A stretch of 42,985 nt of DNA from an uncultured cyanobacterium. GTDB taxonomy: Bacteria > Cyanobacteriota > Cyanobacteriia > PCC-6307 > Cyanobiaceae. A program made the translations under genes and the position numbers. Numbering within the stretch: the stretch's first letter is position 1; every line of letters starts with the position of its first letter. The stretch covers positions 1-42,985 of the forward strand of contig CAIZQU010000058.1 in the NCBI GenBank assembly GCA_903935205.1. Reading direction: 5' to 3'. The notes beneath the pieces are model-generated. The model was not told the DNA's origin, ran no database searches, and saw only the letters and a program-made list of their open reading frames with translations. Shown one piece after another: positions 1-42,985 of the stretch.

Positions 1-137
1 ATCCGCACCCCCAGCGCCTCCAGTTCCGCCGAGCTGCTGCGGCAGACGGCGACCACGGTGTCACCGCGGGCCTGGAGCAGGCGGCAGAGGGCCAGGCCGA
101 TGCCGCGGTTGGCGCCGGTGACCAGCCAGGAAGCCAT
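1..137 (-). CDS. Short-chain dehydrogenase/reductase, N-terminal part only (cut by window edge)
   Basis: The first 45 residues read from the ATG at 137 on the minus strand show a Rossmann-fold opening, a hydrophobic strand followed by TGANRGIG, the dinucleotide-binding TGxxxGIG motif of short-chain dehydrogenases. The sequence continues with a helix and a second beta strand (VVAVCRSSS) that would end near the adenosine ribose. The catalytic SYK residues lie beyond the left edge, so the substrate cannot be guessed. It is transcribed divergently from the FkbM gene with a 179-bp spacer. The family call is firm for the coenzyme-binding part; the specific function is unknown. Confidence 0.85.
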   Translation of the reverse strand, partial: MASWLVTGANRGIGLALCRLLQARGDTVVAVCRSSSAELEALGVR

Positions 138-270
138 GGCGGGGTTGAGCTGGAGGTCCCCTCCAGAATGTCAGGGCGGCCGGGGTGGTGCGATCACGGT
201 GCGGGCCGCCGCTGGCGGCGCCCCTGACAGGGATCGCCGAATCCCATGGCGATCGGGCGCGCAGCAGGGC

Positions 271-300
271 GTGACAATCGTTGTAGGCTGACGCTGTTAA
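271..300 (+). promoter_or_regulatory. Possible sigma70-type promoter of the FkbM gene
   Basis: GTGACA at 271-276 matches five of six bases of a -35 box. It is followed 18 bp later by TGTTAA at 295-300, a weak -10 box ending 16 bp before the GTG start at 317. The leader would be very short, so this is a weak prediction based only on consensus resemblance. Confidence 0.25.
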
Positions 301-316
301 CCCTAGTTGTGTTGCT

Positions 317-1117
317 GTGAAGATAGCTATTCCGGGCAGCTTTGATCTTAAGCGGCGTTACATTAAATTTTGTCAGTTTGCCCCTGGTGCCGGCAGGAGA
401 GCTGCTCTGCGTTTGGCGCTATGGAATCGTCGTCGCGATATTTATGTGCGTCCCAGGGGTGTGGCGCAACCGCTGCTGGTGCGTGCTGATTCCAGCGATT
501 ATGATGTGTTCATGCAGATCTTTGCTGCCAATGAATATGCTTGTCTTCTGGGCGCCGAAGGTGTTGACTTAATCATCGACGCCGGGGCTAATGTGGGATA
601 TTCAAGCGCTTATTTTCTCTCTCATTTCCCGGACTGCCGGGTAATCGCCGTTGAGCCGGATGCGGCAAATTTTGCAGCATTGCAGCGCAATCTTGCCCCC
701 TACGGCGAGCGGGCTCAGGTTTTCAACTGTGGCATCTGGTCCAAAACCGTGCCGCTGACCATCGATCAGCGCGCCTACCGCGATGGCCGCGACTGGACCC
801 GCCAGGTCCGCGAATGTGAGCCGGGTGAGAGCGGCGAGATTCAGGCGGTGACAGTGGGTGATCTGATGCGCCGGGCGGGCCGTCAGCGCCTCTCGATCCT
901 GAAGATGGACATCGAGGGGGCCGAAGCGGTGGTGTTCGCCGATCCCTCCCATCGCGACTGGTTGGAACGCACGGACACCATCGCCATCGAGTTGCACGAC
1001 GATTCCAGTTTCGGACCGGCTTCAGCCCTGTTCCATGCCGCCATCGGCGATCAGCCGTTTGCGATCTCCTCCAGCGGCGAACTCACCATCTGTCGCCGCA
1101 ACCCGGGCCACCGCTGA
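317..1117 (+). CDS. FkbM-family SAM-dependent methyltransferase
   Basis: The protein has 266 residues and starts at GTG 317. The class I methyltransferase core is clear: motif I DAGANVG at residues 88-94, an acidic EPD at 113-115 that would bind the SAM ribose, and KMDIEGAE at 196-203, the hallmark of FkbM enzymes. These usually O-methylate sugars or polyketide-like hydroxyls. No membrane segment or signal peptide is visible, so it should be cytosolic. It stands alone: divergent from the dehydrogenase and convergent with the next gene. The first half is less GC-rich than the second (about 45% at 481-540 against 60% at 961-1020), which may point to an acquired or mosaic gene. Sugar methylation of surface glycans is an inference. 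Confidence 0.88.
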   Translation: MKIAIPGSFDLKRRYIKFCQFAPGAGRRAALRLALWNRRRDIYVRPRGVAQPLLVRADSSDYDVFMQIFAANEYACLLGAEGVDLIIDAGANVGYSSAYFLSHFPDCRVIAVEPDAANFAALQRNLAPYGERAQVFNCGIWSKTVPLTIDQRAYRDGRDWTRQVRECEPGESGEIQAVTVGDLMRRAGRQRLSILKMDIEGAEAVVFADPSHRDWLERTDTIAIELHDDSSFGPASALFHAAIGDQPFAISSSGELTICRRNPGHR

Positions 1118-1126
1118 AGGGTTCTC

Positions 1127-1147
1127 GGCGCCCCCGGGGGTGGCGCC
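1127..1147. terminator. Hairpin between convergent genes
   Basis: GGCGCCCCC pairs with GGGTGGCGCC, with one bulged T, in the 43-bp gap between two convergent stop codons. There is no T-run on either strand, so it may be a weak bidirectional terminator or only a GC-rich dyad. Confidence 0.35.
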
Positions 1148-1160
1148 TCCCCCATGGCCA

Positions 1161-1937
1161 TCAGCCATCCGCCCTCGCCTCCGCCAGGGCATCCAGCCGG
1201 TAGGGCATTCCCGGTTGCGGATCGATGAAGCGGCAGCCGCCGGCGTGGGCCGCCACCAGGGCGGCCGCCTCCTCCGGACTTCCCGACACCTGCAGGGCCG
1301 GGGCCAGCAGTCCGCTGAAGCTCACATCCCCGCCGGTGGTGCTGGCGAGCACGGCGGCGGGTTGAAAGCGTTCCAGCAGCTGGGGCAAGGCCGTGCGACC
1401 CCGCACGAAGGCACCCGCCAGGGGCAGGCCGACATCCAGCACCGGCGTGATCACGGCGCTGAGACGGCGGCTGGGCAGAGCGGGGCTGAGAAAACCGTGG
1501 GGTTCGAGATAGAGGCTGCCGGCGGGATGGTCGAGCAGCCAGCCGTTCTCGATCTGCGGCACGGCCGCCCCGGCGGTGGCGGTGATCGTCAGGGGGCCAT
1601 GGCTGTGGCTGCGGCCCGCCGCCAGGGCGGTGACCCGGCGGAAGCCCAGCTGCTGCGCCTTGCGGGCCGCCGTGGGGGAGGCGACCACCGGCAGCTCCGG
1701 CGGCAGCAGGGCCAGGCTGGGGGGATGGCAGTGGTCGGGCAGCCCCTGGCTCAGCAGCAGCAGATCGAGGGCCTCCGGCACCGGCTGGGGGGAGGCCAGC
1801 TCTCCCTTGAGCAGCCAGTCGATCGGCCCGAAGCTCAGGGGTCCGGTGAACCAGGGATCCACCAGCACCCGCAGCCGATCGAACTCCAGCAGCCAGCCGT
1901 TGGCGCCCAGGTAGGTGGCGGTGAGGGTGGGGGACAT
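1161..1937 (-). CDS. Metallo-beta-lactamase-fold protein with degenerate metal motif
   Basis: A 258-residue product from the ATG at 1937. It has the opening strands of the COG2220/UlaG-like branch of the metallo-hydrolase fold (TATYLGANGWLLEF, then LVDPWF). The signature that normally reads T-H-x-H-x-D-H is here SQGLPDH at residues 63-69: the first two histidines are replaced by Q and L while the final D-H is kept. From memory, a cyanobacterial and plant subgroup of the fold carries this QGLxDH form, so this is probably a family trait and not decay. Two-metal hydrolysis as in classical members is doubtful. Cytosolic; substrate unknown. It lies 280 bp downstream of the ATPase gene on the same strand. 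A longer reading frame upstream of 1937 looks non-coding. Confidence 0.8.
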   Translation of the reverse strand: MSPTLTATYLGANGWLLEFDRLRVLVDPWFTGPLSFGPIDWLLKGELASPQPVPEALDLLLLSQGLPDHCHPPSLALLPPELPVVASPTAARKAQQLGFRRVTALAAGRSHSHGPLTITATAGAAVPQIENGWLLDHPAGSLYLEPHGFLSPALPSRRLSAVITPVLDVGLPLAGAFVRGRTALPQLLERFQPAAVLASTTGGDVSFSGLLAPALQVSGSPEEAAALVAAHAGGCRFIDPQPGMPYRLDALAEARADG

Positions 1938-2217
1938 CACAGGGCCAGGGTCACAGCCCAACGATGGCGGCGCCGGCCAGCGCCTGCGGCTCTGGGCGCC
2001 GCGCCCCGGAAACCGCGGCGGTGGTTCCGGCCGGTCGCGACCCTGCGGGGATGGCCTGGCGGGCCCATGGCGCCCGGCTGTCGTGGCCGTGCGCGCGCAG
2101 GCTCCAGGACAGGGGGTGGAGGCGGCGAGCCTCTCGCGCTGGTTGGCGCAGGGCCGCAGGTCGAACCCCACCGGCGCACTGACGGCCCCGGAATCAGCAG
2201 CGGCGGCCCGATCCGCG

Positions 2218-3441
2218 TCAACCCCCTGGGCCTGGCCAGCGCCAGGCGGCCCGCTCCAGCATCGTCTGGCCCGGCAGCAGCGTGGCCCCCAGCTCCCGTT
2301 CCAGCCGCAACTGCCGGCAGCCGGGGGTGGTTTCCAGGGCAGCGATCAGAGCCTCGGCATGAGCCACCACCCACACCTGGGTGCGCTCGGCCACGGCGCC
2401 GATCAACCGGGCCAGGGGGATCAGCAGATCGGGATGGAGGCTGTTCTCCGGTTCATTGAGCACCAGCAGGGGCGGCAGCCGCGGGCTGAACAGGGCCGCG
2501 GCCAGCAGCAGATAGCGCAGGGTGCCATCGGAGAGCTCGCTGGCCTCGAGCGGGCGGAGCAGTCCCGGCTGGTGCAGCTGCAGGCGGAAGGTCGGCTGGC
2601 TGGTCTCCACGCTCAGGCGGCAGCCGGGGAAGGCATCGGCGATGGCGGCCTGGAAGGCATCGGCGTCGCCGATCTCCAGGATTGTCTGAACCGCTGCCGC
2701 CAGGTCGCCGCCGTCGCCTGCCAGGGACGGAGTACGGGTGGCGATACGGCCGCTGCGGGCGGGAGCCTGGCGGTCGGTGCGGAAGCTGTCGTAAAAGCGC
2801 CAGCTGAGGATCGTGTTGCGCAGCTGGAACACTTCCGGCGCTTCAAGGGGATCGGAGACAGCGGTGAACAGGCTCTCGTGGGGCGAGACCTCCAGGGCCA
2901 TGGGGCGGCTGGGATCGCCTTCCCCGCAGCGCTCCACCACGGCGCCGGTGCGCTGCACCAGCAGGCTGCGCGGATGGAAGGCCCCTCCGGCCCAGATCCA
3001 CTCGCGCTTGATCTCCGGATCGAGCACGAAGGCACTGGTCTGGTCGTCGGCCCGGTAGCCGAGCTCAATGGCGTAGGACAGGATCTCGCCGGCGATGCCC
3101 AGCCGCAGCCGTGCCGCCTCCCGCCTGCCGCTGCTGCCCTGCACCGGCTGCTCACCGCGCCGCATCGCTGCAGAGGTGCGCTCAGGCCCGGCCCAGAACA
3201 CGGCCGGAAGGCCCCCTTCGGCGGCCAGGGTCGCCACCAGATCACCACGGGCGGCGGCACTGATCAGGCCCAGCGCGCGATAGAGATTGCTCTTGCCGCA
3301 GCCATTGGCACCGCAGACCAGGGTGAGTCCCCCCAGGGGCAGGGTGAGCTGCTGCAGGGAGCGGTAGCCGGCGACCGCTAAGTGGGTGAGGCCAGCGTGC
3401 GATGCGCTCATTGAGCCGTGCTGTCGCGACCCGCCCTTCAT
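2218..3441 (-). CDS. AAA-family predicted ATPase (RecF/SMC-like, COG4637 type)
   Basis: A 407-residue ATPase with Walker A GANGCGKSN at residues 44-52, an ABC-like signature LSDGTLRY from about 303, Walker B with NEPE at 329-332 followed by SLHPDL, and a switch histidine in VVAH near 360. This order is typical of stand-alone ABC-ATPase-fold proteins related to RecF and SMC heads. No nuclease or TOPRIM domain follows. The ATG at 3441 overlaps the upstream stop as ATGA, so translation is probably coupled; a second possible start lies at 3411. It is the third gene of an operon whose first two products appear exported. The family is clear but the biological role is not known. Confidence 0.85.
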   Translation of the reverse strand: MKGGSRQHGSMSASHAGLTHLAVAGYRSLQQLTLPLGGLTLVCGANGCGKSNLYRALGLISAAARGDLVATLAAEGGLPAVFWAGPERTSAAMRRGEQPVQGSSGRREAARLRLGIAGEILSYAIELGYRADDQTSAFVLDPEIKREWIWAGGAFHPRSLLVQRTGAVVERCGEGDPSRPMALEVSPHESLFTAVSDPLEAPEVFQLRNTILSWRFYDSFRTDRQAPARSGRIATRTPSLAGDGGDLAAAVQTILEIGDADAFQAAIADAFPGCRLSVETSQPTFRLQLHQPGLLRPLEASELSDGTLRYLLLAAALFSPRLPPLLVLNEPENSLHPDLLIPLARLIGAVAERTQVWVVAHAEALIAALETTPGCRQLRLERELGATLLPGQTMLERAAWRWPGPGG

Positions 3442-3935
3442 GGCTGCCTCAGGATCCGGCTGCGGTTCTCCAGCATCTGGCGGGCATAGCGAGCCGCCAG
3501 GTCAGCGAGCCGTTGCTGCCATTGGGCCGCAGAGCGGGGCAGGGGTTCGATCACGCTGAAGGTGGCCACCGGCAACAGTGCCTGGGTGGGACCGACGCGG
3601 GGGCTGAGGCCGAGTGTGATGGCCACCAGATCCTGGTCGGGGTGGGCATCCAGCAGCAGATAAAGGCTCCATTGCTGCTCGGGGAAACGCTGGTCGTAAG
3701 CGGCCGGCAAAGCGTTGCTGAAAATCCTGCGCAGCTCATTCGCCGAAAAGCTGGTGCCGTTCTGCCGGAAGTGCAGGTCGTAGGCCCGGGCGGGAAGTGC
3801 CAGGGCCGCACCGATCAGTCCGCCGGCAGCGAGACAACGGAGCAACGATCTGGAGGGACGGCAGGGCGCCTTTGGAATGGCCCGGAGTGACGGTGATCCA
3901 GCGCTAACCACTGCCCTCCCCAGCAGCTTCCTCAT
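3438..3935 (-). CDS. Hypothetical exported protein
   Basis: A 165-residue protein that I do not recognise. Residues 31-51 form a hydrophobic stretch with an ALPARA ending that looks like a signal-peptidase site, preceded by an unusually long basic N-terminus, so the true start may be internal. The mature part begins with YDLHFRQNG and is mixed alpha/beta without cysteines or known motifs. Its start codon overlaps the upstream stop (TGATG) and its stop overlaps the ATPase start (ATGA), so it is the middle gene of a coupled three-gene operon. Export is predicted from the signal-like segment; function unknown. Confidence 0.7.
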   Translation of the reverse strand: MRKLLGRAVVSAGSPSLRAIPKAPCRPSRSLLRCLAAGGLIGAALALPARAYDLHFRQNGTSFSANELRRIFSNALPAAYDQRFPEQQWSLYLLLDAHPDQDLVAITLGLSPRVGPTQALLPVATFSVIEPLPRSAAQWQQRLADLAARYARQMLENRSRILRQP

Positions 3936-4507
3936 CAGAACTTGAGCACGCTGTTGGGCCGCAGGATCCAGCCCGCTTCACCGGCCCTGAGCTTGTAGCA
4001 GATCTGCCGTTCGCCGCCGGTGGCCTTGGCGTTGCTGTCGCCGGGTTTGTAGATCGGGAAGCGGCGCACCAGGCAGCCTTCCACCACCTCGAAGTGATCG
4101 TGTCCCTGGTAGCCCTGGGCGGGTGCACCGCTGAGCTCCGGCAGGGTGATCGGGGAGAGGTCGCTGCCTTTCATGGCGGCATAGGCCACCAGTTCGCCGT
4201 AGCTGCCGCTGCCGGCCCCCTGCACGAACACATAGATCTCCGGTAGGCCGTTGCCGTTGAGATCAGCCACCTCCGCCCCCACCACCTGGCCGTTGACCGT
4301 CTGACGGATGGCCTTGATCGGCGGCTTGGCGCCGCTGGTGGTGATCGTGAGCAGCTGCTGGGAGCCCTCACCGCTGCTGTGCACCTCGAAGCTGAGACCC
4401 TGCAGCTTCAGGTTTTTGTGGAAGGCGGCTCCGGCCCAGGCGCTGGCGGGGAGGGCAGCCGCCAGAAGCAGGGCGGCGGCACTGAACTGGGGTGAGAGGC
4501 ACTTCAA
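3935..4507 (-). CDS. Exported conserved hypothetical protein, possibly lysozyme-inhibitor (PliI)-like
   Basis: A 190-residue protein with a clean signal peptide (residues 1 to about 25, ending ASAWAGA), so it should be periplasmic. The mature part has a FG-GAP/EF-loop-like segment DLNGNGLPEIYVFV from residue 82, followed by GAGSGSYGELVAY. This pattern resembles proteins related to the periplasmic inhibitor of I-type lysozyme, but the resemblance is from memory and weak. Two cysteines (145 and 170) could form a disulphide. It is the first gene of the operon with the next exported protein (TGATG overlap) and the ATPase. The promoter should lie in the spacer upstream of 4507. Function unproven. 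Confidence 0.72.
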   Translation of the reverse strand: MKCLSPQFSAAALLLAAALPASAWAGAAFHKNLKLQGLSFEVHSSGEGSQQLLTITTSGAKPPIKAIRQTVNGQVVGAEVADLNGNGLPEIYVFVQGAGSGSYGELVAYAAMKGSDLSPITLPELSGAPAQGYQGHDHFEVVEGCLVRRFPIYKPGDSNAKATGGERQICYKLRAGEAGWILRPNSVLKF

Positions 4508-4803
4508 GGGGAACGAGATCAGAGGGGATGGTCATCAGCATGATGCCGATCGCCGCTGCCGTGAGGGTCTGAAACGGCCTGGCACCACTCCAGACCCACC
4601 GGTCTTCCACAGGATCGAGCTGGCGTTGACTCCGGGATTCAGCCTGCGAACAGGTGCGCCCCCAGGGGGATGGAGCCAACGGTCCACGGAGAGGGATCAC
4701 CCGCAGGAGCCTGGACGCCGTTGACTTGGCCGCTGGTTGGCCGTCATCCCGGGACCGTAGGGCCTTACTCTTAGGTCCTTATTCCGTAGGTTATTATCAG
4801 TGG

Positions 4804-4860
4804 GATTGATAGTGAGATTGATAGTGAGATTGATGGTTAGATTGATGGCGAGATCGATCC
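4804..4860. repeat. 12-bp tandem repeat, about 4.5 copies
   Basis: The unit GATTGATAGTGA occurs twice exactly (4804-4827). It then drifts to GATTGATGGTTA and GATTGATGGCGA, and ends in a partial GATCGATCC. Non-coding and AT-richer than its surroundings. Confidence 0.9.
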
Positions 4861-5180
4861 GATTCAGAGTGATAGCCGGAAAACCAAATCACTCACAAGG
4901 CCGGGATCCCGGCTGAGGTCATCTGAGATGCGTGCCATAGCGACACTCCCCATCGTGGTCAGGCTGCGCATGGCGCGGGCTATGAGCCGATCATTCGCCA
5001 AGACAGAAGTGTCCCAGTCGAGAGCGGCGCCCTACAGATCGATCGCCACGCCTGCATCGCTCTGCCTCGCCCCGGCGAGGCGGTAGCTGCCGGCACGATC
5101 CATCAATCCGTGACAATGCGTGGCATGGTCAACGCGACCCCTGGCCAGCCCGGGGCCTGAGCAACCAGCCCATCCCAACA

Positions 5181-5252
5181 TGTCCAGATGTCCAGATGTC
5201 CAGATGTCCAGATGTTCAGATATCCAGATGTTCAGATATCCAGATGTCCACA
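5181..5252. repeat. 8-bp tandem repeat, nine copies
   Basis: Four exact copies of TGTCCAGA are followed by alternating TGTTCAGA and TATCCAGA and a final TGTCCACA. All three forward frames stay open through it, which creates several false reading frames. An octamer array of this kind is prone to slippage. Confidence 0.93.
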
Positions 5253-5518
5253 TCCGATGGATCATTGTGCATCTCGCAGATGGAATGGCCAGGTCTTCCG
5301 GCCTGCCGATGGAGCCATTTTGCTGCCATGGAAACCTCATGCGGCCGCAGCCGCCATCGCCAAAGTTGGGCGTGGTCGGCATCTTCATGCCCCTGGCATG
5401 GGGATGACAATCTGCGCCAATCCCTGCCGCCTGGAGCTTCACCTTGGCTCGCCCGTTGCCGCCCCAGCTGCTCAGCATCGCCCCCAGCCCATGGTCTCCC
5501 CATCGCAGGCCTGCAGCC

Positions 5519-5583
5519 CATCCTGCAGACACATCCTGCACGGTCATCCTGAACGGTGATCCTGCAAGGTGATCCTGAACAAT
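5519..5583. repeat. 13-bp tandem repeat, five copies, just upstream of the AraC gene
   Basis: Five successive 13-bp units share the core ATCCTGMA: CATCCTGCAGACA, CATCCTGCACGGT, CATCCTGAACGGT, GATCCTGCAAGGT and GATCCTGAACAAT. The array ends 30 bp before the proposed TTG start of the regulator. It could therefore be transcribed leader, or repeated operator sites for that or another regulator. Confidence 0.88.
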
Positions 5584-5613
5584 CAAACCGAGAGTTTTCA
5601 GCGCTGACCGGCC

Positions 5614-6603
5614 TTGCCCCATCCCCCTGCCGAGCCCTCGCCTCAGAACCCTCTGCTGGGTTCTGGATTGGCCACCGTGCTGCACACCGACGACTTCGGC
5701 TGCTGGCAGAGCGCCCTGGCCAACACCCTGGGACACCACCGCAGCGAACTTCTCAGCCCAGCCAAGGCGTTCAGGGCCCATTTCCGCATGGGCAGCCTCG
5801 GGCCGTTCACGGTGCTGCACCTGCAGGGGCGCGGCCGGCTGCGGCTGAACCGGGAACAACGGGAGCAGAGCCTGCTCTGGCTGCCGCTGCGGGGGATCTC
5901 AGAGGAGCGGATCAACGGACAGAGCTGGCTGGCCGAGCCCGGCAGCGGCCTGCTGTTTCAGCCTGGCGATGCGATGGAGGGTCAGACCGGTGAGCTGATC
6001 GAAGGCCTTTCGATCCTGATTCCCCATGGCCTGCATTGCCGCCCCGCACGGCCCTCCTCGCCGCTGCTGGCTGCGGGTCCGTTGCACCAGCGCGTGCTCG
6101 CCGCAGCAAGAGCCCTGGCCGTCGCAGCCGCGCATCAGTTCGGCGGTGCCGAAGTCGCCGCCGATCAGCTGACGGAGGCCCTGCGTGCGTGGACGGACTG
6201 GCAGGAGCAACCCCTGCGCCGGGAGCGGATCACCGCCCGGCGGCGGCGCCACACGGTGGAATCGGCGCGGCAGTGGATGGCGGACCGCCTGCCAGAGCGC
6301 TTCTCGATGGAGGAACTCAGCCAGGCGGTCGGAGTGTCGCCACGGCAGTTGCAGTACAGCTTTCAGGAGGAACGGGGCCGCTCACCGATGGCAGAAGCCA
6401 AGCGCCTGCGCCTGCAGCGGCTGCGCAGCCTGCTGCTTGATCCGAGCCACGATCAACGCCGTGTGACCGAAGTGATGGTGGCGGCCGGGCTGATCGCCTC
6501 GGGGGTGACCTCAGCGGACTACCGCAACTGGTGCGGCGAAAGCCCAAGCCAGACCCGGCTGCGTCGTCTCGGCCGCGATGGGGATCCCGCCGATGCAGCC
6601 TGA
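5614..6603 (+). CDS. AraC-family transcriptional regulator
   Basis: A 329-residue regulator. Residues 1 to about 190 resemble the cupin-like AraC_binding_2 ligand domain (FRAHFRMGSLGPFTVLHL and the strand-rich stretch after it). Residues about 215-325 form the double helix-turn-helix, with MEELSQAVGVSPRQLQYSF as the first recognition unit and GLIASGVTSADYRNWCGESP covering the second. The first codon taken is TTG 5614, since coding-like sequence precedes the first internal ATG; no Shine-Dalgarno site decides it. It sits alone behind a 13-bp repeat array and overlaps the next frame by 26 bp. Its targets and inducer cannot be told from sequence. Confidence 0.88.
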   Translation: MPHPPAEPSPQNPLLGSGLATVLHTDDFGCWQSALANTLGHHRSELLSPAKAFRAHFRMGSLGPFTVLHLQGRGRLRLNREQREQSLLWLPLRGISEERINGQSWLAEPGSGLLFQPGDAMEGQTGELIEGLSILIPHGLHCRPARPSSPLLAAGPLHQRVLAAARALAVAAAHQFGGAEVAADQLTEALRAWTDWQEQPLRRERITARRRRHTVESARQWMADRLPERFSMEELSQAVGVSPRQLQYSFQEERGRSPMAEAKRLRLQRLRSLLLDPSHDQRRVTEVMVAAGLIASGVTSADYRNWCGESPSQTRLRRLGRDGDPADAA

Positions 6604-6967
6604 ACACCTGTGGTTGAGCGTGCACGCGGTGCTGGGGCTGCTCTGGATCGCCCTGCTGACAAGCCGGGCCGAGGGGCGCTCGGGCATCGGGATCACCGGG
6701 CCGCAGCCGATCACCATGCCGGTGCTGGTCGGCTGGCCGGCTGGCCGGCTGGCTGCCATCGCTGGCCCTGGCGGCCTGGCAGGTGAAGCGCCGCTGGCGC
6801 TCCCTGCTCATCAGCGATCTGCTGGGGCCTTGCCGTTGGTTCTGCTGGCATTCAGCCTCTACCTGCCCCTGTTCTTGTTCAACGTGGCCTGGTTCCTGGT
6901 CCGCGTCCCCGAGGGTGGTGTGCTGAGCGAGCTGCCCGGGAGATGGCGGCCCAGCCGCCGGAGCTGA
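6578..6967 (+). pseudogene. Possible membrane protein, perhaps frame-disrupted
   Basis: The open frame gives 129 residues with two good transmembrane stretches, HLWLSVHAVLGLLWIALL near the start and LPLVLLAFSLYLPLFLFNVAWFL near the end. The middle (about 6745-6835) reads as low-complexity sequence in this frame. A neighbouring frame there reads like a third hydrophobic segment followed by a basic loop (WLPSLALAAWQVKRRW). The switch falls in the 8-bp slippage repeat CTGGCCGG at 6730-6752, so loss of one repeat unit may have broken an older gene. It overlaps the end of the AraC gene by 26 bp, which suggests co-transcription. The family is not recognised and the frameshift is an inference. Confidence 0.4.
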
Positions 6968-7487
6968 GCCTGGGCGCGAGTCAGCCGTGCTGCCGATGGG
7001 CACGCACCTGAAGATCCATCCGCGCCGCTACAACGGGAGCGGGGGGGCGGGTCTGAGGCGGGTCTGAGTCCAGGCCTGTTCCGTCGTCCCTTGCCGGGGC
7101 TGTCAGCATCGATGGCGGCCGGCGGAATGGCCCCCCTTCCTGGGAGCGACAGCTTCGCCGCCGCAACCGATCTCCAGCTGAACAGCTGGTTCAGGGCGAT
7201 TTCCGCTGCCCGGATGCTGTGTGTGTGTGTGTGGGGGGGGCGCCATCGGAGATGGGGCATTCCGCCATGGCGGCCACCCGCTGGACATGGTGCCAGCGAT
7301 CCCGACCAGCCGATCAGCGACGGCCAGCCCCTGGGAGGCTCGATGGCGACCGCAGTGGACGTTCGCTCCGCGTTCATCGCCCGGTTGTCAGGCGCCCGCG
7401 AAAACATCGGCCAGTCCCTGCCAGCGGAAGGCAAGCCACAACGGTCCGATCGGGAGGCGAGGGGCCGGGGGCAAGATGGAACGGGAG
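6968..7487. other. 520-bp spacer with simple repeats, no gene seen
   Basis: Between the membrane-protein frame and the end of the c-di-GMP operon no coding frame looks real. It contains two tandem copies of the 11-mer GCGGGTCTGAG (7047-7068) and a dinucleotide run (7218-7240). No T-rich terminator is visible for the leftward operon that ends at 7488. Confidence 0.5.
7218..7240. repeat. Simple repeat (TG)8 followed by a G-run
   Basis: Eight TG dinucleotides run directly into a stretch of eight G (counting the last G of the TG run). This is a potential slippage or Z-DNA-forming site within non-coding sequence. Confidence 0.9.
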
Positions 7488-9452
7488 TCAGGGAGGGGGT
7501 TCGGCGTGACCACGGCGCTCGTCCTGAGAAAGTCGTCGCCAGAAGTTGCTGCGCAGCCGCCGCCGCACGGCCCGCAGGCGCTGGGGATCGACCGCCAGAG
7601 CGCGGGGGCGGTAGTCGAGGGTCTCGAGCAGGGCGATCGCCTCGCTGACAGGCATCGGATGGTGAAAAAGGAAGCCCTGGGCAGCGCTGACGGCATGGGC
7701 GCGCAACCAATCGCGTTGGGAGGTGGTTTCCACACCTTCCGCCGTGATGCTCAGACCAAGATCGCGAAGCATCACGATCATGGTGCGTAGCAAGGTTCGG
7801 CCGGAATCGGCAGGGGCATCCAGATTCTGCACGAAGGCTTGATCGACTTTGACAAGCTGAATGGGCAGGGAGATCAAACGGGCCAGGGAGGAATAGCCCG
7901 TTCCAAAATCGTCGATGGCAATCACCACCCCGCGGGTCACCAAATCGGCCAGGAAACGCTCGAACAAATCGGTCTTGGCCTGGAAAGCATCTTCGACAAT
8001 TTCCACCTGCAGACTCCAGCCGGGCGGGCAGGGATTGTCATCAATCAAGGCCAGCAACCGCTGCTGTTGCTCACCATCTTCCAACAGCAGCCCTGAGAGA
8101 TTGACGCTCACTCGCATCTGCCGCTGGGGTATCGGACGCGCCAGCAGAGGCATTGCGGCAAGCGCCTTCTCCACGATCAGAAGATCCAACTCTGCGGTCA
8201 GGCCCGCCTCGGCGAGCATCGGGATAAAGCTGGAAGGCTTGAGTAATTGATCGCCGCGTTGCCAGCGGGCAAGGGCTTCAAAGCCAACCGTTTCCGAATC
8301 GGCTAGTGAGACGATGGGCTGCAGGTAGAGATCGAGAAGTTTGTCCTTTAATGCATCGCGAAGATCAGACTCAATGCGATAGTTTTCTTTTGCAATCAGC
8401 CGCGATTCGGCATCAACGAACCGAAACGAGCTACCGTTCATGCACCGCGCCATCTGAACCGCGATACTCGCATCAGAAAGAATGTCCTCAACCGTTTTGT
8501 AGTTGTGGTGGTAGGTGGCAATGCCGATCGACACTGCCAGCGATAGAGAATGCTGGCCATTGCGATAGGACTGGCCGGTCAGGGCAATGATCCGCTCCGC
8601 GACGCGCTGCATATCCTGGGTATCAACACCAAAAGGCAACAAGACCACCAGCTCCGTATCGGCAAACCTGGCCACCGAAGCACCCTTTGGCAGAGCGACG
8701 ATCAATCTCCTCGCCCCTTCATTGATGAATTCCTCCGCAACCAAGCCACCAAAGGTGGCACTGACACGCTCATAATCGCGAAACCGACAACGCAGCAGCG
8801 CGAATCTCGCATCTGTCTCCATGGCCAGAATCAGATCGAGCATCTTCAACATCTGATCGCGGCTGATCAGCTGATCCAGCGAGCGAAGGTCATCGCGGGT
8901 CAGCCCAGGGAGCATCTCTGGCGCCAGCCGCAACTGATGATCGCGGGACAAAGTTGAATGGCGCAGATTCTGCAGATGCTGCACAGTGAGTGCCGCCAAT
9001 CGGCGTAGACTTTCGATCTGATTAGCGGCAAGTGTGTGGGGGGTTCTGCTGATTGCACAAAGGCTGCCAATGGCAAAATTGTTGTCAGTAATCAGGGGGA
9101 AACCAGCATAAAAACGTATCCACGGCTCGCCTTGTACCAGAGGGTTATCCGCAAAGCGAACATCCCGATGAGCATCCTCAATGATCAGGGGTTCCCGCTG
9201 GAGAATGGTGTGTCCACAGAAGGAAATAGACCGTGGTGAGTGCTGCTGCCCCAGGGGCAAGCCGACGCAACTTTTGAACCACTGTCGGTCGCTATCGACC
9301 AGGCTGATGATGCCAATTTCCGTGCCAGCCAGATGGCGAGCCAACTCGCTGATATCGTCAAAACTCGCCTCTGCTGGGGTATCGAGAATCCCCAGGGACA
9401 TGAGCTCGCGCAAGCGGTCAACTTCGTTGGTTGGTGATTCGGGAGGCTGCAT
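7488..9452 (-). CDS. GAF / degenerate GGDEF / EAL cyclic-di-GMP phosphodiesterase
   Basis: From the ATG at 9452 the product has 654 residues and no membrane segment. Residues about 16-165 form a GAF domain (LGILDTPAE, then SISFCGHTI and FYAGFPL, a common sensory GAF type). Residues about 205-350 form a GGDEF fold whose active-site motif is ADTEL (264-268), so it cannot be a normal cyclase. Residues about 360-615 form an EAL domain with FEALARW (391), NLS (451), DDFGTGYSSL (514-523), VKVD (534) and AEGVET (571-576). The metal and substrate residues appear intact, so it should hydrolyse c-di-GMP to pGpG. It starts 4 bp after the upstream cyclase stop and is the last gene of the LOV operon. A longer start in the same frame would run into the cyclase gene and is unlikely. 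Confidence 0.92.
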   Translation of the reverse strand: MQPPESPTNEVDRLRELMSLGILDTPAEASFDDISELARHLAGTEIGIISLVDSDRQWFKSCVGLPLGQQHSPRSISFCGHTILQREPLIIEDAHRDVRFADNPLVQGEPWIRFYAGFPLITDNNFAIGSLCAISRTPHTLAANQIESLRRLAALTVQHLQNLRHSTLSRDHQLRLAPEMLPGLTRDDLRSLDQLISRDQMLKMLDLILAMETDARFALLRCRFRDYERVSATFGGLVAEEFINEGARRLIVALPKGASVARFADTELVVLLPFGVDTQDMQRVAERIIALTGQSYRNGQHSLSLAVSIGIATYHHNYKTVEDILSDASIAVQMARCMNGSSFRFVDAESRLIAKENYRIESDLRDALKDKLLDLYLQPIVSLADSETVGFEALARWQRGDQLLKPSSFIPMLAEAGLTAELDLLIVEKALAAMPLLARPIPQRQMRVSVNLSGLLLEDGEQQQRLLALIDDNPCPPGWSLQVEIVEDAFQAKTDLFERFLADLVTRGVVIAIDDFGTGYSSLARLISLPIQLVKVDQAFVQNLDAPADSGRTLLRTMIVMLRDLGLSITAEGVETTSQRDWLRAHAVSAAQGFLFHHPMPVSEAIALLETLDYRPRALAVDPQRLRAVRRRLRSNFWRRLSQDERRGHAEPPP

Positions 9453-9456
9453 TGCG

Positions 9457-10662
9457 TCAGGTGGCCAGTCGACTGAAAATCCGGCCCTCGCTCCAAGCAA
9501 TCCGGTTGCGGCCAGCTCGCTTGGCGCTGTAAAGAGCTTGATCGGCAGAGCTATATAGGTAGTCAAGGTTATAACCACAGTCCTCGGTGGCCACGGCCCC
9601 GATGCTCGCCTGTATGGTCAGGCGACGCCCCTGGTAGTGCAGGCGACTCATTTCCAGCTGCATCCTAAGCCTCTCCAGCGCACGGGCCGCATGCTCCCGA
9701 GGCAGGCTGATCAGGATGGCAAACTCCTCACCCCCCAAGCGGCAGAGCAGATCCTCACTGCGAACGACCGCACGAAAAATTTCAGCGACGTGCCGCAACG
9801 CTGCATCGCCACAGCCATGGCCGTAGGTATCGTTGATGCGCTTGAAGTAGTCAATATCGAGGATGGCAAAGACCAGATCAGCCTGACGCTCCTCCGCTTC
9901 GGCCAAAGTATCCTTGGCCAAATCCATGAACATGCCGCGACTCATCAGTTGCGTCAATGAATCGGTCTGGGCAAGTTCAGCGAGCCTGGGCACCACATAG
10001 GCGGACAGCAGGATCCAGAGAAACAAACCAAGCAGACCGCTCAATAAAAGCGAGATGATCAAGCAAAGAAAGGCTGTAAGGACTGAATCCAGCCCCAGGA
10101 CGCCGCAGTCGTAGTTAACAATGGCCAGATATCGTTCTCTGCTCATGCCAAGATCAACAGACGGCTTGTAAACGCCACGCACAACAGTAAATCGAGACAA
10201 GCGAGGCAGCATGTCAGGGCTGCGCAGATTCATGCAATCCTGTTGGGGGCGACGGAAACAGGACACGACATCACGAAATGACGAATCATCAGTCTCGAGT
10301 TGATTAACGAGAGGATCGGTAATCATGAGTTGTCGCCAACTCGATCTCGAGCCATAAATGATCTGTCCGGATTGATTGACAACAAGAATGAAGTTAAGCC
10401 CGTCCCTGTCCCGCTCGCGTGATGAGGTCCCATGGTTCTGGATCAGAGATTGCCGCTGCTCGTCCGTGAGCGGCGTTGCCAGGGCTGTCTGCACCAATTC
10501 AGTGCTGTGTTCAGCATCAGCGATCATCTGCCGCTGACGTTCCAGCAGACTGATGAACGTCAGGCAGAGGGTCAGCATCGACGTCGCCGCCAGGGCGAAT
10601 GCAAACACAAGCGAGCGGAGGAATGGGGCCGAATGACGCCATGGTGGTGTGGACACCGTCAT
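9457..10662 (-). CDS. Membrane-bound diguanylate cyclase (GGEEF)
   Basis: A 401-residue enzyme with a first transmembrane helix (about 15-40), a 150-residue periplasmic sensor region (41-190) containing Cys135, Cys143 and Cys186, a second helix (about 191-224) and a cytosolic GGDEF domain (about 230-392). The active site reads GGEEF at 310-314, the metal-binding DIDYFK lies at 269-274, and RSED at 301-304 is a classic RxxD inhibitory site five residues upstream. It should therefore make c-di-GMP from two GTP and be product-inhibited. Its ATG overlaps the upstream stop (ATGA), so it is translationally coupled to the LOV protein gene. The sensor region is not one I recognise. Confidence 0.92.
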   Translation of the reverse strand: MTVSTPPWRHSAPFLRSLVFAFALAATSMLTLCLTFISLLERQRQMIADAEHSTELVQTALATPLTDEQRQSLIQNHGTSSRERDRDGLNFILVVNQSGQIIYGSRSSWRQLMITDPLVNQLETDDSSFRDVVSCFRRPQQDCMNLRSPDMLPRLSRFTVVRGVYKPSVDLGMSRERYLAIVNYDCGVLGLDSVLTAFLCLIISLLLSGLLGLFLWILLSAYVVPRLAELAQTDSLTQLMSRGMFMDLAKDTLAEAEERQADLVFAILDIDYFKRINDTYGHGCGDAALRHVAEIFRAVVRSEDLLCRLGGEEFAILISLPREHAARALERLRMQLEMSRLHYQGRRLTIQASIGAVATEDCGYNLDYLYSSADQALYSAKRAGRNRIAWSEGRIFSRLAT

Positions 10663-12161
10663 GGCTTGGACCCTGATTTGAGCAGCACTTCACCAAGATC
10701 ACTGATGGCAGCCGCGAGGAGGCGATGGGCCTCCTGCTCGGCTATCAGAAAAGCTTCAAACTCTGGAACCACCGTGGTGGCGGTGTCGAGGTAACGGCGC
10801 ATTCCCTCCGAAAAGCGTCTGGCCTGCTCCAAGGATTTCCTGGCGGAATCGAAATCAGACTGGAGCGGGATCAGCACATCACTGAGCGGGCCTGCCTGTT
10901 GCTTCAGCAGGCTGATATCAACCTGGTTGCCGACATAGTATTCAGGATATTCAGGCCGCTCCTGATGGGTACCGTAAACCGGATAGATGGTGAGGCGATT
11001 CCAGAAGCGACCGCCATCGGCACGGTAGTTGATCAACTCTCCTGTGTAGGGCTTGCCCTCCTTGATTGCCCGTCGCAATTTTTCCAATTCAGCAGGGTCT
11101 GTCTCAGGCCCGTGTAAAAAGCGGCAGTTGTAGCCAATGGCCAATTCGCGGCTGTAGCCGGTAATGGTCGTGAACGCTTCATTCACATAGATCAGTGGGG
11201 CATCGGGCCGGCGCATATCCGCGATCGCAATGCCGAACGTCGCATTGTCAACAACATGACCAAAGACCGATAATTCGCGGATCTGATCAACCAGCTCAGA
11301 CGCCATCAGCGAGTCCTTGCGATTCGCATCGATTAATTTCTGATTGACCTTGGCCAGCTGCCTGGTCTGGTTGCGAAAAACCGATGTCGCCGCCACCGAA
11401 GTCAGACCGAGAAATCCCACATATCCGACCAGCAGACCAAGACTGCCAAAGCCATTCACCTGAATGCCACGGATCGTGACCTCCTGAATACCGCGGACAT
11501 CACCGACCTTCCAGTCGCGCTTGGGTGAATCCGGGTGCGTGTTGTGGCAGGTCACGCAAGCCTGGCGCATCAAGACCGGCGTGGCCATGCGGTAGGAGGA
11601 GGATCCCAGTCCATGGCCATTAAGCTGGGTGAAGACCTTGCGTTGCGGATCGGAGCGAAACACTCTGAGTGCTTCAAGCTCAAAGGAATCGAGGGGGTGG
11701 GAAACTCGCTTGGCAAATGGATACTCGGAAACAAAATTATATGAAATTCGGCCATCGCTATGGGCATTGTCAAACAAGGCACCCAATTCAATCGACAACG
11801 TCGCTGGAATAGGGATGCCGCCATGCACATTGCGGTAATTTTCAGAATAGACCGCCTTGCCATCGGCGGCCTGGAGGCGGGCAATCACGTTGTCAGCGTA
11901 GTAAGCGCGAATCCCACTGGCCAGCGTCGAGATCTCATCGGCCTGCAGCTTCATCTGGGCCACGGTGGCCTTGGACAACGCCGACAGCATCATCAGCGGC
12001 AACAACAGCACCGCCAGGACCAACAACCACAACACCAGATCGGGTCGCCAAAACCGACGCCATAGGGCGATCAGCCTCTGGCCCAAGCCAAACAGCCGTC
12101 GCACCAGGACTCGGGCCACGGCGCTGACCAAGGGCTGATCTCCTGCTCTGGGATGAACCAT
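10659..12161 (-). CDS. Heme (DUF3365/Tll0287-like) plus LOV photosensor protein without output domain
   Basis: A 500-residue membrane protein. Helix one spans about 43-63. Residues about 65-235 match the Tll0287-like/DUF3365 sensor, with a c-type heme site CVTCH at 202-206 and the family-typical DWKVGDVRGIQEV after it. Helix two spans about 238-258. Residues about 299-418 form a LOV domain: GYNCRFLH at 343-350, where Cys346 would make the flavin adduct, then ELINYRADGGRFWNRL, and VGNQVDIS with the hydrogen-bonding Gln413. A helical tail of about 80 residues ends the protein; no kinase, GGDEF or DNA-binding domain follows. The heme domain should face the periplasm and the LOV domain the cytosol. 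It heads the operon with a cyclase and a phosphodiesterase. Light or redox control of c-di-GMP is the natural inference. Confidence 0.9.
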   Translation of the reverse strand: MVHPRAGDQPLVSAVARVLVRRLFGLGQRLIALWRRFWRPDLVLWLLVLAVLLLPLMMLSALSKATVAQMKLQADEISTLASGIRAYYADNVIARLQAADGKAVYSENYRNVHGGIPIPATLSIELGALFDNAHSDGRISYNFVSEYPFAKRVSHPLDSFELEALRVFRSDPQRKVFTQLNGHGLGSSSYRMATPVLMRQACVTCHNTHPDSPKRDWKVGDVRGIQEVTIRGIQVNGFGSLGLLVGYVGFLGLTSVAATSVFRNQTRQLAKVNQKLIDANRKDSLMASELVDQIRELSVFGHVVDNATFGIAIADMRRPDAPLIYVNEAFTTITGYSRELAIGYNCRFLHGPETDPAELEKLRRAIKEGKPYTGELINYRADGGRFWNRLTIYPVYGTHQERPEYPEYYVGNQVDISLLKQQAGPLSDVLIPLQSDFDSARKSLEQARRFSEGMRRYLDTATTVVPEFEAFLIAEQEAHRLLAAAISDLGEVLLKSGSKP

Positions 12162-12516
12162 AGGTGAATCATCCCCTGCCAGGCGAGTGGCAGGGGTGAC
12201 TGGGTCCGATCAGATGCCCGTCCGATCGTCCCTTGCCCCCCAACACACGGTCAAACCTGACCTGGCCTGGATGGGGCTGAGCTCGATGCCATCCAGGTCG
12301 CGTTCAACCAGGTCGAACCGATTCGAGGCCCCTGCGGGACGGGGGCTGCAAGGGCTCGGAGCCAGGATCGCCGAGGCACCGGCCAAGGGTGGACGAGAGA
12401 CGCCGGGGGCGATGGCAACAGCGCCAGCACGATCCTTGAACGGCGCGATGGCGGACATCAGGAATCAGAGCACCCCAGGCCCTCGCATCCAGATCGGCCC
12501 CAGCAGGGCCCAGACC
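12162..12516. other. 355-bp spacer upstream of the LOV operon
   Basis: It lies between the LOV operon start and the end of the AbrB-like gene, both on the minus strand. It holds the hairpin at 12173-12196 and must contain the operon promoter. An 82-codon minus-strand frame (12210-12458) does not look like a protein. No clear promoter boxes or terminator were recognised. Confidence 0.4.
12173..12196 (-). promoter_or_regulatory. Perfect 9-bp hairpin/operator just before the LOV gene start
   Basis: CCCCTGCCA pairs perfectly with TGGCAGGGG across a 6-base loop. It ends 11 bases before the ATG at 12161. In the leader RNA the GC-rich stem would contain the only purine-rich SD-like bases, so it could hamper ribosome access; as DNA it is also a good dimer-binding site. 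Confidence 0.55.
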
Positions 12517-12888
12517 TCACTCCTCTTCGTCACCGCTGCCGGCAGGAACCAGGCGGATCTGCTTGCGGCCGAGCTTGATTTCAAACTCATCGCCAGGCTT
12601 GAGGTCGAGCAGGGCCGTGTAGGCCTTGCCAACCAGCAGATTGCCGTTGCCCTGGACCGTGGCCACATAGCTGAGCTTGCGACCACCCTTTCCGGCGGCC
12701 GACTTGCCACCGCTCTCGCCGAGGCTTACGCCTTTGGCCTCCAGCAGGGCCTCGTAGAAGGCGGTGAAGTTCAGGCGCTCCGTGCCGTCCTTCTTGGTGC
12801 TGACGTAGCCGCAGGCACGGACGAGATCGCTTTTGCTGGCATCGCCGATCTCCTTGACCTTGGCGAGGAGTTCAGACCCGGTAAGCAT
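12517..12888 (-). CDS. AbrB-like transcriptional regulator (cyAbrB family)
   Basis: A 123-residue protein of the cyanobacterial AbrB type. It has an N-terminal helical part (residues 1-55, beginning with a TGSELL-type motif), a basic glycine/lysine linker (56-68) and a C-terminal swapped-hairpin AbrB-like DNA-binding domain (about 70-115, VATVQGNGNLLVGKAYTALL then GDEFEI). An acidic tail ends the chain. Cyanobacterial members are abundant nucleoid-associated regulators involved in carbon/nitrogen balance and other global responses. The start is the ATG at 12888. It is a single gene with its own upstream spacer. The family is certain; which paralogue (cyAbrB1 or 2) is not determined. Confidence 0.92.
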   Translation of the reverse strand: MLTGSELLAKVKEIGDASKSDLVRACGYVSTKKDGTERLNFTAFYEALLEAKGVSLGESGGKSAAGKGGRKLSYVATVQGNGNLLVGKAYTALLDLKPGDEFEIKLGRKQIRLVPAGSGDEEE

Positions 12889-13229
12889 GGACTTGACTAG
12901 AACCGACCTCTCAAAGATAGCGCCTCATAGGGATGCGTGCACCCCCCCCCACTCCTGGCCAAGGCTTCCAACCTTCTGCCGCAGCCTCTCTGGCAAGGGG
13001 ATGGACTAGCCCCGCAGCACCGCTATCCGGTTCCCCGTCAGCCCGGGCGGAGCCGCAGCAAACGGTCGCACGGAGTTGAGCCGATCCATCTCTCCCCTGG
13101 CCTCCAGGATTGGGGCTCAGGGGGTGGCGATCACCCTGAACCTCCCGCGCACCCTGACGCGCCAGGTTCAGGGTCTGCCCGCTGGCGCAGGCGGACCATA
13201 CTGCCCACAGATCCACTCACCACCTGCAT
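12889..13229. other. 341-bp divergent spacer between cyAbrB and the CNNM gene
   Basis: It must hold the promoters of both flanking genes. The part next to cyAbrB is AT-richer (a TATCTT on the minus strand, around 12911-12918, could be a -10 box). A nine-C run lies at 12942-12950 and a strong stem-loop at 13133-13174. No reading frame in it looks coding. Confidence 0.45.
13133..13174. promoter_or_regulatory. Long stem-loop upstream of the CNNM gene
   Basis: ACCCTGAACCT at 13133-13143 is perfectly complementary to AGGTTCAGGGT at 13164-13174. The 20-base interior contains short GCGC complementary arms, so the hairpin could extend. It lies 55 bp before the start codon of the transporter-like gene and is not followed by T residues. 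A leader regulatory structure, a small RNA or an operator are all possible. Confidence 0.5.
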
Positions 13230-14516
13230 ATGCGCTACCTGGCGCTGGCGACGCTGCTGGCCCTGATGGCCTTCTTCGCTGCCGCTGAATTAGCCCTGAT
13301 CCGCCTAAGGCCGAGCCGGGTGCAACAGCTGCGCGAAGACGCTGTTCCGGGCGCTCAGTCCGTGGCTCGCCTGCAGCAGCGGCTGCGCCGGTTGCTGGTC
13401 GCCACCCAGCTCGGGTCGGTGCTGGCCCTGCTCGCCATCGGCTGGATCGGCCGCGGTCTGGCCGGACAGCTGGGTGCCGCCTTCGCCAGCGTCATCGGCC
13501 AGGGCTGGGTCGATGGCCTGAGTTTTCTGCTGCTGGTGCTGCTGGCCAGCGTGATCGGCGGTCTGCTGCCCAAAGCCTGGGTCTTGCACCGGCCCGAGAC
13601 CTCGGCCCTGCAATTGGCGCCGCTGCTGGAATCCCTCACCGGCACGCTGGCGCCCCTGCTGCTTTTAATTGAGCGCTTCAGTGCCGTTCTGCTGCGACTG
13701 CTGGGGCTGCCGCGCAACTGGGATGAGCTGGTGCCGGTGCTCTCCGCCGGTGAGCTGGAAACCCTGATCGAGAGCGGCGGGGTGACCGGGTTGATGCCCG
13801 ATGAACGCAGCATTCTCGAAGGGGTCTTCTCCCTGCGCGACACCCTGGTGCGCGAGGTGATGGTGCCCCGCTCAGGAATGGTGACGCTCGATCTCGATGT
13901 CTGCTTTGCCGAGATGATGGAGGCGGTCCACAGCAGCCAACACGCCCGCTTCCCGGTGATCGGCACCTCCCTGGATGATGTGCGGGGCCTTCTCGACCTG
14001 CGTCGTCTCGCCGAACCGATTGCCCGCGGCGAACTCAAGCCCGATACACCCCTGGCCCCCTACATGCTGCCGGTGGCCCAGGTGCAGGAAAGCACCTCCC
14101 TGGCCGACCTGCTTCCCCTGATCCGCAGCGGCCAGCCCCTGCTGGTGGTCGTCGATGAACACGGCGGCACCGAAGGGCTGGTGACCGTCGCCGATCTGAC
14201 CAGCGAGATCGTTGGAGAGGACGAAAATCCCCTCGAGGCCGCTCAGGACCTCCAGCCCCTGAGCGAAGGCGGCTGGTCGGTGGCGGGCGACCTGGAGATC
14301 TTCGAGCTCAACCGGCAGCTGTCCCTGCAGGTGCCGGAGGCTGAGGACCACCACACCCTGGCCGGCTTCCTGTTGGAGCGCTTCCAGCACATCCCGGCAG
14401 CGGGTGAAAGCCTGCGCTGGAAGGGGGCCCGTTTCACGGTGCTGAGCATGGATGGCCCACGGATCGAGCGGGTGCAGATCCTGCCAGCGGCGGCGAGGGA
14501 ACCTGATCACCGATAA
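13230..14516 (+). CDS. CNNM/CBS-domain membrane protein (hemolysin C / CorC-like)
   Basis: A 428-residue protein with the usual order of the family. An N-terminal CNNM (DUF21) membrane domain covers about residues 1-165 and opens with a hydrophobic helix and an AAAELALIRLRPSRV stretch. A CBS pair spans about 195-325 (REVMVPRSGMVTL and LVVVDEHGGTEGLVTVADL), and a CorC_HlyC C-terminal domain about 335-420. Bacterial relatives act in magnesium or cobalt efflux and the CBS pair binds adenine nucleotides. The ATG at 13230 is preceded by a long stem-loop. The Gfo/Idh gene follows after 26 bp on the same strand and may be co-transcribed. The transported ion is inferred from the family only. Confidence 0.9.
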   Translation: MRYLALATLLALMAFFAAAELALIRLRPSRVQQLREDAVPGAQSVARLQQRLRRLLVATQLGSVLALLAIGWIGRGLAGQLGAAFASVIGQGWVDGLSFLLLVLLASVIGGLLPKAWVLHRPETSALQLAPLLESLTGTLAPLLLLIERFSAVLLRLLGLPRNWDELVPVLSAGELETLIESGGVTGLMPDERSILEGVFSLRDTLVREVMVPRSGMVTLDLDVCFAEMMEAVHSSQHARFPVIGTSLDDVRGLLDLRRLAEPIARGELKPDTPLAPYMLPVAQVQESTSLADLLPLIRSGQPLLVVVDEHGGTEGLVTVADLTSEIVGEDENPLEAAQDLQPLSEGGWSVAGDLEIFELNRQLSLQVPEAEDHHTLAGFLLERFQHIPAAGESLRWKGARFTVLSMDGPRIERVQILPAAAREPDHR

Positions 14517-14542
14517 TCCACGGGTTCTGCGTTGCGGCTGCC

Positions 14543-15535
14543 ATGAACCCTGTGCGCGTCGGGGTGATCGGCATTGGCAACATGGGCTGGCACCACGCCC
14601 GCGTGCTCAGCCTGCTGCGCGATGCCGAGCTGGTCGGCGTGGCCGACCCCGACCAGGAGCGTGGTCGCCTGGCCGTTGAGCAGTTCGGCTGTCGCTGGTT
14701 CCCCGACTATCACGAGCTGCTGGCGGAGGTCGAGGCGGTCTGCATCGCGGTGCCCACCCTCCTCCACCACCGGGTCGGCATGGCCGCCCTGGAAGCGGGA
14801 GCCCATGTGTTGATCGAGAAGCCGATCGCCGCCACCCAGGAGGAAGCCACCGCCCTGATCCAGGCCGCAGAGACGGCGGGGAGACTGCTTCAGGTCGGGC
14901 ACATCGAGCGCTTCAACCCGGCCTTCCGCGAACTGCTCAAGGTGGTGGCAGGTGAGGAGATCGTGGTGCTGGAGGCGCGGCGGCATAGCCCCAACCCCGA
15001 CCGGGCCAACGATGTATCGGTGGTGCTCGATCTGATGATCCACGACATCGACCTCGTCCTGGAGCTGGCCGGTTCACCGGTGGTGCGGATGGCGGCGGCG
15101 GGCGGCCGCAGCGCTGAGGGACCGATCGACTACGTCAATGCCACCCTGGCCTTCGCCAATGGCGTGGTGGCGAGCCTGACCGCCAGCAAGATGGCCCATC
15201 GCAAGATCCGGCGGCTGTACGCCCATTGCCGCAACAGCCTGATGGAAACCGATTTCCTCAAGCACAACCTGCGCATCCACCGCCGCTCCCACGGCTCGGT
15301 CAGCGCTGACCACGGCGAACTGGTGTATCGCAATGACGGCTTCATTGAGGAGGTGAGCACCACCTCGATCGAACCCCTCTATGCGGAGCTCGAACATTTC
15401 CTCCAGTGCGTCCGCGGTGTCGAGGTGCCGGCGGTGGATGGCCTGCAGGCCTCGCGGGCCCTGCTGCTGGCAGATCTGATTGAGCAATGTGTCGAGCAGC
15501 CCAACCTCTGCATGACCCTCGATCAGCCGATCTGA
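14543..15535 (+). CDS. Gfo/Idh/MocA-family sugar dehydrogenase (WlbA/GnnA-like)
   Basis: A 330-residue oxidoreductase. The NAD(P)-binding GVIGIGNMG lies at residues 7-15, the family lysine motif EKP at 92-94, and the substrate-side histidine in LDLMIHDID at 162-170. The GHIERFNPA stretch (119-127) is typical of the subgroup that oxidises UDP-N-acetylglucosamine at C3 (WlbA, GnnA) in lipid A or O-antigen sugar synthesis; this is a subgroup resemblance, not proof. It follows the CNNM gene by 26 bp and converges on the large GH15-like gene. With the WecG-type glycosyltransferase 3.6 kb away it may serve surface-sugar metabolism. Cytosolic, no signal peptide. Confidence 0.9.
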   Translation: MNPVRVGVIGIGNMGWHHARVLSLLRDAELVGVADPDQERGRLAVEQFGCRWFPDYHELLAEVEAVCIAVPTLLHHRVGMAALEAGAHVLIEKPIAATQEEATALIQAAETAGRLLQVGHIERFNPAFRELLKVVAGEEIVVLEARRHSPNPDRANDVSVVLDLMIHDIDLVLELAGSPVVRMAAAGGRSAEGPIDYVNATLAFANGVVASLTASKMAHRKIRRLYAHCRNSLMETDFLKHNLRIHRRSHGSVSADHGELVYRNDGFIEEVSTTSIEPLYAELEHFLQCVRGVEVPAVDGLQASRALLLADLIEQCVEQPNLCMTLDQPI

Positions 15536-15546
15536 TCCAGCCCCAA

Positions 15547-15565
15547 CCCCGCTGCCCCCGCGGGG
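15547..15565. terminator. GC-rich hairpin between convergent genes
   Basis: CCCCGC at 15547-15552 pairs with GCGGGG at 15560-15565 around a 7-base loop in the 81-bp convergent gap. No T-run follows, so it is only a weak terminator candidate. Confidence 0.35.
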
Positions 15566-15616
15566 CCGCTCCGCTGTCACCCCAGGGGAGAATCAGGGGG
15601 ATGGGGGCGGTGCGTC

Positions 15617-18600
15617 TCAGGCCGCCCTGGGGCCCGTCGCTTCATCCTCGGTCACGGTGGTGGTGAGCTGGCGCAGGGCCAGCAGCTGCCAGCGGCGACA
15701 GGCGGCCGGTGAGGCCCGATAGAACGCCTCCCAGGCCTCGGCTTTGTGAAGGCCATACTCCGACCCGGGCACCGAGGGATGGCGCTGCTGCCAGCCGACC
15801 CGGACGGCGTGACCGATCACCACATCCAGGGCGAGGTCATCGTCGAACTTCACCTGGGGGTTCTCGCCGACGAAGGCGATCAGGGTCAGCAGGGCCTCGG
15901 TGCAGAGCTGCCGGTATTCCGGGGCCTCGATCTTGCCGAGGAGCTGTTCGACCAGGGAGGCGAAGTTGCGCTCCCCGGGCGTTTTCTCGCTCAGCAGCTC
16001 GCTCTCCAGCCGGTTGCGGCGTTCCAGTTTGTCGCCGATCACCAGACCGCGACAGTGGTGCAGCAGATGCCAGATGCCCGGATAGAAATCGCGGGGCACC
16101 AGGCCGAGGGCGCCAAGGCGGAGGCGATGTTGCAGCCAGTCGCCGCTGCTGGGCAGATCCTCGAGCGGATCGGGCACCTCCCAGCGCACCCGCCCGCGCA
16201 GATGGAGCTGCTCCTTGCGTTGCAGAGCATCGCGCGCATGGTCCACATCGGCCAGCACCGCCCGCAGCCGGCGGCGGATGGCATGGGGCGGCAGCCCGCA
16301 GAGGCTTTCGAAGGCATCGCTGGGGCTGAGATTCTCCTCGGCGGCCAGCTCACCGGTGAGCAGCAGCAGCAGTTGGCCGAGCTGGATGGTGAGGCTGCCG
16401 CTGAGCAGGGCGGGCTCAAGCCGGGCCAGGCCATCGACCGCCAGCAACAGTTCCTGCTGCAGCATCCACTCGCGGCTGTCCTCGCCGCTGAAGCGGCGGA
16501 TCATCGTGGCGATCCGCTTGCTGCCCTGCGGTTGGCTGATCAGGGAGTCGCTGGTGTAGTTGCGGCCCACCACCACCTGCTTCTGACGCACCAGCAGATC
16601 GGTGAGGGCATCTTCGAGCTGGGGATGCACCAGGCCCATGGAGCCGGCAGCCCGGCGCACCACATTCCAGTCGGCCTCCTCCAGGGCGCGGCGATAGACC
16701 TCCTCCAGCAGGCTGCTGAGCACCACGGAACCCTCGGCAGCCGGAGCCTGAAGCTTCGCCCGGGGGCCGAGCCGGCGGGCGAGCAGCTCCAACACCTCCC
16801 CTTGCTCCTGCAGGGAGCCGCTGCGCCAGAGCCGCTCCACCAGGGCCGCGGCGGAGATGTCGTCGAGCTCCTGCTCCTCGCGGGCGGTGAGGGGGGCGCG
16901 GCTGGTGATCGGAGGCAGCAGGGTCTGAGGCCGGGGGCGAAGATCGCCGGGAGCCAGGGCCTGCAGCGGCAGGTCCACCCAGCTGGCCTGGCTGATCAGA
17001 TCCTCGTGGCCCGCGAGCTGCACCGGCACCCCCTCGAGGCTGCCGCTGGCGAGCTGGCGCCCCAGGGCCAGAAACGCCTCCGGATCGCGACGAAAGGGCC
17101 CGGACGGCACCGGAATCACCAGGACCGGCAGGCCAGGGCCACGCCAGTGGCGCTGCAGCAGCCGCAGCTCGCTGGCCACCGCATCGACCAGCTGGCAGGG
17201 ATCATCGGCCAGATAGAAGGTGTCCTCCTCCAGCACCGCCGGCAGGAAGGCGATCCGCTCGCTGCCATGGCTGTAGAGCCGGGCCGTGGCCATGGTTTCC
17301 ATCCGCACGGGCGGATGGCCGCTCAGACCCAGGCGGGGATTGGCACCCACGGCTGCCATGCGCTGGGAAAGCTCGCGGGAACTGGCCAGTCGCAGGGGGG
17401 GATCGTCGTTCGGCAGGGCCTCCAGGGAGGCGATCGCCCTGGCCTCCGCCCCGGCGGCCCGACGATCGCCGGCGAGCACCGCCGCCGGATCCTCCGCCGG
17501 CAAGCCCGCCTGGCGCAGGGCCACCGCCACGGCGGAATCCGCCGGAGCCAGGGCGACCAGCACCTCGGAGGCCCCGAGCGGGGCGCTGAGGCGGCGACCG
17601 CTGGGGTCGAGATCCTCTGGTGTGATCAGGCCCTCGAGCAACAGATCCCCGAGCCAGGTGAGGCTCTGGGTCCAGAGCAGGGGCACGTTGTCATTGGGCT
17701 GGCGATCCTGGCTGCCGGGGCGGAGCCGTTCGGCATCGAGGTTGGCCTCGGAGACCAGGTAGAGCTCCGGCAGGAGCGGCACTCCGTCCACCGACAGGCT
17801 GAGGGCGCCGAGGCGCTGACGCCAGTGGCGAGCCTCATCCCAGCGGCCCTCACAGCAGGCCGTGACCAGCTCGTAGGCCAGAAACAGGGGCCATTCACAT
17901 TCGATGTGCTCGAACTCCGCCAGTTCCTCGCGCTCGTAGTGCAGGCGGGTCACGTCCTCATTGACGCACTGGTGGCCGTCGCGCCGGAAGCGCTTGTAGC
18001 CGTAGCGGCCGCCGAGATCGCGGCGGATCTTGGCGCGGGTGCGCTCCACCAGCGCCGGGTTCTCCACCGCCCAGGCCGGGTAGCCGATCACCGCCAGGCA
18101 GCCGCTGTCGGCCTCCTTGCTGGCGGATTCGCGGGGAAGCAGGCTGCGCAGGGCACGGCGCAGCCGCACGATCGCGTCATGGGGGATGGTGATGCAGCAG
18201 CTGCCATCGCCATGGGGGCCGAAAAGGTCGAGGCCATCGAGGGCTTCGAGGGCCGCCTTGACCAGGCCGATGGAGCTGGCATTGCGCTCCGGCAGACCAT
18301 GGTTGCCTTTATCACCGCGCTCCCAGATCCCGTAATCGGGTACCCGGTAGGCACGGGCCACGTAGTACACGAGATTCTGGATGAAATCGCGCTCGTGGCT
18401 GGTCTGCACAATCACCAGGCCCGACCGGGTCAGCTGGGCCAGCTGCAGCAGGTAGAGGGCGGTGGCATCGAGCTGCAGGTGGCCCCAGCCGTCATCGGCC
18501 ACCACGGGATCACCGCTGGCCGTGGCGAACTTGGCGTGGATCGCATCGAGGCGATGCAGGCTGGTCTTGAAGCGCTCCACCTTGGCCGATTGCTTCAGCA

Positions 18601-18967
18601 TCGCTGAAAGCAGTCCGCGCATCAGCTGAAGCACCCGCTGCTCCAGTTCGTAGGCCCGCCGGCAGGGGCCCCGCAGGCGCCGGTAGGCCAGGGCCAGCCC
18701 CCAGACGCACTGAATCGAATACACGCAGTCCCGGACCCAGGCGTCGCCGTAGTTGCCATGCACGGTGTGAGCTGTGCTGGCGGGGAGCAGGCCACTGACC
18801 GGATGCTGGCGATCCAGCACCACGGCGCTGATCTGGCGGTCCAGCTCCTGGATGCGACGCCAGGCGATGGCCGCATCCGGGGGTTGGGGAGGGGGAACGG
18901 CGTCGGGCGCGGCGGCATCCGGCGCGGGACCGGCTGGAGAGCTGGCGGGGTAGGCGTGGCTGACCAT
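15617..18967 (-). CDS. GH15 / phosphorylase-kinase-alpha-like large protein
   Basis: From the ATG at 18967 the protein has 1116 residues. After a proline/alanine-rich leader of about 30 residues it enters a glycoside-hydrolase-15-like helical barrel, with HGNYGDAWVRDCVYS at about 70-84. This stretch is a hallmark shared with the alpha/beta subunits of eukaryotic phosphorylase kinase. Further typical segments are DGWGHLQLDATALYLLQLAQL and YGIWERGDKGNHGLPERNASSIGL. The C-terminal half is a long helical region with no catalytic motif that I recognise. Cyanobacteria commonly carry one such protein of about this length. A role in glucan or glycogen metabolism is inferred. No signal peptide. The frame stays open upstream through an 18-bp repeat array, but that part is taken as leader. 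Confidence 0.85.
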   Translation of the reverse strand: MVSHAYPASSPAGPAPDAAAPDAVPPPQPPDAAIAWRRIQELDRQISAVVLDRQHPVSGLLPASTAHTVHGNYGDAWVRDCVYSIQCVWGLALAYRRLRGPCRRAYELEQRVLQLMRGLLSAMLKQSAKVERFKTSLHRLDAIHAKFATASGDPVVADDGWGHLQLDATALYLLQLAQLTRSGLVIVQTSHERDFIQNLVYYVARAYRVPDYGIWERGDKGNHGLPERNASSIGLVKAALEALDGLDLFGPHGDGSCCITIPHDAIVRLRRALRSLLPRESASKEADSGCLAVIGYPAWAVENPALVERTRAKIRRDLGGRYGYKRFRRDGHQCVNEDVTRLHYEREELAEFEHIECEWPLFLAYELVTACCEGRWDEARHWRQRLGALSLSVDGVPLLPELYLVSEANLDAERLRPGSQDRQPNDNVPLLWTQSLTWLGDLLLEGLITPEDLDPSGRRLSAPLGASEVLVALAPADSAVAVALRQAGLPAEDPAAVLAGDRRAAGAEARAIASLEALPNDDPPLRLASSRELSQRMAAVGANPRLGLSGHPPVRMETMATARLYSHGSERIAFLPAVLEEDTFYLADDPCQLVDAVASELRLLQRHWRGPGLPVLVIPVPSGPFRRDPEAFLALGRQLASGSLEGVPVQLAGHEDLISQASWVDLPLQALAPGDLRPRPQTLLPPITSRAPLTAREEQELDDISAAALVERLWRSGSLQEQGEVLELLARRLGPRAKLQAPAAEGSVVLSSLLEEVYRRALEEADWNVVRRAAGSMGLVHPQLEDALTDLLVRQKQVVVGRNYTSDSLISQPQGSKRIATMIRRFSGEDSREWMLQQELLLAVDGLARLEPALLSGSLTIQLGQLLLLLTGELAAEENLSPSDAFESLCGLPPHAIRRRLRAVLADVDHARDALQRKEQLHLRGRVRWEVPDPLEDLPSSGDWLQHRLRLGALGLVPRDFYPGIWHLLHHCRGLVIGDKLERRNRLESELLSEKTPGERNFASLVEQLLGKIEAPEYRQLCTEALLTLIAFVGENPQVKFDDDLALDVVIGHAVRVGWQQRHPSVPGSEYGLHKAEAWEAFYRASPAACRRWQLLALRQLTTTVTEDEATGPRAA

Positions 18968-18984
18968 CTCTCTCGACGCTCCTC

Positions 18985-19047
18985 TCGGACGGGAATGGGA
19001 ACTCGGACGGGAATGGGAACTCGGACGGGAATGGGAACTCGGACGGA
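18985..19047. repeat. 18-bp tandem repeat, 3.5 copies, upstream of the GH15-like gene
   Basis: TCGGACGGGAATGGGAAC occurs three times exactly and a fourth time partly (TCGGACGGA). It ends 17 bp before the proposed start of the minus-strand gene. In that gene's frame it would encode (SSHSRP)n if the protein began further upstream. It is more likely leader or operator sequence. Confidence 0.9.
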
Positions 19048-19198
19048 TTGGACTCCCACAACCCGATGGGGACCGGGACAGGGCGGGGACGACCCCCGAT
19101 GGGAGAGGGCCTGGAGCCGGGAGTGCTGAACCGGGAGGGGCGAGCGGCAGATCGCCGGACCCCACACCATAGATTTTCTTCCACCGCCCCCCCCGGCC

Positions 19199-19927
19199 AT
19201 GGCAGCAATCGAGACGGCACCGCAGCGTGTGCCCGTGCTAGGCGTCGGAGTGGATGTGTCGTCCGACGTGCTGGCCGAGGCCATCGCCCTGCACGGCCGC
19301 GGCGGTGGTCAGATCGTCACCCTCAATGCCGAGATGACCATGGCGGCCCGGCAGCAGCCTGAGCTGGGGGCTGTGATCGCCGGCGCCGATCTGGTGATTC
19401 CCGATGGGGCAGGGGTGGTCTGGGCCCTCGGCAGGCAGGGATACCGGGTGCGCCGGGCCCCGGGGATCGAGCTGGCGCGGCAGTTGCTCGACCATGCCGC
19501 ATGCCACGGTTGGCGGGTGGCGCTGGTGGGGGCCAGCCCAGGGGTGATGGACACCCTGGTGCAACGGCTGGGCCGGGAGCTGCCGGGGCTGCGCCTGGTG
19601 TGGAGCAGCCATGGGTACCGCAGCGGTGCGGAGTGGCCCGATCTGGAGCGCGAGCTCCTGGATGCCCGCCCCGACCTGGTGCTGGTGGCCCTGGGGGTGC
19701 CGCGCCAGGAGACCTGGATCCGCAGCCTGTCGGGTCGCCGCCGTGGTCTGTGGATGGGGGTGGGTGGCAGCTTTGATGTCTGGGCGGGAACAAAAAAACG
19801 CGCCCCCGTCTGGATGCGGGCCCTGCAGATCGAATGGTTGTACCGACTGGTTCAGGAACCGAGCCGCTGGCGGCGAATGCTGGCCCTGCCTGAATTCGCG
19901 ATCGCGGTTCTGCGCCAGCGTGGTTGA
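19199..19927 (+). CDS. WecG/TagA/CpsF-family glycosyltransferase (GT26)
   Basis: A 242-residue enzyme with the compact GT26 fold. The N-terminal TLNAEMTM (residues 41-48) and VIPDGAGVVWA (67-77) carry the conserved Asn43 and Asp69 corresponding to the active-site pair of TagA. GVPRQETWI (about 162-170) and GVGGSFDVWAGTKKRAP (about 182-198) are also diagnostic. Members transfer N-acetylmannosamine or its uronate to lipid-linked GlcNAc in cell-surface polymer synthesis, at the inner face of the membrane. The start is the ATG at 19199, divergent from the GH15-like gene with 231 bp between. It is a single gene here; the donor sugar in this organism is unknown. Confidence 0.92.
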   Translation: MAAIETAPQRVPVLGVGVDVSSDVLAEAIALHGRGGGQIVTLNAEMTMAARQQPELGAVIAGADLVIPDGAGVVWALGRQGYRVRRAPGIELARQLLDHAACHGWRVALVGASPGVMDTLVQRLGRELPGLRLVWSSHGYRSGAEWPDLERELLDARPDLVLVALGVPRQETWIRSLSGRRRGLWMGVGGSFDVWAGTKKRAPVWMRALQIEWLYRLVQEPSRWRRMLALPEFAIAVLRQRG

Positions 19928-19964
19928 AGGGCCGCGCTACTCCTGATCGTCGCGGGCCAACTGC

Positions 19965-20186
19965 TCAAAGGCTTTGCTTGAGGCCTGGGAAGGACGGGGA
20001 GCGCCAAGCGCCAGGCATCATCTGGAGCATGATCGGCCGCTGGGGCTTGGAGCGAGCAATTGCAGCCAAGCCAATTGCAGCCAAGCAAATCGCAGGCAAG
20101 CCAATTGCAGGCAAGCCAATTGCAGCCAAGGCAATTGCAGCCAAGGCAACCGCGCTGAACAAGGCGATCCAACCAGCTTCTGCCAT
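19965..20186 (-). CDS. Doubtful small membrane protein built on pentapeptide repeats
   Basis: A 73-residue frame. It opens with MAEAGWIALFSAVALAAIA, a convincing start of a membrane helix. It continues with pentapeptides of the type LAAIG/LPAIG encoded by the 15-bp array, then a basic tail (KPQRP). After this tail a neighbouring frame reads SSKAFEQLARDDQE and stops at 19937, which looks more like a natural C-terminus. The gene, if real, may therefore carry a frameshift near 20000. The repeat-encoded part would be an unusually long uniform helix. It may equally be non-coding sequence. No homologue comes to mind. Confidence 0.3.
   Translation of the reverse strand: MAEAGWIALFSAVALAAIALAAIGLPAIGLPAICLAAIGLAAIARSKPQRPIMLQMMPGAWRSPSFPGLKQSL
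20057..20146. repeat. 15-bp tandem repeat, six copies plus a degenerate seventh
   Basis: Units of CAATTGCAGCCAAGC with small changes run without gaps; a seventh diverged unit reaches 20161. Because 15 is a multiple of three, all frames keep a five-residue period, and the minus-strand frame gives hydrophobic pentapeptides. Confidence 0.93.
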
Positions 20187-20463
20187 GGCGTTCAGACCAT
20201 GCCGCCAGAGCGGCAGAGCACGGAGCTGTTGAACAGATTCCTGGGCGCGATCCTCGGGCTCGATCTCGCTGATCAGACGATCCCTGAACCTGGTCGGATC
20301 GCTGCCGAGACGATTGGTGCGGTTGGCGCTCGCATTGAACCGAGTCGCCGCCAGATCGAATCACGACGCGAACTCAGGCAGAGATCGGTGGCCTGACGCG
20401 TGAAACTCCTGGCGTTGACCAGGGTTTGCGTGCGGTGCCTTTTCCGGGCAATCTTGCCGACCT

Positions 20464-20490
20464 AAAAAAAACCTGGGCATGGCCCAGGTT
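20464..20490 (-). terminator. Rho-independent terminator of the tgt-psbK transcript
   Basis: Read on the minus strand, AACCTGGGC, a 3-base loop and GCCCAGGTT form a perfect 9-bp stem that merges into a run of eight T. It lies 77 bp beyond the psbK stop codon. This is the clearest intrinsic terminator in the window. Confidence 0.92.
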
Positions 20491-20567
20491 GCAACGCTTT
20501 ACTCTCCTCCTGACTGACCCTTTGTTGGAGCCTGGCGCCGGGGGGCTGGAGAAAGAATCGGGGGAGA

Positions 20568-20732
20568 TCAGCGGAAGCCGACCGAGGCCTGCCAGACGAA
20601 GGCGAGCAGCAGAAAGAAGAGCGGGATGATCGGAAGGATGTCCACCAGGGGACCGAAGGCCTGGTAGGCCTCAGGAAGCTGGGCCAGCGGAGTGCCGTGG
20701 GAAGCGAGACTGGCCAGCAGGTGGTGCGCCAT
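20568..20732 (-). CDS. psbK: Photosystem II reaction centre protein K
   Basis: A 54-residue precursor. The last 37 residues, beginning [17 protein letters not shown] and containing the single membrane helix [19 protein letters not shown], match the PsbK pattern (usual mature start KLPEAY). The first 17 residues would be the cleaved presequence. PsbK is a small thylakoid membrane subunit of photosystem II next to CP43, needed for assembly and stability. The gene lies 45 bp behind tgt on the same strand and ends before a strong terminator, so the two are probably co-transcribed. The 45-bp gap holds a 7-bp hairpin. Its frame differs from the longer open frames across this region, so it is easily missed. 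Confidence 0.96.
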
Positions 20733-20742
20733 GGGAATTGCG

Positions 20743-20759
20743 GGGCCCTCGCCAGGGCC
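20743..20759 (-). promoter_or_regulatory. Hairpin in the tgt-psbK gap
   Basis: GGGCCCT and AGGGCCC form a perfect 7-bp stem with a CGCC loop, ending 10 bases before the psbK start codon. No T-run follows. It could block exonucleases after processing or affect psbK translation. Confidence 0.45.
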
Positions 20760-20777
20760 CGGTGGGGTGGCAGGAAG

Positions 20778-21962
20778 CTACCACGTGTGCGCCGCCGGGG
20801 AATCCGCTCGCCAGGGAGCGAAATCCTCTGCAAAGCATCCCTCCCGGATCGCCTGGGCCATGGCGGTGCTGAACCGCAGCAGGGTGGTCAGGTTGTGGAG
20901 GCTGAGCAGGGTGCGGCCCAGCATCTCCTCGCAGCGGATCAGGTGGTGCAGGTAGGCGCGGCTGTGGCTGCGGCAGGCCAGACATGGACAGCCGGGATCG
21001 AGGGGGTTGTGGTCGTGGCGAAAGCGGGCATTGCGCAGGTTCCAGCGCTCGCCGCCCACCAGCGCCGCCCCATGGCGTCCCAGCCGCGTCGGGAGCACGC
21101 AATCGAACAGATCGAAGCCCTGGGCCACGGCCAGGGCCATCTCCGGCAGGCTGCCCACCCCCATCAGATAGTGCGGTTTCGCTTCCGGCAGCAGCGGCCC
21201 CAGCTGGCGCACGATGCGGTGCATCTCCTCCACCGGCTCCCCCACGCTCACCCCCCCCACGGCGATGCCCGGCAGATCGAAGCCCGTCACCACCCGCAGC
21301 GATTCGTGGCGGAGGGCCGGGTAGCAACCGCCCTGCACGATGCCGAACAAGGCCTGATCCGGCCTGTCGTGGGCCGACACGCAGCGCTCCAGCCAGGCAT
21401 GGGTGCGCCTGCAGGCCACCGCCACCTCGTCCTCGCTGGCGGGCCAGGGTGGGCACTGATCGAAGGCCATCGCCACATCGGCGCCGAGGGCCATCTGGAT
21501 CGCCATCGACCGCTCCGGTGTCAGGGCGATGCGCGCCCCATCCCGGGGGGAGCGGAACACCACGCCGTCGTCGTCGATGCGGTTGATCGCCCCGAGGCTG
21601 AACACCTGATAGCCCCCGGAATCGGTGAGCAGCGGCCCCGCCCAGCCCATGAACCGATGCAGCCCTCCGGCCTCGGCCACCACCGCCTCGCCGGGCTGCA
21701 GATGCAGGTGATAGGTGTTGGCCAGAACCATTTCGGCCCCGGTCTCGGCCAGCTGGGGGATCGCCACCCCCTTGACCGTGGCGGCGGTTCCCACCGGCAT
21801 GAAGCGGGGGGTGTGCACCGGGCCATGGGGGGTGTGGAAACAACCGCAGCGGGCCCTGGTGTGAGGACAGCGGGCGCTGATGCTGAAGCCGAACAGCCCC
21901 GGGTCCGCCTTTGACCCAGCCGCTGCGGGGCCTGATGGGAAGGAGGGGAGCGGCGGGGCCAT
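20778..21962 (-). CDS. tgt: tRNA-guanine transglycosylase
   Basis: A 394-residue enzyme that swaps guanine-34 of tRNAs with GUN anticodons for the queuosine precursor preQ1. Recognisable parts are [11 protein letters not shown] near the N-terminus, [11 protein letters not shown] in the base pocket, the GGVSVGEP loop, FDCVLPTR with the likely nucleophile Asp287, and the zinc site [17 protein letters not shown] at about residues 321-337. About 20 residues precede the usual start, so an internal start is possible; the ATG at 21962 was taken. Upstream of it lies a divergent spacer shared with cobS, and psbK follows on the same transcript. The association of tgt with psbK is conserved among picocyanobacteria as far as I recall. 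Confidence 0.96.
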
Positions 21963-21995
21963 AGCTCCTGAGGCTACGAGCCGGCCCGTGCGGGC

Positions 21996-22013
21996 CCGCC
22001 GCGAGCGCGGCGG
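21996..22013. repeat. 8-bp inverted repeat in the tgt/cobS divergent spacer
   Basis: CCGCCGCG and CGCGGCGG flank a 2-base centre midway between the divergent starts. This could be a shared operator or a transcript hairpin. Only the symmetry supports it. Confidence 0.35.
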
Positions 22014-22064
22014 CAGGTGAGCAGCAGGATCATGGCCTGTGCCGGCCCCAGCCCCCGCCGCCCC

Positions 22065-22895
22065 ATGTCCCAGCCCGCCCGGCCAGCCCCCATCCCGGCT
22101 CCGCTCTGGCTGAGGGATCTGGCCGGGGCCTGGATCTTCTATTCGGTGCTGCCGGCCTGGCCCTGGCCCCAACCGCGCTTCCGCCGCATCGCCCGCTTCG
22201 CGCCGTGGGTGGGGGCCGTGCTGGGCGGCCTGCAGGCGCTGCTGTGGTGGGGGCTGGAGGGCAGGGTGCCCCCCCTGACCCAGGTGGCGCTGACGCTGGC
22301 CGCGGCCATGCTGCTCTCCGGTGGCCTGCACATCGATGGCGCCATGGACACCGCCGATGGCCTGGCCGCCGGCGATCGGCTGCTGGAGGCGATGGAGGAC
22401 AGCCGGGTGGGGGCCAGCGGAGCGCAGGCCCTGGCCCTGCTGCTGCTGCTGCGGGCCGCCGCCCTGACCTGGCTCGGACCCGCCGCCCCGGCGGGGCTGC
22501 TGGCGGCGGCCGTCTGGGGGCGGGTGGCGCCGCTGCTGGCGATGGCCCGCTTTCCTTACCTCCGGCCCGGTGGCACCGCCGGCTTCCACCGCGCCCACTG
22601 GGCTGGGCTGGCGGCTGAACTGCGGCCCAGCCTGGGGCTGCTCGGTCTGCTGCTGGCCCTGGCTGTCAGCGGAGCCGCCCTGGGCCTCCCGGCCGCGGCC
22701 CCGCTGCTGGCCGCCCTGCTGGCCGGACCACTGCCGGCCCTGCTGGTGCCCTGGTGGCTGGGGCGTCGCCTCGGCGGCCACAGCGGCGACAGCTACGGCG
22801 CCTGCGTTGAGTGGGGGGAAGCGCTGACCCTGCTACTGGCCGCGGCCGCCCTGCCCTGGCTCAGGGGACTGTTGGAGCGGGGGGCACCGGGTTGA
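22065..22895 (+). CDS. cobS: Adenosylcobinamide-GDP ribazoletransferase (cobalamin synthase)
   Basis: The enzyme joins adenosylcobinamide-GDP and alpha-ribazole in the last steps of cobalamin assembly at the membrane. From the ATG at 22065 it has 276 residues, with [15 protein letters not shown] near the N-terminus and the acidic [15 protein letters not shown] motif (Asp91, Asp95, Asp98) expected to bind metal and substrate. Several long hydrophobic helices follow, as in the family. Earlier starts at 22032 (ATG) and 22017 (GTG) are possible; the chosen one gives the usual short leader. Its 3' end overlaps the end of the convergent kinase gene by 35 bp. In picocyanobacteria the product would be pseudocobalamin-type, which is background knowledge and not visible here. 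Confidence 0.93.
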
Positions 22896-24003
22896 GGGGG
22901 AGCCGCAACTGAAAGGCATTGCCCTCGGGCGGCAGGGAGGGATCGAGAGCGGCCGGCGGGATCACCAGATCCAGATCCCCCCCCAGGCTGCGGGCCAGGT
23001 CCCGGGCCAGGGCCAGGCCGATGCCGGAGCCCGGCAGCTCTCGGCCGCGACGGCCCCGTTGGCCCTTGAGAAAGATGTGCTCCCGCTCCTGGGGATCGAT
23101 GGCAGGACCCCCATCCCAGACAGCCAGCACGATCCCGTCGGGTCCGCTGGCCCCGTGGAGCCCCACCGCCTCGCCGGCGGGGCTGTAGCGGAAGGCGTTT
23201 TCCAGGAGATTGGCCAGGATTTCGGCCACCGCACCGCTGTCGCCCCGCCAGTCGGGCAGGCAGGCGGGTGCCTGCCAGGGGCGGCCCTGCAGGGTGGCCG
23301 TGGCGGCGGCGCGCTGAAGCAGGGGGGTGAGCGGCTCGGCCAGGGGTTGGCCGGCGGGACCGCTGAGCAGGGGGGGGAGCAGCAGGGGCTGGGCATCGAC
23401 CGCAGGGGCGATCTGGGGTTCCGGATCGGTGATGGCATGGATCGCATCCACGTAACGCTGCAGCTGCCGTTCCTCAGCCAGCAGTCCCTCCACCAGGCTG
23501 CGGTTGTCGCCGTCCTTGTCGAGGCGGCGCAGCAACAGCTGGCCGAAGGTGCGCAGGGCGGTGAGGGGGTTGCGGAGTTGATGCACCAGCAGCTTCAGCT
23601 GCTGGTCCTGGAGATCCAACCGTCGCCGCAACCGCTCGCCTTCGCGCTCCAGCACCACCGCATCGGCGAGGCAGAGGGCCATCGCCTGCAACCGCCGTCG
23701 CAGGGGCTCGGACCAGGGACCAACGGCCACCGTTTCGACCTGAAGGGCGCCGAGCAGCAGGGGGCCGTCACGCAACGGCAGCCAGCGGCGGGCCTCGGAG
23801 GGCACCCGCAGCGACCCCGCGCCGACGCTGGCCTCCAGGGCGCGGCCATCGACGGGCCAGCGGGCCACGGGCACCAGCGAGGGGGCGCCCTGGTCGGTCG
23901 CGTGGGCGAGGTACACCACCAGGGAGCACACCTCAGGGCAGTCGGCAACCTGGGCCAGCTGGTGGCCCAGAAGCGCAAGAAACCTGTCGGAGGCTTGGAT
24001 CAC
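22861..24003 (-). CDS. Orphan sensor histidine kinase
   Basis: A 380-residue soluble kinase. Residues 1 to about 115 look like a GAF-type sensory domain. A short coiled coil (about 116-135) leads to the dimerisation/phosphorylation helix LKLLVHQLRNPLTALRTF with His141. The catalytic ATPase domain has the N box NLLENAFRYSP, a G1-like WDGGPAI and G2 GSGIGLALARDLA. No membrane helix and no receiver domain are present, and no response regulator gene lies nearby, so its partner is elsewhere. The ATG at 24003 faces a 567-bp spacer. Kinase placement next to cobS, tgt and psbK recurs in related cyanobacteria as far as I recall. The signal sensed is unknown. Confidence 0.92.
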   Translation of the reverse strand: MIQASDRFLALLGHQLAQVADCPEVCSLVVYLAHATDQGAPSLVPVARWPVDGRALEASVGAGSLRVPSEARRWLPLRDGPLLLGALQVETVAVGPWSEPLRRRLQAMALCLADAVVLEREGERLRRRLDLQDQQLKLLVHQLRNPLTALRTFGQLLLRRLDKDGDNRSLVEGLLAEERQLQRYVDAIHAITDPEPQIAPAVDAQPLLLPPLLSGPAGQPLAEPLTPLLQRAAATATLQGRPWQAPACLPDWRGDSGAVAEILANLLENAFRYSPAGEAVGLHGASGPDGIVLAVWDGGPAIDPQEREHIFLKGQRGRRGRELPGSGIGLALARDLARSLGGDLDLVIPPAALDPSLPPEGNAFQLRLPLNPVPPAPTVP

Positions 24004-24570
24004 GACCGGCGAGGGGCACCGCTAAGCGGCGGCGAGGCAGGGGATCGGCGGCAAATCTGTCGGAAATCCGAAAAAGTGGTTTAAGCTACTGACAACGACC
24101 ACTACTGCGCAGTCCGCAACCAGCGGGCGGCAGATCAGCGTCGCAATGACCAGGGTGCCTCCCGGGTCTGCCGAGTTTCCGTTCCCCCGGATTCTCTCCC
24201 GCTCCGGCTGGCACCGGATCGCCCACCTGCCCGTTCCCCGGGCGGGGATGTGATCCGATCGACACGACCCTGTTGCACTTCCGTTTCTCAGAGGCTACAG
24301 CAGAGGTTGATGGGCTCCTCTCCTGTCCGGACCGCTCTCCTCGGAGGCAATGTCCGCTTCGCGTCGTGTCACCCCTGGTCACTTCCGCGCCACCTCGGTG
24401 GCTTCGACCTGATCTTCCCAGACCGCTGCGAAAACGACCGACGTAGGGGCGTGGACCCGAGGCCATCCGGCTTCAGGTCCTCCCGGAAAGCCGCGTGCGC
24501 CTGCTCGCGTCATTCCGGCGATCCGAAACCCAACCCGACCACCCCATCGGCTCGTCAGAGCCAGCGTTCC
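24004..24570. other. 567-bp divergent spacer between kinase and DUF3155 genes
   Basis: No coding frame looks real. An AT-richer patch near the kinase start (24064-24100) contains the dyad AGTGGT/ACCACT (24075-24080 and 24098-24103) spaced by 17 bp, around where a promoter would lie. The rest is GC-rich with no recognised RNA. A leader or non-coding RNA in this length of DNA cannot be excluded. Confidence 0.4.
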
Positions 24571-24942
24571 ATGTCAAAGAAGCGCAAGCGGATCAGTCGC
24601 CGTCGCCTCGCCGGCCAACGCGTACTCGCCCACGTCCCCACCTTCAACCTCGAGACCGGCTCCCACAAGCCCGTCACGGCGGCGCGGCGCTACATCGCTG
24701 AAGCGGCGCTCGTGGCTCCCGCCATCCTCAACGTCCGCCGCAACGAGCACACCACCGATCGCTTCTTCTGGGGCGAGAAGGGCCTGTTCAGTGCCCAGTA
24801 CGCCGAGGAGAACCACTTCCTCTTCCCCTCCCTGCGCCAGATCGTGGACCGCATCGGCGAGGACGTGCTGTTCGAGGGTCTTGAAGCCCTGGCGGCCGAT
24901 GACTGGGAAGAGATGGAGGAGTACGAATACGCCTTCGTCTGA
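24571..24942 (+). CDS. DUF3155 family protein
   Basis: A 123-residue protein with the pattern of the cyanobacterial DUF3155 family. It has a very basic N-terminus (SKKRKRISRRRLAGQRVL), a middle with NLETGSHKPVTAARRYI, a short charged stretch before DRFFWGEKGLFSAQYAEENHFLFPSLR, and an acidic C-terminus (EEMEEYEYAFV). The family is restricted to cyanobacteria to my knowledge and has no assigned function; the basic head suggests nucleic-acid contact. The ATG at 24571 has no Shine-Dalgarno site. Possible extension upstream in the same frame looks like spacer. It is followed by the convergent esterase gene after 76 bp. Confidence 0.88.
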   Translation: MSKKRKRISRRRLAGQRVLAHVPTFNLETGSHKPVTAARRYIAEAALVAPAILNVRRNEHTTDRFFWGEKGLFSAQYAEENHFLFPSLRQIVDRIGEDVLFEGLEALAADDWEEMEEYEYAFV

Positions 24943-25018
24943 GGCGTGAGCCCAACGCCGGAGGCAGGCCCCCTTCCCGGGACCCCTGCCGACCGGGCGG
25001 GCCCACCAGCCGATCCCC

Positions 25019-25705
25019 TCAGGCCCAGCCCTGGGCGAGGGTGGCACGAATCGCCGGGAACAGCCCGACATCGATGCTGTGGCCGCCGTTGAACGCCAGC
25101 TGCCGCACCGTGCCCCCCGCCGCTTCCAACTGCTGGGCGATCGCCTCGCAGGCCGCGAAAGGGACCACCCCATCCTGTTCGCCATGGGTGAGCAGGACCG
25201 TTGGCTGCGGTCGGCGCGGCTGCCACAGCGGGTGGGGATAGCCGCTGCAGCTGATCAGCGCCGCCAGCGGCAGTCCCTCCTCCCCGGCGACGTCGCCGCA
25301 GCCCACATCGAGCGCCATCGCCGCGCCCTGGGAGAAACCCAGCAGGGCCGTGGCCTCCAGCGGCACCGTGGCCCCCAGGGCCAGGAGACGGCCCCGCAAC
25401 CGGCTGCGCGCCTCGGGCAGATCCGGCCAGGCCGGATGCTGCAGGTCGTACCACTGGCGGCCAGAACCGGCGGGATGGGGCCAGGGTGCGCGCAGGGCGA
25501 CCACGCTCACATCCCCATCGACCAGCTCCAGTCCCAGCTCCAGCAGGTCATCGGCATCCGCACCCCAGCCGTGCAGCAGCACCAGCCGGCGTGAGGCCTG
25601 AAGCGGCCCCCGCCAGAGGGCTTCCGGATCCGGGGCGGCGGCCGCGGGCGAGTCCGTACCGGGCGCGGACGGATCCACCGCACGGGGATGGGAGGGGTCG
25701 CTCAT
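25019..25705 (-). CDS. Alpha/beta-hydrolase, carboxylesterase/phospholipase type
   Basis: A 228-residue cytosolic hydrolase. LVLLHGWGADADDLLELG (about 41-58) is the oxyanion-loop region, GFSQG at 123-127 holds the nucleophile Ser125, THGEQDGVVP contains the acid Asp178, and GGHSID the catalytic His209. This arrangement is that of COG0400-type esterases (small carboxylesterases and acyl-protein thioesterase relatives). About 35 low-complexity residues precede the fold. The start at 25705 faces purH, only 63 bp away, so the divergent promoters are compact. Substrate is not predictable from sequence; a short-chain ester hydrolase is likely. Confidence 0.88.
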   Translation of the reverse strand: MSDPSHPRAVDPSAPGTDSPAAAAPDPEALWRGPLQASRRLVLLHGWGADADDLLELGLELVDGDVSVVALRAPWPHPAGSGRQWYDLQHPAWPDLPEARSRLRGRLLALGATVPLEATALLGFSQGAAMALDVGCGDVAGEEGLPLAALISCSGYPHPLWQPRRPQPTVLLTHGEQDGVVPFAACEAIAQQLEAAGGTVRQLAFNGGHSIDVGLFPAIRATLAQGWA

Positions 25706-25768
25706 GGCGGCGGGGGCTGGGGGTTCTGCACCCGATAGGTTGGCCCTTCCACCGCCACCCGTGCCGCC

Positions 25769-27349
25769 ATGGCCCCCACGGCCCTCCTGAGCGTCTCCGA
25801 CAAGCAGGGTCTGCTGCCCCTGGCCGAAGGTCTGCTGGCCCAGGGCTACCGGCTCCTTTCCAGCGGCGGCACGGCGGCGGCACTGGCGGCGGCCGGCCTG
25901 GCGGTCACCAAGGTGGCCGACCACACCGGAGCCCCGGAAATCCTCGGCGGCCGCGTCAAGACGCTCCATCCCCGCATCCATGGCGGCATCCTGGCCCGCC
26001 GGGACGACCCCGCCCACCTGGCCGATCTGGAGGCCCAGGGGATCGATCCGATCGCTGTGGTGGTGGTGAACCTCTACCCCTTCCGCCAGACCGTGGCCGA
26101 TCCGTTGGTGGCCTTCGAGACGGCGATCGAGACGATCGACATCGGCGGCCCGGCGATGGTGCGGGCCGCCGCCAAGAACCACGCCGACGTGGCGGTGCTC
26201 ACCGATCCGGCCCAGTACGGCCCCTTCCTGGAGGCCCTGGCCAGCGGCCGGGTGGATGGGGCCCTGCGCCGCCGCCTGGCCCTGGCGGCCTTCGCCCATA
26301 CCGCCGCCTACGACAGCGCCATCGCCACCTGGCTCGGGGAGCGCCTGGCGGCGGAGGGCGAGGGGGAGGCCCAGGCCGCTGCAGATCCAGCCGCCGATCC
26401 TGGCCACCTGCGGCTGGATCTGCCGCTTCATCAACGGCTTCGCTATGGCGAAAACCCCCATCAGGGCGCCAGCTGGCACAGCTCCCCGGAATCCGGCTGG
26501 GGCGGGGCGGTGCAGCTGCAGGGCAAGGAGCTCAGCTACAACAACCTCATCGACCTGGAGGCCGCCCTCGCCACCGTGCGCGAGTTCGGCTACGGCCCAG
26601 GCAGCCAGCCGGCGGCGGCCGTGGTGAAGCACACCAATCCCTGCGGCCTGGCCCTCGGCACCGACGCCGCCGAGGCCATCACCCGCGCCCTCGATGCGGA
26701 CCGGGTCAGCGCCTTCGGTGGCATCGTGGCGATCAATGCCCCGGTGGATGGGGCCACCGCCAGTCAGCTCACCAGCCTGTTCCTGGAATGCGTGGTAGCC
26801 CCGTCCTTCGCTGACGAGGCCCGCAGCCTGCTGGCGGCCAAGGCCAACCTGCGGTTGCTGCAGCTGCCGCCGGCGGCGATTGCCCGCGCCCCGCGCCAGC
26901 AGCTGCGCAGCGTGCTCGGGGGGGTGTTGGTTCAGGATCTCGACGACCTGCCGGTCTCGGAAGCGGACTGGCAGGTGGTGAGCCAGCGCCAACCCAGCGC
27001 CCAGGAGCTCGAGGATCTGCGCTTCGCCTGGAAGCTGGTGCGCCATGTGCGCTCCAACGCGATCGCCGTGGCGGCGGCGGGCCAGAGCCTCGGCATCGGC
27101 GCCGGCCAGATGAACCGCGTCGGTTCGGCCCAGCTGGCCCTGGCGGCGGCGGGGGAGAGGGCCCGCGGCGCCGTGCTGGCCAGCGACGGCTTCTTCCCCT
27201 TCGATGACACCGTGAAACTGGCGGCCAGCCATGGCATCAGCGCCGTGATCCACCCCGGCGGCAGCGTGCGGGACGGCGACTCGATCGCCGCCTGCGATGC
27301 CCTGGGTCTGGCGATGGTGGTCACGGGGCGCCGCCATTTCCTGCACTGA
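25769..27349 (+). CDS. purH: Bifunctional AICAR formyltransferase / IMP cyclohydrolase
   Basis: A 526-residue protein performing the last two steps of IMP synthesis. The N-terminal MGS-like cyclohydrolase part shows [26 protein letters not shown] and [17 protein letters not shown]. The C-terminal transformylase part includes [11 protein letters not shown], the catalytic-site VVKHTNPCG near residue 288 and the end [27 protein letters not shown]. The length and both domains are complete. The ATG at 25769 gives the normal N-terminus. It is transcribed divergently from the esterase gene and precedes the DUF4079 gene by 79 bp on the same strand, which may be co-transcribed. Confidence 0.97.
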
Positions 27350-27428
27350 TTCGCCGCCGCTGCATCGCGGCGACCAGCGGCGGGGTTGGGGTGAGCAGTA
27401 ACTTCAGCTCCGGCCCGTTGTCCCGCCC

Positions 27429-27905
27429 ATGCCCCCCGCGCTTCCCGAATCCCTGGCCTTCAACCTCAATTTCCTCCACCCCCTGCTGATGTGGGTGCTG
27501 CTGGCGACGGCGGGCTACGCCATGCTGCTGGGCATCAAGGCCAAGAAAACCCGGACCGGCACGCCCGAGGAGCGCAAGGAGCTGATCAAGGGTCAGTTCG
27601 GCCGTCGCCACTTCCAGTTCGGCTCCCTGGTGCTGGCGGTGATGGTCCTGGGCACCTTCGGTGGCATGGCCGTGACCTATCTCAACAACGGCAAGCTCTT
27701 CGTCGGCCCCCACCTGCTCGTGGGCATCGCCATGACCAGCCTGCTGGCGGTCGCCGCCGCCCTCTCACCGCTGATGCAGGCCGGCAACGTCGTCGCCCGC
27801 AAGATCCATGTGGGCCTGAACATGGGGGTGATGACCCTGTTCCTCTGGCAAGCGGTCACCGGCATGCAGATCGTGCAGAAGCTGCTCAGCCCTCCGGCGG
27901 CCTGA
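27429..27905 (+). CDS. DUF4079 membrane protein (b561-like four-helix)
   Basis: A 158-residue integral membrane protein with four helices at about 15-35, 63-83, 92-114 and 127-150. Conserved-looking histidines (His17, His61, His95, His127) lie at or near helix ends, in line with the resemblance of DUF4079 proteins to cytochrome b561-type heme proteins; heme binding is an inference. A charged cytosolic loop (KAKKTRTGTPEERKELIKGQFGRRH) joins helices one and two. It is a cyanobacterial family without an assigned function. It starts 79 bp behind purH and is followed at once by a perfect 12-bp hairpin. Confidence 0.87.
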   Translation: MPPALPESLAFNLNFLHPLLMWVLLATAGYAMLLGIKAKKTRTGTPEERKELIKGQFGRRHFQFGSLVLAVMVLGTFGGMAVTYLNNGKLFVGPHLLVGIAMTSLLAVAAALSPLMQAGNVVARKIHVGLNMGVMTLFLWQAVTGMQIVQKLLSPPAA

Positions 27906-27915
27906 TCCTTCGGCG

Positions 27916-27951
27916 GCCCCTGGCGGCGAACCGTGGCTTGCCGCCAGGGGC
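27916..27951. terminator. 12-bp perfect hairpin after the DUF4079 gene
   Basis: GCCCCTGGCGGC and GCCGCCAGGGGC are perfectly complementary with a 12-base loop, 10 bp after the stop codon. There is no T-run, so it is a likely 3'-end stabiliser or T-less terminator rather than a classical one. Confidence 0.55.
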
Positions 27952-28114
27952 GGTGCCGCCAACCACCGCGCTTCCCTGATCGGTCGGGGCCTGCCTCCTG
28001 CATCGGCCAGGCCCCACCGTGCAGAGGCCCAGGCCAACCACCAACCCTGGAGCCGGAGGCGCCCCAGCGGGTTGCCCAGGGGCACGGGGGCGACGATGGC
28101 GATGGCCGCGGCGA

Positions 28115-28813
28115 TCAGAAGCGCGCCCGGCGGCGGGGCGGGCAGGGGATGCCGTGGCTGGCATGAAAATCCTCCTGCACCTTCCAGGTCAGCTTGCGTG
28201 AGATCTGGCGGACGATCTGGCGCAGCAGGTGGTCGCCGCTGGTCTGCACCAGGGGATCGGGCAGGATCGTGATCATCGCCGGCAGCCGGATCCAGACCGA
28301 GAGATCGAGCTCCCAGCGCACCAGCGTGTGGGCCATCAGGCGGTCGACCTCCTCGGCGGAGATCAGGCCGAGATCCGGCCCGGCATCGGCCTCATCAAGT
28401 CGCAGCGAGGCGTTGAAGTCGACGTCATAGAGCGCCGCCAGGGCGGCATCGGCGCCGGGGACCGGCACGGTCTGGATCCGGTAGATCCCCTCCTGCTGGG
28501 GAAGCAATTCGAGGCCGACCGTGGGCTCGACCTCGAAGCCGAAATTGCCGAAGCGCCCCAGGGTGAGCACATAGCCGTTGGCCTCAAGGGGCTCCACGGC
28601 CATCGGAGCGGCGCAACGGCGAAACCAGCCCTCGTGGCGATCCAGATAGGCGCCGACCACCGCGGCCGGCGCCCGCATCTCCATCAGATCCGCGAAGGAG
28701 CTGGCATAGAGGCGCACCCGCGAATCGGCGCTGTGGCGGAGGGTCGTGGCACCGTCCGCATCGGCAGGCCTGTCGTCGGACCCGTCCGTGGGGTCCATGG
28801 GGGTCATGTCCAT
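28115..28813 (-). CDS. DUF1997 family protein
   Basis: A 232-residue soluble protein (start taken at the ATG 28813; GTG 28870 would add 19 low-complexity residues). After a short acidic leader it follows the DUF1997 pattern: YLDRHEGWFRRCAAPMAVEPL, GRFGNFGFEVEPTVGLELLP, an INxDVDFNASL-like stretch and the C-terminal LVRWELDLSVWIRLPAMITILPDPLVQTSGDHLL. The family is found in cyanobacteria and plant plastids and resembles lipid-binding START/polyketide-cyclase folds; no function is assigned. It is convergent with the DUF4079 gene and lies 252 bp downstream of ispH on the same strand, with a G-rich low-complexity spacer between. Confidence 0.86.
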   Translation of the reverse strand: MDMTPMDPTDGSDDRPADADGATTLRHSADSRVRLYASSFADLMEMRAPAAVVGAYLDRHEGWFRRCAAPMAVEPLEANGYVLTLGRFGNFGFEVEPTVGLELLPQQEGIYRIQTVPVPGADAALAALYDVDFNASLRLDEADAGPDLGLISAEEVDRLMAHTLVRWELDLSVWIRLPAMITILPDPLVQTSGDHLLRQIVRQISRKLTWKVQEDFHASHGIPCPPRRRARF

Positions 28814-29065
28814 GGCGCCGGGGGCTGCTGGGGAACGCTCAGCCTGTGGGTGGGAAGCCTGGGGGGACACGGTCGGGGGATCCTCGATGGGAACGGGGGC
28901 GGCCCAACGGATGTCCAGGGCTCAGGGGGGCAGCGGTGGGTGGCCGTGGGGATCGGGATGGGGGTGGGAGGGGAATGGACCGCGGGCGCAGCCATGGAAT
29001 GAAGGGAATCTAAAGGCCAACTGGGACCGGCGGTCCCGGCCGGGCCTGGGCGGGATCGCCCGGGC

Positions 29066-30286
29066 TCAGTCCTTGCTGAGCTCGATCAGGCGGCGGATCA
29101 CGTCGTCCACCACCCGGTCTGGGGTGGAGGCTCCGGAGGTGATGCCCACCCGGATCGGCCCTTCCGGCAGGAAGGGCTCGACCACGGCCAGATCGGCACC
29201 GAGGGGCTTGTGCACGATCCGATTGCCCGGACCGATCCGCTCCGGCGTATCGATGTGGAAGGAGCGGATGCCGCGACTGATCGCGATTTCCTGGAGGTGG
29301 GTGGTATTGGAGGAGTTGTAGCCGCCGATCACGACCATCAGGTCAAGGGGCTCATCCACCAGGGAGAACATGGCATCCTGACGCTCCTGGGTGGCATCGC
29401 AGATCGTGTTGAAGGCGAGAAAGTGCTCGTTCAGCTTGGCCGGCCCAAAGCGTTCCATCATCGTGCGTTCGAACAAACGACCGATCTGTTCTGTCTCGCT
29501 TTTCAGCATCGTCGTTTGGTTGGCCACGCCAACATGAATCAAATCCCGATCGGGATCAAAACCGGGTGAACTTGCCTTGGAGAAACGCTCCATAAACTCT
29601 TGGCGCCTGGCGGCGGCGGGACTGGCGCCAGCGGCGCTGGACAGGATGTAGTCGCAGACCATCTGGGCTTCCACCAGGTCGAGCACCACCAGATAGGTGC
29701 CGGCAAAGGAGCTGGTGGCCAGGGTTTCCTCATGCTTCACCTTGCCGTGAATGATCGAGGTGAAGGCATGCTTCTTGTGCTTCTCGACGGTATTCCAGAC
29801 CTTTGAGACCCAGGGACAGGTGGTATCAACCATGTGACAACCACGCTCATTGAGCAGCTGCATCTCCTGAACAGTGGCTCCAAAGGCGGGAAGAATCACC
29901 ACATCGCCACTGGCCACCTCCGAGAAATCTTTGACACCACCCTCCACCGGAATGAACAGCACATCCATGTCGCGAAGGTGGTCATTCACGGACGGATTGT
30001 GGATGATCTCGTTGGTGATCCAGATCCGCTCGTTCGGGTAGTGACGCCGCGTTTCATAGGCCATCGCCACCGCTCGCTCCACGCCCCAGCAGAACCCGAA
30101 GGCCTCGGCCAGCTTCACGGTCAGCCGCCCCTCGCGCAGGGTGTGGCCGCTCTCCCGCAGCGAGGCGATCAGGTCGCTCTGATAGGCCGTCTGCAGGCTG
30201 CCGGCCACCTCCTCACCCAGGCCGAAACCGCGGCGGTTGTACCGCTCGGAATGGTGCAACGAGCGCTTGAAGGCACGGGTGTCCAC
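29066..30286 (-). CDS. ispH: 4-hydroxy-3-methylbut-2-enyl diphosphate reductase
   Basis: The last enzyme of the MEP isoprenoid pathway, an iron-sulphur protein that makes IPP and DMAPP. The three cluster cysteines are visible: Cys66 in [13 protein letters not shown], Cys157 in [11 protein letters not shown] and Cys296 in [14 protein letters not shown]. At 406 residues it has the N-terminal extension ([21 protein letters not shown]) and insertions typical of the cyanobacterial/plastid form rather than the short E. coli form. The start is GTG at 30286, because the cyanobacterial N-terminus begins there; the longer frame to 30349 is spacer. Divergent from the LysR-like gene. Confidence 0.96.
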
Positions 30287-30432
30287 GGGTCGCACGCAGC
30301 GGGCAGAGGAGCCGACTCTATGGGGAATGGTTCCAGCCGGGAGAAGCACCGATCCGGGCGGCTCGGTGGCTGACCTGGCGTTGTGCGGCAGACGCTGCCG
30401 TTGTGATAATGCAGGCAGAGGAGGGAGGTGCG

Positions 30433-31314
30433 TTGGTCAGCCTTGAACAGCTGGCAGCGCTGGATCTGCTGCTATGGCTCACCGGGTCCCAGCGCGCTGC
30501 CCTGCTGGAGCGCACCAACCAGAGCACGATCGTGCGGCGCGCCCAGGCTGCGAAGGACTGCTTCGGCGTCGCGATCCGTCGCGACGCCGGCGGCTGGAGC
30601 CTGCGCGGTGATACCCAGCTGCTCCAGATGGAACGGCTTCTTCACCAGCGCGCCCGCCTGCTGGGGCGACGCCCCCTGCGCCTGCAGGCCCCCTTCTGGA
30701 CCCAGCGGGGCCGGCTGCGACGGCTGCCCCAGGGCTGGACCAGCAACCCCCCCAGCGCTGTGGCGGTCTGCGAGAACCCCCTGGAGCTCCTGCGAGCCCG
30801 GGTCATCGATGCCGCCCTGCTGACCCCCACCCAGATCGCCCAGGCTGACGGCGATCTTGTCAGCACCAAGATCTACGGCAGCCAGATCGACCTGACCGTG
30901 TTTCCCGAAATTCAGCTCAGCGACCCCCAGGGCAGTTATCAGTCCCTGCGGGATCGGGGCACGTTGGTGCTGAGGCTGCCGCCGTTCCTGCCCAGCAGCT
31001 GTCTGCAGCGCTGCCAGGACTGGTTCAACGAGCTGCTGCCCCGGCCGACGCCGGCCCTGGTTCGTCCGAGGCGGGCCGGCGTGGCGAAGCCACCCCCCGA
31101 ACTGAGCGTGGCCTTCCTGACGCCGGAGATGCGTCGCGTCCAGGGCATGCCCTTCCTGGTCGACCCCACCGAAGCCCCCCGCCCCTACGTCGAAAGCCTG
31201 GTGGTGCTGGCGGAGCTGGCCGAGGAGCCGATGATCGAGCTGCTGCGGGATCACCTCAGCACCCTGTTCCTGCCGCGCACCATCCAGCGCGCGGCCCTGC
31301 TCAGACGGGCCTGA
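30433..31314 (+). CDS. LysR-like helix-turn-helix protein
   Basis: A 293-residue protein. The N-terminus ([45 protein letters not shown]) resembles a winged helix-turn-helix read through a LysR-type pattern. The rest resembles a periplasmic-binding-like ligand domain with little sequence conservation. A strong Shine-Dalgarno sequence, AGGAGG at 30419-30424, sits 8 bases before TTG 30433, so that start was chosen over ATG 30409, which lacks one. It is divergent from ispH and its 3' end overlaps the end of sfsA by 14 bp. Similar proteins occur in picocyanobacteria as far as I recall. Regulatory function and targets are inferred, not shown. Confidence 0.75.
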
Positions 31315-32188
31315 ACCCGGCCCCCCCCGCCTCCACCGCCGCCAGCCCCAACCAGGACACCCCGCTGGCATCGAAGCGATAACGGCAGGGCAGCACCGCC
31401 ACACCGCGCTCCAGGGCCAATCGGAACAGCTCGCCGTAGCGGGGATCGGCGCTGTCCCCGGGGGCGAAGCGGCGCACGTCCTCGCGGCTGAGGCAGGGAA
31501 TCAGCACGGGGCGGGCCTCGGGCAGCAGGGCGATCAGCTCCTCGAGGTGCTTCTGGCCGCGCTCGGTCACGGTGTCGGGGAAGAGGGCCAGCTCACCCTC
31601 GCTCCAGGTGGTGTTCTTCACCTCCAGGTAGAGCGGGCGGGGATCGGGCGCTGCGGCTGCCGGGCTGAGCAGCAGATCGATGCGGCTGCGACGGTCCCGG
31701 CCATAGGGGACCTCCGGACGGATGGTGGCGACCGGCCCCAGCCAGGGCTCCAGACAGCCGGCCTCGATCGTGGCCCGCACCAGCCGGTTCGGCAGGGCCG
31801 TGTTCACCCCCACCCACACCGGCAGCCCGTCGGCGCCGGGCACCTCGGCCTGCTCCCAGGTCCAGGCCAGCTTGCGCGCCGGTGTCGGCGCATGGCGCAG
31901 CCGCACCCGCCCCCCCGGGTGAAGCACCCCGCGCATCGGGCCGGTGTTCGCACAGTGGGCGGTCACGACCTCACCGCCGGCCAGCTCCACATCGGCCAGG
32001 AACCGCTTGTAGCGGCGCAGCAGCACCCCCTCCACCAGGGGCTCATGGCTGAGGATCAGACGCTCGCTGGCGGTGGATTCGGCGGCGGCAGCCGCTGGAG
32101 CGGAGGGTTCCGCTGGGTTGTCAGCGGAACCCTCCGGGCCCGGGCTGGGCTGGGGGCGGCTGGTTGCGGTGGTCCTGGCGCGGGGCAT
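31301..32188 (-). CDS. sfsA: SfsA family DNA/RNA-binding protein
   Basis: The SfsA core is clear: PLVEGVLLRRYKRFLADVELAGGEVVTAHCANTGPM at the start, then GVNTALPNRLVRATIEAG, the nuclease-like YLEVKNTTW with RGQKHLEELIAL, and a C-terminal RFDASGVSWLG. The fold contains a PD-(D/E)XK-like catalytic arrangement, and members are linked to sugar fermentation and nucleic-acid binding. With the ATG at 32188 it has 295 residues; the first 50 are low-complexity, and the usual length of about 235 would start near the PLVEG motif, where no ATG is present. Convergent with the LysR-like gene, overlapping by 14 bp. Confidence 0.92.
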   Translation of the reverse strand: MPRARTTATSRPQPSPGPEGSADNPAEPSAPAAAAAESTASERLILSHEPLVEGVLLRRYKRFLADVELAGGEVVTAHCANTGPMRGVLHPGGRVRLRHAPTPARKLAWTWEQAEVPGADGLPVWVGVNTALPNRLVRATIEAGCLEPWLGPVATIRPEVPYGRDRRSRIDLLLSPAAAAPDPRPLYLEVKNTTWSEGELALFPDTVTERGQKHLEELIALLPEARPVLIPCLSREDVRRFAPGDSADPRYGELFRLALERGVAVLPCRYRFDASGVSWLGLAAVEAGGAGFRPV

Positions 32189-32566
32189 CGCGGGGCGGCG
32201 GTGGGGCGGGAGCCGTGGGGTCGTGGGGCCCAGAGGCTGGGGGCTGGGCGGCGGCGGGCTAAGGCCAGGGGCCGGGGGGCTAACGGCCCATCTGGCTGCG
32301 GGGCGAGGGCTCTGGGGGGGCTGTGAGGGGCGAGGCCTGTGAGGGGCGAGGCCTGTGAGGGCTGTGGGGCCCGCCGATCGCCGGCTGGGGCCGCTTCGGG
32401 CGCGGCCGGTGCGGGGCCTTGGAGCGGCTTCCGGCGGCCGGCGCCCATGGCGGCCTGCGGCGGCTGCCCCCGGCTGAACCGGAAGCACCCGCTCTCCAGC
32501 CCAGGGCCAGAAGCAATGCTGGCAGCCATACTGCCGACCGACCGACGGGGCCCCGGGCCCGACCCG
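32189..32566. other. 378-bp divergent spacer between sfsA and murJ
   Basis: Extremely G-rich on the plus strand, with low-complexity false frames on both strands. It contains the 16-bp direct repeat at 32323-32361. The promoters of both genes should lie here; none was recognised. Confidence 0.45.
32323..32361. repeat. 16-bp tandem repeat, 2.4 copies
   Basis: GTGAGGGGCGAGGCCT occurs twice exactly, followed by GTGAGGG. It lies in the sfsA/murJ spacer. Confidence 0.9.
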
Positions 32567-34177
32567 ATGGCCAAATCACTGCGCAGGATTGCCCTGATCG
32601 TGGCCGCAGCCACCGCCTTGAGCAAGGTGGCCGGGCTGCTGCGCCAGCAGGTGATCGCCGCGGCCTTCGGGGTGGGGGCCGCCTACGACGCCTACAACTA
32701 CGCCTACGTGTTGCCGGGCTTCCTGCTGATCCTGCTGGGGGGCATCAACGGCCCCTTCCACAGCGCCATGGTGAGCGTTCTGGCGCGGCGGCCGCGGCAG
32801 GAGGGGGCCCATGTGCTGGCGGCGATCAACACGATCGTCGGCGCCGGTCTGATCGTGGTGACCGTGCTGCTGGTGCTGTTCGCCGATCCGCTGATCGATC
32901 TGGTCGGCCCCGCCCTCGATGCTGAACGGCATCGGATCGCGGTGCTGCAACTGCGCTGGATGGCGCCGATGGCCCTGTTCGCCGGCCTGATCGGCCTGGG
33001 TTTCGGCGCCCTCAATGCCGCCGATGTGTTCTGGCTGCCCTCGGTCAGCCCACTGCTCTCGAGCGTGGCGGTGATCGGTGGCATCGGCCTGCTCTGGTGG
33101 CAGCTGGGCAGCGCGATCACCCAGCCCTCCACCGCCGTGATCGGCGGCATCGCACTGGCGGCCAGCACCACCGTGGGGGCCGTGCTGCAGTGGCTGATCC
33201 AGCTGCCGGCCCTGGCGAAGGAGGGTCTCAACCGGCTCCAGCTGGTCTGGGACTGGAAGGATCCCGGAGTGCAGGAGGTGCTCAAGGTGATGGGGCCGGC
33301 CACCCTCTCCTCGGGGATGCTGCAGATCAATGTGTTCGTGTCGCTGTTCTTCGCCTCGGGCATGCCGGCGGCGGCGGCGGGACTCGGCTACGCCAATCTG
33401 CTGGTGCAGACGCCCCTCGGGTTGCTCTCCAACGCCCTGCTGGTCCCCCTGCTGCCGGTGTATGCCCGGCTCACGGCGCCGAAGGATCGGCCTGAGCTGA
33501 TCGCCAGGATCCGCCAAGGCCTGATGCTCTCCAACGCCAGCATGCTGCCGTTGGGGGCTCTGATGGTGGCCCTGGCGGTGCCGATCGTGGCCCTGATCTA
33601 TCAGCGCGGCGCCTTCGACCGCAGCGCCGCCGATCTGGTGGGCCAGCTGCTGATGGCCTATGGGATCGGCATGCCCGCCTACCTGGCCCGGGATGTGCTG
33701 GTGCGCGTGTTTTACGCCCTCGGCGATGGCACCACCCCTTTCCGCTGGTCCCTGGGGGGCATCGGCCTCAATGCCCTGTTCTGCTGGGCCTTCACCGGCG
33801 GCCCCACCCCGGGCTGGGGGTTGCAGCTGCCGATGCTCAACGCCGGCGCCGCCGGCCTGGTGCTGGCCACGGTGGCGGTGAACCTGATCACCTGCCTGGG
33901 GCTGCTGCTGGCGCTGCAGCGGCAGCTCGGGGGGCTGCCGCTGCGCTCCTGGGCCCTCGACAGCAGCAAGCTGACCCTGGCCGCCGCGGCTGGAGGTCTG
34001 GCCTGCTGGTGGCTGGCCACGGCGGTGAGCTGGCCGCCGGGCCTGTTCGGCCTGCTGCTCCAGAACGGCCTCTGCGCCGGCGTGGCCATCGGCCTTTACG
34101 GGCTGCTGGCCAGCGCCGCCGGTGTGCCGGAGGCGCGGCAGCTGCTGGCGATGGTCAAGCGCCGCAAGCCGGCCTGA
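32567..34177 (+). CDS. murJ: Lipid II flippase
   Basis: A 536-residue integral membrane protein of the MviN/MurJ type in the MOP superfamily, which flips the peptidoglycan precursor lipid II to the outer face of the membrane. The start reads AKSLRRIALIVAAATALSKVAGLLRQQVIAAAFG, a diagnostic first helix. Many further helices follow, with GRDV-like YLARDVLVRVFYALGDGTTPFRWSLG in the second half, as in the family. The ATG at 32567 gives the typical N-terminus; the longer frame from 32339 runs through repeats. No operon partner; followed by a repeat-filled convergent spacer. Confidence 0.95.
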   Translation: MAKSLRRIALIVAAATALSKVAGLLRQQVIAAAFGVGAAYDAYNYAYVLPGFLLILLGGINGPFHSAMVSVLARRPRQEGAHVLAAINTIVGAGLIVVTVLLVLFADPLIDLVGPALDAERHRIAVLQLRWMAPMALFAGLIGLGFGALNAADVFWLPSVSPLLSSVAVIGGIGLLWWQLGSAITQPSTAVIGGIALAASTTVGAVLQWLIQLPALAKEGLNRLQLVWDWKDPGVQEVLKVMGPATLSSGMLQINVFVSLFFASGMPAAAAGLGYANLLVQTPLGLLSNALLVPLLPVYARLTAPKDRPELIARIRQGLMLSNASMLPLGALMVALAVPIVALIYQRGAFDRSAADLVGQLLMAYGIGMPAYLARDVLVRVFYALGDGTTPFRWSLGGIGLNALFCWAFTGGPTPGWGLQLPMLNAGAAGLVLATVAVNLITCLGLLLALQRQLGGLPLRSWALDSSKLTLAAAAGGLACWWLATAVSWPPGLFGLLLQNGLCAGVAIGLYGLLASAAGVPEARQLLAMVKRRKPA

Positions 34178-34498
34178 GCCAGGGAGCGGCGGGCACCCGC
34201 TGGGCCTCGGCTCCGGCGGGGATCAGGGCCTGAACCGGGCCAACACCTCCGCCTGCGTCCCCAGCCGCGACGGCTGAGCACGCCTTCCTCCTCCCCACGC
34301 AGCGGGGCCCTGGATTCAGGCCAGACCCATGCACCCATCCGTGCACCAGGGAGCTGACGGCGGGCCGTCTCCGGCAGGTGGGGCAGGCCGCCACCCTCAG
34401 GACGCAGGTGATGGTCGAGAAACAGCGCAGACGCCGCATCGATCCGCTCCAAGCCCAGCCGACCTGGCCCGCTGAGCCGAAGAGACCAATCCCTGGAG

Positions 34499-34586
34499 GG
34501 TCTCCTGAAGGTCTCTGGAGGCTCTCTGGACGCTCTTTGGAAGGTCTCTGGAAGGTCTCCGGAAGCCCTGGGGAGGCTCTCCGGCC
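34499..34586. repeat. 11-bp tandem repeat, eight copies
   Basis: Units built on GGTCTCTGGAA run without gaps, the outer ones being more diverged (GGTCTCCTGAA first, GCTCTCCGGCC last). The 11-bp period is close to one DNA helical turn, so equivalent bases fall on the same face. Confidence 0.9.
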
Positions 34587-34604
34587 GCAGCTGAACATCC
34601 CAGC

Positions 34605-34653
34605 GACCGCCGGCCGCCGACCGCCGGCCGCCGACCGCCGGCCGCCGGCCGCC
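34605..34653. repeat. 14-bp tandem repeat, 3.5 copies
   Basis: Three exact copies of GACCGCCGGCCGCC are followed by the half unit GGCCGCC. Entirely GC apart from one A per unit, 18 bp after the 11-bp array. Confidence 0.9.
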
Positions 34654-34760
34654 ATCGGCTCAGGGGCGGAGGTCAGCCGCCAAGGCAGAGCAGTACCGGC
34701 TCAGCAGCGGGTTGCAGGGTGGTGGCCCAGGGGCGGGAGGCGAGTTGGGCAGCCATGCGT

Positions 34761-37475
34761 TCATCCCAGCTGGCTGCGCAACGCCTGCTTCGCCTCCGCC
34801 AGCGCCCCATCCAGCGCCGCTCCGTCCTTGCCGCCGGCCTGGGCCAGGTTGGGCCGGCCGCCGCCGCCGCCACCGCAGGCCTTCGCCACCGCAGCGATGA
34901 AGGTTCCGGCCTTGGCGCCGGCCGCCACCACGGCAGAGCCGAAGGCGGCCACCAGCACCACCTTGCCGGCATCGGCGGGGTCGGGCAGGCCGCCCAGCAG
35001 CACGGCGGCGCCCTCACCCAGCTGATCCACCAACCCCTGGGCGGCGCTCTGCAGCCCGGCCCCCTCCACCCCGTCAAGGCGCTCGACCAGCAGGGCATAG
35101 GGCTCGCCGGCCCGGGGCGCGCCGGAGGGGATCACCCCCACGGCCTGGGCCCGGCCGGCCAGGGCCGCCGCCTTCGCCGCCGCCAGCTCCTGGCGGGCCG
35201 CGGCCAGGGCCTTGCCGCTGGCGCGCAGCTCCTCCTGCAGGGCCGCCACCCGCTCCACGATCTCGCCGGGCTGGGCCTTGAAGCGCTCACCCAGGGCCCG
35301 GACCACGGCATCGCGCTCGTTGAGGTAGGCGAGCACGGCGGGGCCCGCCACCGCCTCGATGCGGCGGATGCCGGCGGCCACGCCGCTCTCGCTGATGATC
35401 TTGAACAGGCCGATCTCGGCGGTGTTGGCCACATGGGTGCCGCCGCAGAGCTCCATCGACACGCCCGGCACATCCACCACCCGCACCACATCGGCGTACT
35501 TCTCACCGAACATCGCCACGGCACCGGCGGCCTTCGCCTTCTCGATCGCCATCTCCTGCACCTCCAGGGTGTGGGCAGCGGCGATCCAGCCATTGATCAG
35601 CGCCTCGATCCGCTCCAGCTCGGCGCTGCTGACGGCGCGGGGGCAATGGAAATCAAAGCGGAGGCGATCGAAATCGACCAGCGAGCCCGCCTGGCCGATG
35701 CCGGGGTCGACCACCTGCTTGAGGGCAGCCTGCAGCAGATGGGTAGCGGTGTGGTTGGCCTGGGCGCGGCGGCGGCAGGCCCGATCCACCTGGGCATTGA
35801 GCCGATCGCCCACCGCCAGGCTGCCGCGCTCCACCCGGCCGCTGTGCACAAACACGCTGCGGTTGCGGCTGACCGCCTCGATCGCCACGATCACCCCCTC
35901 GCCCGCCGCGCCATCGCCGCTGAGCACACCCCGATCCCCCACCTGGCCGCCGCCTTCGCCGTAGAAGGGGGTCGAATCGAGCACCAGCTGCACCGCGTCG
36001 CCGGCGACAGCCCGCTCGGCCGGTTGGCCCTCGACCACCAGGGCCAGCACGCAGCTGGGGTGCTCCAGGGCGTCATAACCGCGGAAGGCGGTGGCCCCGA
36101 GCTCGGCGGCCATCTGCTCGATCACCCCCTGCAGAGTCAGGTCGATGCTCACCGCCGCCGCCTTGGCCCGCTGGCGCTGGGCCTCCATCGCCGCCTCGAA
36201 ACCCTCCAGATCGACGCTCAGGCCGTGCTCCTCGGCGATCTCCTCGGTGAGCTCCAGCGGGAAACCGTAGGTGTCGTAGAGCTCGAAGGCCTGGGCGCCG
36301 GAGATCCGCTCGGGCCGGGCGGCGAGCACCTCGGCCAGAAGCTTTTCGCCGCGCTCCAGGGTCTCCAGGAAGCGGGCCTCCTCCCGCTCGAGTTCGGCCA
36401 GGATCACGGCCCGACGCTCCAGCAACTGGGGGTGGACCCCTTGCATCAGGGCGATCGCCGCTTCGCCCATGGCCGTCAGGAAGGGCCTGGTGATGCCCAG
36501 CAGCCGGCCGTGGCGGACGACGCGGCGGAGCAGGCGGCGCAGGATGTAACCGCGGCCGAGGTTGCTGGCGGTCACGCCATCGCTGATCAGCTGGGTGATG
36601 GCGCGGCTGTGGTCGCCGATCACCTTCAGGCTGGTCTGCTCCCTGGCGGCCAGCGCCCGGTAGTCGAGGCCGGCCAGGCCGGCGGCGGTTTCGATCAGGG
36701 GATAGATGAGGTCGGTCTCGTAGTTGTTGGGAACCGCCTGCAGGATCTGGGCCATCCGCTCCAGACCCATGCCGGTGTCGATGTTGCGGTTGGCCAGCGG
36801 CGTGAGGTGACCCTCAGCGTCGCGGTTGTACTGCATGAAGACCAGATTGTAAAATTCAATGAAGCGTGAATCGTCTTCCAGGTCGATGGCGTCATCGCCG
36901 AGTTCGGGCTTGAAGTCGTAGTAGATCTCGGAGCAGGGGCCGCAGGGTCCGGTAGGGCCGGAGGCCCAGAAATTGTCGGCCTCATCCATGCGGATGATCC
37001 GCTTGGGGTTCACTCCCACGGCATCGCGCCAGATCTGGGCTGCCTCGTCGTCTTCGCGGAAGACACTGACCACCAGATGGGCAGGAGAGAGGCCGAACAC
37101 CTCGGTGCTCAGCTCCCAGGCCCAGGCGATCGCCTCGGCCTTGAAGTAATCACCGAAGGAGAAATTACCGAGCATCTCGAAATAGGTGTGATGCCGCGCC
37201 GTGCGACCCACGTTCTCGATGTCGTTGGTGCGGATGCATTTCTGGGCGCTCGTCGCCCGCGCCGCCGGCCGCGGCCGCTGGCCGAGAAACACCGGCTTGA
37301 ACGGCAGCATGCCGGCGATCGTCAGCAGCACCGTGGGGTCCTCCGGCACCAGGGAGGCGCTGGCGATCGGTTGGTGGCCGCGCTCCTGATAGAAGCGCAG
37401 AAAGGCCTCCCGGATCTCGGCACCGCTGCGGGGGATGGGCCGTCCGCTGCTGGACGGGGAGGGGGCGGCGGCCAT
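34761..37475 (-). CDS. alaS: Alanine-tRNA ligase
   Basis: From the ATG at 37475 the enzyme has 904 residues, close to the usual 875-900. The class II catalytic core begins with SGAEIREAFLRFYQERGHQ and motif-like TVLLTIAGMLPFKPVFLG. The editing domain carries the zinc/active-site NHTATHLL near residue 573 and CGGTHV near 677. The C-Ala domain ends with a glycine-rich GGGGGGRPNLAQAGG segment. It charges tRNA-Ala and hydrolyses mischarged Ser and Gly. Several further in-frame ATGs upstream would only add low-complexity residues and approach the divergent membrane-protein gene. Fully intact. Confidence 0.97.
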   Translation of the reverse strand: MAAAPSPSSSGRPIPRSGAEIREAFLRFYQERGHQPIASASLVPEDPTVLLTIAGMLPFKPVFLGQRPRPAARATSAQKCIRTNDIENVGRTARHHTYFEMLGNFSFGDYFKAEAIAWAWELSTEVFGLSPAHLVVSVFREDDEAAQIWRDAVGVNPKRIIRMDEADNFWASGPTGPCGPCSEIYYDFKPELGDDAIDLEDDSRFIEFYNLVFMQYNRDAEGHLTPLANRNIDTGMGLERMAQILQAVPNNYETDLIYPLIETAAGLAGLDYRALAAREQTSLKVIGDHSRAITQLISDGVTASNLGRGYILRRLLRRVVRHGRLLGITRPFLTAMGEAAIALMQGVHPQLLERRAVILAELEREEARFLETLERGEKLLAEVLAARPERISGAQAFELYDTYGFPLELTEEIAEEHGLSVDLEGFEAAMEAQRQRAKAAAVSIDLTLQGVIEQMAAELGATAFRGYDALEHPSCVLALVVEGQPAERAVAGDAVQLVLDSTPFYGEGGGQVGDRGVLSGDGAAGEGVIVAIEAVSRNRSVFVHSGRVERGSLAVGDRLNAQVDRACRRRAQANHTATHLLQAALKQVVDPGIGQAGSLVDFDRLRFDFHCPRAVSSAELERIEALINGWIAAAHTLEVQEMAIEKAKAAGAVAMFGEKYADVVRVVDVPGVSMELCGGTHVANTAEIGLFKIISESGVAAGIRRIEAVAGPAVLAYLNERDAVVRALGERFKAQPGEIVERVAALQEELRASGKALAAARQELAAAKAAALAGRAQAVGVIPSGAPRAGEPYALLVERLDGVEGAGLQSAAQGLVDQLGEGAAVLLGGLPDPADAGKVVLVAAFGSAVVAAGAKAGTFIAAVAKACGGGGGGRPNLAQAGGKDGAALDGALAEAKQALRSQLG

Positions 37476-37581
37476 GGCGCTGGTGGAGGTGGCGGTGGGA
37501 GGGAAAGCCGAGCCTGCATGATCGCCCAGGGCACGGCCGCCGCCCGATCCAAGCGCGCCGGGATGCGCCGGCGGCGCAGGC

Positions 37582-38121
37582 ATGATGGCGTCGGCCATCC
37601 CGGTCGGTTTGCCCCAGCTGTCCCGCGACCCGTTGACGTCCACCCCCGAGGCCGGCCCCGCCCTGGCCACCGAGGCACCCCCTGTCGACCCATTGGCAAG
37701 CGACCGTGCCGCCCGCTCTCGCCTGCGGCTGCAATCCTCCGGCTGGGGCGCCCTGGCGGCGGCCAGCGCCGGCCTGATCGCCGCAGCCCTCGCCCTGAGC
37801 GATGCCGCTGCCTCCCCCCTGGAGGCTGGCCTGAGGGCGGCCGGCTGCGGCTTCTTCTATGGCCTGCTGGCCTTCCACCTGCAGCGGGTCGATCCCGACG
37901 ACGGCCACCTCCAGGCCGGACTGGTGGGGGCGCTGTGCGGCATCCGCAGCCTCAGCGCCCAGGGACCGCAGGCCCCGCTTGCGCCATCCCTGATGATGGA
38001 GTGCGCAAGGATCTGGTTGCCGCTCTGGATGCCCCTGATCGGCAGCGCCCTGATGGTGTATGGGTTCCAGCGGTTGCTGGCCGCCCGTCACCGCTCCACG
38101 CTCGCCGTCCCGAGGCCATGA
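37582..38121 (+). CDS. Hypothetical membrane protein, three helices
   Basis: A 179-residue protein that I do not recognise. The first 50 residues are hydrophilic and proline/alanine-rich. Hydrophobic helices follow at about 54-73, 83-100 and 144-165, separated by a short polar loop (QRVDPDDGH), with a basic tail. It has no signal peptide and no cysteine motif. It is divergent from alaS and precedes the SNF2 gene by 39 bp on the same strand, so the two are probably one transcript. Reading-frame length, membrane pattern and tight spacing support a real gene; function unknown. Confidence 0.7.
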   Translation: MMASAIPVGLPQLSRDPLTSTPEAGPALATEAPPVDPLASDRAARSRLRLQSSGWGALAAASAGLIAAALALSDAAASPLEAGLRAAGCGFFYGLLAFHLQRVDPDDGHLQAGLVGALCGIRSLSAQGPQAPLAPSLMMECARIWLPLWMPLIGSALMVYGFQRLLAARHRSTLAVPRP

Positions 38122-38160
38122 GAACGAGGCCCGGCCGGAATCCGTCCCCATGAGCTGCCG

Positions 38161-41100
38161 ATGAGCCTGCTGCACGCCACCTGGCTCTACCCCCCTGCCG
38201 GGGCGGGTGGCCGGTTGCTGCTCTGGGCCGACACCTGGCGGGTGTCCGAGCCGGTGCGGCCGGGCCCCGGGGTGAGCGACCACCCGCTGGCCCTCGACCT
38301 CGACGCCATCGGCGCCTGGCTCGACGACAACGACCTCTGGACCGACGACCTGCGGCCGGCGGAGGCGGTGCTGACCCTGCCGAGCCGCTCACAGAGCGCC
38401 CGGGGCAAGGGCCGCAGCAGCGGCGCCGCCTGGAGCGGCCTGCCCCTGCAGGCCGGTGAACCGATCCCCAAGGAACCGCTCTGGTGGCCCTGGCGGGTGG
38501 ATGGCTGGGCCCTGGAGGCCGGCGCCGCCGGCGAATGGCTCAGCCGGCTGCCGCTCTCGGGCCAGCACCCGGAGCTGGCGGACGAACTGCGTTGGTGGAG
38601 CCATCTGCAGCGCTGGGCCCTCAGCCTGATCGCCCGCGGCCGCTGGCTGCCGCTGGTGGAGGAGGGCCAGGCCCGCTGGCTGCCCCTGCTCAATCGTGAG
38701 GGGGACCGCCGCCGGCTGGAGGAGATGGCGATCCGCCTGCCCCAGGTGGCCACCTGCGCCATCGGACCGGGTTCACCGGGGGAGAAGGCCCTGGCCTGCC
38801 GCCGCCCCGGCAGCGGTCGCCTGCGGGTGGCGAGCCTGTTGGAGGCCCTGCTGGCGGGTCAGCTGCGGGCGAGCTTCAAGCCCCCGGCCAGCGGCCTCGA
38901 TCCGTTGCTGGGGGCCTGGCAGCGGGCCCTGGGTCCCGGCGATGGCCGGCTCAACCTCCAGGCGGAGGAGACCGAGCGGCTGGAGATCGCCACCCACCAC
39001 TGGCGCGAGGCGGTGGCGGGCCGGGTGGCGCCAGCCCGGGCCTGCCTGGAGCTGTTCACCCCGCCGCCGGATGAAGAGCTCTGGGAGCTGCGCCTTTCGC
39101 TCCAGGCCGAGGCCGAACCCAGCCTGCGGCTGCCGGCCGGGGCGGTGTGGAGCGCCGGCGAGACCACCTTGCAGATGGGGGAGGTGGAGGTGCCCCAACC
39201 GGGCCAGCTGCTGCTGGAGGGCCTGGGGCGGGCCCTGCAGGTGTTCCAGCCGATCGAGCGGGGGCTGGACACGGCGGCGCCCGAAACCATGCAGCTCACC
39301 CCCGCCGAGGCCTTCGTGCTGGTGCGCACCGCCGCCAGCCAGCTGCGCGATGTGGGGGTTGGGGTGGTGCTGCCCCCGAGCCTCAGCGGCGGCCTGGCCA
39401 GCCGCCTGGGCCTGGCGATCACCGCCGAGCTGCCGAGCAGCTCCCGCGGCTTCAGCCTGGGTGAAAGCCTCGACTGGCGCTGGCAGTTCATGATCGGCGG
39501 CGTCACCCTGGGCCTCAGCGATCTGCAGCGCCTCTCGGAGAAACGCAGCCCGCTGGTGCAACACAAGGGCGCCTGGATTGAGCTGCGCCCGGCGGACCTG
39601 CGCAACGCCGAACGGTTCAGCACCGCCAGCCCCGGCCTCAGCCTCGATGACGCCCTGCGCCTGACCGCCTCCGCCGGCGATACCTTCCATCGCCTGCCGG
39701 TGCACCACTTCGACCCCGGACCGCGGCTGCAGGCGGTGTTGGAGCAATACCACCAGCAGAAGGCCCCCGATCCGATGCCCGCCCCCGAGGGCTTCTCCGG
39801 CCAGCTGCGGCCCTACCAGGAACGCGGGCTGGGCTGGCTGGCCTTCCTGCATCGCTTCGACCAGGGGGCCTGCCTGGCCGATGACATGGGCCTGGGCAAA
39901 ACGATCCAGCTGCTGGCCTTCCTGCAGCACCTCAAGGCCGAACAGGAGCTGCGCCGCCCGGTGCTGCTGGTGGCGCCCACATCGGTGCTCACCAACTGGA
40001 AACGGGAGGCGGCGGGTTTCACCCCCGAGCTGATGGTGCGAGAGCACTACGGCCCCCGCCGTCCGGCCAGCGAGGCGGCCCTGCGCAAGGCCCTCAGCGG
40101 TATCGATCTGGTGCTGACCAGCTACGGGCTGCTCCAGCGCGACAGCGAGCTGCTGGAGACGATCGACTGGCAGGGGGTGGTGATCGACGAGGCCCAGGCG
40201 ATCAAGAACCCATCCGCCAAGCAGAGCCAGGCCGCCCGCGACCTGGGCCGGCCGGGCAAGAGCAGCCGCTTCCGCATCGCCCTCACCGGCACGCCGGTGG
40301 AGAACAGGGTGAGCGAGCTCTGGGCCCTGATGGATTTCCTCAACCCGCGGGTGCTGGGCGATGAACCGTTCTTCCGCCAGCGCTATCGCCTGCCGATCGA
40401 GCGCTACGGCGACATGAGCTCCCTGCGGGACCTCAAGGCCCGGGTGGGCCCCTTCATCCTGCGGCGCCTGAAGACCGACCGCTCGATCATCTCCGACCTG
40501 CCCGAGAAGGTGGAGCTGCGCGAATGGGTGGGTCTCAGCGGCGAGCAGCGCAAGCTCTACGCCAAAACCGTGGAGGAGAGCCTCGATGCCATCGCCCGGG
40601 CGCCGCTGGGGCAGAAGCACGGCCAGGTGCTGGCCCTGCTCACCCGCCTCAAGCAGATCTGCAATCACCCGGCCCTGGCTCTCAAGGAGGAGCGGGTGGA
40701 GGCGGGTTTCTCGGGCCGCAGCGCCAAGCTGCAGCGGCTGGAGGAGATCCTCGAGGAGGTGATCGAGGCAGGCGATCGGGCCTTGCTGTTCACCCAGTTC
40801 GCGGAATGGGGCCATCTGCTCAAGGCCCATCTTGAGCAGCGCTGGCGGCAGGAGGTGCCGTTCCTTTATGGCAACACCAGCAAGAGCGAGCGCCAGGCGA
40901 TGGTCGATCGCTTCCAGGAGGATCCCCGTGGCCCCCAGCTGTTTCTGCTGTCGCTCAAGGCCGGTGGTGTGGGCCTGAACCTCACCCGCGCCAGCCATGT
41001 GTTCCACATCGACCGCTGGTGGAATCCGGCGGTGGAGAACCAGGCCACCGATCGCGCTTATCGCATCGGCCAGACCAACCGGGTGCTGGTCCACAAGTTC

Positions 41101-41250
41101 ATCACCAGCGGCTCGGTGGAGGAGCGGATCGACCGGATGATCGAAGAGAAATCCAAACTCGCGGCCGATATCGTCGGCAGCGGCGAGGATTGGCTGGGCG
41201 GCCTCGATCTGGGCCAGTTGCGCGAACTGGTGGCCCTGAGCGACGAGTGA
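38161..41250 (+). CDS. SNF2-family DEAD/DEAH helicase
   Basis: A 1029-residue protein. The N-terminal half (to about 540) is the DUF3670-like region found in bacterial SNF2 proteins of the HepA/RapA-related type. The helicase core has Walker A DDMGLGKTIQ near 574-583, VLTSYGLLQ, motif II DEAQ near 676, LTGTPVEN (motif III), and in the C-terminal half GNTSKSERQAMVDRFQ, SLKAGGVGLNLTRASHVFHID and motif VI ATDRAYRIGQ. It should be an ATP-driven DNA translocase in the cytosol; bacterial relatives free RNA polymerase or act on DNA. Preceded closely by the small membrane protein gene. All motifs are intact. Confidence 0.94.
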   Translation: MSLLHATWLYPPAGAGGRLLLWADTWRVSEPVRPGPGVSDHPLALDLDAIGAWLDDNDLWTDDLRPAEAVLTLPSRSQSARGKGRSSGAAWSGLPLQAGEPIPKEPLWWPWRVDGWALEAGAAGEWLSRLPLSGQHPELADELRWWSHLQRWALSLIARGRWLPLVEEGQARWLPLLNREGDRRRLEEMAIRLPQVATCAIGPGSPGEKALACRRPGSGRLRVASLLEALLAGQLRASFKPPASGLDPLLGAWQRALGPGDGRLNLQAEETERLEIATHHWREAVAGRVAPARACLELFTPPPDEELWELRLSLQAEAEPSLRLPAGAVWSAGETTLQMGEVEVPQPGQLLLEGLGRALQVFQPIERGLDTAAPETMQLTPAEAFVLVRTAASQLRDVGVGVVLPPSLSGGLASRLGLAITAELPSSSRGFSLGESLDWRWQFMIGGVTLGLSDLQRLSEKRSPLVQHKGAWIELRPADLRNAERFSTASPGLSLDDALRLTASAGDTFHRLPVHHFDPGPRLQAVLEQYHQQKAPDPMPAPEGFSGQLRPYQERGLGWLAFLHRFDQGACLADDMGLGKTIQLLAFLQHLKAEQELRRPVLLVAPTSVLTNWKREAAGFTPELMVREHYGPRRPASEAALRKALSGIDLVLTSYGLLQRDSELLETIDWQGVVIDEAQAIKNPSAKQSQAARDLGRPGKSSRFRIALTGTPVENRVSELWALMDFLNPRVLGDEPFFRQRYRLPIERYGDMSSLRDLKARVGPFILRRLKTDRSIISDLPEKVELREWVGLSGEQRKLYAKTVEESLDAIARAPLGQKHGQVLALLTRLKQICNHPALALKEERVEAGFSGRSAKLQRLEEILEEVIEAGDRALLFTQFAEWGHLLKAHLEQRWRQEVPFLYGNTSKSERQAMVDRFQEDPRGPQLFLLSLKAGGVGLNLTRASHVFHIDRWWNPAVENQATDRAYRIGQTNRVLVHKFITSGSVEERIDRMIEEKSKLAADIVGSGEDWLGGLDLGQLRELVALSDE

Positions 41251-41467
41251 GCCGCCGGGGGCCGATCCCCCCTACCCTGGAGCTCCTTTCCTGGTCAGGG
41301 CCTGACGGCGCCGGCCCCGACCGCTGGCTCTCTCCACCCAACCATCCCCTGGCGCAGCAGCGCCCATCCACCAGACCGCTCCGCGGCGGGTCGACTTCGA
41401 CCTCGCCCCGTATCGGACCCCGAGCGATGGCCTGGGGATCTGGCAACTGCTCAACACTCTGGGGCCG

Positions 41468-42493
41468 GTGGCTCTGCTCTGGGGCCTGGTGAGCTGGATC
41501 GGCCGCCATTCCGCTGCACTGCCGCTGCCCCTGCCTGTGGCCCTGCTGCCGCCACTGGTCCTGTTGGTGCTGTTCTCGGCCCGCAGCTTTTCGCTGATGC
41601 ACGACTGCGGCCACGAGGCTTTGTTCCGCCGGCGCTGGTTGAACAGAGCGGCCGGCTTCCTGCTCGGGGTGGTCAATGCCATCCCCCAGCACCCGTGGGC
41701 CCGCGGCCATGCGTTCCACCACAAGCACAACGGCAACTGGGAGCGCTACCGCGGCCCCTCCGCCCTGATCACCCTGGCCGAATACCGCCAGTTGCCACAG
41801 CGCCAACGCCGGCTTTACAGCCTGTTGCGCCAGCCGCTGATGCTGCTGCCGGGCGGCTTCTTCTATCTGGTGATCAAACCGCGGCTGCAGTTGCTGCTCG
41901 GGGCGAGTGAGTTCCTGGTGGCCACCGCCAGGGGCCTGGCGGCCGCCCTGGCCGAGCGCGGCTGGAGGGCCCTGGCCGAACTGCCGGCCCTGGTGCGAGG
42001 CCATCGCTCCAGCCATTGGTACACCGCCGGCGAACTGGCCGATCTGGTGGCCAACAATGTTCTGGTGATCACCAGCTGGCTGCTGATGGCCCAGTGGCTG
42101 GGGGCGGGACTGTTCTGGAGTTGCTATGCGCTGGTGATGGCCTGCTCGGCGGCGATCTTTATCTGCGTGTTCTTCGTGCAGCACAATTTCGAAGGCAGCT
42201 ACGCCCATGGTTCAGATGACTGGAGCTACCTGCGCGGGGCCCTGGAGGGCAGCAGCAATCTCGAACTGCCGCGCTGGCTGGATTGGTTCTGCGCCGACAT
42301 CAGCTTCCACAGCATCCACCACCTCTGCGAGCGCATCCCCAACTACCGTCTGCGTGCCTGCCACAACAGCAACGCCCATCTGCTGAGCGGCTGCAGGCGC
42401 CTGACACTCTCCGAGATTCCAGGCTGCTTCGCTTACATCCTCTGGGATGAGGCCGGCCAGCGGCTGGTCACCCTGGCGGAGGCTGAGGGCTGA
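41468..42493 (+). CDS. Membrane fatty-acid desaturase
   Basis: Integral membrane di-iron desaturase with the three histidine boxes HDCGH, HAFHH and HSIHH; hydrophobic helices lie before and between them. The frame counted from GTG 41468 has 341 residues. The same frame is already protein-like upstream (VDFDLAPYRTP, then DGLGIWQLLNTLGP, as in desaturase N-termini) back to about 41366, yet no ATG, GTG or TTG occurs between the stop at 41303 and 41468. The real start may be a rare codon (ATC 41366) or the original start is lost. The closest role is an acyl-lipid or other lipid desaturase; position specificity cannot be told. Confidence 0.88.
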   Translation: MALLWGLVSWIGRHSAALPLPLPVALLPPLVLLVLFSARSFSLMHDCGHEALFRRRWLNRAAGFLLGVVNAIPQHPWARGHAFHHKHNGNWERYRGPSALITLAEYRQLPQRQRRLYSLLRQPLMLLPGGFFYLVIKPRLQLLLGASEFLVATARGLAAALAERGWRALAELPALVRGHRSSHWYTAGELADLVANNVLVITSWLLMAQWLGAGLFWSCYALVMACSAAIFICVFFVQHNFEGSYAHGSDDWSYLRGALEGSSNLELPRWLDWFCADISFHSIHHLCERIPNYRLRACHNSNAHLLSGCRRLTLSEIPGCFAYILWDEAGQRLVTLAEAEG

Positions 42494-42514
42494 GGCTGGG
42501 GGCTCAACGATCAA

Positions 42515-42531
42515 GGCCGGTGTTGCCGGCC
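42515..42531 (+). terminator. Weak hairpin after the desaturase gene
   Basis: GGCCGG and CCGGCC flank a 5-base loop, 21 bp after the stop codon. No T-run follows. Confidence 0.3.
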
Positions 42532-42581
42532 GTGAGGGTGATGCCAGTGGCTCGAAGCCGGCGTTTTTGCAGCCGCGGGTT

Positions 42582-42620
42582 GTTACCAGGAGTGGTTACC
42601 AGGAACGGTTGCCACTGGGT
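42582..42620. repeat. 13-bp tandem repeat, three copies
   Basis: GTTACCAGGAGTG, GTTACCAGGAACG and the diverged GTTGCCACTGGGT follow one another in the spacer before the transposase remains. Confidence 0.8.
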
Positions 42621-42681
42621 AACAGGGCGGTTTCCTCTGGCAGGGCAGTGGCCTGGCCTGAGGGCTGGCTGGCAGGCAGAG

Positions 42682-42801
42682 ATCAGCCTGGCACGCTTCC
42701 TCTGGAGCTACTGCCTTGGTAGGCCCCACAACTCCCTGGGGGGCAGAACTCCCGATGAGCTCTACACGGAGACCGACCCTGCTCCTCCCGCCCTGGGTTA
42801 A
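42682..42801 (+). pseudogene. C-terminal remnant of an IS3-like transposase
   Basis: About 39 residues up to the TAA at 42801. They contain LGRPHNSLGGRTPDELY, the end of the DDE integrase core of IS3-family OrfB proteins (pattern RPHxxLGxxTPxExY). No catalytic DDE residues and no recognisable transposase sequence remain upstream, so it is a dead fragment. It lies 36 bp from the IS1595-like fragment, which runs the other way. Confidence 0.7.
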
Positions 42802-42837
42802 CGATGTCAGGGGCCAAAGCTGTCCAGTAAAAGGCAC

Positions 42838-42985
42838 CTACCTCAAGTTTACTCCCAGCTTTCGCTTCAGTGAGAGTGAAGAGATTCCTGTTTTGGCGTC
42901 CCCCACCAGATAGAAGGCCTGGAACCACTTGGTAAGCGATAGCTTGGTTGCTTCCATGATCGTTCCAGCGGTGACAGTCGTCTGA
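42838..42985 (-). pseudogene. IS1595-like (ISXO2) transposase fragment, cut off at its 3' end
   Basis: The minus-strand frame from the window edge starts QTTVTAGTIMEATKLSLTKW and continues through FQAFYLVGDAKTGISSLSL to KRKLGVNLR and a stop at 42838. This matches the start of IS1595/ISXO2-type transposases (QTSVTAGT...TKLPL..WF.A.YL...KTGIS.L.L.R.LGV). The family normally continues for about 200 residues with the DDE-type domain, so the protein is truncated here. Its beginning, including the zinc-finger part, lies beyond the window. Adjacent to the IS3-like remnant. Confidence 0.72.

Follow-up and report, generated by a model that had tools for sequence, protein, structure and literature searches.

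A conserved gene trio in Cyanobiaceae pairs a heme-LOV receptor with opposing c-di-GMP enzymes

In an uncultured Cyanobiaceae cyanobacterium we found a three-gene unit in which a membrane receptor combining a heme domain with a LOV domain is encoded directly before a diguanylate cyclase (DGC) and a c-di-GMP phosphodiesterase (PDE). The window, that is, the whole stretch of DNA analysed, comprises 42,985 nt of contig CAIZQU010000058.1 (GCA_903935205.1), and the trio occupies its minus strand from 12161 to 7488, in the order sensor, DGC, PDE; all features below lie on this strand. We favour, with some reserve, the view that the receptor takes two inputs, has no enzyme of its own and controls both c-di-GMP enzymes by protein contact. 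An extracytoplasmic c-type heme would read one input, most probably NO and failing that redox state, and the LOV domain on the cytoplasmic side would read the other, blue light. The receptor would act on the DGC by contact through membrane, extracytoplasmic and juxtamembrane parts, and on the soluble PDE probably by contact through a C-terminal helix pair, and the making and the removal of a single c-di-GMP pool would be set in opposite directions.

The sensor gene (500 aa, 10659..12161) and the DGC gene (401 aa, 9457..10662) are joined by a 4-bp ATGA overlap at 10659-10662, and a 4-bp gap separates the latter from the PDE gene (654 aa, 7488..9452). These coordinates bear out the coupling of the three genes proposed in the initial annotation, and Pfam matches together with motifs confirm the domain make-up given there, a heme-LOV sensor, a GGEEF cyclase and a GAF-ADTEL-EAL phosphodiesterase. 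An alternative, longer PDE frame begins with GTG at 9578; the 654 aa are counted from ATG. The three frames are kept in 17 (sensor), 15 (DGC) and 14 (PDE) aligned relatives, at identities of 51-65%, 32-51% and 39-63%, respectively, with the active-site residues retained. Because frames and active-site residues are conserved across these relatives, the trio is not a product of chance. RNA folding placed a possible hairpin of 9 bp at 12173..12196, 11 nt before the start codon of the sensor gene (66-nt fold z -3.08, reached in 0/200 shuffles), although a 100-nt fold at the same site favours another structure (z -2.26, 6/200 shuffles). A Shine-Dalgarno-like stretch was seen by eye in the 3' arm of this hairpin. 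An Rfam search of 5000-14000, hairpin included, returned no family.

As judged by eye and from the predicted model, the sensor runs from a membrane helix through an extracytoplasmic c-heme Cache domain and a second membrane helix to the LOV domain and the C-terminal helix pair; domain search and alignment also support the gene. The Tll0287-like / DUF3365 (sCache_heme) domain covers residues 67-230 (11472..11963; PF11845, E 1e-20 to 5e-20, 72.8-75.8 bits against a curated cut-off of 24.1) and is the only PF11845 match in the window's genome. It contains the c-type heme attachment motif CVTCH (residues 202-206, 11544..11558), of which C202, C205 and H206 are invariant in 18/18 aligned sensors. 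The LOV domain (residues about 303-421, 10899..11255) is supported by alignment, by Pfam PAS_9 (2e-17, residues 319-417) and by NCBIfam, where the YtvA family matches best (2e-35, 122 bits, with a whole-protein cut-off of 250). The photoactive Cys346 sits in GYNCRFL, and C346, N378, N388 and Q413, the last three of which we take to be the flavin-contacting Asn, Asn and Gln of LOV domains, are invariant in 18/18 sensors aligned to 2pr5 (YtvA) and 4r38. These residues are those of a LOV photoreceptor, and a photocycle is predicted; the protein would attach heme and bind flavin. Pfam and NCBIfam detected no catalytic output domain in the sensor, as the initial annotation had held, and its Pfam scan gave no match to BLUF or H-NOX (HNOB). 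Against PDB sequences the heme domain gave chance matches only (a porin, E 0.016), and 5B82 and 3B47 were not reached; a fold search, its lists filled by LOV and GGDEF domains, barely probed the heme domain and the DGC extracytoplasmic domain.

According to a 2026 preprint, one signalling-associated sCache_heme member without the axial Cys has NO-sensor properties (PMC12889525). The window's heme domain holds no Cys besides the CVTCH pair, and hence none preceding CVTCH, which would place it with this NO-sensing, signalling type. Because the window's sensor likewise lacks the axial Cys, NO is by analogy at least as likely as redox to be the heme signal. The earlier description of a light/redox sensor stands for the presence of heme and LOV, with NO beside redox as an at least equally likely heme signal. 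Alternatively, the heme domain would serve electron transfer as a redox module instead of sensing NO, and light would enter only through LOV, a minority reading to which we give appreciable weight. In the same preprint a stand-alone member behaves as a redox protein (PMC12889525); however, that redox-type member keeps the axial Cys, which is absent from the window's domain as it is from the NO-binding signalling member. The axial-Cys rule itself comes from two proteins in this one preprint (PMC12889525).

The C-terminal helix pair (residues 424-500, 10662..10892) is a possible docking element. In the predicted model (mean pLDDT 73 for the whole model) the post-LOV helices span 427-460 and 466-497; they align with the helices of LOV-kinase chimeras (4gcz, 8a3u) only at an rmsd over 10 A, a match too weak to be informative. 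The tail is missing in L033, the sole locus without a co-directional PDE. At L022 it is interrupted by a contig break, and the remainder is readable on the next contig.

In the DGC, GGDEF is the only Pfam domain over cut-off (9502..9972, 6e-43); alignment and a predicted model (pLDDT 83 overall) also describe the protein. GGEEF at 310-314, D269, N277, D278 and other positions are invariant in 16/16 sequences and are presumably the metal and substrate residues of an active diguanylate cyclase, while an RxxD motif is presumably the I-site; the protein is therefore predicted to be active. Its extracytoplasmic part, placed by eye and model at residues about 39-192 (10087..10548), carries Cys135 and Cys143, invariant in 16/16 sequences. 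As a membrane protein with such a domain and Cys pair, the DGC may have an input of its own. This alignment left out L023, whose MAG carries the gene in two separate frames, and L022, where it lies on another contig. In the PDE, only GAF (8985..9371, 3e-12), a degenerate GGDEF with ADTEL (8445..8876, 3e-16) and EAL (7656..8366, 5e-55) exceeded the Pfam cut-off. The GGDEF motif is degenerate in all 15 aligned PDEs, and E392, N451, E484, D514-D515, K535 and E572, which we take to be the catalytic Glu, Asn, Glu, DD, Lys and Glu of an active EAL phosphodiesterase, are invariant in 15/15; phosphodiesterase activity is accordingly a prediction from residues. Left out here were L022 (other contig), L024 (partial) and L033 (PDE on the other strand). 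The split sensor with two opposing enzymes, as first proposed, is supported, and both enzymes look catalytically intact. The GAF domain, through which the PDE may have its own input, is clear in 10/15 PDEs (10 type A) and changed or missing in 5 type B; it therefore cannot be the general docking point.

The trio is a conserved unit. Sensors spanning heme and LOV numbered 17, in 14 of 300 Cyanobiaceae genomes, and the other 286 lack the unit. An orthologous DGC stands beside all 17, in one case across a contig break: in G292 the sensor closes contig C15 and the DGC starts contig C87, where the rest of the sensor can also be read. The DGC of G203 is broken across two frames. A DGC profile run over the 300 genomes gave 17 matches at E < 1e-140, all in the sensor-bearing 14. 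The PDE follows the DGC in 16/17, and in G236 it is cut by the contig end. Intergenic gaps, at loci with starts fixed, range from -4 to +13 bp, and the DGC-PDE gap of L023 is 44 bp. The proposal that sensor and enzymes belong together hence withstood a neighbour test over the 300 genomes, in which 0/17 sensors lacked a DGC and 1/17 a co-directional PDE. Trees of sensor, DGC and PDE, built from the 14 of 18 loci having all three genes, agree for the most part: they share 7, 7 and 9 of 11 splits and differ in 4, 4 and 2. Their distances correlate at r 0.88-0.96, a level reached in 0/2000 permutations, with shared host-genome ancestry remaining in the test; in the multi-copy genomes G150 and G223 the copies included sit on corresponding branches of the three trees.

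Among the matches listed in a phylum search, from which G009 of the same family (1.2e-17) is missing, every one that covers both heme and LOV belongs to the family; the scan of relatives' contigs covered 80 of 117 relatives. DGC homologues in G051 and G084 (E about 1e-121) have no sensor beside them, and more distant family DGCs are encoded directly behind a gene for a periplasmic binding protein (identified by Pfam in L152 and by ORF reading in L156 and L157), as if DGCs of this type were informed by extracytoplasmic partners with genes of their own. An apparent sensor-DGC fusion in L030 (1030-aa ORF) proved to be read-through of a different frame upstream of the DGC. Heme-only candidates for stand-alone sensor relatives in G127, G144 and G177 (protein L091) were heme-Cache guanylate cyclases. 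In other bacteria, PF11845-type heme domains are fused to GGDEF or GGDEF-EAL (L088, L089, L093).

Control of c-di-GMP enzymes in trans is not new as such, because PapB-PapA, H-NOX-HaCE and DosC-DosP are precedents. PapB of Rhodopseudomonas palustris, a BLUF protein without an output domain, controls the separate EAL enzyme PapA via C-terminal helices (PMC8846402); an output-less photoreceptor acting on a separately encoded EAL enzyme is common to both systems, whereas PapB has no heme, no DGC partner is mentioned for it there, and our sensor combines LOV with heme. H-NOX is a heme NO sensor modulating separate c-di-GMP enzymes, but it is another heme domain, and no LOV is mentioned in the excerpts (PMC12329717). 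DosC-DosP (dgcO-pdeO) are a DGC and a PDE from one operon, in complex and answering a heme ligand; there, according to the excerpted text, heme lies within the enzymes and no separate sensor occurs (PMC8846402), whereas no heme domain is found in the DGC or PDE here. The sCache_heme sensors have the same heme domain and include fusions to GGDEF/EAL, and the word LOV is absent from the available text (PMC12889525), while our sensor and its enzymes are separate proteins. In SL2 of Synechococcus elongatus (PMC8846402, PMC13001216) and a LOV-activated DGC (PDB 8c05), c-di-GMP turnover is also under LOV control, but in both LOV is fused to the enzyme and no heme domain is mentioned in the excerpts. 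Word searches of the literature, which took in few subscription papers, found no description of the combination of heme-LOV sensor, DGC and PDE. The initial claim of no described example therefore survives, within these searches, for the combination, whereas fusions of the heme domain to GGDEF/EAL occur in other bacteria; likewise, the split design called uncommon is real, while trans control has been described.

Of 11 informative type A loci, 7 have the trio within or next to ndhF3-ndhD3-cupA-cupS, an operon for CO2 uptake, with a shared orientation in all 7 and in four arrangements, which suggests a possible link between a light, redox or NO signal, carbon supply and c-di-GMP. The CO2-uptake link is invisible from the window alone. 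A review, in its excerpts, places the ndhF3 operon under control of carbon supply and describes a complex in Synechocystis between ComFB, which is a c-di-NMP receptor, and SyCRP1, which regulates some of the CCM genes (PMC13249358). Word searches as above, again with few subscription papers, brought up no publication that connects c-di-GMP genes with the ndhF3-cupA operon. Such placement and background would fit a trio serving as accessory to CO2 uptake, in which the heme-LOV protein watches redox or gas on the lumenal/periplasmic side of NDH-1MS membranes, with c-di-GMP carrying the message to the carbon-concentrating mechanism. We regard this reading, which is compatible with the contact model, as rather unlikely: the window's locus is among the 4/11 type A loci away from the operon, its genome keeps its own ndhF3 operon uninterrupted on another contig (L158), type A loci L026, L029 and L105 and 5 type B loci have none within 6 kb, and placement indicates co-regulation at most. 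We are similarly doubtful of its full form taken jointly, in which the CO2-concentrating mechanism would contain a c-di-GMP switch gated by light and by gas or redox state. Here the trio would be co-produced with the low-CO2-inducible NDH-1MS complex, the heme domain would sample the lumen or periplasm supplying NDH-1MS with CO2 and LOV the blue light, and the combined signal would reach carbon uptake, adhesion or motility via c-di-GMP.

Least probable, in our judgement, is that the genes are co-expressed but independent, needed at the same time, with the sensor acting on something else, the DGC answering to its own extracytoplasmic domain and the PDE to its GAF domain: the invariant Cys pair, GAF in 10/15 PDEs and the related DGCs without such a sensor speak for it, but the survey of 300 genomes turned up no sensor lacking a DGC, and the sensor has no detected output domain and is encoded upstream of the DGC, overlapping its start. 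Both enzymes have a potential input of their own, and the tail-PDE link comes from one locus; these points count against the contact model, as do the DGC homologues of G051 and G084 that lack a neighbouring sensor, the discordant tree splits, the changed or lost GAF of type B and the 286 genomes that manage without the unit.

In summary, we favour control by contact, in which a natural dual-input receptor, with covalent heme outside and LOV flavin inside, appears to act on opposing c-di-GMP enzymes in trans. Since each part has its own precedent, this logic is testable by reconstitution. The trio is known from some freshwater picocyanobacteria, and its recurrent placement inside or beside ndhF3-cupA makes a tie of c-di-GMP to inorganic carbon supply in picocyanobacteria concrete enough to test.

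In order to establish what the operon encodes, we compared its three genes, which run on the minus strand of the window from 12161 to 7488, with domain models and with their relatives. The operon proposed in the initial annotation, namely a heme-LOV sensor, a diguanylate cyclase (DGC) and a phosphodiesterase (PDE), was borne out by Pfam domains, with NCBIfam in agreement, and by the ATGA overlap at 10659-10662, inside which the DGC (401 aa) starts. The DGC contains GGEEF and an RxxD, read from its sequence, the latter of which we take to be the I-site. The PDE (654 aa counted from the ATG at 9452) comprises GAF, degenerate GGDEF (ADTEL) and EAL domains. In alignments, the catalytic residues of GGDEF were invariant in 16 DGCs and those of EAL in 15 PDEs. 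Ten of the 15 PDEs, including that of the window, have a clear GAF domain (type A), and in the other five it is changed or missing (type B). The DGC itself carries an extracytoplasmic domain, and before residue 225 only the start Met, G99, C135, C143 and L179 are strictly invariant; the Cys pair, spaced by 7 to 15 residues, likely forms a disulphide. A profile search of the window genome gave a single PF11845 match, beside seven EAL and 12 GGDEF matches (11 over cut-off). About 355 bp separate the sensor gene from a co-oriented gene for an AbrB-like regulator further upstream (PF14250; 12517-12888, minus strand). The sensor start codon is preceded, at a distance of 11 nt, by a possible hairpin (12173-12196, minus strand) with z -3.08 for 66 nt, but folding of 100 nt preferred another structure. 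Elsewhere, positions 5180-5250 hold 8.9 copies of the 8-bp tandem repeat ATGTCCAG.

The sensor (500 aa) consists of a PF11845 heme-Cache domain (residues 67-230) and a PAS_9/LOV domain (residues 319-417), whose best NCBIfam match was the YtvA family, under that model's whole-protein cut-off. C202, C205 and H206 of the CVTCH heme motif were invariant in 18/18 aligned sensors, as were LOV Cys346, N378, N388 and Q413, placed by alignment to YtvA 2pr5 and to 4r38; the last three are presumably flavin contacts. The predicted model (mean pLDDT 73) showed long helices on both sides of the heme domain, which by eye appear to hold membrane spans, and a C-terminal helix pair at residues 427-497. Its LOV fold matched 9vf7 (VIA-align Z 19.0, rmsd 2.8, 137 residues) and the LOV-activated DGC 8c05 (Z 18.1, rmsd 1.9, 124 residues). 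According to a preprint on this heme domain, a stand-alone member that carries an axial Cys resembles a redox protein, whereas in a signalling-associated member that lacks this Cys, NO release is slow and no stable oxy complex forms (PMC12889525). Because the heme domain of the window sensor has no Cys beyond the CVTCH pair, we infer that it belongs with the NO type, by a rule resting on one residue and two characterised proteins.

Among 300 Cyanobiaceae genomes, the sensor profile matched 17 at E 1e-20, three of them through heme-Cache guanylate cyclases; sensors with both heme and LOV domains numbered 17, in 14 genomes. In three loci of family genomes (L091, L118 and L119) the heme-Cache domain is fused to an adenylate/guanylate cyclase domain through a linker resembling HNOBA. 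DGC hits below E 1e-140 numbered 17, one per sensor, and a PDE followed in 16 of the 17 units (in genome G236 cut off at the contig end). The sole unit without a following PDE (G150:C20, locus L033) has a PAS-GGDEF-EAL gene on the other strand, and its sensor lacks everything after LOV. This tail-less sensor and its DGC (L033 7878-10387) lie 75 bp downstream of a flavoprotein gene that looks SdhA-like by eye. At locus L114, the gene whose end precedes the type B sensor by 162 bp on the same strand looks photolyase/cryptochrome-like by eye (508 aa). A profile search of genome contigs, in which 80 of 117 relatives were kept as 79 loci, added an 18th sensor (L028). Twelve cyanobacterial loci (L022-L033) matched across heme and LOV; scans of the heme-domain ORFs at the remaining 67 gave no LOV hit. 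Across the phylum, 102 of the 386 genomes searched matched; among the matches listed, a span of heme and LOV occurred only in G000 and G062, both Cyanobiaceae, and the other listed matches cover one of the two.

Maximum-likelihood trees were built from 14 of the 18 loci, those with all three proteins complete, four being dropped. The trees shared 7/11 splits for sensor-DGC, 7/11 for sensor-PDE and 9/11 for DGC-PDE, with tree-distance correlations of 0.887, 0.878 and 0.964, respectively, which were reached by 0/2000 label permutations in a test that leaves shared host ancestry in. Types A and B separated with 99-100% support in each tree. Three copies of the unit occur in Synechococcus sp. GreenBA-s (G150), of which the trees include two, and two copies occur in G223; type A and B copies within one genome fell on matching branches in every tree.

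Comparison of the flanks revealed NdhF- and NdhD-like neighbours at 7/17 loci, most of these seven with a ChpXY-like neighbour too. At locus L027, the neighbours were identified as NdhF3 (TIGR01960, 658 bits, cut-off 588.7), an NdhD-like protein and a CO2 hydration protein (TIGR01964, 746 bits, cut-off 293.7) by NCBIfam, and Pfam added a fasciclin protein, which we take to be CupS; those at the remaining loci were assigned by match to L027 proteins. Trio and CO2-uptake genes were co-directional in all seven. In L027 (5961-16032), L028 (5937-16083) and L106 (2041-12444), the trio interrupts the operon on the same strand, giving the order ndhF3-[trio]-ndhD3-cupA-cupS, with 36-157 bp before it and 162-292 bp after; in L106 ndhF3 is split across two ORFs. 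L022 has the order ndhF3-ndhD3-cupA-cupS-[small gene]-sensor, as has L032 with a 1.35-kb gap, and L023 the order [small gene]-trio-ndhF3-ndhD3-cupA. In L025 the trio is followed after 1.6 kb by ndhF3-ndhD3, where the locus ends. Such placement was found in 7/11 informative type A loci (of 12, the window among them, L024 being too short to tell). In L029, a distance of 11.7 kb separates cupS from the unit, which follows downstream in the same orientation, and in L026 the unit is on the opposite strand, 10.5 kb from the other ndhF3-family cluster of its genome. The window, L105 and the five type B loci were not near an ndhF3 operon. On contig C115 of the window genome (L158), the ndhF3-ndhD3-cupA-cupS operon runs without interruption, and a 742-aa GGDEF gene (L158 5670-7898, plus strand), in which a PAS-like part was recognized by eye, is oriented convergently toward its end. 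A rough estimate, taking one strand of about 18 kb in 3 Mb, puts chance placement at about 0.3%; because the loci are related, we counted four arrangements, not seven independent events. In the portions available of the literature on NDH-1MS/c-di-GMP and ndhF3/diguanylate cyclase, we found no report tying c-di-GMP genes to the ndhF3 operon.

A small gene (133-184 aa) directly precedes the sensor in L022 (7511-7912), L023 (7296-7850), L029 (7419-7877) and L032 (7066-7557). The products of L022, L023 and L032 had no match in a domain scan, and by eye some begin like lipoproteins. The gene occurred in 6/300 family genomes, all among the 14 unit carriers, in G140 about 50 kb away from the unit and in G195 as a weak match (1.2e-7); in the window genome it had no match at E 1e-5.

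The DGC type can exist without the heme-LOV sensor, as the loci of its relatives show: closer ones in G051 and G084 reside in an ATP-grasp/transglutaminase cluster without the sensor, identified by Pfam on L150 and for L151 by ORFs of equal lengths. Some more distant family relatives from the DGC profile search adjoin NMT1/THI5-like periplasmic binding protein genes, directly after two in tandem at L152 (Pfam), after two in tandem at L157 (by eye), and at L156 (by eye) with one such gene upstream of the DGC and a second about 1 kb downstream of it. These neighbours suggest that this DGC type is often signalled by separate extracytoplasmic proteins.

Separate sensors of the kind proposed here are known: the photoreceptor of PapB-PapA (PMC8846402) and the heme sensor of H-NOX-HaCE (PMC12329717) act on c-di-GMP enzymes. 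Also described are DosC-DosP, a heme-bearing DGC-PDE pair (PMC8846402), and PmSB-LOV, a short LOV protein that has its effector, PmlR2, next to it (PMC9758184). In SL2 and 8c05, in contrast, LOV is fused to the c-di-GMP enzyme, whereas the unit here is split. A single membrane receptor with heme-c Cache and LOV but no output domain, adjoined by both enzymes, was not found in the literature searched.

Collectively, our results demonstrate the composition, conservation, co-occurrence, co-inheritance and placement of the unit. In the most likely mechanism, the sensor would dock within the membrane on the DGC and use its C-terminal helix pair to dock on the PDE, and light, together with NO or redox at the heme, may thereby raise or lower c-di-GMP.
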